NCBI GenBank assembly: GCA_025655595.1
Contig: JAHXIO010000001.1
Coordinates: 434,001-498,000 of the forward strand
Direction of reading: 5' to 3'
Length of the DNA: 64,000 nucleotides
Origin: Candidatus Thiodiazotropha sp. (ex Monitilora ramsayi)
Lineage (GTDB): Bacteria > Pseudomonadota > Gammaproteobacteria > Chromatiales > Chromatiaceae
The stretch's first letter is position 1; each line of letters starts with the position of its first letter. The position numbers and the translations under genes were made by a program. Shown here piece by piece: positions 1 through 64,000 of this stretch. A model generated the notes under the pieces. It searched no databases. It was not told the origin of the DNA and saw only the letters and a list, made by a program, of their open reading frames with translations.

Positions 1-418
1 ATCCCAGGCTCCATTTATCACCCGCCAGGCCGGCTGTTGCGCCGATCATGAAAGATCCCGCATACCAGAAGGGGTTCAGCAGGCTCTTACGATTGTCGAG
101 GGCTTTCAATCGGGACTCGCACCAGTCGAGGTGGTCGTTCTCCTCCTGTGCTGCCCGCTCCATACTGTCTCGGACTTCAGGCAGTTTGGCGGTTAGCGCC
201 TGTCCCTGGTAAAGCGCCTGCGCACAGACCTCTCCGGTATGATTGATCCGCATCAGGCGGGCAGCCAAGTCCCTCTCCTGATCACTCATATCGGACTCAG
301 GATGGGCGTTTGCCGGATCCGGTCGCTCGGTGACCTGAGGACGTCCGAAAAGTGTGCGAAGGGCTTGATCGACGCCGATAATAAATCGGTCTGCTGGGTG
401 GTCTGTTCTCTCGGGCAT
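1..418 (-). CDS. coq7: 3-demethoxyubiquinol 3-hydroxylase (Coq7), partial at 3' end
   Basis: Reading the minus strand from the ATG at 418 gives 139 codons open to the window edge, so the C-terminal third is missing. Coq7 is a membrane-associated di-iron monooxygenase that hydroxylates demethoxyubiquinol late in ubiquinone synthesis. Family motifs are visible: TGE at residues 61-63 (first iron-ligand Glu) and EENDH at 92-96 (E-x-x-H ligand pair), followed by a hydrophobic NPFWYAGSF segment. It lies 31 bases downstream of glcF on the same strand and may be cotranscribed. The first 40 residues are the variable leader usual for bacterial Coq7. Confidence 0.9.
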
Positions 419-449
419 AGCGGAACCTTAGCTTCAGCGGGCGTCTGGA

Positions 450-1703
450 TCAAGCACGGGTTTCCAGTTGCTGTGCGAACAGCTCCACCGGGTGCATGAC
501 CTCCATCTCCAGATCCATCTGCCGGATCAATTGACGAAATTGAAGTGCGCAGCCGGTATTGCTCGTGATCAGAATATCCGCTTGTGAGGCCCTTAGGTAA
601 GCTGTTTTCCACTCTCCCAGGGCGGCAGAAAGTTTTGGCTGGGTCAGTAGATAACTCCCCGCCGCGCCACAGCAGATCCCTTCCTCAGGGAAATTGGTGA
701 TTTCAAGTGATGGAATACGCTGTAAAAGGTCTTGGCTGCGGTCGTTGTGACTGGAGCAGGGCGAGTGAACGATTACCTTTTTTTTCAGCGGCAATAACCT
801 GGGCAGCGTCTCTTCAGGCAGATCGAGCAGAAAGGCAGTGAGGTCTTTGATCGGAAGCTTTGTCTTCAGGTGCTCATCCAGCTCGAGTTGGCATGCGGTT
901 GCGAGTGTGATCAGGCAGTCGGCACGACTGATTTCGGTCTGCCGCCGATTCTCCTCGAGGAGTCGATCCGCATCGTCCGGATAGCCGTTATGCCGATGCA
1001 GTGCGCCACAGCAGACCTGTGATTGGGGAATCTCAACAGCGTAACCGAGACGGGTCAGGAGAGAGAGTGCCTGCATTATCAGTGTCTGCTCGGTCTGGCT
1101 GCCCACACAGCCGGTGAAGAGTTGTACCAGTCTCCCCGTAGGTTGCTTGGATGCATGCAAGCCCACCAGCGTGTTGCCCTTACTGGGCAGGTATCTGCCG
1201 AAGGCGATCAGACGCCGAAGTGTCTCAGATGGTACTAGACTGGCGAGACGGGTCAGGCCTAGACGGCGCAACAGGTTGTGAAGTGAACTCCATCGGGCCA
1301 GTCTGTTCCGGTCGCTGAGTTGATCGAACAGCCTGCGCCAGAGCGGGCTTCCATGGTGTTCTTTATTGATTAAAGCCCGGCCGCCATCGATGAGCTCCCC
1401 GTACCTGACCCCTGAGGGACAAACGGATTCGCAGGCACGACAGCTCAGGCAGCGTGACAGATGGTTCTCAAGTGAAGGGTCCTTTCTTAGCTCCCCTCTG
1501 GCAAGTGCTTGAATCAGGCTGATTCGACCGCGCGGAGAGTCGGCTTCGTTCTCCAGCACCAGGTAGGTGGGACAATGAGGGAGGCAGAGGCCGCACTTCA
1601 CGCAGCGGTCTGCCTCTTTGAGCAGTTGTTCAGGGGTCACAGTCGGGTGTGTGGGTATTGATGAATCAGGCCCTATAATAGCGGTTAAACGGCTGACTAT
1701 CAT
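450..1703 (-). CDS. glcF: Glycolate oxidase iron-sulfur subunit GlcF-like
   Basis: This is a heterodisulfide-reductase-like electron-transfer subunit of 417 residues, the usual GlcF size (about 400). Two 4Fe-4S motifs are visible (Cys34/37/40/44 and Cys85/88/91/95), followed by two CCG domains with CCG at 231-233 and 344-346. In the family it passes electrons from the FAD subunits GlcD/GlcE to quinone during glycolate oxidation. glcD and glcE would be expected upstream, but the next gene is divergent, so this is an orphan copy or serves another dehydrogenase (LutA-like proteins share the fold). The start is uncertain: an in-frame GTG at 1640 would remove 21 poorly conserved residues and clear the promoter region of the divergent gene. 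Confidence 0.85.
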   Translation of the reverse strand: MIVSRLTAIIGPDSSIPTHPTVTPEQLLKEADRCVKCGLCLPHCPTYLVLENEADSPRGRISLIQALARGELRKDPSLENHLSRCLSCRACESVCPSGVRYGELIDGGRALINKEHHGSPLWRRLFDQLSDRNRLARWSSLHNLLRRLGLTRLASLVPSETLRRLIAFGRYLPSKGNTLVGLHASKQPTGRLVQLFTGCVGSQTEQTLIMQALSLLTRLGYAVEIPQSQVCCGALHRHNGYPDDADRLLEENRRQTEISRADCLITLATACQLELDEHLKTKLPIKDLTAFLLDLPEETLPRLLPLKKKVIVHSPCSSHNDRSQDLLQRIPSLEITNFPEEGICCGAAGSYLLTQPKLSAALGEWKTAYLRASQADILITSNTGCALQFRQLIRQMDLEMEVMHPVELFAQQLETRA

Positions 1704-1722
1704 CGCAGGAAGAGTGTTTTTT

Positions 1723-2031
1723 ATGTCTTACTATCGCTACCACCTATTCTTTTGTGTCAATGAACGGGTGGATGGCCGTTCCTGTTGTGGCCAGCACGGT
1801 GCCAAAGAGATGCGGGACTACCTGAAGCAGAAGGTCAAAGATGCAGGGCTGGCCGGGCCTGGCGGTGTACGTGTCAATACGGCAGGCTGTCTGGACCGTT
1901 GTTCGGAAGGTCCAGTGTTAGTGGTCTATCCTGATGAGGTCTGGTACACATTTGTGGATAGAGAGGACATGGACGAGATCTTTGAAAAACACCTGGTCGG
2001 CGGCGAAGTGGTGGAAAGGCTCTGTATCTGA
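1723..2031 (+). CDS. Thioredoxin-like [2Fe-2S] ferredoxin
   Basis: A 102-residue protein with the cysteine pattern of thioredoxin-fold 2Fe-2S ferredoxins: Cys11, Cys21/22, Cys56 and Cys60, the last two in a GCLDRC context. A Shine-Dalgarno-like AGGAAGAG precedes the ATG. Proteins of this class resemble the ferredoxin-like subunits of NADH dehydrogenases and hydrogenases, but the partner of the stand-alone form is generally unknown. A TATAAT at 1674-1679 could be its -10 element, although no good -35 is present. It is divergent from glcF, so a shared redox role is possible but is only inference. It ends 3 bases before a convergent small gene. Confidence 0.82.
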   Translation: MSYYRYHLFFCVNERVDGRSCCGQHGAKEMRDYLKQKVKDAGLAGPGGVRVNTAGCLDRCSEGPVLVVYPDEVWYTFVDREDMDEIFEKHLVGGEVVERLCI

Positions 2032-2034
2032 GCT

Positions 2035-2220
2035 TCAAATCGCAGTCGTACGGGTTTTGCTGCAACGTTTACAACGGTGGATGGTCACTAACCTGCCCTG
2101 TTTGACATTGAATATCGATCTCTTGTCGATGATCCATTTGTGGAACCCCTCCCGACAGAGACCCTTACCTTTAAATTTTTCGCTGGCACTGGGCTTTTTA
2201 AATTTTATGATCCGGGACAT
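2035..2220 (-). CDS. Small conserved-type protein with CxxC motif, possible zinc ribbon
   Basis: A 61-residue basic protein read from the ATG at 2220; an alternative start at 2265 adds 15 residues without better support. It begins with a lysine-rich MSRIIKFKK stretch, then has Cys22 and His27 and a later Cys50-x-x-Cys53, a spacing compatible with one zinc site. There is no signal peptide or membrane segment, so it is probably cytosolic and may bind nucleic acid, which is inferred from charge only. It converges on the ferredoxin gene with a 3-base gap. I recall similar short gammaproteobacterial proteins but cannot name a family. Confidence 0.6.
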   Translation of the reverse strand: MSRIIKFKKPSASEKFKGKGLCREGFHKWIIDKRSIFNVKQGRLVTIHRCKRCSKTRTTAI

Positions 2221-2469
2221 AGCACTTGTCTCGTAATTAACTGGAATCTGGTTGTCTTCCTGCATGAATAAACAGGCGTGATAATCCGTACAGAGTATGG
2301 CGTGGGATGGTTTGTATCAAATAATTCAGTAAGTAGACCTGATTAAAAGATTCGATAGCCGACAAATCCTATTTGTGTGCATGGTCAGCGCTATCGCTAA
2401 TGATCGCTTGACGGTTGAATCAGCCACCGACACAATGGCCAGAATTTGGAAAGTCACATCTGAACTGCT

Positions 2470-3285
2470 GTGAACACAGTCCCATCCCTGATTAAAATCC
2501 GTAATCTCCACTTCTCCCGCGGAGACCGCTCTATCTTCAATGGCGTGGATATCGACATCCCCCGTGGCAAGGTCACTGCTATCATGGGACCCAGTGGCAC
2601 CGGCAAGACCACCCTGCTGAAACTGATAGGCGGCCAGCTTCGGCCCAGTCAAGGCACCATCGAGGTTGATGGTCAAAATGTGCACGAACTTTCCCGCAAG
2701 GCGCTGTTCGAGCTTCGTATGCGTATGGGGATGCTGTTTCAGACCGGCGCCCTCCTGACCGATCTCAACGTCTACGACAATGTGGCCTATCCCCTGCGGG
2801 AACATACCAACCTCCCGGAGTCAATGATACGCCGCCTGGTTCTGATGAAACTGGAGGCGGTAGGTTTGCGCGGTGCTCGCGACCTGATGCCGTCGGCATT
2901 GTCGGGCGGAATGGCAAGACGGGTGGCTCTGTCCAGAGCAATCGCGCTGGATCCGATGATGGTGATGTATGATGAGCCGTTCACCGGTCAGGACCCGATC
3001 TCCATGGGGGTATTGGCGCAGCTGGTCAGACGGCTTAACGATGCCGCTGGGCTGACCAGCATCCTTGTCTCCCACGATGTGGAGGAGACCTCATCTATTT
3101 CAGATCTGGTCTATGTCATCAACGGGGGTAAAGTGATCGAGCAGGGGACGCCCAAGGAGTTGGCGGATTCAACCTCCGCTTCGGTCCGACAGTTCATGAG
3201 CGGACTGCCCGACGGACCGGTTGGGTTTCACTATGAGGCACCCACCCTGGAAGAGGACTTACTGAGTATGCGGGGAGGCAACTGA
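2470..3285 (+). CDS. mlaF: Phospholipid ABC transporter ATP-binding protein MlaF
   Basis: Cytoplasmic ATPase (271 residues) of the MlaFEDB complex that moves phospholipids between the inner membrane and the periplasm to keep outer-membrane lipid asymmetry. Walker A GPSGTGKT lies at residues 40-47, the ABC signature LSGG at 144-147 and Walker B ending in YDEP at 167-170. The H-loop lies in the VSHD stretch. The start codon is GTG with a poor Shine-Dalgarno. Its stop codon overlaps the mlaE start (TGATG), so the two are translationally coupled. Confidence 0.95.
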
Positions 3286-4064
3286 TGCTGGATCTTCTGG
3301 CCGATTTCGGCCGTAAAGGGGTCGAGGCATTCGAGCGTTTGGGTCGAGGGCACCTGCTGTTTCTTCAGATTCTTGCGGGTATTACGAGCCTGCTGCCCCG
3401 CCCCGGCTTGCTGCTGACACAGATACATAGTATTGGGGTGCGCACCGTCACCATTATCGTGGTCTCCGGTCTCTTTGTCGGTATGGTGTTGAGCCTGCAG
3501 GGTTACTATGTGTTGTCCCAGTTTGCCGCAGAAGACAGTCTTGGCGTGATGGTGGCTGCCTCGCTCGTGAGGGAACTCGGTCCTGTGGTGACAGCGTTAC
3601 TGTTTGCCGGGCGTGCGGGATCCGCCCTGACGGCGGAGATCGGTCTGATGAAAGCTACCGAGCAGCTTTCCGGATTGGAGATGATGGCGGTCGATCCGGT
3701 GCGCAGAATACTCACTCCCCGATTCTTTGCCGGGTTTATCTCCATGCCTTTGCTTGCCGCGCTCTTCAGCGCAGTGGGTGCGATTGGCGGGTATTTTGTC
3801 GGTGTTGGTCTGCTGGGCGTGGATGAAGGTGCTTTCTGGAGCCAGATGCAGTCCAAAATCGACTGGAACGAGGATGTGATCAACGGTGTCATCAAGAGTC
3901 TGGTGTTCGGTGTTATCTGTACCTGGATCGCCCTTTTCCAGGGTTATGACACTGTGCCTACTTCCGCCGGTGTAAGCCGCTCCACGACCCGGACGGTGGT
4001 ACACTCGGCACTGGCCGTACTGGTACTCGACTTTGTGCTGACCGCACTGATGTTTGGAGATTGA
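3285..4064 (+). CDS. mlaE: Phospholipid ABC transporter permease MlaE
   Basis: Integral inner-membrane permease of 259 residues, the normal MlaE length (E. coli 260). Five or so hydrophobic segments are visible, and the MlaE-family [18 protein letters not shown] stretch occupies roughly residues 96-113, where an amphipathic helix contacts MlaF. The start overlaps the mlaF stop, and mlaD follows after 3 bases. Confidence 0.95.
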
Positions 4065-4067
4065 TAG

Positions 4068-4544
4068 ATGAAAATGAGACAGCTGGAAATTACCGTCGGT
4101 GCCTTTATGGCTGCCGGTCTGGTGGCGCTGTTTTTTCTTGCCATGCAGGTGAGCAATCTGGCCAATATCACGACCAGTGAGGGCTATGAAATCACTGCGC
4201 GCTTCGACAATATAGGCGGGCTCAAGGTGAGATCACCCGTCTCCATGGCAGGGGTCAGGATCGGCCGGGTTGTCGATATCGGGTATGACCAGAAGAGCTT
4301 TGAGGCGGTGGTCACAATGCTGATCGAGCCGGACTATAACCAGATTCCCGAGGATACCATTGCCAAGATCTATACCTCAGGATTATTGGGTGAGCAGTAT
4401 GTCGGTCTTGATCCGGGTGGCAGTATGGAGAGTCTTGAGCAGGGTAGTGAAATCATGATTACCCAGTCGGCCTTGGTATTAGAAGAGATTATCGGTCAGT
4501 TTCTCTTCAGTCAGGCGGAAGAGAACGCCATGACCCAGGAATAA
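4068..4544 (+). CDS. mlaD: Phospholipid transport substrate-binding protein MlaD (MCE domain)
   Basis: A 158-residue protein with one N-terminal membrane anchor (about residues 9-27) and a single MCE domain from about residue 38 to 120, with the family stretches ARFDNIGGL and VRSPVSMAGVRIGRV. MlaD forms a hexameric ring on the periplasmic face of MlaE and accepts lipids from MlaC in E. coli. It is a little shorter than E. coli MlaD (183) at the C-terminus. The next gene is mlaB, not mlaC. Confidence 0.94.
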   Translation: MKMRQLEITVGAFMAAGLVALFFLAMQVSNLANITTSEGYEITARFDNIGGLKVRSPVSMAGVRIGRVVDIGYDQKSFEAVVTMLIEPDYNQIPEDTIAKIYTSGLLGEQYVGLDPGGSMESLEQGSEIMITQSALVLEEIIGQFLFSQAEENAMTQE

Positions 4545-4547
4545 CGG

Positions 4548-4859
4548 ATGACGACTACGCGTATCGAGCGTGACGGCGCCTTCCATTTTCATGTGGTCGG
4601 TGAGATGACCTTCTCCACAACAACGATGTTGCTGCAGCAATCAGAGACTTTTTTTTCTGGATCACAGGATGTGGAGATCGATCTGTCACAGGTAACCGCT
4701 GCAGACAGTGCGGGGCTCGCTCTGTTGTTGGAGTGGAAGGCGGTGGCGGCTCACAAAGGGGTCCAGGTAGCCGTCAAAGAAATACCTGGAGATATGCTGT
4801 CCATTGCCCATCTTTGCCAGATTGACTCACTATTTGAGGATTCTGAGACCGGGGGATAG
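4548..4859 (+). CDS. mlaB: STAS-domain protein MlaB
   Basis: A 103-residue cytosolic STAS domain. The conserved core VEIDLSQVTAADSAGLALL carries the DSAG loop typical of STAS proteins. In the Mla system MlaB binds MlaF and is needed for assembly and activity of the transporter. It starts 3 bases after the mlaD stop and is the last gene of the operon: the 209 bases before trxA contain no further mla gene. mlaC, which normally sits between mlaD and mlaB, is absent here. Confidence 0.85.
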   Translation: MTTTRIERDGAFHFHVVGEMTFSTTTMLLQQSETFFSGSQDVEIDLSQVTAADSAGLALLLEWKAVAAHKGVQVAVKEIPGDMLSIAHLCQIDSLFEDSETGG

Positions 4860-5068
4860 CTTCAGAAAGGAGAATTATGCTTTAAATGGCACTGAAGTCT
4901 TGAAAAATGAGGCGATATGGGCTTGAATATCCAGTCTCATCCAGAGGTCCTCCCCGTTTTTTCGTTTTTCAATGTCCCATGGAGTCGTTCTGGATCCTTG
5001 GCAAGGTGCGCAGATGCAACCCGCAGACGCCCCGGTAAACTCCCAAAAAGTCGGAGATACTCAATCCA

Positions 5069-5395
5069 ATGAGTGAGCATATTGTTCATGTGACCGATGA
5101 TTCCTTTGAGTCAGACGTCTTAAAATCTAATGAGCCTGTACTAATAGACTACTGGGCGGAATGGTGTGGTCCCTGTAAAATGATCGCTCCGGTGCTGGAT
5201 GAGATCGCTAGCGAATACACAGGCCGGTTGAAAATTGCCAAACTGAATATCGACGAAAATCCCAATACGCCTCCCCGCTATGGTATCCGTGGTATTCCCA
5301 CGTTGATGCTGTTTAAGAATGGCGAGGTCGAGGCAACCAAAGTGGGCGCCGTCTCCAAATCTCAACTCGTAGCTTTTATCGATAGCAACCTATAG
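5069..5395 (+). CDS. trxA: Thioredoxin 1
   Basis: Cytosolic disulfide reductase of 108 residues, exactly the E. coli TrxA length. The active site WCGPC is at residues 32-36, the buried Asp is in the [10 protein letters not shown] strand, and the cis-Pro is in the GIPTLMLF strand. It donates electrons to ribonucleotide reductase, PAPS reductase and other targets. It sits upstream of rho, the same pairing as in E. coli. The 209-base upstream gap presumably holds its promoter, but no strong consensus is visible. Confidence 0.97.
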
Positions 5396-5569
5396 ATACA
5401 AAATTCAGGACTGGGCGCGTTTAACCGCTCTCCAATCGCCTTCCCCAAGACCAAGTTCGGACAATCCTGCGTCCCAGCCTGAAAAGTGATCACTGAATCC
5501 ATCACGCCAGCCTAAGGCGATAACCGCCCCAAACTAAAAAATTCCGAAAACCAAAACCTTTAGACAATT
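5396..5569 (+). promoter_or_regulatory. rho leader, C-rich and G-poor, candidate rut/autoregulatory region
   Basis: The 174 bases between trxA and rho hold no gene. From about 5425 onward the plus strand is visibly rich in C and poor in G and has little hairpin potential, the composition preferred by Rho for loading. In E. coli the rho leader is subject to Rho-dependent autoregulation; that the same happens here is inference. No good Shine-Dalgarno is seen before the rho ATG. Confidence 0.45.
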
Positions 5570-6826
5570 ATGAATCTGACTGAACTGAAGAAGAAGCCGG
5601 TAGCAGAACTGGCAGATCTCGCCCGAGAAATGAAAATCGAGGGCATGGCTCGAACCCGAAAGCAGGATCTGATCTTCGCCATATTGAAGGCCCACGCCAA
5701 GAAAGGTGAGAGTATTTTCGGTGACGGGGTATTGGAAATCCTACAAGATGGGTTCGGGTTTCTTCGTTCGGCGGACAGCTCCTATCTGGCCGGTCCCGAT
5801 GATATCTATGTTTCTCCCAGCCAGATTCGGCGTTTCAGTCTGCGAACCGGCGATACCATCTCCGGCAAGATCCGCCCCCCGAAAGATGGAGAGCGATATT
5901 TCGCGCTGCTCAAGGTTGATGAAATCAACTATGACAAACCCGAGAACGCCAAGAGCAAAATCCTGTTCGAGAATTTCACGCCGCTGTTCGCCAATAAGCG
6001 GTTTCATCTGGAGATCGGGAACGGCAGTACGGAAGATATTACGGCTCGTACCATCGATCTCTGTGCACCCATCGGTAAAGGGCAGCGTGGTCTGATCGTC
6101 TCCCCGCCGAAAGCGGGTAAAACTATGATGCTGCAGAACATTGCACAGTCGATTACCCATAATCATCCTGAGTGTTATGTCATTGTGCTGTTGATCGACG
6201 AACGCCCTGAAGAGGTGACCGAGATGGCTCGTTCGGTACGTGGCGAGGTTATCTCCAGTACCTTCGATGAACCGGCAACACGCCATGTGCAGGTTGCGGA
6301 AATGGTCATTGAAAAAGCCAAACGTTTAGTCGAGCATAAAAAGGATGTGGTGATCCTGCTCGACTCCATCACCCGCCTGGCCCGTGCGTACAATACCGTC
6401 GTACCCTCTTCAGGCAAGGTGTTGACAGGTGGTGTCGACGCCAACGCATTGCAGCGTCCCAAGCGTTTCTTCGGTGCGGCACGAAATGTTGAAGAGGGAG
6501 GGTCACTGACCATTTTGGCCACCGCCCTGGTCGAGACCGGTTCGCGTATGGACGATGTCATCTATGAGGAGTTCAAGGGTACCGGCAACATGGAGGTGCA
6601 TCTGGATAGACGAATTGCAGAAAAGCGTATTTTTCCGGCGATCAATATCAACCGCTCAGGGACGCGCCGTGAAGAGCTGTTGATGAAACCGGATGAACTG
6701 CAAAAGATGTGGATCTTGCGCAAGATTCTGCACCCGATGGATGAACTTGCGGCCATGGAATTCCTTTTCGATAAACTGAAGGTGTCGAAAACCAACGAAG
6801 AGTTTTTTGATGCCATGAAGGGATAA
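5570..6826 (+). CDS. rho: Transcription termination factor Rho
   Basis: Hexameric RNA helicase of 418 residues (E. coli 419). The N-terminal helix bundle and cold-shock-like RNA-binding domain ([17 protein letters not shown]) occupy about residues 1-125. The ATPase domain has the P-loop SPPKAGKT at 178-185, the Walker B region [16 protein letters not shown], and the Q-loop and R-loop regions around [11 protein letters not shown] and [11 protein letters not shown]. All key parts appear intact. It is followed by a strong intrinsic terminator at 6858-6881. Confidence 0.98.
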
Positions 6827-6857
6827 TTCCTACCCTTCATTATCTGTATTTGTGAGA

Positions 6858-6881
6858 GGGGGCCGAAAGGCCCCTTTTTTT
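6858..6881 (+). terminator. Intrinsic terminator of rho
   Basis: A perfect GGGGCC/GGCCCC stem (6859-6864 with 6869-6874) closed by a GAAA tetraloop is followed by seven T. This is a textbook rho-independent terminator 31 bases after the rho stop. Confidence 0.92.
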
Positions 6882-6974
6882 CTGGGAGAAGCAGTGAAAG
6901 CAAAATCGGGTTGGCAGCGTAAGTAGCAGTGAAAGACGTTTTATTACTATTTCACATAACTTAAGGGAAAGGTG

Positions 6975-7281
6975 ATGAAAAACAATCACTATTTTTGCTG
7001 CGACCCTTATGGTTTTCGGTTTTGCCAATGCCCAGTCGCATGAGTTTTTATAAGGCACTTGGCGGCAATCGTGACTTCTACTCAGGTATCACCAGATCAA
7101 AGGCGCTGCCGACTGTATCGCAGGATGGTTCACATGACTTCTACGGATCAGGTACCAATGATTTCTATGCCATAGTACCGAGAATGTCGGTATCGCATAT
7201 TGCCCGGTGATTGCTCTGGTGGGTAGTGATGATGGCTTTGGCAGCAGCCTGCTAGATGCTGGACATGATATTAGGTGGTAA
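6975..7281 (+). pseudogene. Frameshifted small secreted protein with DFY repeats
   Basis: A Shine-Dalgarno-like AAGGGAAAGG precedes the ATG at 6975. Literal translation stops after 22 codons. Skipping one base in the A5 run near 6978 restores a clear signal peptide (MKTITIFAATLMVFGFANA). Skipping one base in the T5 run near 7046 continues into a stretch with three short repeats ending in DFY (NRDFY, SHDFY, TNDFY). A third shift near 7170 leads to a tail containing VGIAYCPVIALVG and ending with TAA at 7279. Three shifts in about 300 bases, two of them in homopolymers, indicate a decayed gene, or sequencing error if the read technology was homopolymer-prone. The function is unknown. Confidence 0.55.
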
Positions 7282-7314
7282 CCCCGAGAAGTATCCCATA
7301 GGGATATGGCACTT

Positions 7315-7348
7315 GAAAAAACAGTCCGCAATGCGGGCCGTTTTTTTT
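7315..7348 (+). terminator. Terminator-like hairpin after the degenerate gene
   Basis: A run of six A, a GC-rich stem centred on CCGC-AAT-GCGG (7326-7336) and a run of eight T (7341-7348) form a symmetrical terminator that could work in either direction. It separates the degenerate gene from murU. A perfect 6-bp inverted repeat (TATCCC-ATA-GGGATA, 7292-7306) lies just upstream. Confidence 0.7.
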
Positions 7349-7479
7349 ATGCATAAAAGAAAGCAAATCTGAATGGCCCGGCCTCATGTTGGGTCAAATG
7401 GTGAAGTGAACACAAGTTTTACTTGTCACTGCCTGCTTCCGGCATTGTATGATGAAATCTGTTCCACCTTGTGTATTGA

Positions 7480-8175
<696 letters not shown>

Positions 8176-8179
8176 GAGA

Positions 8180-9601
8180 ATGGGGCAGGAGATACCTTCA
8201 AGTCGCTTTCAGGATGCGGATTTCGCCGAGTTTCAGCGTCGTTTGGAGGTGGAGACCCGATTGCTTGCCGAATGGTTCGAGTCCGGTCTGTTTTCGAGTC
8301 CTGATGCATTAGGTGGATTTGAACTTGAGGCTTGCCTCTTGGATAAGCAGAGAGGTGAACCCGCTCCGAAAAATCAACAGTTGCTGGAAAACTTCGATGA
8401 ACCTCTGGTGGTACCGGAACTGGCCACCTTTAATGTGGAGTTCAATAGTCGGGTGCGCCGTTTGCAGGGTGATGTGTTCAGCCGAATGGCAGAGGAGCTG
8501 GATACGTTATGGCGGCGGGTCAATGTTCATGCCGATGCGCTGGGATTGAGGCTGGGCATGATAGGTATTCTGCCGACCTTGCAGCAGAACGCGCTTTCCC
8601 TCTCCAATATGTCACCGCTGAATCGCTACCGGGCACTCAACGAACAGGTCTTCAGGTTGCGCAACGGCCTGCCTGTCAGATTGGAAATCGATGGGAGGGA
8701 ATCTCTGAGGCTGAGCCATGAAGACGTGATGCTGGAGTCGGCGGCAACCTCGTTTCAGATCCATCTGCAGGTGGATGGCGCACACGCTGCTGATCTATAC
8801 AATCTGTCGAAAATCGTCTCTGCCCCGATGGTTGGTGTCAGCGCCAACTCACCCTACCTGTTCGGGCGTGATCTTTGGGATGAGACGAGGATACCCTTGT
8901 TCGAGCAGTCGATCTCTGTGGGTGCTTCAGATCTGACCAAACGGGTCAGTTTCGGTATTCGTTACGTCTATGACTCGATCATGGAGAACTTCACTGCGAA
9001 TTTTCAACGCTATCCGGTGTTGCTGCCACTATTGATGGATGAACCACCGGAAAAGCTGGCCCACTTGAGACTGCATAATGGGACCATCTGGCGTTGGAAC
9101 CGGCCTTTGATCGGCTTTGACGATCAAGGTGAGCCGAAACTTCGAATTGAGCATCGTGTGATTCCTGCAGGACCGAGTGTGAAGGATTCGATAGCCAATG
9201 CCGCCTTCTATTTTGGCCTGGTCCATGGTCTGCTTGAGAATGAAGAGGCACCGACAGAAAAGTTGAGCTTCGAACTTGCCCGTAGGAATTACTATGCAGC
9301 GGCGAGGCTGGGTTTACAGGCTGAAGTTTCGTGGTTTGATATCGAGAAGATCAGGTTGGCACAGTTGGTGACTGAGCGTCTGTTGCCTGTGGCGGCTGAG
9401 GGTTTGACGAATCTGGGAGTCGATCAAAGTGAGAGCGAGTTTTGGCTTGGTATTATCAAAGCGCGGGTACAAAAAGGGATGAACGGAGCCAAATGGCAGC
9501 GTAGCTGGGTGGCTGCTCATGGCACCGATTTCCATGCATTGATGGAGGACTATTTAGCACATCAGGAGAGTGGGAGGCCTGTGCATGAGTGGCCGGTGTG
9601 A
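8180..9601 (+). CDS. GCS2/YbdK-type glutamate-cysteine ligase family protein
   Basis: A 473-residue protein resembling the glutamate-cysteine ligase family 2 (COG2170-type carboxylate-amine ligases). Supporting stretches are FELEACLLD near the N-terminus (the substrate/metal-binding strand with FE-x-E), TSFQIHLQV in mid-protein (Q-x-H metal-binding pattern) and RIEHRVIPAGPS in the C-terminal half. It starts 4 bases after murU with GAGAGA ahead of the ATG. The following gene encodes an amidohydrolase-like zinc enzyme, so the pair may build and cleave an unknown gamma-glutamyl or related amide. Classical GshA activity is possible but not shown. Confidence 0.72.
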   Translation: MGQEIPSSRFQDADFAEFQRRLEVETRLLAEWFESGLFSSPDALGGFELEACLLDKQRGEPAPKNQQLLENFDEPLVVPELATFNVEFNSRVRRLQGDVFSRMAEELDTLWRRVNVHADALGLRLGMIGILPTLQQNALSLSNMSPLNRYRALNEQVFRLRNGLPVRLEIDGRESLRLSHEDVMLESAATSFQIHLQVDGAHAADLYNLSKIVSAPMVGVSANSPYLFGRDLWDETRIPLFEQSISVGASDLTKRVSFGIRYVYDSIMENFTANFQRYPVLLPLLMDEPPEKLAHLRLHNGTIWRWNRPLIGFDDQGEPKLRIEHRVIPAGPSVKDSIANAAFYFGLVHGLLENEEAPTEKLSFELARRNYYAAARLGLQAEVSWFDIEKIRLAQLVTERLLPVAAEGLTNLGVDQSESEFWLGIIKARVQKGMNGAKWQRSWVAAHGTDFHALMEDYLAHQESGRPVHEWPV

Positions 9602-9659
9602 GTATGGTTTGTGGGCAGCTTGCATAGTGTTGAAAGATTCTGGTTTCAAAGGTTAGCGA

Positions 9660-10688
9660 ATGCTGCACGAATTGAATAATCTGCCTCAGGGCATACTGCA
9701 GTTAGAAGCGCATGAGCTGACAACCGCTCTTGCAGGACCCAGTCTGATTCACCTGCCCGGAAGGAGGCCGGAGCCGCTCTTTGTGTCCGTTCTCATGCAT
9801 GGCAATGAGACAGTCGGGTGGGATGCAGTGCGTCATCTATTGGCTCGCTATGAAGGAGGTAAGAGCCTGCCCAGGGCGATGAGTCTTTTTATCGGCAACA
9901 TCGCGGCGGCGGCTGAGGGTTTGAGGCGACTGCCGGGCCAGCCGGACTATAACCGGGTCTGGCCGGGGAGTGAGGAGGCGGATTCGGAAGAGAGCCGGAT
10001 GATGGCGCAGATCGTGGAGATCATGCGCCCTCGACATCCCTTCGCCAGTATCGACGTGCACAACAATACCGGTTTCAATCCGCACTATGCCTGTGTCAAT
10101 CGGCTCGATACGACGTTTCTTCATCTGGCGCTGCTGTTTGGGCGTACCGTGGTCTATTTTCTGCGACCGAAAGGTGTGCAGTCGATGGCCTTTGCGGAGT
10201 TGTGTCCTGCGGTAACCCTTGAGTGCGGTAAAGTGGGGCAGGCATACGGTGCCACCCATGCTGATCAGTTTCTGGATGCTTGTTTGCACCTCTCACTACA
10301 TCCGCAGCATCCGGTATCGGCACAGGATATCGATCTTTTTCATACCGTGGCCAGGGTCACTGTTTTACCTGATGTCACTATCGGTTTTGTGGCGGGTCAG
10401 GGTGAGATCATCTTCGAGTCTGACCTGGACCGGATGAACTTTCAGGAACTGCCGGCAGGAACTCCCCTGGGTCGAATCAATGGCTCTGCCCCGGTTGATT
10501 TATTGGATGTGAGAGATGAACGGGGCCGTGAAGTGGCAAGTGACTATTTTACTTTCAAGGAGGGCCTGCTCTGTCTTCGTCGTCCTGTAATGCCTTCCAT
10601 GCTGACTAAAGATACCAACGTTATTCGTCAGGACTGCCTATGCTACTTGATGGAGCGTTACGGTGCGCATCTGAAAGATGCCAAGTAG
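9660..10688 (+). CDS. AstE/AspA-family (M14-like) zinc hydrolase
   Basis: A 342-residue protein of the succinylglutamate desuccinylase/aspartoacylase family. Zinc ligands are visible: His47-Gly-Asn-Glu50 and His134 in the DVHNN stretch. The substrate-binding NRVWPG lies at 98-103 and the likely catalytic Glu188 in TLECG. Family members remove an acyl group from an amino acid. AstE itself belongs to arginine catabolism with astABCD, none of which is here. The neighbour is a GCS2-like ligase 58 bases upstream, so a substrate made by that enzyme is a reasonable inference. No signal peptide is seen. Confidence 0.78.
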   Translation: MLHELNNLPQGILQLEAHELTTALAGPSLIHLPGRRPEPLFVSVLMHGNETVGWDAVRHLLARYEGGKSLPRAMSLFIGNIAAAAEGLRRLPGQPDYNRVWPGSEEADSEESRMMAQIVEIMRPRHPFASIDVHNNTGFNPHYACVNRLDTTFLHLALLFGRTVVYFLRPKGVQSMAFAELCPAVTLECGKVGQAYGATHADQFLDACLHLSLHPQHPVSAQDIDLFHTVARVTVLPDVTIGFVAGQGEIIFESDLDRMNFQELPAGTPLGRINGSAPVDLLDVRDERGREVASDYFTFKEGLLCLRRPVMPSMLTKDTNVIRQDCLCYLMERYGAHLKDAK

Positions 10689-10721
10689 CGGTCTGCCCCT
10701 TGGCCTTTCCGGTTGGCGGCG

Positions 10722-11477
10722 TTATCGCATCAGGTACCAGAGTAGTCCGAGATACTCATGAACCGCATAGCTGGTTTCTCTGATTGCGTTTCCACTGGGC
10801 AGATACCTGGCAAGAGGAGAGAGAGTTTCGCTGGCAATTGAGAGAAAGTTGGTGGGTGCAGGTAAGGGTTTGATACCGTTTCGCTCGAAGGCGTAAAGTG
10901 CCCGACTCATATGGCAGGCATCGGTCACCAGAAGGATGCGCTGGATACCTTTCTGTTTCATGAGCTGGGCTGTATAGCGGGCATTCTCCCAGGTGGTATT
11001 GCTGCGGGATTCGATCTCAATGACTTCAACGCTAAGTTCATCCTGCAGGATCGATCGGGCAAGTCTGGCTTCCGGAACACCTATTGCACCGGGGTTGCCG
11101 CCACTGGGTATCACCGGGAGGCCGTTTTGACGCGCAAGAACAGCGGCGTAGCGCAGGCGTGTCAACATGCGTGGACTGACCGTGTCGCCGCCATACTCTG
11201 GTGCATCCAGATACCGGCCGCCGCCCAGCACGACAATCACCTGCGGTTCTTCTTTCTCTATCTGCTTTGCGGTGACGGGCGGATGGCGTTCGAGGCTGAG
11301 AAAAAGCAGATCGGCAACCACTGGCAGGCTGCTGAGCCAGAGCAGGAGTAAGGAGACCCCCAGCATTCGCCTACCGGTTTTAAACCGCCAGAAAAGCAGT
11401 CCGATAAGTCCCAGAAAAATCAATCCACCCGGCGGCAGCAGCAGCGACTCGAGCAACCGGGTGATTGTGACGTCCAT
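10722..11477 (-). CDS. ElyC/SanA-like DUF218 membrane protein
   Basis: A 251-residue protein with two N-terminal membrane segments (about residues 13-30 and 36-58) and a periplasmic DUF218 domain from about residue 77. Family motifs are VIVVLGGG, GVPEARLA, ESRSNTTWENA and LLVTDACHMSRA. E. coli ElyC of the same architecture affects undecaprenyl-lipid and peptidoglycan metabolism, which would fit the envelope genes upstream. It begins 2 bases after the lipA stop on the same strand and may be the last gene of that operon. Confidence 0.82.
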   Translation of the reverse strand: MDVTITRLLESLLLPPGGLIFLGLIGLLFWRFKTGRRMLGVSLLLLWLSSLPVVADLLFLSLERHPPVTAKQIEKEEPQVIVVLGGGRYLDAPEYGGDTVSPRMLTRLRYAAVLARQNGLPVIPSGGNPGAIGVPEARLARSILQDELSVEVIEIESRSNTTWENARYTAQLMKQKGIQRILLVTDACHMSRALYAFERNGIKPLPAPTNFLSIASETLSPLARYLPSGNAIRETSYAVHEYLGLLWYLMR

Positions 11478-11479
11478 GA

Positions 11480-12454
11480 CTACTTACCGAGTAACGGGTT
11501 GGCCTGCAGGTCTGCATGATAGGAGGAGCGTACCATCGGGCCACTGGCAACGCTGGTGAAGCCCATATCTTCCGCCGCACGCCCCAACTCATCGAACTCC
11601 TCTGGTGTGACGAACCGCTCCACCGGTAAGTGTTCACGGCTCGGCTGCAGATACTGTCCCAGGGTGAGCATCTCGCAACCGTGTGTGCGCAGGTCGCGCA
11701 TTACCTGAATGACTTCCTCTCTCTTCTCTCCCAGTCCCAGCATGATGCCGGATTTGGTGGGGACTTCGGCTTGAGAGGCTTTGAAATCACGCAGCAGATC
11801 AAGTGAGCCTTGGTAGTCTGCACCCGGTCTGGCCTGCTTGTAGAGACGAGGTACGGTCTCCAGATTGTGGTTGAATACATCCGGCGGTTGCTTGGCAAGA
11901 GTCTCAATAGCCACGCCCATGCGACCGCGGAAATCCGGGACCAGTATCTCCACCTTTGTCCTTGGCATACGCGCCCTCACTTCGGAGATACAGCCTGCAA
12001 AGTGCCCGGCGCCACCGTCACGCAGGTCGTCTCTGTCGACTGAAGTAATGACCACGTACTTGAGTTGCATGGCCTCGATGGCATCGGCCAACTGTACCGG
12101 CTCCTCTGCATCGAGCGGGAGGGGCTTACCATGGGCCACGTCACAGAAAGGGCAGCGGCGGGTACAGATATCGCCCATGATCATGAAGGTGGCAGTCCCA
12201 TGATGGAAGCACTCGCCCAGATTGGGGCAAGCGGCCTCTTCACAGACAGAACTCAGACCCTTCTCACGTAAAATACGTCGGATTCGACTGACATCCTTAC
12301 CGATGGGGGCTTTGGCGCGAATCCACTTGGGTTTTCGCAGCGTATTTTCCTGCGGCTCTACTTTCACCGGGATGCGGGAAAGTTTCGCCTTTCCGCGTTG
12401 ATGGCTCTCTGGTGTGTTGCGTGATGGGGGTAGATTATCGTTTGAGCCGCTCAT
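11480..12454 (-). CDS. lipA: Lipoyl synthase
   Basis: Radical-SAM enzyme of 324 residues that inserts two sulfurs into octanoyl-lipoyl domains. Auxiliary-cluster cysteines are Cys71, Cys76 and Cys82 (C-x4-C-x5-C), and radical-SAM cysteines are Cys97, Cys101 and Cys104 (C-x3-C-x2-C). The C-terminal RSSYHA supplies the serine ligand. The start overlaps the end of lipB (ATGA), giving the usual lipB-lipA order and coupling. Confidence 0.97.
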
Positions 12455-13113
12455 GTGTGCTGTTTCGGGGAATCGGTGGAGGTGGAGATGAGAGTGTAAC
12501 CCAAACCTTGAGCCAATTGCCGTGCTAAATCCTCTCCGACCTTGTGTGTATCGGTTTGATTTGAGATCTCTGACAATTGCGTGACGGGGAGGTCCGGATA
12601 GCCACAGGGGTTGATACGGCTGAACGGCTCCAGATCCATAGCCACATTCAGGCTGAGTCCATGAAAACTGCAGCCTTTGCGTACCCGCAAACCGACAGAT
12701 GCGATCTTCGCCGTCTCTACATAGACACCAGGCGCATCTTTACGTGCCATCGCGCTTACACCGTAGCTTGCCAGCAGTGCGATAACCGCATCCTCAAGAA
12801 GTGTTACCAGAGAGCGTACACCCAGTCCGGCGCGTCTCAGATCGAGCAGCAGGTAGGCGACCAGCTGTCCGGGGCCATGGTAGGTGATCTGACCGCCTCT
12901 GTCGGTTTGAACCACAGGAATAGTGCCAGGCGACAGGAGATGCTCCGCTTTGCCGGCCTGCCCCTGGGTGAAGACCGGGGGGTGTTCGAGCAGCCAGAGC
13001 TGATCCTGGCTGTTTTCATCTCTCTGGTCGGTATAGACCTGCATCTGACGCCAGGTTTCGATATAGGGACACTGGTCGAGATGCTTGACGAGGAGGGTGC
13101 CGTTACGGGGCAT
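12451..13113 (-). CDS. lipB: Octanoyl-ACP:protein octanoyltransferase LipB
   Basis: A 220-residue cytosolic transferase that moves octanoate from acyl-carrier protein to lipoyl domains. The [14 protein letters not shown] stretch at about 72-85, Lys136 and the catalytic Cys170 in INPCGYPD match the family. The gene lies between ybeD and lipA, the common gammaproteobacterial arrangement. Confidence 0.96.
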
Positions 13114-13235
13114 GGGTGTTTGTTAAATATGAAAATTCAATTTTGATCTGTTAATCATGTTGCCGCCGTCTGTTGGAGATAAAGGCAGTACTGTGAAAAG
13201 CGCTTACGGCAGAGATTAAAACTCAGTATGAAGTA

Positions 13236-13505
13236 TCAAAGCGCCATCACGACTTTTTCATGGGCAGTCAGGTCGAGATAGATGGCGTCAATTTGCGACT
13301 TACTCTCCGCTCTCAGCGTGACAGTGACAGAGATCCATTTGCCTCCTTTGCTTTCGCGGCAGCTGACAGCACCCTCATGCAGATCGGGTGCATGTTTTCT
13401 GACCAACTCAACAATCATGGCATCGAAGCCAGGTTCCGCCTTGCCCATGACCTTGATGGGAAAGTCGCAAGGGAATTCCAATAGGCTCTCTTCTTCCGTA
13501 CTCAC
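13236..13505 (-). CDS. ybeD: YbeD/DUF493 family protein
   Basis: An 89-residue protein read from the GTG at 13505, which has GGAG upstream inside the dacA stop region (4-base gap to dacA). This start gives a length close to E. coli YbeD (87) and begins just before the family stretch LLEFPCDFPIKVMG. YbeD has a ferredoxin-like ACT-type fold and lies between dacA and lipB in many gammaproteobacteria. A regulatory link to lipoate has been proposed but is not established. An upstream in-frame start at 13562 would overlap dacA and is less likely. Confidence 0.85.
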   Translation of the reverse strand: MSTEEESLLEFPCDFPIKVMGKAEPGFDAMIVELVRKHAPDLHEGAVSCRESKGGKWISVTVTLRAESKSQIDAIYLDLTAHEKVVMAL

Positions 13506-13509
13506 AGTG

Positions 13510-14658
13510 TTACTCCAGCCAGAGCAGGGCGCTATCTTTGATCTGTTGCCATAGATTGCCATCGGCTACCCTTTTCAGGGCGATCAGATCGACGGAGGCA
13601 ATGGACTCTCCGTTGAGAGATACGTCGACTTTTCCCAATATATCTCCCTGTTCCACGGGGGCCATGATTTTCGGCTTAATCTCAAGTTGTGCATCCAGAT
13701 TCTTATACTGGTGGCGCGGTATTGTAATGTTGAGGTTTTGAGCCAGTCCCAAGGGGAGTTTCTCCTTCTCGCCTTTCCAGATGCGGGCACGGTTGAGCAC
13801 ATCCCCCGCGGCATAGAGCTGGTGTGTCTCGTAAAAACGAAACCCGTAGTTGAGCAGGCTCTGGCTCGCCTTGGCGCGGGCCTCCTCGCTTTTGGTGCCC
13901 ATAACCACGGAGACCAGCCGCATATTTTCACGTAGCGCCGAAGAGACAAGGCAATATCCGGCGGCCTCGGTATGGCCGGTCTTCATGCCGTCCACTGTCT
14001 CGTCCCGCCATAGCAGCTTGTTCCGGTTGTGCTGCTTGATATCGTTAAAAACGAAAGATTTTTCACGATACCAGGCATAGTATTCCGGGAATTCGCGAAT
14101 GGTGGCCATGGCGGCTTTGGCGATATCGCCCGGTGTGGTGTAGTGATCTTCGTGGGGCAACCCGGTACTGTTGACGAAGTGGGTATTGAGCATGCCGAGA
14201 CGCTGGGCATGGCTGTTCATCAGCTCAGCAAAGGTTGCTTCACTGCCTGCTATGTGTTCCGCCAGGGCGACGCAGGCGTCGTTTCCCGATTGAATGATCA
14301 TACCCTTGATCAGGTCGATGGCTTTGATCCGTTTACCGACCTCGATGAACATGCGCGAGCCCGGTGTCCGCCAGGCCTTTTCACTGACCAGAACGCTATC
14401 TTCCAGCTTGAGATTACCCTCTTTCAGCTCCCGAAAGATGGTGTAGGCGGTCATGATCTTGGTCAGGCTGGCGGGTTCCAGTCGCTGATCGGCGCCTTTC
14501 TCAGCCAAGACCTTACCGCTGTGAAAATCGACCAGCAGATAACCGGAAGCGGAGATCTCGGGTGGGGCCGGTGTCGGTACCGCGGCCTGCAACGGCAGCC
14601 AGCTGAGGCAGATCACTAGGAGCAGGAATACTGTCTGGGAGAGGCGGGAAAAGGTCAT
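13510..14658 (-). CDS. dacA: D-alanyl-D-alanine carboxypeptidase (PBP5/6 type)
   Basis: Periplasmic low-molecular-weight PBP of 382 residues. A signal peptide ends near residue 25 (LPLQA). The active-site SxxK is Ser64-Leu-Thr-Lys67, SGN lies in IQSGNDACVALAE and the KTG box in DGMKTGHTEAAGY. The C-terminal DUF1958-type domain ends in the short amphipathic stretch QIKDSALLWLE, the membrane anchor typical of DacA/DacC. It trims pentapeptides in mature peptidoglycan. Confidence 0.95.
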   Translation of the reverse strand: MTFSRLSQTVFLLLVICLSWLPLQAAVPTPAPPEISASGYLLVDFHSGKVLAEKGADQRLEPASLTKIMTAYTIFRELKEGNLKLEDSVLVSEKAWRTPGSRMFIEVGKRIKAIDLIKGMIIQSGNDACVALAEHIAGSEATFAELMNSHAQRLGMLNTHFVNSTGLPHEDHYTTPGDIAKAAMATIREFPEYYAWYREKSFVFNDIKQHNRNKLLWRDETVDGMKTGHTEAAGYCLVSSALRENMRLVSVVMGTKSEEARAKASQSLLNYGFRFYETHQLYAAGDVLNRARIWKGEKEKLPLGLAQNLNITIPRHQYKNLDAQLEIKPKIMAPVEQGDILGKVDVSLNGESIASVDLIALKRVADGNLWQQIKDSALLWLE

Positions 14659-14732
14659 ATTGCTCGGATTCGTATTGGATTAAACGGGTATTCTATTGAA
14701 CCACCTTGCGTCTAGGCAATGCGGATGCTTGT

Positions 14733-15581
14733 CTATCGGATCACAACATGGGGATTACCTATGCCCATGCTGTCAAGCCGTTGGGTCAGATGGTCCGCCA
14801 GCTCCACGCTGGCGATGGGACCGATCTGCACCCGGAAAACAGGGTTTGTGCTATTGATAGTCTTCTCTATGAGTACGCTCACCTGCAGTTGTTCCTCAAT
14901 GCGCTGTTTGAGTCTGTCGGCGTTGGTCGGGCTGCCGAAAGCGCCAACTTGAAGAAAGAGCTCAGGCAGGCCCTTGAGAATGGGTGGGTTGGTATTCGTT
15001 GGAATGGGGGCTGCCACCGGGTCAGGTGCTGTTGGGTCGATAGTGATGACCTCAACGAGTCCTGTGCCTTCGCCGATAATGCCGAGCTTCCAGGCGGCTG
15101 TATAGGAGAGGTCGATCAGCCGGTTATCGTGAAAGGGGCCGCGGTCGTTGACTTTCACTACTATACTGCGGTTGTTTTTGAGGTTGGTGATCCTGGCATA
15201 GCTGGGTAGCGGCAGACTTTTGTGAGCGGCTGTCATGGCGTACATGTCGTAGGGCTCGCCACTGCTGGTGCGTCTTCCGTGGAATTTGCTGCCGTACCAG
15301 GAGGCAATGCCTCGCTCGCTGTAACCCCGCGCCTCCTTCAGCGTGTAGTAACGTTTACCGAAGACCACGTAACTGTCAGGATTGCCGTAGCTGCTCAGGG
15401 GCTCGGTCTTTGGTAAGGCGTCGGGGATGCTGGCGATATCCTTAGGCGGTGGCAGATGTCGGCTGACACCGTCCCGCTGAGTTGTGATGGGCCTGCTGCT
15501 ACAGGCGCTGACTATAAGGAGAACCAGCATCAAGCCTGCCAGCCGCCTGTGAGTCGTACTGTAGTGGAAAAGACCTTTCAT
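14733..15581 (-). CDS. rlpA: Septal-ring lytic transglycosylase RlpA (lipoprotein)
   Basis: Outer-membrane lipoprotein of 282 residues from the ATG at 15581. The signal peptide ends in a lipobox (VSAC), the RlpA double-psi barrel follows (GIASWYGSKFHGRRTSSGE and VVKVNDRGPF, with the catalytic Asp in NDRGPF), and a C-terminal SPOR domain covers the last 75 or so residues. SPOR domains bind denuded septal glycan. The ATG at 15581 is chosen because it gives a compact signal peptide and lies 10 bases after the mltB stop; longer in-frame starts overlap mltB. Confidence 0.93.
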   Translation of the reverse strand: MKGLFHYSTTHRRLAGLMLVLLIVSACSSRPITTQRDGVSRHLPPPKDIASIPDALPKTEPLSSYGNPDSYVVFGKRYYTLKEARGYSERGIASWYGSKFHGRRTSSGEPYDMYAMTAAHKSLPLPSYARITNLKNNRSIVVKVNDRGPFHDNRLIDLSYTAAWKLGIIGEGTGLVEVITIDPTAPDPVAAPIPTNTNPPILKGLPELFLQVGAFGSPTNADRLKQRIEEQLQVSVLIEKTINSTNPVFRVQIGPIASVELADHLTQRLDSMGIGNPHVVIR

Positions 15582-15591
15582 ATCGGATCGA

Positions 15592-16605
15592 TCAGGGTTT
15601 TGCATCCGCAGCCCGTTTGGCAGCGGCGATCTCACGGCTTAGCTGATAGGCTGCCATGGCGTAAAGGTTGCTGTGGTTATAACGGGTGATCACATAAAAA
15701 TTGTGCAATCCCAGCCAGTATTCGTCTTGTTCTCCCGCATCCAGTTTTATCAGGCTGCTGAGTGCGTTGGAATCGGGGGCCTCACCCGGGTTGATTGGGC
15801 GTAAGCCGCTGCCAAGCAGAGACTTGACGCTGACGCTGGGTTTCATGCCTGCATCGACATAGCCTTGCAGGCCGGACTGCCCATTGGGCTTGGCCTGTAA
15901 CGTGATCGGCTCACCGGCACGCCAACCGTGCACTTTAAAATAGTTGGCCACGCTGGCAATAATATCGGCATTGCTTTCGAATAGATCCCGCTTGCCGTCA
16001 CCGTCATGGTCGACGGCATAGTGTCGGTAACTGCTTGAGATGAACTGTGGCTTGCCCATGGCGCCGGCATAGGACCCCTTTGCCTGCTGAACGTCCACAG
16101 ACTCTTCCCGGCTGAGCAGAAGAAACTGCTCCAGCTCGCTGCGAAAGAAGGCTGCCCGCTTGGGGTAGCCGAAGGCGAGGGTGGTGAGCGAGTCGATAAT
16201 CCGGTATCGGCCGGTGAACTTTCCGTAACGTGTCTCCACGCCGATGATGGCGACTATGATCTCCGGCGGGACACCATAGGTTCGACTGACACTTTCCAGC
16301 AGTATTTCGTTCTCTTGCCAGAACTTCACACCGCCCTCAATACGATCGGGTTTGAGAAAGATCGGCCGGTATTGGTGCCAGGGCTTTGCTTCTGCTGGGC
16401 GGGTGATGGCAGCAATGATGTCATCCCGGAAGACGGTATCGCTGAGTATCTTTTCCACTTCATCTGCGGAAAAATCGTGTTTTTGTGCCATTTCGGTTGC
16501 GAAGGTTCGAATCTCAGCCTGGGTCTTGGGGCTGTGGGCACAGGCTGGCTGTGTCATCAGGAGGCCGGTAAGTAGAGATATTTTAATGAGCTGTCTCATG
16601 ATCAT
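15592..16605 (-). CDS. mltB: Membrane-bound lytic murein transglycosylase B
   Basis: GH103 transglycosylase of 337 residues. A signal peptide ends with PACA, so this could be a lipoprotein (lipobox-like TQPAC) or a soluble periplasmic enzyme. The catalytic Glu lies in IIGVETRYG, and GAMGKPQFISSSY is the conserved substrate groove. MltB cleaves glycan strands to 1,6-anhydro-muropeptides. It sits 4 bases after rodA, as in Pseudomonas-type clusters. Confidence 0.94.
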   Translation of the reverse strand: MIMRQLIKISLLTGLLMTQPACAHSPKTQAEIRTFATEMAQKHDFSADEVEKILSDTVFRDDIIAAITRPAEAKPWHQYRPIFLKPDRIEGGVKFWQENEILLESVSRTYGVPPEIIVAIIGVETRYGKFTGRYRIIDSLTTLAFGYPKRAAFFRSELEQFLLLSREESVDVQQAKGSYAGAMGKPQFISSSYRHYAVDHDGDGKRDLFESNADIIASVANYFKVHGWRAGEPITLQAKPNGQSGLQGYVDAGMKPSVSVKSLLGSGLRPINPGEAPDSNALSSLIKLDAGEQDEYWLGLHNFYVITRYNHSNLYAMAAYQLSREIAAAKRAADAKP

Positions 16606-16609
16606 TTTT

Positions 16610-17749
16610 TTAGGTTGGCAGCAGTTTTCTGTGTGTGTGGATCGACATCAGGATACCGAAGCCGATCAAAATGGTCACCAGTGAGGTGCCGCCGTAGCTG
16701 ATTAGCGGCAGCGGCACGCCGACTACCGGTAGCAGTCCCGTGACCATTCCGGTGTTGACGAAAAGGTAGACAAAAAAGACCAGGGAAAGTGCGCCGGTCA
16801 GGATTCGGCTGAAGGTATCCTGTGCCTGCGTGGCGATATAGAGTCCCCGCAGAATAATGAAGAGATAGAGACTGAGCAGGGCCAGTACGCCGACCAGTCC
16901 GAACTCCTCTGAGATGACGGCGAAGATAAAATCGGTATGACGCTCCGGGAGAAATTCCAGATGCGACTGGGTGCCGTTGAGCCACCCTTTGCCACCAATA
17001 CCGCCGGAGCCGATAGCGATTTTTGATTGGATGATGTGATATCCGGTTCCCAGAGGGTCACTCTCGGGATTGAGAAATGTGAGCACCCGTTGACGCTGAT
17101 ACTCATGCATCAGGTACCAGACTGCCGGGCCCAGGGCGGCCAGGCTCAGTCCCACTGCCGCAATCAGGTGCCATGAGATGCCTGCCAGAAAAAGGGCCAT
17201 AGCGCCGGCCGCCCCCACCAGTAGCGCAGTGCCCAAATCGGGTTGTTTTGCGATCAACAGCACCGGCACCAGTGTCATCAGCCCGGCGGCGAGCAGACGG
17301 CTCAGGCTGGGTGGCAGTCTGTGGTCCGCCAGAAACCAGGCGATGGCCATGGGTAGGGAGAGTTTGAACATCTCCGAGGGTTGAAATCGCACGATGCCGA
17401 GATCGAGCCAGCGCTGCGCCCCCTTTCCCTGCTCACCCACCAGAATCACTGCCACCAGCATCAGAATTCCCACCAGGTAGAGCCAGGGTGACCAACGCCG
17501 CAAGTGCTGTGGTGGGATCTGTGCGATCAGGATCATGGCGGTGAAACCAACCCCAAGTCGAATCATCTGTTTGTTCACTAACGTGGTTTGCTGATCACCG
17601 GCACTGTAGAGTACGGCCAGCCCGAGAGCGGAGAGCAGAAGCAGGCCGGTGAGCAACGGAAGATCAATATGCAGCCAGGCAAGCAGACCGGTAGGGCGGG
17701 CAGGCTGGGACTCCTGGAAGGAGAGGGCTGATTTGGGCATCTCTCTCAT
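16610..17749 (-). CDS. rodA: Rod-shape peptidoglycan glycosyltransferase RodA
   Basis: SEDS-family polytopic membrane enzyme of 379 residues with about ten hydrophobic segments. The family stretches FQPSEMFKL and the C-terminal GVPLPLISYGGTS are present. RodA polymerises lipid II for side-wall growth together with PBP2. Its ATG overlaps the mrdA stop. Confidence 0.96.
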   Translation of the reverse strand: MREMPKSALSFQESQPARPTGLLAWLHIDLPLLTGLLLLSALGLAVLYSAGDQQTTLVNKQMIRLGVGFTAMILIAQIPPQHLRRWSPWLYLVGILMLVAVILVGEQGKGAQRWLDLGIVRFQPSEMFKLSLPMAIAWFLADHRLPPSLSRLLAAGLMTLVPVLLIAKQPDLGTALLVGAAGAMALFLAGISWHLIAAVGLSLAALGPAVWYLMHEYQRQRVLTFLNPESDPLGTGYHIIQSKIAIGSGGIGGKGWLNGTQSHLEFLPERHTDFIFAVISEEFGLVGVLALLSLYLFIILRGLYIATQAQDTFSRILTGALSLVFFVYLFVNTGMVTGLLPVVGVPLPLISYGGTSLVTILIGFGILMSIHTHRKLLPT

Positions 17750-19584
17750 GTGTCGTCCCTCAGCAGATACTTATCCATGATTTTTCTGGCGATGGGTGCT
17801 GCGACAGCGCCACCGTGTCCGCCGTTTTCCACCACCACGGCAATGGCGATCTGCGGATCCTCCACCGGTGCAAAGGCGATGAACAGTGCGTGGTCGCGTC
17901 TGCGTTTCGCGACGGTCTCTTCATCATACTCTTCATCCTGCTTTACACTGAAGACCTGAGCGGTTCCCGTCTTGCCGGCGATTCGATAGTTTTCACTCAA
18001 TATCGATCGGGCAGTACCGCGCAGGCCTTCGATGACCTCGGTCATGGCATCGATTATCTGATTCCAGTGGATTGGTTCGAGTTGCTGCAGATCGTCGACG
18101 ATCTTTGGACTGGGTTGGGCGGTGCCGTCCGGCTTCTCTATCGTGGCGACCACCCTGGGGCGAATATGGTGACCCTGATTGGCCAGGGTGGCGGTGGCAG
18201 CTGCCAACTGTAACGGCGTGGAGAGATAATAACCCTGGCCGATGCCCACGATCAGCGTCTCTCCCGGGTACCAGGGTTCTCTGCGTGTTTTCCGCTTCCA
18301 TTCCCGGCTGGGTAACAGGCCGCTCAATTCGCCGGTTAAATCGACCCCGGTCGGTTGTCCGAAACCGAAACCCTGGAGGAATTCGTGCAACCGGTCGATC
18401 CCGAGTGTACGTGCCAGCTCGTAGTAGTAGACATCGCAGGACTCGACAATCGACTCCTCCATATCCACCTCGCCGTGCCCCCACTTCTTCCAGTCCCGGT
18501 ACTTATGCTCTTTACCCGGTAGCTGATAGTAACCGGGGCAGTAGGTCTCCTGATGGTAGCCGGCGACACCATACTCCAGGCCCGCGAGCGCAATGAAGGG
18601 TTTCACAGTGGAGCCCGGCGGATACTGACCACGGATCGCCCGGTTGAAGAGCGGTTTGTCGATGGAGTTCTTCAGGGCGGTATAAGCTTCTGTGCTGATA
18701 CCTTCGACAAAGAGATTGGGGTTGTATCCGGGTTTGCTGACCAGTGTCAGTACACCACCTGACTTGATCTCAATCGCGGCGACCGCGCCATTGTTGTCGC
18801 CCAACGCCTCAAGTGCGGTTCGCTGGAGTTCCATATCGAGAAACAGATGCAGATTGTCACCCGGTCTGGGGGAGCGGTTCTCCAGTACTCTCAAGACCCG
18901 CCCTTTGGCATTGACCTCCACCTGCTGGAGTCCCACCTGGCCATGCAGCAGGCTTTCGTAACTCTTCTCCACCCCGTTCTTGCCGATGTAACTGGTGCCG
19001 CTGTAGTTGGAGGTGTCGATGTAATCGAGTTCCCGTTCATTGATGCGGCCCACATAACCCAACAGGTGTGCCGTCTTCATGGCCTGCGGATAGTCACGCA
19101 GTAGTGTCGCCTTGACATCGACGCCGGGGAAGCGGTGGCGGCTGACCGACAGTCTGGCCACCTCATCCTCCTGCAGCCTGACGCGTATCGGGATACTGTC
19201 GAATCGACGATGCTGCCTGCGCAGACGCTGGAAGCGCTCGACATGTTCATCCGTGATGTTGATGATCTCTCTCAACGCCTCGATGGTGGCGTTGATATCG
19301 GGTGTCTTCTCCGGTGTGATTTCGAGGCTGTAGGCAGGTAGGTTCTGAGCCAGGATCAGGCCGTTTCGATCGTATATGAGACCGCGGGTCGGCGGCAAAG
19401 GCTGCAGCTTGACCCGGTTGTCTTTCGACAGGGTGGTAAAATGGTCGTGGTTGGCCACCTGCAGGTAGAACATTCGTCCCGCAAGCACCATCAGGACCAT
19501 GATCACCAGTATGCCGGAGACGAGGGCGCGGCTGAGAAAGAGCTGGCTTTCGAATAGGTGGTCTTTGATCGATGACTGGGGCAC
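17746..19584 (-). CDS. mrdA: Penicillin-binding protein 2 (MrdA)
   Basis: Class B transpeptidase of 612 residues (E. coli 633) for cell elongation. One membrane anchor at about residues 17-40 is followed by a pedestal domain and a transpeptidase domain with SxxK in PPGSTVKPF, SxN-type SCD in IVESCDVYYYE, and KTG in IAGKTGTAQV. The GTG at 19584, preceded by GAGAGCC 11 bases after the mreD stop, is preferred: a longer in-frame extension would overlap mreD and look unlike the family. Confidence 0.94.
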   Translation of the reverse strand: MPQSSIKDHLFESQLFLSRALVSGILVIMVLMVLAGRMFYLQVANHDHFTTLSKDNRVKLQPLPPTRGLIYDRNGLILAQNLPAYSLEITPEKTPDINATIEALREIINITDEHVERFQRLRRQHRRFDSIPIRVRLQEDEVARLSVSRHRFPGVDVKATLLRDYPQAMKTAHLLGYVGRINERELDYIDTSNYSGTSYIGKNGVEKSYESLLHGQVGLQQVEVNAKGRVLRVLENRSPRPGDNLHLFLDMELQRTALEALGDNNGAVAAIEIKSGGVLTLVSKPGYNPNLFVEGISTEAYTALKNSIDKPLFNRAIRGQYPPGSTVKPFIALAGLEYGVAGYHQETYCPGYYQLPGKEHKYRDWKKWGHGEVDMEESIVESCDVYYYELARTLGIDRLHEFLQGFGFGQPTGVDLTGELSGLLPSREWKRKTRREPWYPGETLIVGIGQGYYLSTPLQLAAATATLANQGHHIRPRVVATIEKPDGTAQPSPKIVDDLQQLEPIHWNQIIDAMTEVIEGLRGTARSILSENYRIAGKTGTAQVFSVKQDEEYDEETVAKRRRDHALFIAFAPVEDPQIAIAVVVENGGHGGAVAAPIARKIMDKYLLRDDT

Positions 19585-19594
19585 GTTGCGGCTC

Positions 19595-20083
19595 TCAGCT
19601 GACGTGGAAACGTCGTCGGGTATCCCTGAGCAGGATATAGATCCACGGCCATAGCAGCATACCGACCACGGGTGTTGCCCAGTACCAGAGGGAAGGGGTC
19701 GGATAGCCGGCTGCACCGGTTGACCAGAGGGCCAGCAGTCGTTCCACAAGCAGCAATATGAATATCGTGAATACCTGTTGACGCAACGGCATGACCCGCA
19801 CTCTGAGATGGAGTTTGATTGTCAGATAAGCCACCACGGACAGGCCCAGGGCGTGCTGTCCCAGCAGTGTGCCCGTCAAGACATCAAGCAGCAGACCGAC
19901 GAGGAATCCCACTCCCACTCCGATCCGCTCCGGCAGCGCCATACACCAATAGATGAGGATCAGTGCCACCCACTGTGGTCGGAAGCTCTGTGCCCACTCC
20001 GGGAGTGCCATCAGAGTCAGGAGATACCCGATGATGATAGTCACATAGATAACAGAGTTGCGGCCAGAGGCTGGGGCGATCAT
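19595..20083 (-). CDS. mreD: Rod-shape-determining protein MreD
   Basis: A 162-residue inner-membrane protein with about five hydrophobic segments, the normal MreD size. It belongs to the elongasome with MreB, MreC, RodA and PBP2. The start overlaps the mreC stop (ATGA), and mrdA follows within 10 bases. Confidence 0.93.
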   Translation of the reverse strand: MIAPASGRNSVIYVTIIIGYLLTLMALPEWAQSFRPQWVALILIYWCMALPERIGVGVGFLVGLLLDVLTGTLLGQHALGLSVVAYLTIKLHLRVRVMPLRQQVFTIFILLLVERLLALWSTGAAGYPTPSLWYWATPVVGMLLWPWIYILLRDTRRRFHVS

Positions 20084-20985
20084 TCTGTGTTCTCCGTAAC
20101 ATCCGCTCCATCCGATTGTACCGTCTCTGGTGACGTCTCATCGGTTATTATCTGTGGCCGCTCGGGATTCAGAGTCCAGACCATGAGAACCTCTCGCACC
20201 CGATCCAGATGCGCGGTGGTCTCAGCAATGACAGAGGCGAAAGGTCGTCCGGGTTCCCGTTCCACAGATACTACCTGGGCGACAGGATAGCCGGGCGGAA
20301 AACGTCCTCCCAGACCCGATGTCACCAGCAAATCTCCCACCTTGATGTCAGCATTGTTCGGCAGGTGTGGCAGCTCAAGCTGGTTGATCAGGCCGGTGCC
20401 CAGAGCGATGGTGCGCAGACCGTTTCGATTGACCTGAACCGGCAATGCGTGGGTGGCATCAGTGATCAGTAGCACACTGGCGGTGAAAGGGTTGATATGC
20501 GTTACCTGTCCCACCACAGCGTTAGCGTCTAGGACTGGTTGTCCTTTGAACAGGCCTGATGTCTTGCCTTTGTTGATCAACACGACCTGTCGGAAGGGGT
20601 CCTGCTCCACCGCCACCAGCTCTGCGATCAGTACCCGGTCACCGACTTTGAAGGAGGAGTCGAGGAGCGCGCGCAGCCGCATATTTTCCGCCTCGAGGGC
20701 CTCGAACTTTTGCAGCCTAGCCAGCAACTGCAGGTTTTCATCGTGCAATTCGTCACGATCCTCCTTCAGTTGACTGCGGCTGACAAAGGCATTCCCGGCC
20801 GATTCGCTCAGTTGTGTGGGCAGGCTGGCGAGGTACTGGACCGGGTAGAGCACAACCGAGAGAGTGGAACGAAGCGACTCCAGGGTGTTGAAGCGGTGAT
20901 CCAGCACCATCAGTGAGATGGACAAAAGCGCCGCTACCACCAACCGGGTGGTGATAGAGGGCCCCTGGGTAAAAATCAGTTTAAT
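20080..20985 (-). CDS. mreC: Rod-shape-determining protein MreC, apparent ATT start
   Basis: A 301-residue bitopic protein: cytosolic tail, membrane helix (about 15-30), coiled coil (about 70-100) and beta-barrel domain with the conserved DATHALPVQV and LLVTSGLGGRFPPGYPVAQV stretches. The first TTG or GTG possible as start (20943) would cut away the well-conserved leader. Upstream, the frame continues as KLIFTQGPSITTRL, which aligns with the start of E. coli MreC (MKPIFSRGPSLQIRL), and the codon in the Met position is ATT at 20985-20983. A perfect AGGAGG sits 9 bases before it, and an in-frame TGA lies a few codons further up. So ATT is the likely initiator. Confidence 0.85.
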   Translation of the reverse strand: MKLIFTQGPSITTRLVVAALLSISLMVLDHRFNTLESLRSTLSVVLYPVQYLASLPTQLSESAGNAFVSRSQLKEDRDELHDENLQLLARLQKFEALEAENMRLRALLDSSFKVGDRVLIAELVAVEQDPFRQVVLINKGKTSGLFKGQPVLDANAVVGQVTHINPFTASVLLITDATHALPVQVNRNGLRTIALGTGLINQLELPHLPNNADIKVGDLLVTSGLGGRFPPGYPVAQVVSVEREPGRPFASVIAETTAHLDRVREVLMVWTLNPERPQIITDETSPETVQSDGADVTENTE

Positions 20986-21051
20986 GGCTGAATCCCTCCT
21001 GTTTCAGACGATTGTCTGTCCGCTCCCACTGCGTGCAGACAAAAAGAGACC

Positions 21052-22134
<1,083 letters not shown>

Positions 22135-22322
22135 TTATCCCTGTCCGCGACGGTTGATTGTTGTCGCTGAACCGGAGCAAACCGTAAAAAAGGGTTAATC
22201 TAGCAATGGTACAGGAGTTGGGCAAGAAAGGGGATTTTGAAATGTGGGATATGTGGCCTTATCAACAGATCACTTGGTAGATCCGTAATATTGGTACTGA
22301 CGCCACATTTGGTTGCTGAATA

Positions 22323-22351
22323 GGGGGCGTGACCGAATATAGTACGCCCCC
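22323..22351 (-). terminator. Hairpin after the DUF5666 lipoprotein gene
   Basis: An 8-bp perfect stem GGGGGCGT/ACGCCCCC (22323-22330 with 22344-22351) and 13-base loop sit just beyond the end of the DUF5666 gene, read on the minus strand. No long T run follows, so it may be a weak terminator or a 3'-end-stabilising hairpin. Confidence 0.5.
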
Positions 22352-22366
22352 TTCATTTCATGTTTT

Positions 22367-23812
22367 CTAGTCTGGCGATATCGAAGTCGCAACCAATGGA
22401 CCACTTCCGGCGAAGGTACCGACCACTTCAATCCGTTGACCATCTGTGGGTGTGAATGGAGGAGTGATAGTCGAGAATTCGATCGTGACATCAAGTACGG
22501 TCAAAATCCCACCAGAAAATGTAGACACACCTTCCAGTTCGGCATGGTCCGTTCCGGGTAGAACCTCACGCTCGATCTTGGTGGCGACCAGATCGCCGTT
22601 GCCGTCGGTGAAGACATAGACTTCGACATAGTCGTTGGTTGTATCACCATCGCCGATTGCACTCTGCAGCTGAGTGAGATTGAACGTCTCCTCTCCCGGC
22701 AGGTCGCTCTTCAGGATCGTCGAGTTGGTGACCAGTACCGTCCGGCCGAGCAGGGTGATGGACCCGGACCCTCCGCTACCGACCACCACGGCGGTCACAT
22801 TGCCACTGATCTCTTCTTTGCTCGACTCATCCGCTTCGACTTCGATCTCCTCGGCCAGCAGGATGTCACCGTCCATGGTGCCTTCGACTTCAAGGATTCG
22901 GGGTGATACAAGGTCTGCAGTTGTGGCGCCGTCCTTGAACTCGGTGCCAGGGATTAGTACCTCCACCACCTGTCCGTTCAGGTTGAAGCGGTTGGTCAGG
23001 GGGTCGAAATCAGCCGTTACCTGCCCTTCCACCTCGATCTCTTCGCCATCGTCACCGACCGTACCGTCGCCGTTGCCCACGATACTGATGGAGTCAGTGG
23101 AGTCAATGGTGAGGACACTACCAACGGGAGCCGTACTACTTTCAATTTCGACCAGCGTGCCTTCCGGTGGGATTGTATGCAGGCCGTTGGTCTCGATCGT
23201 CAGTCCTCCGATAAAAAAACGGGTGCCGACAATCGTCATGACCTCACCGGTCACTTCGAAGGTTGAAATGATCACGCCGGTCTTGTCTTCGACTCGGGTC
23301 GCCAGGATCATACCGGAGCTGCCGTCGGTGAAGCCGCTGATCTCGACCTGGTCGCCGATCGACAGATCTACGAGCGTGGGATTGGTGAGAGTCCCTTTGT
23401 AGACCGTGTCAGTGTTGATACTGATGGTCTGTCCCATTGCACCGAAGGTATCGGTGTTGGCGTCATAGGGGACATCGACCGTGCCCATCACCAGGCTGCT
23501 GTACTCGATAGCTTCGGCGGCGCCGGTGAAGGTTGTGTTGTCCTTGCTGCCGGACAGCCGGACCACCATACCCACAGCCAGATCACTTTCACTGCCCGAG
23601 GTGCCGTTGATGTCAAAGGTAGTGGATGCATCGGTTTCGTATTCGATGCCATTGACGAAAACCGACCCGAATGCTGTGACGCGACCCATTGAGATGCCGG
23701 TGCCACCGATACCGCCTTCCGCCACTACAGTGCCACCACCGCCACAGCTGGTAAGCGTTGCACTGACTATCGCGCTGAAAACCAGGGTAAGGGCTCGTTT
23801 CATCTTACTCAT
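22367..23812 (-). CDS. DUF5666-type repeat lipoprotein
   Basis: A 481-residue acidic exported protein. The signal peptide ends in LTSC followed by a glycine run, so it should be lipidated at Cys23. The rest consists of about six tandem beta-rich units of 60-80 residues, each opening with a motif like (E)xxG-x-V-(T)- and carrying G-x-x-V-E-V/I (near residues 43, 108, 188, 262, 341 and 430). This is the layout of DUF5666 proteins. It starts inside the end of the DUF6502 gene (8-base overlap), so the two are coupled. The function is unknown; a surface or periplasmic binding role is inference. Confidence 0.75.
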   Translation of the reverse strand: MSKMKRALTLVFSAIVSATLTSCGGGGTVVAEGGIGGTGISMGRVTAFGSVFVNGIEYETDASTTFDINGTSGSESDLAVGMVVRLSGSKDNTTFTGAAEAIEYSSLVMGTVDVPYDANTDTFGAMGQTISINTDTVYKGTLTNPTLVDLSIGDQVEISGFTDGSSGMILATRVEDKTGVIISTFEVTGEVMTIVGTRFFIGGLTIETNGLHTIPPEGTLVEIESSTAPVGSVLTIDSTDSISIVGNGDGTVGDDGEEIEVEGQVTADFDPLTNRFNLNGQVVEVLIPGTEFKDGATTADLVSPRILEVEGTMDGDILLAEEIEVEADESSKEEISGNVTAVVVGSGGSGSITLLGRTVLVTNSTILKSDLPGEETFNLTQLQSAIGDGDTTNDYVEVYVFTDGNGDLVATKIEREVLPGTDHAELEGVSTFSGGILTVLDVTIEFSTITPPFTPTDGQRIEVVGTFAGSGPLVATSISPD

Positions 23813-24626
23813 CCTCTTTCACATCCCTTTCGAAGTAGTAGATGCCGACACCGGCCTCTTTGCGCCCTTCCCCCTCGACCTCTGTATTGATGTCTCGGTC
23901 CTGCTGAGAGAGGATTTTATCGAACTCCACCAGTAGTGCTTGAGACTTCTCCGCGCTGAGGCGGCGGAATTCCGCCAGGCCTTCGACCGGGAGGTTGTTA
24001 TAGGCGACCTTACGTTGGAAACGGGGTGTTTGTCCTCCCTGCTGGAGATTGTAGTCGATGGTAGACAGCAGGAACTGGACATCGGTTCCCAGGATATGGA
24101 GTTTGCTGGTCTCTCCGGTTCTCGGGACATAGCCGTCTGTGACCAGGTTGACTTTTCCGTCCGCGTCCTTGACTACGGTGCCGACGCGTAACAGCTCATC
24201 CAGGATAGCCCGCGGCGGGATATCACCACTGTGTTCACGTACCAGGTCGCTAAAATTGTGCTTGCCCTGCTCGAAGTGCAGGGGGGCAGGCTGGCCCTTC
24301 TTAGTGAGAAAGCGTTTGTCCCGCATCCAGCCGGAGATGACCCGGGCGGCCCGGTTGTATTGGTGGGAGATGGCGGAGTCGTCAGGCGTTTCGATTTTCT
24401 GCAGGCGGCTGACCTCCTTACGGGTCAGGCCGGTGATGACAGAGACGCGGGAGACAGTCTGCTTGCGACCGGGTACACCGAACTCCCTATGGGCGACATC
24501 CATGAAAACCCACTTGCTCAGATCGGCGAAGTCACCATAGGTCACACCATTACGCAGCAGCAGCCGAACCAACGGCCGGAGCAGTTTGATGATAGAGGCG
24601 TTGAGTGTTTTTTTGATTTCATCCAT
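23805..24626 (-). CDS. DUF6502 family cytosolic protein, possible regulator
   Basis: A 273-residue soluble protein with no signal peptide. The N-terminal 100 residues are helical and contain VSRVSVITGLTRKEVSRL, which reads like a winged-helix DNA-binding segment. The protein is recognised as the DUF6502 type, which I recall next to DUF5666 lipoproteins in several gammaproteobacteria. It overlaps the downstream lipoprotein gene. A role in controlling or localising that lipoprotein is plausible but unproven. The pair is inserted between gatCAB and mreBCD, which are neighbours in Pseudomonas-type genomes. Confidence 0.65.
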   Translation of the reverse strand: MDEIKKTLNASIIKLLRPLVRLLLRNGVTYGDFADLSKWVFMDVAHREFGVPGRKQTVSRVSVITGLTRKEVSRLQKIETPDDSAISHQYNRAARVISGWMRDKRFLTKKGQPAPLHFEQGKHNFSDLVREHSGDIPPRAILDELLRVGTVVKDADGKVNLVTDGYVPRTGETSKLHILGTDVQFLLSTIDYNLQQGGQTPRFQRKVAYNNLPVEGLAEFRRLSAEKSQALLVEFDKILSQQDRDINTEVEGEGRKEAGVGIYYFERDVKEDE

Positions 24627-25151
24627 GTGATTGACTCATAAACCAAAAATCGACTGTGTCTCTGGATTCTACGTTCAAGTGCATCTCTTTGTCTTTGATA
24701 ATTCTTGTACAGGGAACAATTGCCATCTCTGCGAGCAATGACTCAATTTGTCTCGCTGGTCGCCATCAATAATCCGATCGGATCGATCTTCTCTACCTTT
24801 GAGTCTATTGCCACCTATCGACAGGTGGACATTTTCCTTTATGGCTCGAGTGCCAGGTATACAGCCAGGCAACTTTAATTATAGTGGGAATATTATCCCA
24901 TTTTAATAGTAGATCAATGTTTTTCTAAGATTTATTTTCCTGTAAGTACCGATTTTTGAGAGGAAATTGGCATTCTGAGGCTATGTAGAGCCTGTCTGGA
25001 TATCGACGGAGCTGTGAGTGACGGCTTTTGCCAGACATGAAACAGGCGCAAATACAGTCTGCGGGTGGTATGCGAATCAGCGACCTGGCATGTATCGGTT
25101 GCCTGAATTGTGTTAACTTTCGCTGTTTTTCAAGCACAGGATTCAGATTCC
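24627..25151. other. 525-base divergent gap before gatC
   Basis: No gene is supported here. It is more AT-rich than its surroundings and should hold the promoters of the DUF6502 operon (leftward) and gatCAB (rightward). Short inverted repeats are present: CCACCT/AGGTGG (24811-24828), TGGGA/TCCCA around an AT core (24885-24900) and a palindrome ATCCGATCGGAT near 24775. None matches an operator I can name. Confidence 0.5.
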
Positions 25152-25439
25152 ATGTCACTCGATCGTTCCGACGTAGAGAAAATCGCCCATCTGGCGCGAA
25201 TGGAGATGGATGAGTCTCAAATCGATGCCTATGCGAAAGACCTCTCCAATATTCTGGGTCTGGTCGAGGCATTGGAGGCTGCGGACACCGACCATGTGGA
25301 GCCCATGGCACACCCGCTGCATATGGCCCAGCGCCTGCGGCCGGACAGGGTGTCCGAGGGTGATCATCGTGAAGAGAATCAGGCGATTGCGCCCAATGTC
25401 GAGGCGGGCCTCTATCTGGTGCCCAAGGTGATTGAGTGA
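25152..25439 (+). CDS. gatC: Asp/Glu-tRNA amidotransferase subunit C
   Basis: A 95-residue helical subunit that wraps around GatA and links it to GatB. The start [19 protein letters not shown] is typical of GatC, so the ATG at 25152 is chosen over an in-frame upstream codon. The C-terminal [18 protein letters not shown] is the conserved tail. First gene of gatCAB. Confidence 0.95.
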
Positions 25440-25476
25440 CGGCCGTAAGGCGTGGAGCAGGCAGTACCTAAATAAT

Positions 25477-26931
25477 ATGCAAAATCAAACGATCGCAGAA
25501 CTGGGCGCAGGTCTGAGGGCCGGTGAATTCTCCAGTGTCGAACTGACCCAGCACTTCTTGCAGCGCATCGAGCGTCTGGACGGTGAACTCAACAGCCTGG
25601 TGACGGTAACAGCAGAAGCTGCGCTAGCTGCAGCCGAAGCGGCTGACCGGCAGTTGGAAACCGGAGAATCAAGTCCTCTGATGGGCATACCCATCATACA
25701 GAAAGACATCTTCTGTACCCGTGGTGTCAAGACCAGTTGCGGTTCCCGTATGCTGGATAACTTCATATCGCCCTATGATGCGACGGTGACGCAACGGCTG
25801 CTACAGGCCGGTGCTGTCAGTCTCGGCAAAGCGAACATGGATGAGTTCGCCATGGGCTCATCCAACGAGACCAGCTACTATGGGCCGGTTAAGAATCCCT
25901 GGGACACCTCCCGCGTACCCGGTGGTTCTTCCGGCGGTTCGGCTGCGGCAGTGGCGGCAAGGTTGGCGGTTGCCGCCACCGGTACCGATACGGGGGGATC
26001 GATTCGTCAACCGGCCGCACTCTGCGGTATCACCGGCTTGAAACCCACCTACGGCCGCGTATCCCGGTTCGGCATGATTGCGTTTGCCTCCAGTCTCGAT
26101 CAGGCCGGGCCGATGACCCATAGCGCTGAAGATGCCGCTTTATTGCTCCAGACCATGGCGGGTTTCGATGAGAAGGACTCCACATCTGCCAATGAGCCGG
26201 TTCCCGATTACAGTGAGGGGCTGAATGACAGTCTGCAGGGCCTCAGGATTGGTCTGCCGAAAGAGTATTTCGGTGAGGGTCTGGATCCTGCGGTGGCGGC
26301 TTCCATTGAGTCTGCCATCGATGTGTACCGCGAGCTGGGTGCGGAGGTGAAGGAGATCAGCCTGCCCAATAGCGGTCTGGCGGTTCCCACCTACTATGTG
26401 GTCGCACCCGCGGAGTGTTCTTCCAATCTCTCCCGGTTTGATGGTGTGCGTTTCGGTTACCGGTGTGATAACCCCCGCGACCTGGAGGATCTCTACAAGA
26501 GATCCCGTGGTGAGGGATTTGGGCCTGAGGTGAAACGGCGGATCATGATAGGCACCTACGCCCTCTCAGCAGGCTACTATGACGCCTACTATCTCAAGGC
26601 GCAGAAGACCCGGCACCTGATATCCGATGATTTTAAGCAGGCATTCGCCGAGGTGGATGTGATCATGGGGCCCACCGCGCCGACAACCGCTTTCGGCTTG
26701 GGCGAAAAGGTGGATGACCCGGTCACCATGTATCTGAACGATATCTATACCATCGCCACAAATCTGGCGGGTCTGCCCGGTATGTCCCTACCGGTGGAGC
26801 CGGCCAACGGTCTGCCGGTGGGTTTGCAGATCATTGGCGACTATTTTGCCGAGGCTAAACTTTTGAATGTCGCCCACCGTTTCCAGCAGGAGACGGATTG
26901 GCACAAGCTGACCCCCGAAGGGTTTGCTTGA
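25477..26931 (+). CDS. gatA: Asp/Glu-tRNA amidotransferase subunit A
   Basis: Glutaminase subunit of 484 residues with the amidase-signature catalytic triad: Lys in IPIIQKDIF and two serines in [12 protein letters not shown] ... [14 protein letters not shown]. It hydrolyses glutamine and delivers ammonia to GatB for conversion of misacylated Glu-tRNA(Gln) or Asp-tRNA(Asn). The ATG at 25477 fits the family start ([13 protein letters not shown]); an upstream TTG overlapping gatC is less likely. Confidence 0.96.
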
Positions 26932-27040
26932 GGATAATAATGAATGTGGGTTGTGATGATTGAGTGGTTGCTTAGGAAGAGCAGAATTCCAATCCAAATA
27001 TTCACAATTTACAATTCGAACATTGATATAGAGTAGTGAT

Positions 27041-28474
27041 ATGCAGTGGGAAACCGTAATCGGCCTTGAGATTCACACGCAACTGGCCACTCAGTCGAAG
27101 ATCTTTTCCGGCGCTTCCATTGCCTATGGCGCCGAGCCGAATGCGCAAGCCTGTATCGTCGACCTGGGGTTTCCCGGCGTGCTGCCGGTATTGAATGAAG
27201 CGGCCGTCGATATGGCGCTTAAGTTCGGCCTCTCGATCAATGCCGAAATAGGGGAGCGATCGATCTTCGCCCGCAAGAACTACTTCTATCCCGATCTGCC
27301 AAAGGGCTATCAGATCAGTCAGTTTGAGTTGCCTATCGTCGGCAAGGGATCGCTGACCATCGATAGGGAAGACGGTTCGCAGAAGGTGATCGGAATCACC
27401 CGGGCACATCTGGAGGAGGACGCCGGCAAGTCGCTGCACGAAGATTTTCACGGCATGAGCGGTATCGACCTCAATCGTGCCGGTACTCCGTTGTTGGAAA
27501 TCGTCTCGGAGCCCGATATGCGCTCCATCAAGGAGGCGGTGGCCTATGCCCGGAAGATCCACCAGCTGGTGGTCTATCTCGGTATCTGCGATGGCAATAT
27601 GCAGGAGGGTTCGTTTCGTGTCGATGCCAATCTATCGATCCGCCCCAAAGGCGAGGAGGCCCTGGGAACCCGTACTGAGTTAAAAAATATCAACTCTTTC
27701 CGCTTTCTCGAACGCGCCCTTAACTATGAGCTGGAACGCCAGATCGATCTGGTGGAGAGTGGCGGCCAGGTGGTGCAGGAGACCCGCCTCTACGATGCCG
27801 ACAAGGATGAAACCCGCTCCATGCGCAGTAAAGAGGAGGCGAACGACTATCGGTATTTCCCCGATCCCGACCTGCTGCCGGTGGAGATTGATTCGGCGCG
27901 ACTCGAGTCGATCCGGCAGGGGATGCCGGAACTTCCAGATGAGAAGCGGTCTCGCTTTGCATCTGAATATGGTCTTTCCGCAGAGGATGCAGGCAAGCTG
28001 ACGTTGAGTCGCCCGCTGGCAGATTACTATGAGTCTACCGTAGCGGCCGGAGCAGAACCCAAGATGTCGGCCAACTGGGTTACGGTCGAGCTGGGTGGGG
28101 CACTCAACAAGACCGGGCTGGAGCTGAGTGAGTCACCCATCTCACCGGAGCAGTTGGGTGGATTGCTGAAACGCATTGCCGACAACACCATCTCCGGTAA
28201 GATAGCCAAGCAGGTGTTTGAGGCCATCTGGAGTGGTGAGGGTGATGCCGACAGCATCATCGAGGCCAGGGGCCTGAAACAGATTACCGACACAGGGGCC
28301 ATTGAAGCTATTATTGATAAGGTGATCGCCGACAATCCCAAACAGGTGGAGCAGTTCAAAGGGGGCAAGGAGAAGCTGCTGGGCTTTTTCGTTGGCCAGG
28401 TCATGAAAGCGACCCAGGGTAAGGCCAATCCGGGTGAGGTGAACAAAATACTCCTGGGTAAACTCAAAGACTAA
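27041..28474 (+). CDS. gatB: Asp/Glu-tRNA amidotransferase subunit B
   Basis: A 477-residue tRNA-dependent amidotransferase subunit. It begins with [22 protein letters not shown], has the catalytic cradle stretch [13 protein letters not shown] and the family [13 protein letters not shown], and ends in a YqeY-like tail domain ([27 protein letters not shown]) that binds the tRNA. It is separated from gatA by a 109-base gap with no gene. Confidence 0.97.
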
Positions 28475-28518
28475 GTGAACAGGCCTGTAAACAGAGACAT
28501 CAGGCTAGACTAGAGAGA

Positions 28519-30705
28519 GTGAGGTTCAGCTTGATACGTGTTTTTCAAAGATTGGCTCCTTGCCTGATCATGGCGGTATCGATTGCTCCGGCCTGGGTTC
28601 AGGCCGCTATCTGGCAAGACCTGTCTTCTTTGGATCTCGCTGCCAAAGGACTTGATCAAACACCGGTCTTCTATCGCGCGTTAAAGGCAGACCGGTCGCA
28701 GCTCAGTCAGGTTTTGTCGACAGCGCCGTTGGAGAATACAAGTACTCAAGGGGCCACGTTGCAGCTACCCATGCCCGATGGCAGCATGCAGCAATTCGAA
28801 GTAGTAAACTCTCCCATATTGTCGCCAGAGTTGGCGCGGGCCCATCCCGATATTGCGACCTATGCCGTCAGAGGTATCGACGATCCTTCGATCACTGGCC
28901 GGCTCGACCTGACGCCGGCCGGTTTTCACGCCATGCTCTCCTCACCCGGCGGGACTGTATTCATCGATCCGGATAGTAGCGGTAACTATCGGAGCTTCTA
29001 CAAGCGGGACTTTATCTCTGCCGGCAACGCAATGCCTGCTGACCGAGGCTGCCAGGTCAGTGAGGCTGTCGTCGATGCGGCAGACACTCATTCGGCAGCG
29101 CTGGCTGAGCGTACTGTTAGCAGTGTACATCGGCGGATTTACCGTTTAGCTGTAGCCGCAACCAGCGGATATAGCCAGTACTTCGGTAATTCAGAGTCGC
29201 TTATTACTTCCAACATTACAACGGCAATCAATCGTATTAATCAGATCTATGGTCGGGATCTTGCAGTATTACTTGAGTTAACTGCAGTGCTGGCTTATAC
29301 GGACCCATTCAGCGATCCTTTCAGGAATCTGACCACGTCACAGATGCTGGCAAAAAACCAGGAGGTGCTCGACTTTGAGTTTGGCATCAACTCTTACGAC
29401 TTGGGTCATCTGTTTGATGTATCCGGCGGCGGGTTGGCTCAACTTGGGGCGGCATGTACCTCGCTTAAGGCGCATGGGTTCAGTGGGTTTCCAGCCCCCG
29501 ACAGCGATGTTTTCTATATCGATCTGCTGTCACATGAGATCGGTCATCAGTTGGATGCCACACACTCTTTCAACGGCAGCACAGACTCCTGCGGCGGCAT
29601 CAATCGGTCACCGATAACTGCTGTGGAACCGGGTAGTGGCTCTACCATCATGGCCTATGCCGGTATCTGTGGCGGGGAGAACATCCAAAGTAATTCTGAC
29701 CCAGTGTTTCATGCCGCCAGCATCCAGCAAATCAACGGTTTTGTCTTCACTGGCACGGGAAGGAATTGCGGCACGCTGGTAACGACAGGCAACGCTTTAC
29801 CGACATCGATCGATGCAGGGCCATCGGTGACGATCCCGCAGGGAACGCCCTTTGCGCTGACCGCCCAGGTCACAAGCGATCCGGATGGCGATACGCTTTC
29901 CTATCAGTGGGAGCAGATGGATGCGGGTATCACTCCGACAACGGTGGCAACACTGGGCACGGATCAAGGTGATAATCCACTGTTTCGCAGCTTCGTTCCC
30001 AAGAGTACGCCTACCCGCTTTTTCCCCCGTCTCAGCAGTCTGTTGTCGGGAGTTTCAGACAAGGCGGAGACACTACCCACCGCGTTGCGGAACCTTAACT
30101 TCAGAGTGAGTGTGCGGGACGGAAACTCAGGGCTGGGTGACGATGATCTTGTGGTCAGTGTTAATCCGACTATGGGGCCTTTCCAGATCAATAGCGTTAC
30201 ACAGGGTAGCGGCACCTTGACGATTGATTGGGATCCGGCCGACACCAGTATCTTTTGTCCCGAGCTCCATGTCGGTTTGCTGGCCTTTTCCAATGATGGA
30301 ACGACCTACTGTGATACGGCAGACAACCCTGACTTGGATCTGAATCCTACTCCGCTCATCTCGAACGCTGCAGGTAGTACGACGATCAGTCTACCCACGA
30401 GCCTTTCTGTGACCCGCGCCAGGTTAATGCTTTCCTGCTCAACCAATGTCTTTTTCGCGCTTTCCGATACGGACCTCACGATTACTACCCCGAATCCTCC
30501 TGTGGCCAGTAACTGTAAGACCGTTGATGGTGAGACAGTGGCGCATGGCGGTATTCCTCTGCCACCAACGAATGGGAGCCTGAATCTGGGTGGAGGAGGT
30601 GGTGGTGCGTTATTCTGGCTGCCGTTATGGCTGATCGTGAGTGGACTGTTCAGGTCGGTTATGGCTTCGGGTCGCAGGAGTGTACTGAATTACAGCGGTA
30701 AATGA
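28519..30705 (+). CDS. Secreted reprolysin-like metalloprotease with GlyGly-CTERM tail
   Basis: A 728-residue exported protein with a GTG start after GAGAGA. A signal peptide covers about residues 1-29. The metzincin-type zinc site HEIGHQLDATH is at 339-349 (His339, His343 and His349 ligands, Glu340 catalytic), with a following SIMAYAGIC stretch giving the Met-turn. A cadherin/PKD-like segment (TSDPDGDTLSYQWEQ) lies near residue 455. The C-terminus has six glycines at about 691-696, a hydrophobic helix and a basic end (SGRR), the GlyGly-CTERM signal recognised by rhombosortase. Rhombosortase is encoded about 570 bases downstream, so cleavage, re-anchoring and type II-linked surface delivery are likely. 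Confidence 0.85.
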   Translation: MRFSLIRVFQRLAPCLIMAVSIAPAWVQAAIWQDLSSLDLAAKGLDQTPVFYRALKADRSQLSQVLSTAPLENTSTQGATLQLPMPDGSMQQFEVVNSPILSPELARAHPDIATYAVRGIDDPSITGRLDLTPAGFHAMLSSPGGTVFIDPDSSGNYRSFYKRDFISAGNAMPADRGCQVSEAVVDAADTHSAALAERTVSSVHRRIYRLAVAATSGYSQYFGNSESLITSNITTAINRINQIYGRDLAVLLELTAVLAYTDPFSDPFRNLTTSQMLAKNQEVLDFEFGINSYDLGHLFDVSGGGLAQLGAACTSLKAHGFSGFPAPDSDVFYIDLLSHEIGHQLDATHSFNGSTDSCGGINRSPITAVEPGSGSTIMAYAGICGGENIQSNSDPVFHAASIQQINGFVFTGTGRNCGTLVTTGNALPTSIDAGPSVTIPQGTPFALTAQVTSDPDGDTLSYQWEQMDAGITPTTVATLGTDQGDNPLFRSFVPKSTPTRFFPRLSSLLSGVSDKAETLPTALRNLNFRVSVRDGNSGLGDDDLVVSVNPTMGPFQINSVTQGSGTLTIDWDPADTSIFCPELHVGLLAFSNDGTTYCDTADNPDLDLNPTPLISNAAGSTTISLPTSLSVTRARLMLSCSTNVFFALSDTDLTITTPNPPVASNCKTVDGETVAHGGIPLPPTNGSLNLGGGGGGALFWLPLWLIVSGLFRSVMASGRRSVLNYSGK

Positions 30706-30891
30706 TGGTCGGCCTCCGAGGCCGGAAGCTTATCGGTAATCGATTGCAGATCCTCTATATTTCGAGGCGCGGTATCTTCCTTGTCATGGCTTGCCTGCTC
30801 AGAGTGAGTAGAGGGTTGCCTGGCGAGCTGCAGTTCATCCGTAACCCGGAAAGATGGGAATGGCAGGTGACCTGGCCATTTGCTTGAGCTT

Positions 30892-31275
30892 TTACATACA
30901 CTGGTCAATCACGATCCGGTTGTAATCTGCAGCATACGCTTCTGCAGCCTGGAGCAGTTTCAGGTGCGTCTCCCCCATCACCATGTCGGTAGATCCGGGC
31001 AGGTAACGTACACCGCAGACGATCTTGGCTTTTGATATCAACTCAGGAGCGATACCCGGTATATTCGATCCACGCGTCGCCATCGCTAGTAGACGCTTGT
31101 CACCACGGTCAAGATTCTGCTTGGCGTCATACGTTGCATCGGCCTGTTTCAACCATATCAGAGACTCAACAGCGTTTTTTTCCTCGGGTGTGACTTGGCT
31201 CATGTCGATCTGCTCCCCGGTCTGGCAAGCGGTCAGTAACAGAAGCAAAAACAGTGGCGGAAAGATCTTTTTCAC
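30892..31275 (-). CDS. Small lipoprotein of unknown function
   Basis: A 127-residue protein with a lipoprotein signal peptide (LLLLTAC, lipidated Cys about residue 17). The mature part is about 110 residues with two cysteines near the end (IVCGVRY, VIDQCM) that could form a disulfide. I do not recognise the family. Its start overlaps the rhombosortase stop by four bases (ATGA), so it is translated with rhombosortase. A role with that sorting system is inferred from the overlap only. Confidence 0.7.
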   Translation of the reverse strand: MKKIFPPLFLLLLLTACQTGEQIDMSQVTPEEKNAVESLIWLKQADATYDAKQNLDRGDKRLLAMATRGSNIPGIAPELISKAKIVCGVRYLPGSTDMVMGETHLKLLQAAEAYAADYNRIVIDQCM

Positions 31276-31868
31276 CCGGTAACCTCATGGTGGCGTAGTT
31301 GCGAATAGCCGCGTTCGATGCCCCATATTAAGACGCCACTGATCCCGCCGTAAAGGTGTGCGTCAACAATTACCCTCCCGGCCACCCAGGACTCACTGCC
31401 AGGAAGGGGTCCCGATAGCTGCTCCCAGGCAATCTTGGTCATAATGAGTGATAAGAGAGCGATGGATGAGCGGGGCTGGATGCTTGCCTGGTGTAATAGC
31501 GATGTAATGAGCAGACCGTGCAGTACGCCGGAAAGGCCTCTGTACCAGGAGACTTCCGGGGTCAGCCAGAGTAGCCCTAGTGAAGTGCCAAGTGCAAGTA
31601 AGGGCAGGCGAAATGCACAGCCGGTGAGGGCGTTTTCGTGCCGGACAAATAGGTGCCATATCAGCCACAATCCGGCCAGATTCATCAGTAGATGCTCCCA
31701 TCCCAGATGAACGAAATGCGCAGTAATGAGACGCCACCATTCATTCGTCTGAACGGCAGTTCGCTGATATTGCAGCAGATCCTCTCCCCCTTCGGGTAAA
31801 AGTCCCGGGGTTAGGCAGAGGAGAGTGACTAGTATCGGACAATAAACAGGTTTGAACTGCAGCCTCAT
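31272..31868 (-). CDS. Rhombosortase (rhomboid-family GlyGly-CTERM processing protease)
   Basis: A 198-residue six-helix rhomboid protein. The HxxxN pair is His59/Asn63 (EHLLMN), the catalytic serine is Ser113 in GLSGVLHG and the catalytic histidine is His171 in DAHLYGG. The SGVLHG and DAHLYGG forms are characteristic of rhombosortases rather than general GlpG. The enzyme cleaves GlyGly-CTERM proteins in the inner membrane; the metalloprotease at 28519 is an obvious substrate. Its ATG overlaps the stop of a 39-codon gene, and its stop overlaps the small lipoprotein. Confidence 0.85.
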   Translation of the reverse strand: MRLQFKPVYCPILVTLLCLTPGLLPEGGEDLLQYQRTAVQTNEWWRLITAHFVHLGWEHLLMNLAGLWLIWHLFVRHENALTGCAFRLPLLALGTSLGLLWLTPEVSWYRGLSGVLHGLLITSLLHQASIQPRSSIALLSLIMTKIAWEQLSGPLPGSESWVAGRVIVDAHLYGGISGVLIWGIERGYSQLRHHEVTG

Positions 31869-31984
31869 ACGGCCCCTTGAGACAGTCTGGCCGGCAGCGT
31901 ATCAATGGCGTAGAGATCCCTAAGACGGCGGCGGGCTGATGCATAGGGATTCGATAGTGTCAGTGCTCCAGTGGGATCCTTCAT
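31865..31984 (-). CDS. 39-residue protein between moeB and rhombosortase
   Basis: Reading from the ATG at 31984 gives 39 codons and a TGA at 31867-31865. The start overlaps the moeB stop (ATGA) and the stop overlaps the rhombosortase start (ATGA). Two such overlaps in a row in a tightly packed operon argue that it is translated. The peptide is hydrophilic, with an arginine-rich centre (ASARRRLRDLYAID) and a predicted amphipathic helix, and has no signal peptide. I do not recognise it. It could act as a coupling peptide or as an unknown small partner. Confidence 0.55.
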   Translation of the reverse strand: MKDPTGALTLSNPYASARRRLRDLYAIDTLPARLSQGAV

Positions 31985-32757
31985 GACGGGTCCTTTCCGC
32001 AGACAGGACAGGCCGGATCGGGTTTCAGGCCGATCGTACGCCACTCCATCTGTAGGGCGTCGAACAGCATCAATTTTCCCACCAGGGGTGTGCCCGCACC
32101 GGTCAGAACCTTAATGGCCTCGATGGCCTGGATGCTGCCGACCACCCCCACAAGTGGCGCCAGGACTCCATTGGCGGAGCAGGTCTCGTCAATCTGCCCT
32201 TCACTGGGATATAGGCAGTGATAACAGGGATCTCCGGGTTGTCCGGTGAAGACGCTGATCTGTCCCTCCATGCGGATGGCGGCGCCGGACACCAGCGGGG
32301 TGCGGGCGGCTCGGCAGGCCGCATTGACGGCGAACCGTGTGGCGAAATTGTCTGTGCCGTCGATAACCACATCGGCCACTTCGATTTGCTCGGACAGCGC
32401 ATCACCTTCCAGGGGGTGGTCGATAGTCAGGATCTCGGTCTCCGGGTTGAGTGCCAACAGTGTTTCCTTGGCGGACTCCACCTTGGGGCGGTCAATGGCC
32501 GCGGTAGTATGTACGATCTGCCGTTGCAGATTGGTCAGGTCGACCCGGTCGAAATCGACCAGTACCAGGGTGCCGACACCCGCCGCAGCGAGGTACATGG
32601 AGACCGGAGAGCCGAGGCCGCCCAGTCCGATGATCAGGGCACGGGCGGATTGCAGCCGTTCCTGTCCCTCAATCCCGATGGAGGGCAACATGATCTGGCG
32701 GCTGTAGCGCAGCAGCTGCTCGTCATTCATTGGGTCGGGGTCCTGCTGGGTAGGCAT
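31981..32757 (-). CDS. moeB: MoeB/ThiF-type adenylyltransferase
   Basis: An E1-like enzyme of 258 residues. The nucleotide loop GLGGLGSP, the catalytic-arginine stretch LTNLQRQIVH and two zinc CxxC pairs (CYHC and CPVC) are present. MoeB adenylates the MoaD C-terminus for molybdopterin synthesis; ThiF and HesA look alike, so the acceptor is uncertain. Position downstream of hemA-prfA-prmC supports MoeB. A second possible start is Met10 at 32730. Confidence 0.9.
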   Translation of the reverse strand: MPTQQDPDPMNDEQLLRYSRQIMLPSIGIEGQERLQSARALIIGLGGLGSPVSMYLAAAGVGTLVLVDFDRVDLTNLQRQIVHTTAAIDRPKVESAKETLLALNPETEILTIDHPLEGDALSEQIEVADVVIDGTDNFATRFAVNAACRAARTPLVSGAAIRMEGQISVFTGQPGDPCYHCLYPSEGQIDETCSANGVLAPLVGVVGSIQAIEAIKVLTGAGTPLVGKLMLFDALQMEWRTIGLKPDPACPVCGKDPS

Positions 32758-32760
32758 GGG

Positions 32761-33171
32761 TCAGAGATATTTCCGCCAGTGTTCAGGTCTGTGGTCACGT
32801 AGCCCGTGATCGAGACGCTGATAGCGGTCGGCAAAGATTTGGCGGGTACATTTACTGTCCGACCGGTTGCAGCCAAGGTTGGCACGCTCGGTATCCTCTG
32901 TGTAGTAATAGAGTGCTCGCATCAGTCGGTAGAGAAGACGGTTGTCCAGGTGCAAACCCATGGCCGTTAGCCCATGTTCGATCTGCTCCAGGCTGAGCTG
33001 CATGAGTTGGTAACTGATGCGCAGGTGGGTTGTCGAGACGGGTGTTGCGCTGACGATGCCCTCAATATCGGCAAGTAGGTGGCTTGCGGTCTCGGCCTGA
33101 TTTGCAACCGGGTGGAGCTCGACGAAGTGAATGTCCCGGTGTTTCACCAAGTCGTGTGGCGTGTCGCCCAT
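32761..33171 (-). CDS. Unknown protein with possible HMA-like fold, next to moeB
   Basis: A 136-residue soluble protein from the ATG at 33171 (AGGA upstream); an in-frame start at 33207 adds 12 unlikely residues. The first 80 residues alternate strand and helix (IHFVELHP, ETASHLLADIEGIVSATPV, THLRISYQL, LEQIEHGLTAMGLHL) in a beta-alpha-beta-beta-alpha-beta order resembling heavy-metal-associated domains, but no CxxC is present. The C-terminal part has two cysteines (LGCNRSDSKCTRQ) that could bind metal or form a disulfide. It is 3 bases from moeB and in the prmC/prfA/hemA operon. Function unknown. Confidence 0.65.
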   Translation of the reverse strand: MGDTPHDLVKHRDIHFVELHPVANQAETASHLLADIEGIVSATPVSTTHLRISYQLMQLSLEQIEHGLTAMGLHLDNRLLYRLMRALYYYTEDTERANLGCNRSDSKCTRQIFADRYQRLDHGLRDHRPEHWRKYL

Positions 33172-33231
33172 AGTGCTCAATCCTAGTGAATGCAGGGAAA
33201 TAATCAAGCGCTCCAGCGCTCTGTCGAAAGG

Positions 33232-34095
33232 TCAGGAGGAGGGGAGTTTACCCTCTGTAACCCTGGGCAGACCCGCCATATCCATATAGGTGCTGACATC
33301 CGTAAAGTCATGATATTGATAGATTTCTTTTACTGCATCTGCCTGCTGATAACCGTGTTCCAGCAGTAACCAGCCACCAGGTTTGAGGTGAGTGGGCGCA
33401 TATTGAATGATCTGTTTGATGTCAGATAGGCCGTCACTGCCCGATACCAGGGCCGAAAGGGGTTCTCTGGGCAGATCACCTTGTGTGAGATGGGGATCGT
33501 TCGCCTGAATGTAGGGCGGGTTGCTGATCAAAAGATCGTATTTTGTACCGCCTGGCAAAGCCAGATACCAGTCACCAGCGTAAAAACAGATGTTTTTTAT
33601 ATTCAGCTCATTCGCATTGGATATGGCTATCCTCAGGGCCTTCTCCGAGCTGTCGCTGGCGTGGATCTGTGCATCCGGCCTTTCACTGCCCAATGCCAGG
33701 GCAATAGCGCCACTTCCGGTGCCGAGATCGGCGATGGCCGGTTGTGAAATGGCTCCAAGGTGCAGAAGTGCGCGTTCGACCAGGAGTTCTGTCTCCGGTC
33801 TGGGTATCAGGGTGTCGGCCGTAACCTTGAGCGCCAGTGACCAGAATTCCCGTAGACCGATGATGTGGGCGATGGGTTCACCGGCAAGTCGCCTCTGTAT
33901 CAGTGCCTCGTAGTCGGCTAGCTCCTTCAGCGTAAGTGTGTTGTCAGGCCAGGCGTAGAGATGGCTACGGGGTTTATCCAGTACATGGCATAACAGCAGT
34001 GCCGCTTCCAGGTCTGCAGCGGCATGCTCAATCGAGGCAAGCTTTTTTATCGCCGCTTGTTGTGCCTGTCGCAGGGTATTGGGGGGGGATTGCAT
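33232..34095 (-). CDS. prmC: Release-factor glutamine methyltransferase PrmC
   Basis: SAM-dependent methyltransferase of 287 residues that methylates the GGQ glutamine of release factors. The SAM site IADLGTGSGAIALAL and the catalytic NPPY (in LLISNPPYIQ) are present, and the helical N-terminal domain spans about residues 1-80. It follows prfA, its substrate gene, in the usual order hemA-prfA-prmC. Confidence 0.96.
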   Translation of the reverse strand: MQSPPNTLRQAQQAAIKKLASIEHAAADLEAALLLCHVLDKPRSHLYAWPDNTLTLKELADYEALIQRRLAGEPIAHIIGLREFWSLALKVTADTLIPRPETELLVERALLHLGAISQPAIADLGTGSGAIALALGSERPDAQIHASDSSEKALRIAISNANELNIKNICFYAGDWYLALPGGTKYDLLISNPPYIQANDPHLTQGDLPREPLSALVSGSDGLSDIKQIIQYAPTHLKPGGWLLLEHGYQQADAVKEIYQYHDFTDVSTYMDMAGLPRVTEGKLPSS

Positions 34096-34171
34096 GGATT
34101 CTTCGATATACCCTGGAAAAGATCATCACCGGTGTCGGCCAGGCCGACATTCGGGGAGTCATGTATCGTAT

Positions 34172-35254
34172 CTATTCACTCTCGCCCATGGCGGCTAACT
34201 GCTCTACCTGATGCTCCCGTAACAGGGGCTCGATCACCTGATCCAGTACGCCGGTCATCACCTCGTCGAGTTTGTAGAGGGTCAAGTTGATCCGGTGGTC
34301 GGTAATGCGATTCTGGGGGTAATTGTAGGTGCGGATCCGCTCTGAGCGATCACCACTTCCGACCTGGAGCTTGCGTGAACTGGCCTGGGCGCTGACGATC
34401 TCCTCCTGTGCCTGGGAGAGCAGTTTTGCCTGCAGCAGAGACATGGCTCTGGCCTTGTTTTTGTGCTGGGAGCGCTCGTCCTGACACTCCACAACGATAC
34501 CACTGGGCAGATGGGTGATGCGCACGGCGGAATCGGTCTTGTTGACATGCTGTCCCCCTGCGCCCGATGCGCGGTAGGTGTCGATACGCAGGTCATTGCT
34601 GTTGATCTCCACATCGTCCACCTCCTTGGCTTCCGGCAGGATGGCAACCGTACAGGCGGAAGTGTGGATACGTCCCTGGGATTCGGTTTCAGGAACCCGT
34701 TGTACCCGATGGGTGCCCGATTCGAACTTCAGGCGGGAGTAGACCGCGTTGCCGGTGACTCGACAGACTACCTCTTTGTATCCGCCGTGTTCGCCCGGGC
34801 TCTCGCTGATGGTCTCTGTCTGCCAGTGATGTTGTTCCGCATAGCGAAGGTACATACGGTAGAGGTCGCTGGCGAACAGCGCTGCTTCCGCGCCACCGGT
34901 GCCTGCGCGAATCTCCAGAAAGATGTTGCGCTGGTCATTGGGATCGGGCGGGATCAGCAGTAATTGCAGTTCAGGTTCCAGTGACTCGCGAATCTGTTCA
35001 GCCGCTGCCAGCTCCTCTTTGGCGAGGGGAGCCATCTCGGGATCGTCCATCATCTCCCTGGCGGCTTCTATGTCGGCCTCGGTATCGGTGTAGCGCCGGA
35101 ATGTCTCTACCACGGGCTCGAGCTGGGCGTACTCCTGTCCCAGGGAGCGAAATTGACGCTGGTCGTTCTGGACTTCGGGATCGGCAAGGAGGGCGGTGAT
35201 CTCTTCGAAGCGTTCGGCGATCTGATCCAGCTTGCCGCGCAGTGATGGCTTCAT
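34172..35254 (-). CDS. prfA: Peptide chain release factor 1
   Basis: RF1 of 360 residues (E. coli 360), reading UAA and UAG. The catalytic GGQ lies in [17 protein letters not shown] and the codon-recognition region contains the PxT-like stretch [10 protein letters not shown]. The start overlaps the hemA stop (ATGA). Confidence 0.98.
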
Positions 35255-36519
35255 GGATTGTTGTCGATTTTCTTGAGCTGAAACAGTGTGTTGGCAGCCT
35301 CGAGCAGCTCGATCTGGCCATTGAATCCGGCCTGGCGCAGCTGGGAGCTCGGGGTGTGCAGCAGCTTATTGGTCAATGTGTGACCCATGAACTGCAGCAC
35401 CTCTTCCGGGGATTTGCCTTTGTTGAGTTGCTGTATCGCTTTTCTGATCACTTCATCGCGAAGGTTTTCGGCATAGGCGCGATAATCCTGTATCAGCTCG
35501 ACGGCATCGAGTGAGCGCATCCATCCAAGATATTCACCCACGTAGTGTTCGATGATCTCCTCGGCCTGTTTTGCCGCTTCTTCACGCGAACGCATGTTCT
35601 CCTGGATGACCTCATCCAGATCATCGACCGTATAGAGATAGATATCGCTCAGATCGGAGACTTCGGGCTCTATATCCCTTGGCACTGCGATGTCGACCAT
35701 GAAAATGGGCCGGTGTTTACGCTCTTTGAGCGCGCTTTCGACCGTGCCTTTGCCCAGTACCGGCAGGGGGCTGGCCGTTGAGGAGATGACGATGTCGGCC
35801 TCTGCCAGATGGCTGCTGAGTTCCGTCAGTGAAATGGCGAAGCCGTCGAATTGGGCGGCCAGGGTATGCGCCTTTTCAACAGTACGATTGGCGACAATGA
35901 TACGGCCGATACCGTTTTGGCTCAGGTGTCGTGCGGCCAGTTCGATGGTTTCACCGGCGCCGATCAGCAGTGCGGTCTGCTCCGATAGCTCGCTGAAGAT
36001 CTGTTTGGCCAGGCTGACTGCGGCAAAGGCCACCGACACAGGGCTGTTGCCGATCGCGGTATCGGTGCGAATCTGTTTGGCAGCGGAGAAGGCGTGTTGA
36101 AAGAGTTTGCTGAGGAGCTTGCCGGTGGCGCCGGCGTCAGTTGCTGTCTGGAAAGCTGCCTTGACCTGTCCCAGGATCTGGGGTTCGCCCAATACCAGAG
36201 AGTCGAGTCCGCAGGAGACGCGCAACAGGTGCTTGATTGCGTCATCGCCGAAATGGCTGTAAAGGTAGGGACTGACCCGGTCGTTCTCGACGCCGTGGAA
36301 TTCACTGAGCCAGTCGGCCAGGGGTTCGTGGTCCTCCTGGCTTAGGCAACAGTAGGCCTCAGTGCGATTGCAGGTGGAGAGGATTACGGCCTCCTGGACC
36401 GCGGGATGGGTCTTCAGGCTGCGCAGGGCTCCGGCGATGATATCCGGCCCAAAGGTCAACCGTTCCCGTATCTCGACAGGTGCGGTTTTGTGGTTCAGTC
36501 CTAGGGCGAGTATCGGCAT
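35251..36519 (-). CDS. hemA: Glutamyl-tRNA reductase
   Basis: First enzyme of C5-pathway tetrapyrrole synthesis, 422 residues. The catalytic cysteine lies in [12 protein letters not shown] near residue 50, the NADPH-binding domain has [16 protein letters not shown], and a C-terminal dimerisation helix follows. It starts the hemA-prfA-prmC-moeB operon; lolB, often divergent from hemA, is not present on the other side. Confidence 0.98.
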
Positions 36520-36868
36520 GAGTTCCGGGTTTGATCGATAGTCCGAAGGGAAATTTTGTTATATCAATGAGTTGAATTCAAGTTTAATGCAGTTATATGT
36601 GTATTCCTACGACTGATGAAACAATATTAAACCCAAAATTAAGCCAGGCTTAAGAAAGGTGTTTTTTCATGAGGATTTCGCAAGCTATTGATAAAAACAA
36701 AAATAGAAATCTTCAAATGTAAGGTTAACCCCGATTGCTAAACTGTCTAACAGTCTGGTATTAATGTAAGGGCTTTTCCTAAGTCACTCATTAGAAAAGC
36801 ATAATTCAATAATATATATATGGGCGGCCGGTAAAAGCCAGGGACCGTCCCACTGAGGAGGATCGAAA
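36520..36868. promoter_or_regulatory. Divergent hemA / LolA-like control region with dyads
   Basis: An AT-rich 349-base gap with no gene. It holds a perfect dyad TTAAGCC-A-GGCTTAA (36639-36653) and a second, ACTGT-CTA-ACAGT (36742-36754). The second lies between a possible -35 (TTGCTA, 36735-36740) and -10 (TATTAA, 36759-36764, 18-base spacing) reading toward the LolA-like gene. The symmetry suggests one or more repressor or activator sites; the regulator is not in the window. A GAGGAGG Shine-Dalgarno stretch precedes the 36869 ATG. Confidence 0.45.
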
Positions 36869-37846
36869 ATGCAGGTGCATAAGCTTGTGTCCGCAGCTGC
36901 GGCAGTTGGTTTTATCTTTTCCGGTATGGCAGTTGCCGGCGTGCCCAAGGACCTACCGCTACCCACCGGTACCCCCACTGCCGATGAAATCGCCGATCAG
37001 GTCTATTTCGTCAATCACTTCTACGCGCTGAAAAAATACGGCATCACCAACAACAACCGCGACCCTAAGAAAAGCCGTAAAGCCAAACCTGGCAAGATTA
37101 CCGTATTGGTTAATAAGTCTGCAGGCAGTAGGCCGACCACGATCACACTGGAACGCTATCTCAACAACGAATACAGCGACGGCGCCACCAACGCCCAGGA
37201 TATTGCCATCTTTCGTTCCGGCAAGCTGAAAGGCACCGGCATGTTGATCACCGACTATGTGGATGACAACAAGAGTCAGTCCTACTCCATCTGGCTGCCG
37301 GCCCTGCGTAAGATTCGCCGTTTTGCGGAACCCGCCCATGATGATGCCTGGGGCGGTACTGATTTCACCTTCGGCGATGTGGTGTTGCGCAAGCCGCAAC
37401 ATGAGACACATGAACTGCTGGGTACCGAGACCTTCAATGATTGCCTTGGCGCGATTGCCAAGGATGAAGCTAAAAACAAGTATCTGCCCAATCCGCCCGA
37501 TGCAGCCTGCGATCACAAAGGAAAAGAGGTCTACAAGCTGAAGAGCACGACCAAGCGGGAGAACTGGTGGTATGACAATCGGGTGAGCTATATCGATACC
37601 AAGACCTTTGCCGACTACCGCACTGAATATTTCAAGGGCGGTGAACAGGTCAAAGTGATCGACCGCAACTGGGTCAGTCTCGGTCTGGATGATCCGCGCG
37701 CCCTCTCTTGGGGTTACTGGTACGGCAAGACCCTCGCTACCGGACATGAGACCTGGGCGGTTATTCCACAGGATGTGGTACAGATCAACCAGGATTGGGA
37801 GTCCGATTTCTGGTCGGAAAAGACCCTTAGAAAAATCAAACGCTAA
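36869..37846 (+). CDS. LolA-like outer-membrane lipoprotein-sorting protein (first copy)
   Basis: A 325-residue periplasmic protein with a signal peptide ending at AVAG near residue 24. The central part carries AWGGTDFTFGDV, the motif that marks PF17131-type LolA-like proteins (DUF1329-related, COG2834). The protein has the lipid-carrying LolA fold in this family, not the classical LolA sequence. First gene of an operon with a DUF1302 outer-membrane protein and an MMPL/RND exporter, so a role carrying a lipid or lipoprotein between exporter and outer membrane is the natural inference. The substrate is unknown. Confidence 0.78.
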   Translation: MQVHKLVSAAAAVGFIFSGMAVAGVPKDLPLPTGTPTADEIADQVYFVNHFYALKKYGITNNNRDPKKSRKAKPGKITVLVNKSAGSRPTTITLERYLNNEYSDGATNAQDIAIFRSGKLKGTGMLITDYVDDNKSQSYSIWLPALRKIRRFAEPAHDDAWGGTDFTFGDVVLRKPQHETHELLGTETFNDCLGAIAKDEAKNKYLPNPPDAACDHKGKEVYKLKSTTKRENWWYDNRVSYIDTKTFADYRTEYFKGGEQVKVIDRNWVSLGLDDPRALSWGYWYGKTLATGHETWAVIPQDVVQINQDWESDFWSEKTLRKIKR

Positions 37847-37856
37847 AGATAAACGG

Positions 37857-37878
37857 GGATGCCTGATCTCAGGCATCC
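37857..37878 (+). other. Intercistronic hairpin, LolA-like/DUF1302 gap
   Basis: A nearly unbroken 10-bp stem GGATGCCTGA/TCAGGCATCC with a minimal loop lies 10 bases after the stop of the first gene. It is followed by A-rich rather than T-rich sequence, so it is more likely a processing or stabilising structure within the operon than a full terminator. Confidence 0.55.
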
Positions 37879-37984
37879 TCAAAAAATATTTACCGCCACA
37901 ACATGGTGGTACACATCGCTTCGAATCCGGCATAAAAAATATTTGAGATCCGGTTTTTTCGTCGAATCTGGGAGGAATCATTAG

Positions 37985-40144
37985 ATGTTCAAACGCTGCA
38001 AGATTTATCAGTCGATACTGCTCGCCTTGGTAGTACCAGGGTCTGCGATGGCTGAGATTGAGATTACCGGGTTTCTGAAAAATGAGACTTCGGTTTTTAC
38101 CCGGGATGGTCAGGTGACGGGTGAGGCCGAAACCATGCTTGATGAAAGGGGCCATGAGAAGGGTGATCTGCTGAAATTCGAGAATTCAGCACGAGTCTTC
38201 ATGAATGGAGATATCGGTGAAGAGAGCACTTGGCATGCGGATCTGAACTTCATCTACGATTCTGAAGGGATTAATAGTGATTACAAGGGCCATAAGCTTT
38301 ATACCCAGCACGACTATCTGAGAGAACTCTATCTTGATTCTACGCTGTGGGATTGGGATCTTCGTCTGGGTAAACAGCAGGTTGTCTGGGGAACTGCTGA
38401 TGGTATTAAGCTGTTGGATATCATCAATCCTACTGACTTCCGTGAATTAAACCAAAACGCCATGGAAGATTCCCGTATTCCCATCTGGATGATCAATGCA
38501 GAGAGAAATATTGGAAATAGTGGGAATGTGCAGTTCATAGTCTCTCAGGTCGAGGAGAACAAGATACCCGGTCTGGATCGTGATGGTGCTGCGGGCCATC
38601 CGTTCTTGATGAAAGGCGTCGATACCATTACGGGAGAAGTGAATGGATTTCTTCATGTTGCACCTGCACTGGCGAATGTGGCTGGTAGCTTTACCAATGC
38701 TACCCAGGCCCCGCTTTTGCCGGGGGGTATTCCCAATCCTCTGTTTAGTCCGTTAGGTCTGGTGCCTTTTTCCGGTTTGACCGTTGATGGATTTGCCAGT
38801 GGACCGTCGATGTTGCCTCTTGGCAATCCCACGGGGGCCGGGGATTTGGGTTTCATTGCTCAATGCGGATTGAACTTTGCCTGTTCTGCAGCAACCCTGG
38901 GTGACGATCCTAATGCAAATGCGTTCGTTACCAATCTGATGCCAGTGAATAGCTCAAGTCCTGTTGATACCAGTTATTCTCCATCCGCACCAACCTCTGC
39001 GTTCGAATATATGCCGATGGCATCTTTCGCCACCTTCAATACCTTCGCAAAGTTAGATCCGTCTTTAGGGATGTTTACTGGCGCAACTTCCGAATATGTC
39101 CGTGACTACCCGGATGATAGCGATGTTAATGCAGGTTTACGCTGGAAGCAGTCTCTTGACAACGGTTTTAACTACTCACTTAACTATTTCTACCATTACA
39201 GCGCCAATCCGGATGTGAATTTGAGCTGGCACGATGCAGTTACGGGAGAAAAACTAACCGAGCAGTTGTCGCCTGCGGGTGACTTTATTGACAATGGCAC
39301 AGGTTTACCGGGGTCGGATGGAATACCAGATCTTGCAGATTTCACCCAGAGCCTGACGCCAGATCAACTTCCTACCAATGTGTTGCCTGGTCAACAGCTT
39401 CCCGTTACAACCCTATTACATAATGGTGCAGGTGAGTTTTATGGCGCATTCGATCCTACTGGCGGGATGGGGTTATACAATCCGAACCCTGTAAAGTTAC
39501 GGTTTACTGAAACATTACACAGAGTTCACAGTATCGGTACTTCCTTTGACTATGCAATAGATGCCGGTGACTTGCCCATTGTTCTGCGTGGTGAGTTTTT
39601 GTATGACAGGAATGACAAGCAGCCGGTGATCTATCGTCATCTGCTGGCTCATGGTGCTCTTGCCAGCTCTCTTGTCATGGAAGATGCCGACTACTTCAAG
39701 TATGTATTGGGTCTGGATGTTACCGTTATGACCAATCTGCTGGTCAGTGGTCAATTCATCCAGTTCAACAACTTGGATTATGTTGAAGAGAATCGTACTT
39801 GCACCACACAGACGGGTCAGAGCGCCGATTGCTCAACTTACACAGCAGACTTCGCAACACTCCACCTGACCAACGGCCTTAACATGGGCTACGAGAATAA
39901 AGAGTTCTACTCCCTCTTTTTCTCCAAGCCTTTCGGTCCTTCTCAGGAGCATCGCTGGAACAACATCACGATCTACGAAGAGGGTGGCGGCAAGTGGAAC
40001 CGTTTCGATGTTGAGTATTCCTTCACCGATACCCTGATCGGGTCTGCAGAGTGGAACCACTACTGGGGTGATGAGGATTCGACTTTCGGACAGTTCGCCG
40101 ATTCCTCCAACCTTCAGGTGGGCATCAAATGGCTCATCGAATGA
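37985..40144 (+). CDS. DUF1302 family outer-membrane protein
   Basis: A 719-residue exported protein. The signal peptide ends in SAMA near residue 23; the mature part starts with IEITGFLKNETSVFT and has many alternating strands, with RLGKQQVVWGTADGIKLLDIINPTDFRE characteristic of DUF1302. The C-terminus ends in a beta strand (LQVGIKWLIE), as in beta barrels. Family members are found beside LolA-like proteins and MMPL exporters in Pseudomonas, Marinobacter and relatives. The loop-rich middle (about 200-370) is low in charged residues. A barrel or lipid-acceptor role in the outer membrane is inference. Confidence 0.78.
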   Translation: MFKRCKIYQSILLALVVPGSAMAEIEITGFLKNETSVFTRDGQVTGEAETMLDERGHEKGDLLKFENSARVFMNGDIGEESTWHADLNFIYDSEGINSDYKGHKLYTQHDYLRELYLDSTLWDWDLRLGKQQVVWGTADGIKLLDIINPTDFRELNQNAMEDSRIPIWMINAERNIGNSGNVQFIVSQVEENKIPGLDRDGAAGHPFLMKGVDTITGEVNGFLHVAPALANVAGSFTNATQAPLLPGGIPNPLFSPLGLVPFSGLTVDGFASGPSMLPLGNPTGAGDLGFIAQCGLNFACSAATLGDDPNANAFVTNLMPVNSSSPVDTSYSPSAPTSAFEYMPMASFATFNTFAKLDPSLGMFTGATSEYVRDYPDDSDVNAGLRWKQSLDNGFNYSLNYFYHYSANPDVNLSWHDAVTGEKLTEQLSPAGDFIDNGTGLPGSDGIPDLADFTQSLTPDQLPTNVLPGQQLPVTTLLHNGAGEFYGAFDPTGGMGLYNPNPVKLRFTETLHRVHSIGTSFDYAIDAGDLPIVLRGEFLYDRNDKQPVIYRHLLAHGALASSLVMEDADYFKYVLGLDVTVMTNLLVSGQFIQFNNLDYVEENRTCTTQTGQSADCSTYTADFATLHLTNGLNMGYENKEFYSLFFSKPFGPSQEHRWNNITIYEEGGGKWNRFDVEYSFTDTLIGSAEWNHYWGDEDSTFGQFADSSNLQVGIKWLIE

Positions 40145-40178
40145 TGCGCTAGCATCGAAATCACATACAGAAGGGAGT

Positions 40179-40210
40179 GGCAGGGGACCGAGGTTATTCG
40201 GGCCCCTGCC
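40179..40210 (+). other. Intercistronic hairpin, DUF1302/RND gap
   Basis: An 8-bp stem GGCAGGGG/CCCCTGCC (40179-40186 with 40203-40210) encloses a second small hairpin CCGA/TCGG. There is no T run. It lies 35 bases before the exporter ATG and could slow or tune expression between the two genes. Confidence 0.5.
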
Positions 40211-40244
40211 TAAACTGGTCGATGAAAATCACAGGATCTAAACC

Positions 40245-43091
40245 ATGAGCGGTTCCGCATCCAATCAATCTCAAAACAACCAGTGGGCTGAGCGCTACGC
40301 CGATTTTGTCATTAAGTTTCGCTGGCCGTTGATGCTGATTTTGTTGGTGGCAACCATCGTTGCTGCGCTGCAGGTCAAGAATCTGGATATGCGTAACGAT
40401 CCGGATACATTGTTGCCGCCCACCAACCGCTACGTTGCGACCAACCTCTATGCCGAATACAACTTCGGTATGGGTAACCTGATGGTCTTTACCCTGCGTA
40501 TCAACGAGGGTGATGTCTATAAGAACTGGTTTGTTAATAAGGTGCAGGAGATTCACAATCGCCTGGTTGAATTGCCCACCGCACGCGAATCCAACTTTAT
40601 CGATATTGCGGCGAAGAAGATCAAATTCATGGGAGCCGATGAGAACGGCCTGGTCTTCAAGCGGCTAATTCCCACGGAAGGCATCAGCGATGATCCTGAT
40701 AAAGCTGAGCAGCAGCTCGCATTTCTCAAAGAGGGTATTGAGACCAACCCTGTGATCGGGCCCATGCTCGTGGGTTTCGAAGATGCGGAAGGCAACAAGT
40801 GCGAATTTACCGAGAAGGATGAGAAGAACTGTGTTGCCAAATCGCTCTATATCATTGGTGACTACACCGATGAGGTGAAAGAGATCTACCTCCCCTGGGT
40901 GCGTGAAATTCGGGCGATGATGGATGAGTATGGGGAGGACGACCGCTTCGAGGTCTTGGTGGCGGGTGAACCCTACTTCCTCGCCTGGATGCTGGCGGAC
41001 CTTGTCAATAAATGGTGGCTTTTCGTGATCTCATTCGCCATCGTCATCGGCGCACTCTGGTTCGAGTTCCGTAACTGGCGTGGTTCCCTATTCCCCATTC
41101 TCGGTGTCAGCGCGACTATCATCCTGACCCTGGGTCTGATGGGTTTCTCTGCTTTTAAACTGACCACCATGATGGTGCTGACCCCAATGCTGTTATTGGC
41201 TATCGGTATCGGCCACTCGGTTCAGGTTACGCGCAGGTTTATGCAGGAGCAGGCAAAATCGGGCGACTGCGAATCGGCCGCTAGAATCTCCATCTCTCAC
41301 ACCATCGTGCCGGCCACCCTCTCAATCATCACCGATATGGTGGGATTCGCCACCCTGGCCACCGTGGATATATCCTTCTACAAGGCCTATGCCTACTTCG
41401 GTATGTTCGGCATGCTGACGCTGCTGTTTACAACGACCACACTCATACCCCTGCTCATGATGACCTTCCCCTGCAGCAATGTGGAGATGGGCGAGGGACA
41501 TGAGCGATCCTGGGAGACGAAGGTTGGGGGCGTAGTCTCGAGTATGCTGAAGGGACCAGGAAAGGCTATTCCCATCGGTATCGTGCTTGTGATTATCGCC
41601 TGGTCTACCTACTACACCGAGATCGGCCGGGGGGTCTCAGCTTTAATGGCAGGCGAATCGGGTCGGAGCGACCCGGAAGTGGCCAGGATTCAGGACGAAT
41701 TCGATATCATGCCGGGGGTTGAGAAGGGCATCAATTACTCCCGTGCCGCCTTCAAGGAGAAGTCGATCACCATCCAGCATATCGAGCGTCTGAACGATAT
41801 CATGCCTGGGGTTATCTCTGTCTCTATCCCGATTCGGGGCAAGGAACCGGTGGCTGAACTCTGTATCGAGACCTACTTCCCCGAGGAACTCTACGACATC
41901 GAGGACCCGGATGAGAAGGTGGCACAGTGCGAGAAGTACAAAGCGGAACTTGGCTGTTGGGATCCGGATCCCTGTGGTGCTCAGGGCATCTTCAACCAGG
42001 CGTCTGTCTTAGCCGATATCGAAGCGCTGGAGGAGTGGATGCGAAGCCATCCTTTTATCGGCTTTACCGGCTCTTATGCTCAATATATCCGCTTGGTTAA
42101 CATGCTGCTGACTGCGGAACCCGGTGAGCAGCCGGATATCAAGGATCTCTACATTCCGACCTCGGAGAAGCTGCGTTCCATCGATCCTGAAGATGACCGA
42201 AACGGTGACGATATCGTTCAACTCTACAACGGTTTGCTGGAGACCATGACGGAAGAGGGTGATATGGACTCGTTCGTCATGAAGAACTGGAACGAAGGCG
42301 TGGTGATGGGATTCATCAACACCATGGATCCGATAGAAACCCATCAGGTTACGATGGATATCCAACAGTATATCGAGGATCATAAAAACGATCCGGGATT
42401 CAGCCAAGTCCATTTCGGTCTGCGTTCCGGTCCGGTAGATGATCTCTCGGGAGATACTGATCAACTGTCTCAGGATGGCGCCAGCTATGTCAGGCCGGCG
42501 GTAGGTGGTTTTCTCGGCGCCACCGAGGCAACGCGTGAAGTAGCGGTGGACAATTGGTTGACAGGTCCGCTGCTGACTGCGGCCGCCGTTTTTGTAATTG
42601 CGACGCTGATTTTCCGCTCCATTGCCGTATCGACCATTTTGATGGTACTCCTGTTTATCACGCTCTATGCGCAATATGGCTTGGGCGGTTATATGACTGT
42701 TATCGGTAACTGGTCAGGCAACCTGGCGTTTCACCTGCAGGTCGCATTGAGTATCGCCATGGGGTTGGGTATCGACTATGGCATCTACATGATGTCGCGA
42801 TTGCGTGAAGAGATGCAGAACACCGGCGGGGATTGGCAGGCTTCGCTGATCAATACCCTCAATACAACGGGGTCAGCGGTGATTATCTCGGTTATTGTCT
42901 TGCTCGGCTGCTTCATACCCCTGTTGAATACCGACCTGGCCAATACCTGGGGACTGGGTGTCTACATTAGTCAAGCGCTGCTGATTGACGTGGTGACCGC
43001 CTTGACCATTCTGCCAATGCTTGTCGCCTGGCTGAAGCCCAGGTTTGTCTTTGGTGAGTACAAAGGTACAGTCGCAACTCAAAAAGCGTGA
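40245..43091 (+). CDS. MMPL/RND superfamily exporter
   Basis: A 948-residue polytopic inner-membrane protein with two RND halves. The first half has a membrane helix at about 27-48, a large periplasmic domain (about 50-245) and a helix bundle at about 250-435; the second half has a periplasmic domain and a final bundle from about 770 to 935. IGIGHSVQVTRRF in the first bundle and MGLGIDYGIYMMSRL in the second match MMPL/HpnN-like exporters. No membrane-fusion or TolC gene accompanies it; instead it is paired with a LolA-like protein and a DUF1302 protein. Such exporters move lipids or hydrophobic molecules; the cargo here is unknown. Confidence 0.85.
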   Translation: MSGSASNQSQNNQWAERYADFVIKFRWPLMLILLVATIVAALQVKNLDMRNDPDTLLPPTNRYVATNLYAEYNFGMGNLMVFTLRINEGDVYKNWFVNKVQEIHNRLVELPTARESNFIDIAAKKIKFMGADENGLVFKRLIPTEGISDDPDKAEQQLAFLKEGIETNPVIGPMLVGFEDAEGNKCEFTEKDEKNCVAKSLYIIGDYTDEVKEIYLPWVREIRAMMDEYGEDDRFEVLVAGEPYFLAWMLADLVNKWWLFVISFAIVIGALWFEFRNWRGSLFPILGVSATIILTLGLMGFSAFKLTTMMVLTPMLLLAIGIGHSVQVTRRFMQEQAKSGDCESAARISISHTIVPATLSIITDMVGFATLATVDISFYKAYAYFGMFGMLTLLFTTTTLIPLLMMTFPCSNVEMGEGHERSWETKVGGVVSSMLKGPGKAIPIGIVLVIIAWSTYYTEIGRGVSALMAGESGRSDPEVARIQDEFDIMPGVEKGINYSRAAFKEKSITIQHIERLNDIMPGVISVSIPIRGKEPVAELCIETYFPEELYDIEDPDEKVAQCEKYKAELGCWDPDPCGAQGIFNQASVLADIEALEEWMRSHPFIGFTGSYAQYIRLVNMLLTAEPGEQPDIKDLYIPTSEKLRSIDPEDDRNGDDIVQLYNGLLETMTEEGDMDSFVMKNWNEGVVMGFINTMDPIETHQVTMDIQQYIEDHKNDPGFSQVHFGLRSGPVDDLSGDTDQLSQDGASYVRPAVGGFLGATEATREVAVDNWLTGPLLTAAAVFVIATLIFRSIAVSTILMVLLFITLYAQYGLGGYMTVIGNWSGNLAFHLQVALSIAMGLGIDYGIYMMSRLREEMQNTGGDWQASLINTLNTTGSAVIISVIVLLGCFIPLLNTDLANTWGLGVYISQALLIDVVTALTILPMLVAWLKPRFVFGEYKGTVATQKA

Positions 43092-43095
43092 ATAA

Positions 43096-43125
43096 AGCCG
43101 GCCTTGTGCCGGCTGTTATTCTGTC
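43096..43125 (+). terminator. Hairpin between the convergent exporter and ABC operons
   Basis: A 7-bp stem AGCCGGC/GCCGGCT with loop CTTGT (43096-43114) followed by GTTATTCT. The T run is short, so it is probably a moderate terminator in the 53-base gap where the two operons converge. Confidence 0.6.
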
Positions 43126-43144
43126 GCCGTATTTTTGGGCCTAT

Positions 43145-43972
43145 TCAGGAATGTCTGCTGTTATCCTTCGGTGACTGCTTTCGGCGACGGCGGCTGAACA
43201 TGCGGTTCAGCTTGATTCTTACCCGCTCTCCCAACGGTTTGTTCTGAACCGGGCAGGCGCTGGAGATTGAGATCGGTGGCTTCGGAATGGTACTCCACTC
43301 ATCCACAATCTGACCGTCAGCTAATTTGATCAGACGGCTTGCGGCCTCCTTCACATCCGGGTCGTGGGATGAGATCAGGAAGGTAGTACCAAGCCGCTGG
43401 TTGAGGCCCTGCATGAGATGGATCAGATTGCGCCCTGTCTGGGTGTCGAGATTTGCGGTAGGCTCGTCTGCCAGAATGATCTGTGGTTCGGTGGCAAGTG
43501 CCCGTGCAATGGCCACGCGCTGTTGCTGCCCACCGGAAAGCTGATCGGGTTTGCGGTAACCCAGGTGTTCTATCTCCACCTCGCGCAGCCAGTGATTGGC
43601 GATCTCCAGGCTCTCCTCTTTGCTCTTGCCTTGCAGTTGGCAGACATAGGCGATGTTCTCCCGGGCGCTGAAGACACGGATCAGGTTGTAGGCCTGGAAG
43701 ACGAAGCCGATGTGATCGAGCCGGAAGCGGGTGCGCCGATCCTGAGTCATTTGCAGAATGTTCTGGTCGAAGACCTCGACGCTGCCGCTGTCCGCTGATT
43801 CAAGCGCACCGATAATATTGAGCAGAGTGCTTTTCCCGGAACCTGATCGACCGGCAAGGACTGCGAACTCGCCCTGCTCGATATCGAGATCAATTCCGTG
43901 CAAGGCCGGGTGTGGCATGGTGCCCACCCAGTAGCATTTGTGCAGATCTCTCGTTTTGATAATACTGGTCAT
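43145..43972 (-). CDS. LolD/MacB-type ABC transporter ATP-binding protein
   Basis: A 275-residue ATPase with Walker A GRSGSGKST at about 40-48, signature LSGGQQQRVA near 143 and Walker B IILADEPT near 165. These are type VII ABC ATPases that power LolCDE- or MacB-type permeases without direct substrate translocation. It is the last gene of a four-gene operon. The C-terminal 30 residues are an unusual basic extension with an SRRRRK run. Confidence 0.88.
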   Translation of the reverse strand: MTSIIKTRDLHKCYWVGTMPHPALHGIDLDIEQGEFAVLAGRSGSGKSTLLNIIGALESADSGSVEVFDQNILQMTQDRRTRFRLDHIGFVFQAYNLIRVFSARENIAYVCQLQGKSKEESLEIANHWLREVEIEHLGYRKPDQLSGGQQQRVAIARALATEPQIILADEPTANLDTQTGRNLIHLMQGLNQRLGTTFLISSHDPDVKEAASRLIKLADGQIVDEWSTIPKPPISISSACPVQNKPLGERVRIKLNRMFSRRRRKQSPKDNSRHS

Positions 43973-43991
43973 GCAGTAATCTCCGACCCGC

Positions 43992-45242
43992 CTATTGTAT
44001 GCGCAATGCCTGGCTGATTGAGAGCCGCGTGGCTCGCCAGGCCGGGTAGACGCCGGCCAGCAGGGCCGCGATCAGTGTTGTGCCCAGAATTCTCAGTGCT
44101 GAGTCACTGGTTAAGTCTGGGTAGATTACCGGGTTCATATAGAAAAACTGGAATGCGTTGGCGTATCCCGTGAGATCGATACCTGTTCCCGACAGGGCGT
44201 ACACCAGCAGACTCCCGACCAGATAACCCAGGCTGGCACCAATAAAGATCAGTAGTACGGCCTCCAGCAACAGCATGCTAAAGATCTGGATTCGGGTGGT
44301 GCCGATTGCGGCAATGACACCTATCTCCTTGTTACGCTCGTGAAGTGATATCAGCATGGTATTGAGAATCTCGACCAGGACCAGAATTACGACCACGAGG
44401 ATAATGACCAGGCCATAGGCGTCACTGAACTCCAGCCACTGCCTGACCATGGGGTCGAGTTCCTGCCAGGGCATGATCTCATAGGATTGGCCGGAGAGCT
44501 GCTGTGCAAATAGGCGAACCACCTGGCCGGTGTTCTCGTGGTGGTCCGCACGCACGACAATGTCGGTGACGGACTGCCCCATATCGAGCCAGGTTTGAGC
44601 CGTATTGAGTGGGATCAGTGCGAGGGTGCGGTCTATCTGTGGTGCACCGGTCTCGAGAATGCCGCGCAGAATAAAGACTTCTGAGACCATATCGCCCGCC
44701 GGGCGTTGCGCCATCAGTATGACCCGATTTCCCAGATCCGCGCCGATGGTTTCGGCAACTGTGGCACCGAGCAGCAGATCCCTCGACATACCGGGTCGAA
44801 GCCAGTCGCCCCAGGTCACATGCTCATGGATCGACGTGACCCAGGTCTCTTGTTCAGGGTCGGTTGCCATGATCTGTACGCCGGCACTGCCGCCGCCTAC
44901 CGATGCCAGGCCTGAGGTTCTGATGCGCTGAGTCCAGCCCACAATCTCAGAATAACTCTGCATCAGCCGGGTCACCTCTTCCGGCTTGTTGATCCGGTCT
45001 CGCAAATTCTGGGAAGCCTCGAAGCCCCTGGCATGTATTTGAACATGCCCCGTATAGCTCAGGATGAAGTTGGTCTTCATCTGGCTCAGCCAGCCATCAT
45101 TGAGTGCGCTTAGCAGGGTCAATACGGCAATACCGAAGATCATCGTCAGCAGCGTGATCGTTGTACGGCGGCGGTTTCGCATCAGGTTGCGAATTGCGAA
45201 CATCAAGTAGGTTGTGATTCCCAGTCGCGTCCGGTTAGCCAT
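43992..45242 (-). CDS. FtsX/LolC-type ABC permease (second of pair)
   Basis: A 416-residue permease: an N-terminal membrane helix (about 29-50), a MacB_PCD-like periplasmic domain to about 265, then three membrane helices with the FtsX domain (ERNKEIGVIAAIGTTRIQIFSMLLLEAVLL). It shares layout with the preceding permease, so the two probably form a heterodimer like LolC/LolE. Its start overlaps the end of the other permease. Confidence 0.87.
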   Translation of the reverse strand: MANRTRLGITTYLMFAIRNLMRNRRRTTITLLTMIFGIAVLTLLSALNDGWLSQMKTNFILSYTGHVQIHARGFEASQNLRDRINKPEEVTRLMQSYSEIVGWTQRIRTSGLASVGGGSAGVQIMATDPEQETWVTSIHEHVTWGDWLRPGMSRDLLLGATVAETIGADLGNRVILMAQRPAGDMVSEVFILRGILETGAPQIDRTLALIPLNTAQTWLDMGQSVTDIVVRADHHENTGQVVRLFAQQLSGQSYEIMPWQELDPMVRQWLEFSDAYGLVIILVVVILVLVEILNTMLISLHERNKEIGVIAAIGTTRIQIFSMLLLEAVLLIFIGASLGYLVGSLLVYALSGTGIDLTGYANAFQFFYMNPVIYPDLTSDSALRILGTTLIAALLAGVYPAWRATRLSISQALRIQ

Positions 45243-46479
45243 AGCGGATCGCCTCCGCCGGTTGCAATTGGCTGGCGCGCCAGGCCGGGTAGAGACCAGC
45301 TACCATCGAGGCTATCAAGATGGCACTGATGGTGATACCGAGGCGACCCAGTTCCAGCTGTGGATAGACCAGAGGGTCCACGTAGAATCGGGAGGTGGAG
45401 CCGAGCAGGATTGAGAGGTCGATACCGGTGATACCCGTGATGAAAACTGTAATCAGCCCCAGTAGCGTTCCACTAAGCGTACCCAGAATGCCGATGAAAA
45501 GTGCTTCGGTAATCAGCAGGGCCGCCACTTCCTGGCGGGTGGTGCCGATGGCCATGAAAACGCCGAACTCCCTCGTACGCTCGAGCATGGAGAGCAGCAG
45601 TGTGTTGAGTTCACTCGCTATAACGATGAAGAGAACGACACCGATGAAGAGGTAGAGAAAACCGTTGTGGAGCGTTACCCACTCCTTCATTACCGGGAAC
45701 ATGACATACCAGGGCATGATCTCCAATGGTTGCTCATGTAGCTGCTCGTTCAGCTGTTTGACTGCCTTGTCGATGTTCTTTTCCGGTAGATTGATGACAA
45801 AGGTCGTGACCTGACCTGGCATGTCCACCATCTCCTGCAGGGTCTCCAGGCTGGTAATGGCCATGCCGCGATCGAGCCCCATCTCTCCGCTGGTGATAAT
45901 GCCGATCAGGGTGAATGATTCCGCCACCATGACACCATAACGATCGTAACCGACGACGATGACTTCATCGCCGAGACGGACGTTCAGGTTATTTGCGGTG
46001 GTGGCGCCAAGTATCAGGGTATAACTGTCCCCGGGCTGAAGAAAGCGGCCGATACCGATACGCTTTTCCAGCTCTGTGACCCGGGTTTCCGTATTGGGGT
46101 CCATGCCAATAAGCATCACCCCCTCGGTTGTCTCATCCGAAGCGACCAGACCGAAGGATTCCAGCCGCTGACTGTGATTTTCTATGCCGGATGTCTCAAG
46201 CGTCTCTGCCACTTTTTCTGGATTTCGAATGTAATCCGAAAGCTCTGGTTGTTGGAAATACCCTTGGTGATGAATTTGAATCGAGCCGATGATGGCCTGC
46301 TGGAAATTTCCCAGCATATTCCTATGCAGTCCCTCATTGAAACTCCAGAGAAAGATCAGCGAGGCGAGACCTACCGCGATGGCACCGACGGTGAGCAGGG
46401 TTCGCGGCAGGTGACCCAGGAGATTTCGTAATGCGACCGCCAGTGTTATCTGATTGATTGAGGGGCGTGACGCGTGCAT
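45235..46479 (-). CDS. FtsX/LolC-type ABC permease (first of pair)
   Basis: A 414-residue permease with the same layout: membrane helix at about 25-45, periplasmic domain, and three C-terminal helices with the FtsX motif ERTREFGVFMAIGTTRQEVAALLITEALFI. It overlaps the second permease by eight bases and follows the LolA-like gene by 11 bases. The LolC-like hook that recruits LolA is not clearly visible, so which permease contacts the LolA-like protein is unknown. Confidence 0.87.
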   Translation of the reverse strand: MHASRPSINQITLAVALRNLLGHLPRTLLTVGAIAVGLASLIFLWSFNEGLHRNMLGNFQQAIIGSIQIHHQGYFQQPELSDYIRNPEKVAETLETSGIENHSQRLESFGLVASDETTEGVMLIGMDPNTETRVTELEKRIGIGRFLQPGDSYTLILGATTANNLNVRLGDEVIVVGYDRYGVMVAESFTLIGIITSGEMGLDRGMAITSLETLQEMVDMPGQVTTFVINLPEKNIDKAVKQLNEQLHEQPLEIMPWYVMFPVMKEWVTLHNGFLYLFIGVVLFIVIASELNTLLLSMLERTREFGVFMAIGTTRQEVAALLITEALFIGILGTLSGTLLGLITVFITGITGIDLSILLGSTSRFYVDPLVYPQLELGRLGITISAILIASMVAGLYPAWRASQLQPAEAIRYG

Positions 46480-46490
46480 GCGGTGATTTT

Positions 46491-47252
46491 CTAGGGCCCG
46501 GATCTGGCACCCCTGACCTCAGGGGTGAAGAGTGTATCGTCCAGGCTGACGTTAAATTCGATCGTTGTCAGTGTGATGACGGTCCGTTTGCCTTCATCGT
46601 CCATGGGGGTCATTGTCCAGCGGGTGGGGATGGTCCGTCCTGCCATTTCCTGAATGTGATCAAAAACCATACGGCGGCTGGCACGTTTATTACACTGATA
46701 TTCGAGCGCTAGCGGCATACCGTCAGCCCGGATTTTCTGGTGCAATCTCTTCCAGGTCACTGTGGCAGTGGGTGAGGGGGTGGATTCTATGGTGATGACA
46801 GCCTGATCGCCTGTTCCCTTCCGCTCGATGATACGGTGGGTGTAGTTGTCGATCAGCGAGTCGGTTTCCAGGAGGTCCTGGTTGTTGAAGTCCGAGCCCA
46901 TCCAGGGATCCTGCATCATGGCCGGTGAGATGTTGATGCGTCTTTCCAATTTGGGTAAATACATGGATAAGGTGTTATCGACTTTCAGGAAAACCGTACC
47001 TTTGGTTTTGCGTGGAGAGAGTATCTCCATCCGGAACCGGTTGCCCTGCATGTCATCATGGCTGCGGAATGACATGCTCCGTTGCCAGTCTGGACGGACG
47101 ATGTCGACCCGGTATTCTGCAACGGTTGAGCTGGAGCGCATGAGTGACTCACTTTTACGCAGCAGTTCGACAGCCTCCGGGTCGCTCTCTCCCGCGAGGA
47201 CGTTGGTAACCAGAAGTGCCAGTAGGTAACTTGTCTTTTTAAACAACGACAT
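46491..47252 (-). CDS. LolA-like outer-membrane lipoprotein-sorting protein (second copy)
   Basis: A 253-residue periplasmic protein from the ATG at 47252 with a signal peptide ending at VLAG; a TTG-initiated form eight codons longer is less likely. The core QDPWMGSDFNNQDLLE is the counterpart of the WGGTDFTFGD motif of the first copy and marks the PF17131-type LolA-like fold. First gene of the ABC operon, so it most likely accepts cargo released by the two permeases. Sequence similarity to the first copy is limited to the fold motif. Confidence 0.82.
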   Translation of the reverse strand: MSLFKKTSYLLALLVTNVLAGESDPEAVELLRKSESLMRSSSTVAEYRVDIVRPDWQRSMSFRSHDDMQGNRFRMEILSPRKTKGTVFLKVDNTLSMYLPKLERRINISPAMMQDPWMGSDFNNQDLLETDSLIDNYTHRIIERKGTGDQAVITIESTPSPTATVTWKRLHQKIRADGMPLALEYQCNKRASRRMVFDHIQEMAGRTIPTRWTMTPMDDEGKRTVITLTTIEFNVSLDDTLFTPEVRGARSGP

Positions 47253-47325
47253 GAGTCGATGGTGCTCCGCGCGCAATAACTGAGTAAGATAATTAGATTA
47301 TAAGCATTTCATAATATATAGCCAA

Positions 47326-47355
47326 TGTAATGGTTGGGTTTGTGACCCCATTACA
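47326..47355 (-). promoter_or_regulatory. Inverted repeat upstream of the ABC operon
   Basis: TGTAATGG (47326-47333) and CCATTACA (47348-47355) form a perfect 8-bp dyad with a 14-base spacer, about 75-100 bases before the LolA-like start in an AT-rich stretch. The layout suits a dimeric repressor or a small stem-loop; no regulator gene is nearby. Confidence 0.4.
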
Positions 47356-47466
47356 CAATAATTAACCCATTAAAAATAGGGAGATTTGTGTCATCTCAGG
47401 GTTTGTGGCAAGCAGGCGTCGGAGGACGAGGTGATCCACCGCGGCTGACGCACGGTTGGATACCGC

Positions 47467-48051
47467 TCAGCGACGTGTGTGTAGCTGGTTCATTGCCTGT
47501 TGCAGGCGACCGCCGATAATATCGTCCAGACATGAGATAGCGCGATCGATGCTGTCCATGATTGTTTCACGTGCCGCTTTGGAGGGACGTCCCAGGACAA
47601 AATCAACCCCAGGTCCCTGCCTTTCCGGTTGATCGATGCCGATTCTCAGACGGTGGAAGTCACGGCTGCCCAGTGCGCTCATGATATCTCTCAGTCCATT
47701 GTGTCCGGCGTGTCCACCACCGGTTTTCAAGCGGATCTCACCCGTGAGAAGATCCAATTCATCGTGTGCCACGAGGATTTCATCTGCCGAAACTCTAAAA
47801 TAATTGGCCAGACTCGAGACCGATTGGCCGCTGCGATTCATGAATGTTGACGGTTTCAGCAGACGGCACTCCTGGCCGTGAGTCATGAGCTTGCAGATCT
47901 GTCCGTGATGCTTTGACTCATTTCTAAATGGTTGGTTATGGCGTTCCGCCAAGCGATCGACAAACCAGAATCCTGCATTATGGCGGGTCATCTCATAGTC
48001 ACTGCCCGGATTACCCAGGCCGACAATGAGCTTGATGGGGGGGGTGGCCAT
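47467..48051 (-). CDS. pth: Peptidyl-tRNA hydrolase
   Basis: A 194-residue (E. coli 194) enzyme that recycles peptidyl-tRNA. The N-terminus has IVGLGNPGSDYEMTRHNAGFW with the catalytic His24, and the family stretch LLKPSTFMNRSGQSV. It lies 41 bases downstream of rplY, the usual rplY-pth pairing. ychF, usually next, is absent here. Confidence 0.97.
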   Translation of the reverse strand: MATPPIKLIVGLGNPGSDYEMTRHNAGFWFVDRLAERHNQPFRNESKHHGQICKLMTHGQECRLLKPSTFMNRSGQSVSSLANYFRVSADEILVAHDELDLLTGEIRLKTGGGHAGHNGLRDIMSALGSRDFHRLRIGIDQPERQGPGVDFVLGRPSKAARETIMDSIDRAISCLDDIIGGRLQQAMNQLHTRR

Positions 48052-48092
48052 TATAGGAGTGCAGGGGGACAGGCGTCCCCCCGGCAGATGAC

Positions 48093-48731
48093 TTATTCGG
48101 ACTCTTCTCCGCCCTCTTCAGCCTCACCTTCCTCAGGCGTTGCTTCTTCGTCAGCACTTCTGTGTGTGGTGTGGATTGTGAGAACGATGGGGTCTTCGCC
48201 GCTGTCGCTGGCAGCCAGTTCGACGCCCTCGGGCAGTGTCAGCTCTGAGGCATGAAGGACTGCGCCCATCTCCAGGTTGGACATGTCGACCTCGATGAAC
48301 TCCGGCAGATTCTTGGGCAGACAGCTGATCTCCACGTCGGCCATGACGTGACTTGCCTGTCCGCCAGACTTGATGCCCGGACAGGTGTCTTCGTTGACGA
48401 AGTGGATCGGTACGTGCAGACGGATCTTCTCATCTGCCTGAACGCGCTGGAAGTCCATGTGCAGAATAAACGGTTTTGCAGGATGCCGTTGCAAATCTTT
48501 GAGGACCACGGTCTCCTTCTTTTTGCCCAACTTGAGGGTGAGGAGACTGGAGTAGAAGGTCTCGCTTTCCAGCGCGTGGACCATCTCGTGGTGCGTCAAG
48601 CTGATCATAGTAGGCTCTTTGTGAGCACCGTAGACGATCCCCGGTACTTGGCCCAGACGACGTAGGCGGCGGCTCGCACCTTTCCCCGTATCATTCCTGG
48701 CCTCGGCAGTAATTTCAAAATTGGCAGACAT
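48093..48731 (-). CDS. rplY: 50S ribosomal protein L25, long Ctc form
   Basis: A 212-residue L25/Ctc protein: the N-terminal 5S-rRNA-binding domain (FEITAEARNDTGKGASRRLRRLGQVPGIVYG) is followed by the TL5-type C-terminal domain and a strongly acidic tail (EEATPEEGEAEEGG). The ATG at 48731 has GGGAGAT upstream; a 44-residue upstream extension in the same frame has no family character and is rejected. Confidence 0.96.
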   Translation of the reverse strand: MSANFEITAEARNDTGKGASRRLRRLGQVPGIVYGAHKEPTMISLTHHEMVHALESETFYSSLLTLKLGKKKETVVLKDLQRHPAKPFILHMDFQRVQADEKIRLHVPIHFVNEDTCPGIKSGGQASHVMADVEISCLPKNLPEFIEVDMSNLEMGAVLHASELTLPEGVELAASDSGEDPIVLTIHTTHRSADEEATPEEGEAEEGGEESE

Positions 48732-49152
48732 ATCAATCTCCCGATAACTGTATGATTGGTTTGTGGAAACGCCGATTCGCGACCAAAACGGCGTACTTTC
48801 CGCTGTCAGGCAGCGGACGCGGGATTCTAGCAGGATCTGAGCTTTTTTCCACTCCTGCGTCACATAGCCACTCCAATTCGCCAGGTTGTGAGATCTGAGT
48901 ATGGTGGAGTGATTGATGAAATCTGTGTTGTCGAATAACTTTACACTGCTTAGCCTTCCATCTGGCTTCGGAGTGATCTACCTATTTGAAATCAAAGTAA
49001 ATTGAGATTTTAGGGTGTGAAAGTTGCATGGATTACTATGTGTGTCCGGGTGCTTGCCAGATAATGCTTCGTATCTTGAGACGATACTGTTTCAAGGTGA
49101 GTGAGAAGTGCGTGGTCACCACTATATAAATTGTTAAATCAAGGAGTTATAC
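48732..49152. other. 421-base divergent gap between rplY and the PEP-CTERM gene
   Basis: No gene is supported. The left part should carry the rplY promoter and the right part the promoter of the PEP-CTERM gene. I see no clear sigma-54 or sigma-70 match. The normal neighbour of rplY, prs, has been displaced by about 2.5 kb. Confidence 0.5.
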
Positions 49153-49866
49153 ATGGATCGTTCGATTGTTTTTACAGGAGTTTTCATCTTGATGCTATTC
49201 TCTGCGGGGAGTCTTCCTGCCTCTGTCATCGTTACTAACGACTGGGCCACGGCCACTGTGCAACTGAGGGATCAGAAAGGTGGTGCGGTTCAGGCCTCCT
49301 ATACAACCCAGGGTGAGACAGGTTTCGATATCGATGCAGAAAGCCCGGGAGGTGACTTTGCACATGCGGAGATTAATCGGACCACAGGTTCCGGCTCCCT
49401 GGTTACCGCAAGAGTTGTTACTGACGACACTGCCGCAATGGAAGTGGAAGCGTGGCTTGAGACGAGCTGGCTTTTTTCTGTGACCGATACGTCAGCCGAC
49501 TTTCGCATCGGTCTTTTTGTGGATATCGGTGGCGAATTTACGTCCGGTTTTTCCCTTTATGATCTGTCGAATCAGGCGCTTGTTTCCACGGAGGCGCTAT
49601 TCAGTTATGGATATATCGGCGCAGCAGGCACATTGCTAGCCGGGCATGACTACCTATTCAAAGCGAGCATACCCAGAGTGGACGGTGATGAACTGAGAGA
49701 TCTTGTTTATGACGGAACCTCCGGCCTGGATTTCAGTGTTGATGCTGAGATTATCTACAACCCGGACAGAACCCATATTCAGATTTCTGTGCCAGAACCA
49801 AGCCCGATGCTGTCTCTCTTTGTCGGTCTTGGATTGCTTGGGCTCGTCAAATGGAGCCGCTGTTAA
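49153..49866 (+). CDS. PEP-CTERM sorting domain protein
   Basis: A 237-residue exported protein with a signal peptide (cleavage near LPAS, about residue 23) and a beta-rich body without recognisable domains. The last 25 residues, starting VPEPSP, then a hydrophobic helix and KWSRC, form a PEP-CTERM signal. Exosortase EpsH/XrtA-type enzymes recognise this signal; none is encoded in the window. A strong AAGGAG precedes the ATG. PEP-CTERM proteins often go with exopolysaccharide or biofilm matrix, but the role of this one is unknown. Confidence 0.85.
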   Translation: MDRSIVFTGVFILMLFSAGSLPASVIVTNDWATATVQLRDQKGGAVQASYTTQGETGFDIDAESPGGDFAHAEINRTTGSGSLVTARVVTDDTAAMEVEAWLETSWLFSVTDTSADFRIGLFVDIGGEFTSGFSLYDLSNQALVSTEALFSYGYIGAAGTLLAGHDYLFKASIPRVDGDELRDLVYDGTSGLDFSVDAEIIYNPDRTHIQISVPEPSPMLSLFVGLGLLGLVKWSRC

Positions 49867-49963
49867 CAGGTTCTTTCTGGCAGGTGTTTGATCGTTGCGG
49901 TAACGAACCCTCCATACTTGATCGGGTTCGTTACCGGCAATGTGTAAGCGGATCAGCCCTTTT

Positions 49964-51229
49964 TCACTGATAATGGTCTGGATAGGGCGCCCGGGCCACG
50001 CCGCTCTCCACTGCGGCTCTGGCAACTGCAGCAGAAACTCGTGATCTGAGTCGGGGATCCAGCGGTTTCGGGATGATGTAATCGGGGCCAAAAGTTAGAT
50101 CAGGAAGATCATAGGCATCCAGTACATCCTGTGGAACCTGTTCGTGAGTGAGGTCCTTGAGTGCATTGACGGCAGCAATCTGCATGTCTTCATTGATACG
50201 CGAGGCCCTTACGTCCAGGGCACCGCGGAAAATAAAGGGAAAGCCCAGAACATTATTGACCTGGTTCGGATAGTCGCTGCGTCCAGTGGCCATGATCACA
50301 TCGTCGCGGATACTGGCCACGACTTTGGGACGAATCTCCGGAACCGGATTGGAGAGGGCGAAGACGATGGGTTTCGGCGCCATGCTGGCAAGCATCTCCC
50401 GGTTGACCAGATTGGGCCCGGAGACCCCGATGAAAATATCGCACCCTGCCATGGCATCTTCAAGCGTGCGTTGTTCCGTGTCGGCAGCCACACCCCATTT
50501 GAATGGATTCAGGTCCTTACGCTGCGTATGGATGATTCCCTTGCGGTCGACTACGAAGATATTGTTTCGATGGGCACCCATGCTCGTGAGCAGTCGGACG
50601 ATGGCGATGCCCGCAGCGCCCGCACCCAGGATGGTGACTTTGGCGTCTTCCAGTGTCTTTCCCTGTAGTTCCAGAGCATTGATCAGTCCGGCTGCGGCGA
50701 TAATGGCGGTGCCGTGCTGGTCGTCGTGGAAGACCGGTATGTCGAGCTGCTCGATCAGGGCCTGCTCAATTTCAAAGCAGTGGGGTGCAGCGATATCCTC
50801 CAGGTTAATGCCGCCGAAGGTAGGGGCAATACGCATGACCGTTTCGATGAACTCTTGCGGCCGCTTGGCATTGACCTCGATATCGAAAACGTCGATGTCG
50901 GCGAAGTGTTTGAACAGGACGCCTTTTCCCTCCATGACCGGCTTACTCGCTAACGGACCCACGTTCCCCAGACCGAGGACGGCACTGCCGTCGGTGATTA
51001 CGGCTACCAGGTTTCCCTTGGCGGTGTAACGATAGGCGCTTTCCGAATCCTCGTGGATCTTGCGTACGGGCTCTGCGACACCGGGAGTGTAGGCGAGTGA
51101 GAGATCTCTTTGGGTATGGTTGGGCTTGGTGACATGGATAGCGATCTTGCCCGGTTGCGGTTGCTCGTGATATTCAAGCGAAGCCTGGTTGATTTCGGCA
51201 TCGAGTTCTTCGTCGTGGCAATCGGTCAT
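49964..51229 (-). CDS. NAD(P)-dependent malic enzyme (short form)
   Basis: A 421-residue malic enzyme without the phosphotransacetylase-like C-terminal domain of MaeB (759 residues). The catalytic Tyr lies in LSLAYTPGVAEPV, the lysine in VMEGKGVLFK, metal ligands in HDDQHGTAI, and the Rossmann loop is VTILGAGAAGIAIVRLL. It decarboxylates malate to pyruvate. It sits alone between the PEP-CTERM gene and prs and breaks the usual rplY-prs adjacency. NAD versus NADP preference is not determined. Confidence 0.93.
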   Translation of the reverse strand: MTDCHDEELDAEINQASLEYHEQPQPGKIAIHVTKPNHTQRDLSLAYTPGVAEPVRKIHEDSESAYRYTAKGNLVAVITDGSAVLGLGNVGPLASKPVMEGKGVLFKHFADIDVFDIEVNAKRPQEFIETVMRIAPTFGGINLEDIAAPHCFEIEQALIEQLDIPVFHDDQHGTAIIAAAGLINALELQGKTLEDAKVTILGAGAAGIAIVRLLTSMGAHRNNIFVVDRKGIIHTQRKDLNPFKWGVAADTEQRTLEDAMAGCDIFIGVSGPNLVNREMLASMAPKPIVFALSNPVPEIRPKVVASIRDDVIMATGRSDYPNQVNNVLGFPFIFRGALDVRASRINEDMQIAAVNALKDLTHEQVPQDVLDAYDLPDLTFGPDYIIPKPLDPRLRSRVSAAVARAAVESGVARAPYPDHYQ

Positions 51230-51322
51230 GAATATCCCCGCAAGTCTTGCGTTGTTTCTTGAATGGGCTGGGAGAGACGCCGGCTCGATTGCGGCGTCTG
51301 GATCTATAGAGGCGCTGAAAGC

Positions 51323-52276
51323 TTAGTCGATAAAGAGGGAGCTCACCGACTCCTCGTTACAGACACGCCGCACGGTTTCAGCCAACAGTTCAGCAATGCT
51401 TACCTGGCGTATTTTTTTGCACTGACGTGCATCTTCCGAGAGAGGAATGGTATTGGTGACCACCAATTCGTCCAGTTTCGAGTTAGTCAGGTTGGTAACG
51501 GCAGGCCCGGAGAGAACCGGGTGGGTGCAATACGCTACTACCTTTGCGGCGCCATGCTCTTTCAAGGCATTGGCGGCCTGACAGAGTGTGCCTGCGGTGT
51601 CCACCAGGTCGTCGATGAGGACGCAGCTGCGCTCCTCCACCTTGCCGATGATATGCATCACCTTGGCTTCGTTGGGGCGGGGCCGCCGCTTGTCGATGAT
51701 GGCGAGTTCCGCGTCATCCAGGCGCTTGGCCAGGGCACGGGCACGGACGACGCCGCCGACGTCGGGAGAGACAACCACGATATCCGGGTGTTTCTGCCGC
51801 CAGACATCACCTAGCAGGATAGGGGAGGCGTAGACATTATCCACCGGAATGTCGAAGAAACCCTGAATCTGATCGGCGTGCAGATCGACGGTGAGGACGC
51901 GATCGGCACCTGCAGTGGCGATCATCTTTGCGGCGAGGCGGGCTGTGATGGGTACCCGCGCCGAGCGGGGGCGCCGGTCCTGTCGCGCATAGCCGAAGTA
52001 GGGTATGACCGCCGTGATGCGTTTGGCCGATGACCAACGCATGGCGTCGATCATCACCAACAGTTCCATCAGGTTCTCGTTGGTGGGTGCCGAAGTCGGT
52101 TGTACGATGAAGACATCCCGTCCGCGGACATTTTCATGGATCTCCGCCATGACTTCGCCGTCGCTGAAGCGACCGACCTGCATCTTGCCGAGCGGGAGAT
52201 TGAGGTGAGTGGCGATTTCGCGGGTCAGCTCCGGGTTGGCGTTGCCTGAGAAGACCATCATGGCAGTGGCGGGCAC
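51323..52276 (-). CDS. prs: Ribose-phosphate pyrophosphokinase
   Basis: PRPP synthase of 317 residues (E. coli 315). The ATP-binding stretch [13 protein letters not shown] and the PRPP loop [12 protein letters not shown] are intact. It supplies PRPP for nucleotides, His and Trp. The gene follows tRNA-Gln and ispE in the conserved order. Confidence 0.98.
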
Positions 52277-52316
52277 GATCTGATTCCCCTATATCAATGG
52301 GTGGACGGCGATAAAA

Positions 52317-52391
52317 TGGCTGGGGCGGGAGGATTCGAACCTCCGCATGCAGGGATCAAAACCCTGTGCCTTACCGCTTGGCGACGCCCCA
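52317..52391 (-). tRNA. tRNA-Gln (TTG)
   Basis: Reading the minus strand gives a 75-base cloverleaf including encoded GCCA. The acceptor pairs TGGGGCG/CGCCCCA, the anticodon arm CAGGG-TTTTGAT-CCCTG gives anticodon TTG, and the T-loop is TTCGAAT. It is in its conserved position between ispE and prs. Confidence 0.97.
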
Positions 52392-52394
52392 AAT

Positions 52395-53243
52395 TTAATG
52401 CTCATCTTGCTGGAGTCTATCCAGCAGCGGGGAACGGTTGATACCCCGCGCAACAAAACCTTTCAGGCTGTCCGGCAGTTTCTTTAGTGCCGTCCGGGCC
52501 TGTTGTTCGTCGGCAAAGGCGGCGAAGACACAGGCGCCGGTCCCTGTCAGTCGGGCAACGGCATGCTGGTTCAGCCAGTCCAATGCTTCAGCCACCTCGG
52601 GATGGCGTCGGCGAACTACGGGCAGGCAGTCATTGCGGCTGTCGCCCTCGAGAAAGTCGCGTATTTTGATCCGGGGTGAGTGGCGTGTCAAATCAGGTTG
52701 AGCAAAGACTTCCGCAGTTGAGACGTGGCAGTCGGGTATCAGCACCAGGTACCAGAATAGAGATGGTTCAATATCGACGAATTGCTCACCTACGCCTTCG
52801 GCCCAGGCGGCTTGTCCGTGGATGAATATCGGCACGTCTGCACCGAGTTGCAGGCCGATCGATTGCAGCTCTCCGGCTTCCAGACCGCAACCCCAGAGCA
52901 GATTGAGTGCGACGAGTGTGGTGGCGGCATCGGAGCTTCCGCCGCCAAGGCCGCCGCCCATGGGAAGATGCTTGCGGAGTTCGATCCCTATCCCTCTTTC
53001 GATTCCGCATGCCTGTTGCAGGGCAACCGCGGCGCGGTGGCAGAGATCCGATTTCTGTGGAACACCCTGAATTGGATTGATCAGGTGGATTTCATTGTCG
53101 TCCCGGTGATGAAACAACAACTCATCATAGATATCGAGGAACTGAAAGACTGTCTGTAAGGAGTGATACCCGTCAGGCCGTTTCCCCGTGATTCTCAGCA
53201 TCAGGTTGAGTTTGGCCGGTGCCGGCCAGGTGGGTGGTGGCAT
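52395..53243 (-). CDS. ispE: 4-diphosphocytidyl-2-C-methyl-D-erythritol kinase
   Basis: GHMP kinase of 282 residues in the MEP isoprenoid pathway. The ATP loop LPMGGGLGGGSSDAATTL, the N-terminal PAPAKLNLMLRITGKRPDGYH and the C-terminal ARLTGTGACVFAAF are all family signatures. It starts 6 bases after the TPR-protein stop; lolB is missing from between them. Confidence 0.97.
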   Translation of the reverse strand: MPPPTWPAPAKLNLMLRITGKRPDGYHSLQTVFQFLDIYDELLFHHRDDNEIHLINPIQGVPQKSDLCHRAAVALQQACGIERGIGIELRKHLPMGGGLGGGSSDAATTLVALNLLWGCGLEAGELQSIGLQLGADVPIFIHGQAAWAEGVGEQFVDIEPSLFWYLVLIPDCHVSTAEVFAQPDLTRHSPRIKIRDFLEGDSRNDCLPVVRRRHPEVAEALDWLNQHAVARLTGTGACVFAAFADEQQARTALKKLPDSLKGFVARGINRSPLLDRLQQDEH

Positions 53244-53249
53244 TCGTCT

Positions 53250-54983
53250 TCAGTTTTCCACGCCAAGTCGCTGCATCACGGGTAGAATGAACCGATTGTC
53301 CGGCTCTCTGTCGGTGGCTGCTTTCCATACCGACCTGGCTTGGTCTCTCTGACCAAGTTGCCATAAAACCTCACCCAGGTGTGATGCGATCTCGGCATCC
53401 TGGCTGAGCGCTGCAGCCTGCTCAAGATAATCGAGGGCTTTTTGCAGGTTTCCCATGCGGAATTCAACCCAGCCCAGGCTATCAAGAATGGCTGGGTTGT
53501 TGGGTTTCATCGCATTGGCTCTTTCAATATAGCCTTTGGCTTCGGCCAGTCGGTCGGTTTTATCAGCCAGGGTGTATCCCAGGGCATTCAGAGCGTCTGC
53601 GTGGTCGGGTTGAGTAGTAAGGATTTTTCGAAGATCTCTCTCAAGCAGGTCCACGCGATTCATGTCGGCGGCATTGAGGCCGCGAGCATAGAGCAGCTCC
53701 GTATTGTCCTCAAACAGCTCCATCGCCTTTGTATAGACTTCGTGGGCGGCATCATATTCCTGGTGTTCACGCAGGAGTTCCGCCTCGATCAAGTAGAATT
53801 TCAGGTGGTGGTGTGACTGGTTCACGCGCAACCGCTGCAGGATCTCCCTGGCTTCATCGAGGCTGCCGCTGTCGGCCAGTATCTTGGCGATACGTACTTG
53901 TGCATCTGCCTGTTTGTCCCCTTCCACGCGGCTGTACCAGTCGAGGGCGTTTTCCCAGGCTTTCTGCTCTTCGGAAATAACGCCAAGATAGTAGCTTGCC
54001 TCGTTGTTACGTTGGCGACGATCCACGAGCTTCGTCAGGTGGCCTTTTGCATCTTCCAATCTCTCCAGTTGTAAGGAAAGGATGCCAAGAGCGTAGAGTG
54101 TGTCTGGGTTTTCCGGTTGTTGTTCATACAGGATCTGGTATTGAGCGAGAGCCCTCTCCGTATCATTCAGGTCAACCAGGGTTCTGGCGTAGGCATTACG
54201 CAGCGTCGTATTGTCGGGGAAAGTCTTGACCGCCTCCGCCAGGAATTCGATACCTTCCTCTCTTTTGTTCGAGGCGATCAATGCATGAGCTTTGAGGATT
54301 AAGGCATTCGTAGCCTTTGGGTCAAGTCGTAGTGAGCGGTCGACATACTCCAGCGCAAGATTCATCTGTTTGGCCCGGCTGGCAGTGAGTGCAAGCGCGT
54401 ATAGGGCGTCCGGGTTGTTACTCTCAGTCGGAATCAATTGCTGCATGATGGCCAGGGCTTGTGGGGCGGATGCGGCCTTTTCCGATATCGCCGCTGCCTG
54501 CAGATAGCCCGATTGCCCGTTATTGTTGGCGATATCCACTACGCGTTGCAGATGTCTGATGGTGGCTGGCAGGTTTTGCAGTCGTGTGTTGAGAATTGCT
54601 GAAATCTGATGGGCTTTGAGGGAGTTCGGTGCGATTTCGACCCAAAGCTGGGCGCCCTTAAGGGCCTGCTGGGGACGGTTGGCTTGCAGCCCGAGACTGG
54701 TTGCTCTCTCCGCTGATGTGGGGCTGCGTGTCTCCAGGGCGGCTTTGTAAGCGTAGTCGAACGCCAGATCGGACTCTCCCCGTTGTGCTGCAATTTCACT
54801 GGCTAGTGTGTTGTAGATGAGAGTTGGTGAGGCGCCTCCGACCGATTTTTTTTCAGTTGGTACCTGCTCGATGATGGTGTTGTCGGCGCTGTTGTCTTCT
54901 GGTCTCGTGTCATATGGTTGAGACGCACAGCCGCTGAGTAAAATGATAAGCGCCGTTAGGGCTGGGAAAAGGGTCAGTTTCAT
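53250..54983 (-). CDS. TPR-repeat lipoprotein
   Basis: A 577-residue protein with a lipoprotein signal (LLSGC, lipidated Cys about 19) followed by about a dozen TPR-like repeats over the rest of its length. It corresponds in position and size to the TPR protein found upstream of lolB-ispE in Pseudomonas (PA4667-type). TPR proteins mediate protein-protein contacts; the outer-membrane partner is unknown. Confidence 0.85.
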   Translation of the reverse strand: MKLTLFPALTALIILLSGCASQPYDTRPEDNSADNTIIEQVPTEKKSVGGASPTLIYNTLASEIAAQRGESDLAFDYAYKAALETRSPTSAERATSLGLQANRPQQALKGAQLWVEIAPNSLKAHQISAILNTRLQNLPATIRHLQRVVDIANNNGQSGYLQAAAISEKAASAPQALAIMQQLIPTESNNPDALYALALTASRAKQMNLALEYVDRSLRLDPKATNALILKAHALIASNKREEGIEFLAEAVKTFPDNTTLRNAYARTLVDLNDTERALAQYQILYEQQPENPDTLYALGILSLQLERLEDAKGHLTKLVDRRQRNNEASYYLGVISEEQKAWENALDWYSRVEGDKQADAQVRIAKILADSGSLDEAREILQRLRVNQSHHHLKFYLIEAELLREHQEYDAAHEVYTKAMELFEDNTELLYARGLNAADMNRVDLLERDLRKILTTQPDHADALNALGYTLADKTDRLAEAKGYIERANAMKPNNPAILDSLGWVEFRMGNLQKALDYLEQAAALSQDAEIASHLGEVLWQLGQRDQARSVWKAATDREPDNRFILPVMQRLGVEN

Positions 54984-55146
54984 CGATTCTTTGCGAAATT
55001 TCAGTGAGGCTCTAGTAAAGAGGTAAATGGTCGGGGCTGCAAGTCCTGAAAACGCTTTTTGATCGCTTCCGCATCAAATTTTTGTGTTGGGGATGGCCCT
55101 ATTTGAAGGTTCTAAGGTTAGACAGGAAATTGTTCCTGTTGTTGTA

Positions 55147-55175
55147 TTGACTTTGGCGAGACGAGGCGTCAGAAT
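55147..55175 (+). promoter_or_regulatory. tRNA-operon promoter with GC-rich discriminator
   Basis: TTGACT (55147-55152) and CAGAAT (55170-55175) are separated by exactly 17 bases. The next bases (GCCCGGC) are GC-rich, as in stringently controlled stable-RNA promoters. The tRNA-Tyr start lies 16 bases further on. Likely the promoter of the tRNA-tuf transcript. Confidence 0.7.
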
Positions 55176-55190
55176 GCCCGGCTCTCGCTT

Positions 55191-55275
55191 GGAGGGGTTC
55201 CCGAGTGGCCAAAGGGATCAGACTGTAAATCTGACGGCTCCGCCTTCGGAGGTTCGAATCCTCCCCCCTCCACCA
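55191..55275 (+). tRNA. tRNA-Tyr (GTA)
   Basis: An 85-base class II tRNA with long variable arm and encoded CCA. The acceptor GGAGGGG pairs with CCCCTCC, and the anticodon loop CTGTAAA gives GTA. First of three tRNAs ahead of tuf, as in E. coli tyrU-glyT-thrT-tufB. Confidence 0.97.
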
Positions 55276-55507
55276 GGTGAAGTCGGGAAAACGGTCAAAA
55301 AGATCGTTAGGCCCGATGAGACTTTCTCGCTGTACAGCGGGAGAGGAGGCGAGCCGATAAGAGGTTCGACGATGCCGCTGAAAACGGTATCGAATATCGC
55401 GACGAACGCGATGGTCTGGAGGATGGATTGTCAGGCGCCATTGGTGCTCCCCTCCAGGCAGGTTTTGGTTATTAGCGGTTGTGGTGAGCGAAACGTCGCT
55501 TGGCTGC

Positions 55508-55581
55508 GCGGGTGTAGTTCAATGGTAGAACTTCAGCCTTCCAAGCTGAATACGTGGGTTCGATTCCCATCACCCGCTCCA
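55508..55581 (+). tRNA. tRNA-Gly (TCC)
   Basis: A 74-base cloverleaf with encoded CCA. The acceptor GCGGGTG pairs with CACCCGC, and the anticodon loop CTTCCAA gives TCC. The T-arm has TTCGATT. Confidence 0.97.
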
Positions 55582-55616
55582 AATGATCCGCGCTATATAT
55601 ATAGTAGCGGGTAGTG

Positions 55617-55646
55617 ACGGCGGTACTGTGAGCGCGGTACCGCCGT
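55617..55646 (+). other. Hairpin between tRNA-Gly and tRNA-Thr
   Basis: A perfect 10-bp stem ACGGCGGTAC/GTACCGCCGT with a 10-base loop, followed by TTGTTG, sits in the spacer. It may be an RNase processing signal or a partial terminator that tunes tuf expression; a short TATATATA palindrome precedes it. Confidence 0.5.
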
Positions 55647-55703
55647 TTGTTGTGATCCCGGCGGGCAGGTACCGATGGGTACAAGGGATTGATGGCGAAT
55701 TTC

Positions 55704-55779
55704 GCCCAGATAGCTCAGTTGGTAGAGCACACCCTTGGTAAGGGTGAGGTCGGCAGTTCAAATCTGCTTCTGGGCTCCA
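55704..55779 (+). tRNA. tRNA-Thr (GGT)
   Basis: A 76-base cloverleaf with encoded CCA. The acceptor GCCCAGA pairs with TCTGGGC, and the anticodon loop TTGGTAA gives GGT. Located directly before tuf. Confidence 0.97.
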
Positions 55780-55844
55780 TTTGACAACGGCGTGCGGAAG
55801 CGCGCGAATTTATCTTTATGCAATAGAGCACCTGGAGAATACTC

Positions 55845-57035
55845 ATGTCCAAGGAAAAATTCGAACGCACAAAGCCGCATGTCAATGTGGGCACGATTGG
55901 TCACGTAGACCACGGCAAGACCACGCTGACAGCGGCCATCACCACGGTACAAGCTTCCAAGTTTGGCGGCGAGCAGCGTGCCTTTGACCAGATTGACAAC
56001 GCCCCGGAAGAGCGTGAGCGTGGTATTACCATCGCGACCTCTCACGTGGAATACGAGTCAGATACCCGCCACTATGCCCATGTGGATTGCCCGGGCCATG
56101 CGGACTACGTCAAGAACATGATCACGGGTGCGGCGCAGATGGACGGTGCGATCCTGGTGGTATCGGCGGCGGACGGCCCCATGCCTCAGACCCGTGAGCA
56201 CATCCTGCTGTCGCGTCAGGTCGGCGTACCCTACATCGTGGTCTACCTGAACAAGGCGGACATGGTGGACGACGAAGAGCTGCTGGAGCTGGTGGAGATG
56301 GAAGTGCGCGAGCTGCTCGACAGCTACGAATTTCCGGGAGACGACACCCCGATCATCACGGGTTCGGCGCTGAAAGCGCTCGAGGGCGACACCTCCGAGA
56401 TCGGCAGTCAGTCGATCGACAAGCTGGTCGAGGCGCTGGACACTTACATTCCTGAGCCTGAGCGTGCGGTAGACGGCGCGTTCCTGATGCCGATCGAGGA
56501 CGTGTTCTCGATCTCCGGTCGCGGCACCGTAGTCACCGGTCGTGTAGAGCGCGGCGTGATCAAAGTGGGTGAAGAGATCGAGATTGTCGGCATCAAAGAG
56601 ACCACCAAGACCACCTGTACGGGTGTAGAGATGTTCCGCAAGCTGCTGGACCAGGGCGAAGCGGGCGACAACGTCGGTGTGCTGTTGCGTGGAACCAAGC
56701 GTGACGAAGTGGAGCGTGGTCAGGTACTGGCGCATCCGGGCAGCATTACCCCGCACACCCATTTTGAGTGTGAAGTGTACGTACTGAGCAAGGAAGAGGG
56801 TGGCCGTCATACGCCGTTCTTCAGCAACTACCGTCCGCAGTTCTACTTCCGTACGACGGACGTGACCGGCGCCTGTGACCTGCCTGAGGGCGTGGAGATG
56901 GTGATGCCGGGTGACAACGTGAAGATGGTCGTGAAGTTGATTGCGCCGATCGCGATGGAAGAGGGTCTTCGATTTGCGATCCGCGAAGGCGGCCGGACCG
57001 TGGGTGCCGGTGTGGTATCCAAAATTATCGAGTAA
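55845..57035 (+). CDS. tuf: Elongation factor Tu
   Basis: EF-Tu of 396 residues with the GTPase motifs [10 protein letters not shown] (G1), [12 protein letters not shown] (G3) and [10 protein letters not shown] (G4) and intact domains 2 and 3. It delivers aminoacyl-tRNA to the ribosome. It follows three tRNAs, as tufB does in E. coli; a TTGACA at 55781-55786 in the spacer might add a local promoter, but no good -10 follows. A second tuf copy in the str operon would be expected elsewhere. Confidence 0.98.
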
Positions 57036-57052
57036 TCGATTAGTAGAGTAGG

Positions 57053-57086
57053 CGGGGCGTGGTCTTTGGGCCGCTCCCCGTTTTAA
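57053..57086 (+). terminator. Terminator between tuf and tRNA-Trp
   Basis: CGGGG and CCCCG (57053-57057 with 57076-57080) with inner pairs GTGGTC/GGCCGC form a long stem with one mismatch and a TTTG loop, followed by TTTT. Read-through to tRNA-Trp and secE is possible. Confidence 0.7.
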
Positions 57087-57092
57087 CGTTTT

Positions 57093-57168
57093 AGGCCAAT
57101 AGCTCAATTGGTAGAGCAGCGGTCTCCAAAACCGCAGGTTGGGGGTTCGATTCCCTCTTGGCCTGCCA
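57093..57168 (+). tRNA. tRNA-Trp (CCA)
   Basis: A 76-base cloverleaf with encoded CCA. The acceptor AGGCCAA pairs with TTGGCCT, and the anticodon loop CTCCAAA gives CCA. It sits just before secE, its usual position in gammaproteobacteria. Confidence 0.97.
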
Positions 57169-57190
57169 TTTAATTCGGCATGCAGAACAT

Positions 57191-57565
57191 ATGAGTGCGA
57201 ATTCCCAGGTAGAGGCGTCCAGTTTCGATACCGTCAAGCTTTTGTTGGCTGTGGCGATCGTGGTGGGCGCAATTCTCGGCTTCTATTTTCTAGATGCCTA
57301 TTCGCAGTTGCTGCGTGTGCTCGGCTTGCTGGCAATGGTGGGGCTTGCTGCCTTTATTGTCTACCAGACAGCGGTGGGTCGCACAGTTTGGGATTTTGCC
57401 TCGGCCGCCAAAGTCGAAGTGCGTAAGGTAGTGTGGCCGGGTCGCCAAGAAACGGTGCAGACTACGCTGATCGTGTTTGTCATGGTGCTGATCATGGGTG
57501 TCGTGCTCTGGTTGTTCGATATGATGCTGGGCGCGATTCTCAAGGCGCTGACCGGAACGGGGTAA
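57191..57565 (+). CDS. secE: Preprotein translocase subunit SecE
   Basis: A 124-residue three-helix SecE of the E. coli type (127). Hydrophobic segments lie at about 16-34, 40-58 and 95-117, and the conserved cytosolic VEVRKVVWPGRQETVQTT precedes the last helix. It stabilises SecY. The ATG at 57191 is chosen because an 11-codon upstream extension would run back into the tRNA-Trp end. Confidence 0.95.
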   Translation: MSANSQVEASSFDTVKLLLAVAIVVGAILGFYFLDAYSQLLRVLGLLAMVGLAAFIVYQTAVGRTVWDFASAAKVEVRKVVWPGRQETVQTTLIVFVMVLIMGVVLWLFDMMLGAILKALTGTG

Positions 57566-57574
57566 GGAGACGAT

Positions 57575-58108
57575 ATGGCAATGCGTTGGTATGTGGTGCA
57601 CGCCTATTCCGGCTTCGAATCGCAGGTTCAGCGGTCGTTGAAGGAACGCATCGAGCGTTATGGCATGCAGGATAAATTTGGTGAAATCCTGGTGCCGACC
57701 GAGGAAGTGGTCGAGATGCGCGCTGGGCAGCAGCGACGTAGCGAACGGAAGTTTTTTCCGGGTTATGTGCTGGTGCAGATGGAGATGACCGACGATACCT
57801 GGCACCTGGTCAAGGATGTACCCAAAGTGATGGGTTTTATCGGTGGTACCGGTGATCGTCCCGCGCCGATTTCCAATAAGGAAGCGGAAGCGATCCTGCA
57901 TCGTATGCAGGAGGGTGTCGAAAAGCCGCGTCCGAAGGTGCTTTTCGAGCCAGGCGAGGTGGTTCGGGTGACCGATGGTCCGTTCAACGACTTCACGGGT
58001 GTGGTCGAAGAGGTGGATTACGACAAGAGCCGCCTCAAGGTGTCGGTGCTTATTTTTGGCCGTTCCACGCCGGTGGATCTCGAGTTCGGCCAGGTAGAGA
58101 AGGGCTGA
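57575..58108 (+). CDS. nusG: Transcription termination/antitermination factor NusG
   Basis: A 177-residue NusG with the N-terminal NGN domain ([15 protein letters not shown] ... [12 protein letters not shown]) and the C-terminal KOW domain ([25 protein letters not shown]). It links RNA polymerase with Rho or ribosomal S10. AAGGAGA lies just upstream of the ATG, 9 bases after secE. Confidence 0.98.
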
Positions 58109-58157
58109 CGCCCGGAACAAGATCTAAGGTATCGGGTCTATTGGGTTGTGCCGGCGA

Positions 58158-58261
58158 TGAGCTGACCGGAAAAACCGACCTCCCATACCGATCAGCTCAA
58201 TACTTAACTCGGGGAGTCCTGGTGAGAGTCCAGCGCGCTTGTACCCGACTGAGAGGAAAAC
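58158..58261 (+). promoter_or_regulatory. rplK leader, candidate L1-binding region
   Basis: The nusG-rplK gap contains a stem TGAGCTGA/TCAGCTCA (58158-58165 with 58192-58199) and, close to the rplK start, a small hairpin CTGG-TGAGAGT-CCAG (58219-58233). In many bacteria L1 binds a structured site in the L11 leader to repress rplKA. The position fits; the exact L1 site is not proven. Confidence 0.4.
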
Positions 58262-58696
58262 ATGGCTAAAAAAATCATGGCTTACATCAAGCTTCAGGTG
58301 AAGGCTGGTGAAGCTAATCCAAGTCCCCCTGTGGGCCCTGCGTTGGGTCAGCACGGTGTGAATATCATGGAGTTCTGCAAGGCGTTTAACGCCAAGACCC
58401 AAAGTGTAGAGAAGGGTCTGCCGATTCCTGTGGTGATTACGGTCTATAATGATCGTTCCTTCACTTTCATTACCAAGACACCTCCGGCCTCAGTGCTTTT
58501 AAAGAAGGCGATGGGTCTCCCGAAAGGCAGTTCTACACCGAATACGGTCAAGGTCGGTACTGTCACCCGTGCTCAGTTGGAAGAGATCGCCAACATCAAG
58601 ATGCCGGACCTGACCGCGGCCGATATGGATGCGGCGGTTCGCACCATTGCGGGGAGCGCCCGTCAGATGGGTCTTGATGTCGAGGGGGTGGAGTAA
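58262..58696 (+). CDS. rplK: 50S ribosomal protein L11
   Basis: A 144-residue L11 (E. coli 142) starting with [38 protein letters not shown]. It forms the GTPase-associated stalk base and is needed for RelA activation. rplA follows after 3 bases. Confidence 0.98.
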
Positions 58697-58699
58697 GTC

Positions 58700-59395
58700 A
58701 TGGCCAAGTTAAGTAAACGTGCAAAAGTGATTCGTGAAAAAGTCGAGTCTGGTAAGGCCTATGATGCTGCCGAAGCCTTCGGCCTTTTGAAGGAGGTATC
58801 CTCTGTCAAATTTAACGAGGCTGTTGATGTGAGCGTCAATCTGGGTATCGACGCCCGGAAATCCGATCAGGTGGTACGCGGTGCATCGGTTCTGCCTCAC
58901 GGTATTGGTAAGACGGTACGGGTTGCTGTCTTCACTCAAGGCGCCAACGCTGATGTGGCGAAAGAGGCGGGTGCGGATATCGTTGGATTCGAGGATCTGG
59001 CTGAAGAGATCAAGGGTGGCAAGATGGATTTTGACGTTGTGGTCGCCACGCCTGATGCGATGAGGGTCGTCGGACAGCTTGGGCAGATTCTTGGCCCCCG
59101 GGGTCTGATGCCCAATCCGAAAGTGGGTACTGTGACGCCGAATGTGGCCGAGGCAGTACAGAATGCCAAGGCCGGCCAGGTGCGCTACCGCACCGATAAG
59201 GCGGGTATCATCCACTGTACTATTGGTAAGGTAGACTTTGAGCCGCAGAAACTGAAAGAGAACCTTGAATCTCTGCTGGCCGCCCTGGTCAAGGCCAAGC
59301 CAAGCTCTGCAAAGGGTGTCTATCTGAAAAAGGTGACAGTTTCATCGACCATGGGTCCGGGGCTGGTTTTGGATCAGTCCTCCCTGGCCGTTTAA
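58700..59395 (+). CDS. rplA: 50S ribosomal protein L1
   Basis: A 231-residue L1 with the family stretches [20 protein letters not shown] and [20 protein letters not shown]-like (residues about 117-138). L1 forms the L1 stalk and autoregulates rplKA. It ends 248 bases before rplJ. Confidence 0.98.
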
Positions 59396-59405
59396 TTTAG
59401 AGATT

Positions 59406-59435
59406 CTGCCGTTGGTGATTTGTCATCAATGGCAG
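59406..59435 (+). other. Hairpin between rplA and rplJ
   Basis: A 13-bp stem from CTGCCGTTGGTGA and TCATCAATGGCAG (two G-T pairs) with a TTTG loop. No T run follows, so it is more likely a processing or leader hairpin than a terminator. Confidence 0.6.
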
Positions 59436-59469
59436 CAAAGCGAACTTTGGGGTGCCGGATTTTCGGCGC

Positions 59470-59643
59470 TGTCAAAGACCGCAGGCGCATGATCGGCATG
59501 CTTAATGATCGCCTGCGCAGACGGAGCACCCCCAGTCAGGATTTTTCCTGGTGATGGTGCACGTTAAGGTGTGACATCGTTTGATGTCGCGTGGTGTTGA
59601 CGGGAGACAATTACGTCTTCCCATTATCAGGAGGTAACGAGTT
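59470..59643 (+). promoter_or_regulatory. rplJ leader (L10/L12 autoregulation candidate)
   Basis: A structured leader holds a CGCAGGCG/CGCCTGCG stem (59480-59487 with 59510-59517), then a CAGGA-TTTTT-TCCTG-like hairpin near 59540, and a strong AGGAGG at 59629-59634. L10-(L12)4 binds the rplJ leader in gammaproteobacteria. The exact kink-turn motif was not identified here. Confidence 0.5.
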
Positions 59644-60171
59644 TTGGCACTCAACCTTGAGCAAAAGAAAGCCATCGTTGCCGAAGTCAGTGACGTAGCC
59701 AGCAGTGCGCTCTCCGCAGTTGCCGCTGAATACCGGGGATTGTCCGTAGAAGAGATGACCGCATTGCGCCGTGAAGCGCGCAACAACGGGGTCTACCTTC
59801 GAGTGGTCAAGAACTCCCTGGCCAAGCGGGCCGTGGAAGAGACCGATTTTGCCTGTATGCAGGAAGGGATGACGGGTCCGTTGATCCTCGCCTTTTCGCA
59901 GGAAGATCCGGGTGCTGCCGCACGCGTCATCAAGGACTTTGCCAAAGAGCATAAACTTCTCGAGGTCAAGATGCTTTCGATTGGTGGCAAGATGCTTGCC
60001 CCCAACGAGATCGATGTCTTGGCCAAGATGCCGACTTACGACCAGGCAATCAGCTTGCTGATGGCTGTGATGAAGGCGCCGATAGAGAAGCTGGCTCGCA
60101 CCGTAAACGAGGTGCCCGGCAAGCTGGTCCGGACTGTGGCTGCGATCAAGGACGCCAAAGAGGCGGCCTGA
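59644..60171 (+). CDS. rplJ: 50S ribosomal protein L10, TTG start
   Basis: A 175-residue L10. The start is TTG at 59644, nine bases after a perfect AGGAGG: the frame begins xALNLEQKKAIVAEV, matching the E. coli start MALNLQDKQAIVAEV, and no in-frame ATG or GTG lies between the SD and this codon. L10 anchors the L7/L12 stalk. A TTG initiator is unusual for so highly expressed a gene. Confidence 0.95.
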   Translation: MALNLEQKKAIVAEVSDVASSALSAVAAEYRGLSVEEMTALRREARNNGVYLRVVKNSLAKRAVEETDFACMQEGMTGPLILAFSQEDPGAAARVIKDFAKEHKLLEVKMLSIGGKMLAPNEIDVLAKMPTYDQAISLLMAVMKAPIEKLARTVNEVPGKLVRTVAAIKDAKEAA

Positions 60172-60225
60172 TCGGCTTCATCCTTTTACAAAATATCGTG
60201 CTTATCAATTTTCAGGAGTTAAACA

Positions 60226-60606
60226 ATGGCCGTTTCTAAAGAAGAGATCCTCGACGCAATTGCCGAGATGTCCGTGATGGACGTAGTTGCGCTGATCGAG
60301 GCAATGGAAGAGAAATTTGGTGTCAGTGCTGCCGCTGCTGTGGCTGCTGCACCTGCAGCTGCTGCCGGTGGTGGTGAAGCCGCCGCAGAAGAGAAGACCG
60401 AATTCGACGTGGTGCTGGCTGAGATTGGCGGTAACAAGATTGCCGTCATCAAGGCTGTACGCGGTATCACCGGTCTGGGTCTGAAAGAGGCTAAGGAAGC
60501 CGTCGAAGGCGCACCGACCACTCTTAAGGAAGGTGTCAGCAAGGAAGAGGCCGAAGAGGTCAAGAAGCAGTTGGAAGAGGCAGGCGCTAAAGCTGAGATC
60601 AAATAA
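60226..60606 (+). CDS. rplL: 50S ribosomal protein L7/L12
   Basis: A 126-residue stalk protein: N-terminal dimerisation helices (residues 1-33), an alanine-rich hinge (about 38-57) and the C-terminal factor-binding domain ([35 protein letters not shown]). Preceded by CAGGAG at a normal distance. Confidence 0.98.
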
Positions 60607-60645
60607 GATTCTTATCTTTAATCGTCTGCAAACAGGCGGGTTTGG

Positions 60646-60674
60646 GGCTGGTGGCGTGACGCTGCCGGCCTTTT
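60646..60674 (+). terminator. Attenuator-like hairpin between rplL and rpoB
   Basis: An 11-bp stem GGCTGGTGGCG/CGCTGCCGGCC with several G-T pairs and a TGA loop is followed by TTTT. It sits where E. coli has the partial terminator that lowers rpoBC relative to rplJL, and so probably does the same here. Confidence 0.65.
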
Positions 60675-60825
60675 CCCGCTTGTTGTCCGGGGTCATCTAA
60701 GCTCCCGGGTTACTTGGTTGCCTGAGCCATAAATCAGGCATGAGATTGATGCGGCTGTCGGTTTCCTGCGGGAAGTTGAATCCGGCGCCGTAAACACAAA
60801 GCCTATGACACTGAGGGATGGCAGC

Positions 60826-63800
60826 ATGGCCTATTCTTTCACCGAAAAAAAGCGTATCCGCAAAGACTTCGGCAAACGCCCCAGCATTCTGGAAGTTCCG
60901 TTTCTTCTGGCGACACAGATCAATTCGTATCGTGATTTTCTGCAGGATGGCGTTGTGCCGGACGAACGTCAGGACGTCGGCCTGCATGCCGCCTTCAAAT
61001 CGGTTATGCCGATTACCAGTTATTCCGGTAATGCTGTTCTCGAGTATGTGAACTATAAGTTGGGCGAGCCGGTTTTTGATGTGCGCGAGTGCCAGCTTCG
61101 CGGCACCACTTATGCAGCACCCCTGCGTGTGCTCGTGCGTTTGGTGATCTACGACAAGGAGGCCCCGGCGGGATCCAAAGTGGTCAAGGATATCCGGGAG
61201 CAGGAAGTCTACATGGGCGAACTGCCTTTGATGACCGATACTGGCACCTTTGTCATCAATGGTACAGAGCGTGTCATTGTCTCCCAATTGCATCGTTCCC
61301 CAGGTGTTTTCTTCGATCATGACCGCGGTAAGACTCACTCCTCGGGTAAGTTGCTCTTCTCTGCGCGAGTGATTCCCTACCGTGGTTCCTGGCTCGATTT
61401 TGAGTTCGATCCCAAAGACAATGTTTTTGTGCGAATCGACCGTCGCCGCAAACTGCCGGCGACAATTCTGCTGCGTGCCCTGGGGTACGATACCGAGCAG
61501 ATTATCGAAATGTTTTTTGAGACCGATACATTCAGCCTGACCAAGCGTACGCTGAAAGTTGATTTGGTACCGGAGCGTCTGCGCGGTGAGACCGTCACCT
61601 TCGACATCAAGGCGGGTGACAAAGTGCTCGTTGAGGCTGGACGCCGTATTACTGCCAGGCATATCCGAGAGTTGGAAAAAGCAGGTGTCAACAAGCTGGA
61701 TGTTCCCCGTGACTTCATTGTTGGCAAAGTGTTGGCGCACAACGTTGTCGATAAGGAGACGGGTGAGCTGATCGGTGAGGCCAATGCCGAGATCACGGAA
61801 GAGATGTTTGACGGTCTGGTCGAAAAGGGTGTCAAGAAACTGAATACGCTTTTTACCAACGACCTGGACCATGGGCCGTTTCTTTCCGAGACTCTGCGAA
61901 TCGACGCCACCACCAATGAGTTGGAGGCGCAGGTCGAGATCTATCGCATGATGCGTCCCGGCGAGCCGCCTACCAAGGAGGCCGCGCAAAATCTGTTTAA
62001 TAATCTTTTCTTTACCTCGGATCGCTACGATCTCTCCGCCGTGGGCCGTATGAAGTTCAACCGGCGCCTGGGCAGAGAGGATGAAGAGGGAGAGGGCGTA
62101 CTCTCCAAAGAGGATATCGTCGATGTCCTGAGAGAGCTGATCGACATCCGTAACGGCAATGGTGTGGTGGATGACATCGATCACCTGGGCAATCGCCGTA
62201 TCCGTTGTGTCGGTGAGATGGCGGAAAATCAGTTCCGCGTCGGTTTGGTCCGTGTGGAGCGTGCTGTAAAAGAGCGTCTGACGCAGGCTGAGTCAGAGGG
62301 GTTGATGCCTCAGGAGATGATCAACGCCAAACCGGTTTCAGCCGCGATCAAGGAGTTTTTCGGTTCCAGCCAGTTGTCCCAGTTCATGGATCAGAACAAT
62401 CCGCTTTCCGAGGTGACGCACAAGCGTCGCGTCTCGGCCTTGGGCCCGGGCGGCCTTGCTCGTGAGCGTGCCGGCTTCGAGGTGCGTGACGTGCATCCCA
62501 CCCATTACGGTCGAGTCTGTCCCATCGAGACCCCTGAGGGTCCCAACATCGGTTTGATCAATTCGTTGGCTGTTTATGCCAGGACCAACAGATACGGTTT
62601 TCTGGAAACCCCTTATCGCAAGGTTGTGGACGGTAAGGTTACCGACCAGATCGACTATCTCTCGGCCATCGAAGAGGGGCGTTTCGTCATCGCGCAGGCC
62701 AACGCGCAACTCGATACCAAAGGTAAACTGACTGACGAGCTCGTCTCCTCACGTTTCCAGAATGAGTTCACCCTGTCCACACCGGACAAGGTGCAGTATA
62801 TGGACGTATCGCCCAAGCAGATCGTATCCGTGGCGGCTGCGTTGATCCCCTTCCTGGAACATGATGATGCCAACCGCGCACTCATGGGTTCAAACATGCA
62901 GCGTCAGGCGGTGCCGGTATTGCGCGCTGAAAAGCCCCTGGTGGGTACCGGTATCGAACGCGTTGTGGCAGTCGATTCAGGTGTCACCGTCGTAGCCAAA
63001 CGTGGCGGTGAGATCGAGTCGGTCGATGCTGCGCGTATCGTTGTACGGGTCAATGATGATGAGACGGAAGCCGGTGAGCCCGGCGTCGATATCTACAATC
63101 TGACCAAGTATACCCGTTCCAACCAGAATACCTGTATCAACCAGCGTCCGCTGGTCAACGTGGGTGACATGATCGCACGCGGTGACGTCTTGGCGGATGG
63201 CCCGTCAACAGATATGGGTGAGTTGGCCCTGGGTCAGAACCTGCGTGTCGCCTTCATGCCCTGGAATGGATACAACTTTGAGGACTCCATTCTCATCTCT
63301 GAGCGCGTGGTGGAAGAGGATCGTTTCACCTCTATCCATATCGAAGAGATGACCTGTATGGCCCGCGACACCAAGCTGGGTCCGGAGGAGATCACCGGCG
63401 ATATCCCGAATGTGGGTGAGGCTGCGCTCTCCAAACTGGACGAGTCAGGTATCGTCTATATCGGTGCCGAAGTGCGTGAGGGCGATATTCTAGTTGGTAA
63501 AGTAACACCCAAGGGTGAGTCGCAGCTGACACCGGAAGAGAAGTTGCTCCGCGCCATCTTCGGTGAAAAAGCCTCCGACGTGAAGGATACCTCCTTGCGA
63601 GTCTCGTCCGGCATGGTCGGTACGGTGATCGATGTTCAGGTCTTTACCCGCGATGGTGTTGAAAAAGATGCCCGTGCCCTGCAGATCGAAGAGGTCGAGC
63701 TGGATCGGGTGCGCAAGGATCTGGATGACCAGTTGCGCATCATGGAAGACGACACCTTCAGCCGTATCGAGAAGATGCTGTTGAGCAAGATCGTCGACGG

Positions 63801-64000
63801 CGGCCCCAATAAGATCAAGGCTGGCACCAAAGTTACCAAGAACTATCTCTCTGAGCTCGAGCGTGATAAGTGGTTGGAGATCCGTCTTCGCAATGAAGAA
63901 GCGGCGGCTCAGCTGGAGACGATCGCCGAGCAGATCAGGGCGCAACGGGAAGAGTTCCGCAATAAGTTTGAAGAGAAGAAACGTAAGTTGACCGCTGGTG
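60826..64000 (+). CDS. rpoB: DNA-directed RNA polymerase beta subunit, partial
   Basis: From the ATG at 60826 the frame is open for 1058 codons to the window edge (E. coli RpoB is 1342), so the C-terminal fifth is missing. It begins [24 protein letters not shown]. The rifampicin-binding cluster is visible near residues 510-540 ([33 protein letters not shown]), with wild-type-like Gln, Asp, His, Arg and Ser residues at the usual resistance positions. Confidence 0.98.

Follow-up and report, generated by a model that had tools for sequence, protein, structure and literature searches.

Two convergent operons in the hemA–pth interval of a Candidatus Thiodiazotropha genome are read here, by analogy with named systems, as two independent envelope exporters, a reading that we regard as rather likely: unit 1 would be an AmeABCD-like assembly with an RND pump, and unit 2 a LolCDE–LolA-like ABC exporter. 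Each pump probably carries greasy molecules in the direction of the outer membrane. The nearest named homologues stand at 91–92%. Within the window, the whole stretch of 64,000 nucleotides analysed, the seven genes are uninterrupted open reading frames, listed here with two candidate signals:

36869..37846, plus strand: LolA1, periplasmic LolA-fold carrier, 325 aa (PF17131, 62.6 bits; cut-off 30)
37985..40144, plus strand: DUF1302 outer-membrane β-barrel, 719 aa (PF06980, 56.1 bits; cut-off 23.2)
40245..43091, plus strand: MMPL-type RND transporter, 948 aa (PF03176, 89.1 bits; cut-off 20.5)
43096..43114, no strand assigned: terminator-like hairpin where the two operons converge (7-bp stem; seen in a consensus scan only)
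43145..43972, minus strand: ABC ATPase, 275 aa (PF00005, 118.1 bits; cut-off 25)
43992..45242, minus strand: ABC permease 2, 416 aa (FtsX and MacB_PCD, both above cut-off)
45235..46479, minus strand: ABC permease 1, 414 aa (FtsX and MacB_PCD, both above cut-off)
46491..47252, minus strand: LolA2, periplasmic LolA-fold carrier, 253 aa (PF17131, 131.1 bits; cut-off 30)
47297..47325, minus strand: sigma-70-like promoter candidate of the ABC operon (TTGGCT-17-TATAAT, 10/12 consensus)

Separating the end of the RND gene (43091) from that of the ATPase gene (43145) is a gap of 53 bp, and the two permease genes overlap by 8 bp. The promoter candidate is weak because shuffled sequence yields more such sites (mean 9.8) than the 5 that the scan found. 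A sequence-only reading of this DNA had described a plus-strand operon of a LolA-like carrier, a DUF1302 protein and an MMPL exporter, converging with a minus-strand operon of a LolA-like carrier, two permeases and an ATPase; it had further assigned both carriers to the PF17131 type and the operons to different inner-membrane engines, one RND-type and one ABC-type. The Pfam matches, all above cut-off, bear out this description.

From the inner membrane or the periplasm, the proton-driven RND pump of unit 1 would take a hydrophobic or amphiphilic molecule. LolA1 would shield this molecule on its way through the periplasm, and the DUF1302 barrel would hand it to, or through, the outer membrane. 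In unit 2, ATP-driven extrusion would release a lipid or a lipoprotein out of the inner membrane and pass it to the LolA2 carrier. For both units the analysis establishes domains, predicted folds, gene order, distribution and separability; direction, energy coupling and order of hand-over are what we infer.

Components and relatives of the RND unit

At the N-terminus of LolA1 is a signal-like stretch, and Cys 192 and Cys 214 are invariant; its predicted model adopts the DUF1329 fold. The DUF1302 protein is predicted to form an OprD/AlgE-type outer-membrane barrel, with modest Foldseek TM-scores (about 0.2–0.36 by query length); FadL-type barrels are absent among the 50 matches listed, which is not evidence against kinship. 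The RND transporter carries the motifs GIGHS (at 321) and GLGIDYG (at 840), and its best NCBIfam match is TIGR00921 HAE3 (109.7 bits, below the cut-off of 351.9). It shares the MMPL-type RND fold with HpnN, BstA and MmpL3, as seen in local profile matches (44.4, 18.0 and 28.6 bits), all below the respective cut-offs of 751.85, 1400 and 1400.

Among 80 named loci surveyed for gene order, 77 have the RND open reading frame, 48 of these with more than 5 kb of upstream sequence; LolA1 and then DUF1302 lie directly 5' of the RND gene in 43 of the 48, the genus's own loci included. The order of the triplet is kept far above chance. In the RND tree (78 rows), a Magnetococcales clade sits between gammaproteobacterial groups; because a single bad row, L155_RND_3639, captured the root, we make no claim of RND transfer.

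As described in the available part of its source, AmeABCD of Castellaniella defragrans, a system for apolar monoterpene efflux, combines an RND pump with a DUF1302 protein and a LolA-fold carrier of the DUF1329 type (PMC6394551). Likened by component kinds to this partial description, unit 1 likewise encodes together a DUF1302 protein, a LolA-superfamily carrier and an MMPL-type, putatively HAE3-type, RND pump. Three points stand against the likeness: LolA1 is PF17131-type with no match to DUF1329 (PF07044), the operon in the window comprises three genes with flanks on the opposite strand and no AmeC-like (COG4447) fourth gene, and the RND score lies below the HAE3 cut-off. Compared with the same portion of the source, unit 1 also differs in lying outside any monoterpene island and occurring mostly in dsrA-bearing genomes.

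The same component kinds recur in the accessible account of P. putida PP_0765 (DUF1302), PP_0766 (DUF1329), PP_2018 and PP_2019 (efflux transporter), for which co-folding suggested weak PP_0766–PP_0765 and PP_0766–PP_2019 contacts (PMC10866462). As far as that account extends, the set differs from unit 1 in occupying two loci by locus tags, in having a fourth periplasmic protein and in its DUF1329 carrier. In P. putida, growth on Tween 20 is reported there to require the DUF1302 and DUF1329 genes, a phenotype also consistent with uptake (PMC10866462). The RND half is therefore not unnamed in kind, contrary to the earlier statement that no named system has this composition; the unit in the window is a variant with a PF17131 carrier and three genes, and the RND/LolA-fold/DUF1302 kind now extends to PF17131 carriers.

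Components and relatives of the ABC unit

Unit 2 resembles LolCDE–LolA in combining an ABC ATPase, two FtsX/MacB-type permeases and a LolA-fold carrier. Unlike LolA, the carrier has no PF03548 match, PF17131 being the sole Pfam match of LolA2 at E 0.01; its family profile matches the structures 9tp6, 4z48, 3bk5 and 3buu. The ATPase, with a Walker A motif (GRSGSGKS) at 41 and LSGGQ at 145, scores 205.6 bits against LolD (TIGR02211, cut-off 307.75) and 212.5 bits against DevA (TIGR02982, cut-off 295.8), and permeases 1 and 2 score 131.2 and 114.3 bits against lolCE (TIGR02212, cut-off 362.45). The earlier labels 'LolC/E-like' and 'LolD-like' thus hold as resemblance, since none of the three ABC parts comes near the curated Lol cut-offs. 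At other sites the genome encodes a separate housekeeping LolA, a LolC/E-type permease and a LolD-like open reading frame, and unit 2 is distinct from this housekeeping pathway.

A further relative is Borrelia BBJ23-29, for which the available part of the source describes a MacB-like ABC exporter, a LolA-fold carrier and an outer-membrane barrel, with a non-polar ligand proposed (PMC13078400). On that partial description, it shares with unit 2 the pairing of MacB-like exporter and LolA-fold carrier, and differs in having one permease gene, an Omp85-family barrel and TPR proteins; the ABC operon in the window encodes no barrel.

Elsewhere, ABC/LolA units reappear as a kind in its own right, at times with their own candidate barrel. 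Such a barrel, of 411–419 aa, accompanies distant units in 5/8 genomes, and in one more genome with a distant unit (G078) a Pfam DUF1302 protein adjoins it. The genome of the window has no convincing copy of the 411–419 aa barrel, the single match (13.8 bits) falling on another DUF1302 protein. Homology of this candidate barrel to DUF1302 is not established, the match to DUF1302 profiles being a short motif (hhalign probability 11%, E 0.0027).

Possible cargoes of the RND unit

To our knowledge, it is not settled how insoluble sulfur crosses, or stays within, the envelope of sulfur oxidisers, and a search of open-licence papers found no transport system for it. One reading, which we hold to be rather unlikely, is that the RND unit helps dsr-type oxidisers to handle zero-valent sulfur, exporting or relocating across the envelope S8, polysulfanes or the lipid/protein hull that encloses periplasmic sulfur globules. 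Suggestive of this is the distribution of dsrA, present in 44/50 RND-positive genomes outside the genus, themselves picked by similarity to one protein. Because that sample is uneven, we give no weight to a Fisher test that sets the 50 named genomes against the background of the class (p 1.4e-14). When the class is sampled evenly, dsrA is found in 6/7 triplet genomes versus 95/305 others (p 0.005), or in 5/6 triplet genomes with the window's own genome removed (p 0.014), neither value taking account of descent. Genomes with DUF1329 carriers show no clear link (23/53 versus 78/259, p 0.076). The triplet count includes G210, whose contig starts 123 bases before the RND gene so that the upstream genes are unseen; G346, at first scored RND-positive, was removed as a LolA–RND pair without DUF1302. 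In G188 the RND gene is cut by the contig end, and DUF1302 and LolA1 are present.

Proximity to dsr genes is seen in G303, where about 6 kb separates a dsr cluster from the triplet beyond it, both on the same strand, and in L124, where a DsrC-family gene adjoins the RND gene on the opposite strand. Against the sulfur reading, a dsr cluster beside the triplet was seen in that one genome only: with 16 proteins from the G303 region as queries, a tblastn search of 188 loci, many short or lacking the RND gene, found no second one once the three of G303 were set aside. The same search returned DsrC-family matches in L124 and L127, a DsrL-like match in L066 and response-regulator matches in L072, L075, L088, L108 and L160. 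The triplet also occurs without a dsrA match in G191, as does the RND gene in 6/50 named genomes, and 95/101 dsrA genomes in the class sample have no triplet, which places it outside the core dsr pathway. The more specific proposal, a dedicated envelope carrier that would shuttle zero-valent sulfur (as S8 or long polysulfanes) or the hydrophobic sulfur-globule coat between inner membrane, periplasm and outer membrane of dsr-type oxidisers, seems to us unlikely. The dsrA association is new here, and no paper on the triplet in sulfur oxidisers was found among the matches listed from the open-licence literature; the triplet, which turned up mainly in genomes with dsrA, offers a concrete candidate for envelope sulfur transport that is open to deletion.

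It is similarly doubtful that unit 1 is a general solvent or hydrocarbon tolerance pump, one among several LolA/RND paralogues. Three further RND/LolA-fold units are present in the genome: LolA–RND without DUF1302 (C2 near 138 kb), DUF1329–DUF1302–RND (C3 near 200 kb) and TetR–RND–LolA_like (C14). Relatives already described act on monoterpenes, Tween 20 or long-chain alkanes, or sit in aromatics regulons. The RND gene is, however, kept in all 22 Thiodiazotropha genomes and is also found in Thioglobus relatives (assemblies of 0.9–1.6 Mb) and Ruthturnera (1.52 Mb, L167), and we know of no hydrocarbon degrader among these three groups.

Separability of the two units

The two units are separable. 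Among 36 other genera of the family, each represented by one genome and some of these incomplete, the RND gene occurs in 9, a close ABC permease in 3 and both in 2; outside the genus, a close ABC permease accompanies the RND gene in just 6/50 RND-positive genomes. About 0.98 Mb separates the units in the Lamellibrachia barhami symbiont, and an RND match at 1e-40 is missing from all eight genomes in which a distant ABC/LolA unit occurs. This profile runs against the earlier proposal of two routes feeding a common outer-membrane acceptor, being the outcome, independent occurrence of the operons, that the proposal itself had named as refuting it, and makes a single machine, with RND and ABC engines serving one DUF1302 barrel, quite improbable. 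In favour of a single machine are the presence of both units in 22/22 genomes of the genus and their adjacency in 10/22, as well as in the relatives G040 and G044. Unit 2 may also borrow a barrel, given that distant units have their own in 5/8 genomes and that this genome shows no convincing copy of it; the weak match of that candidate barrel to DUF1302 profiles speaks against this. Against the independence of the two exporters, adjacency in the genus and in related symbionts could reflect selection and not shared descent.

Replacement of a missing LolB step in lipoprotein delivery by either unit is highly improbable. The TPR–ispE junction is the lolB site in some gammaproteobacteria; here it has room for no gene, and lolB (PF03550) was not detected in 22/22 genus genomes or in 12/13 other family genera examined (five of the 13 genomes being less than 90% complete). 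The RND unit was nevertheless rejected as a LolB substitute, as lolB is present in 6/8 RND-positive class-sample genomes (G346 included) and in 5/7 triplet genomes, and 9/12 other LolB-lacking genera, some with incomplete genomes, have neither the RND gene nor a close ABC permease. LolB-free delivery in Caulobacter is attributed to a bifunctional LolA (as cited in the available part of PMC13078400).

Composition of the two operons

Encoded in the window are probably two separable exporters of hydrophobic cargo. The seven genes claimed by the sequence-only reading are all present, none is interrupted, and each encodes a domain above its Pfam cut-off.

Genes of the two operons (each with a Pfam domain over cut-off)
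36869–37846, plus strand, LolA1
37985–40144, plus strand, DUF1302
40245–43091, plus strand, RND
47252–46491, minus strand, LolA2
46479–45235, minus strand, permease 1
45242–43992, minus strand, permease 2
43972–43145, minus strand, ATPase

The plus-strand triplet is a variant of the Ame-like RND exporters (AmeABCD itself combining DUF1302, a LolA-fold DUF1329 carrier and an RND exporter), enriched among genomes bearing the sulfur-metabolism marker gene dsrA, an association not corrected for descent. The minus-strand operon is an accessory Lol-like ABC unit with close relatives confined to a narrow clade. The convergent operon ends lie 53 bp apart, with a terminator-like hairpin (43096–43114) in between. 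Upstream of LolA2 is a promoter-like candidate site, a weak one because the scan yielded fewer such sites than in shuffled sequence. At 49153–49866 is a secreted-like protein whose PEP-CTERM tail falls below threshold (16.8 bits, cut-off 20.7).

The window genome (4.68 Mb in 46 contigs) is that of a Candidatus Thiodiazotropha, symbionts of lucinid clams; the closest named RND homologues (91–92%) come from this genus and group with the window protein in the RND tree. Four further loci of the genome carry LolA-fold or RND genes.

Other LolA-fold/RND loci in the window genome (G000; C, contig)
C2:137940–141792, LolA-RND pair without DUF1302
C3:197567–203516, DUF1329-DUF1302-RND set
C14:25118–28167, TetR-RND-LolA_like set
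C18:4510–5493, lone LolA1-like gene (52%) adjoining a threonyl-tRNA synthetase-like gene

Separate distribution of the operons

Both operons occur in 22/22 genomes of the genus, counting G009 and G012, in which the permease is cut or in two pieces. RND and permease 2 are 0.9–1.1 kb apart in ten of these, 6.6–24.6 kb apart in seven and on different contigs in five. Where the operons are apart, other gene clusters lie between or beside them (loci L072–L077, L085, L087 and L088), several holding ORFs of ~1050–1170 aa.

Among 36 other genera of the family, with one genome each, RND is found in nine, a close ABC permease (at least 50% identity) in three and both in two. The survey outside the genus took in 50 of 61 RND-positive genomes, in which a permease search (E 1e-28) gave ten matches, six of them close: those of tubeworm symbionts G368, G369, G384 and G408, and of G385 and G383. 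ABC genes lie downstream of RND in 15/51 named loci with >4 kb of downstream sequence, all from the genus, tubeworm symbionts or MO_103.B15. Wherever both flanks are visible, the close ABC operon adjoins pth or its operon, not RND in particular. In the Lamellibrachia barhami symbiont (G384) it follows pth at ~2.875 Mb, with RND near 1.893 Mb, as compared on scaffolds of equal length. Distant two-permease units, with permeases 25–32% identical to permease 1, occur in eight genomes (G024, G052, G059, G067, G071, G078, G090 and G091), none of which has an RND match at 1e-40. Owing to this independent occurrence (close permease in 6/50 genomes, both operons in 2/36 genera), the separation in G384 and the eight genomes without such an RND match, the proposal of one machine feeding a common outer-membrane acceptor is not supported, and cooperation of the two units is unlikely.

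Housekeeping Lol genes and a possible barrel partner

The window genome encodes a canonical LolA (PF03548, 153.4 bits), one LolC/E-type permease exceeding the curated cut-off (518.3 vs 362.45) and, overlapping the end of that permease gene as judged from its translation, a LolD-like ORF (L071, 7533–8279); the window ABC operon, whose permeases and ATPase are far under the Lol cut-offs, is thus an additional unit. LolB (PF03550) was not found in the window genome or any genus genome (0/22), nor in 12/13 additional genera in the family (completeness is <90% for five of the 13 genomes); it was found in 18/21 genomes of other families and 270/312 of the class sample.

Following the ATPase in five of the eight distant units is a protein of 411–419 aa with no Pfam match, which shares a short motif with DUF1302 and gives a weak profile–profile match to it. 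Its sole match in the window genome (13.8 bits) is on another DUF1302 gene. In G078 (L065, contig C62) a Pfam DUF1302 gene (61.1 bits) adjoins an ABC/LolA-type unit whose LolA_like gene is read from the opposite strand. Together these make a barrel partner for ABC/LolA units plausible, and the ABC operon could conceivably borrow the window DUF1302 protein.

Possible link to sulfur oxidation

The two dsrA genes of the window genome (C7:124674–125876, 610.7 bits; C2:703884–705086, 553.6 bits) are consistent with sulfur oxidation. dsrA is enriched among carriers of the triplet, a possible link to dsr-type sulfur oxidation; that the triplet itself serves the handling of zero-valent sulfur seems rather improbable. 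Of 312 genomes sampled evenly across the class, 101 have a dsrA match (96 over the curated cut-off) and eight carry RND, including G346, whose LolA-RND pair without DUF1302 is left out of the triplet count. With genomes taken as independent of descent, dsrA is found in 7/8 RND genomes vs 94/304 others (p 0.0019), in 6/7 triplet genomes vs 95/305 excluding G346 (p 0.0053; G191 is the exception), and in 5/6 with the window genome also left out (p 0.014). As a control, dsrA is found in 23/53 DUF1329-bearing genomes vs 78/259 others (p 0.076), and comparing the triplet genomes with the remaining DUF1329 genomes gives p 0.039. Against the link, none of these tests takes descent into account, and the triplet is missing from 95/101 dsrA genomes. 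Outside the genus, dsrA is present in 44/50 named RND-positive genomes, the remaining six being of unstated completeness.

Also favouring the link, the triplet of G303 lies on the same strand as a dsr cluster and ~6 kb beyond it (C2:830561–855620, L174–L176), an arrangement without a second instance among the extracted loci compared. The cluster encodes DsrO, DsrH/TusB and DsrF/TusC over cut-offs, CobB-type (DsrN-like) and DsrL-like proteins, dsrA by profile, and presumably the further dsr genes that we named from ORFs and gene order. Between cluster and triplet are genes for a siroheme synthase, a rhodanese-like protein and a sensor kinase/response regulator pair. At L124, a DsrC-family gene adjoins RND on the opposite strand.

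Retention of the triplet in the complete, reduced 1.52 Mb genome of the symbiont Candidatus Ruthturnera (L167) suggests a function under selection. Directly 3' of RND in two gammaproteobacterial MAGs is a DUF302 gene (L154:3044–3511 and L158:7832–8308).
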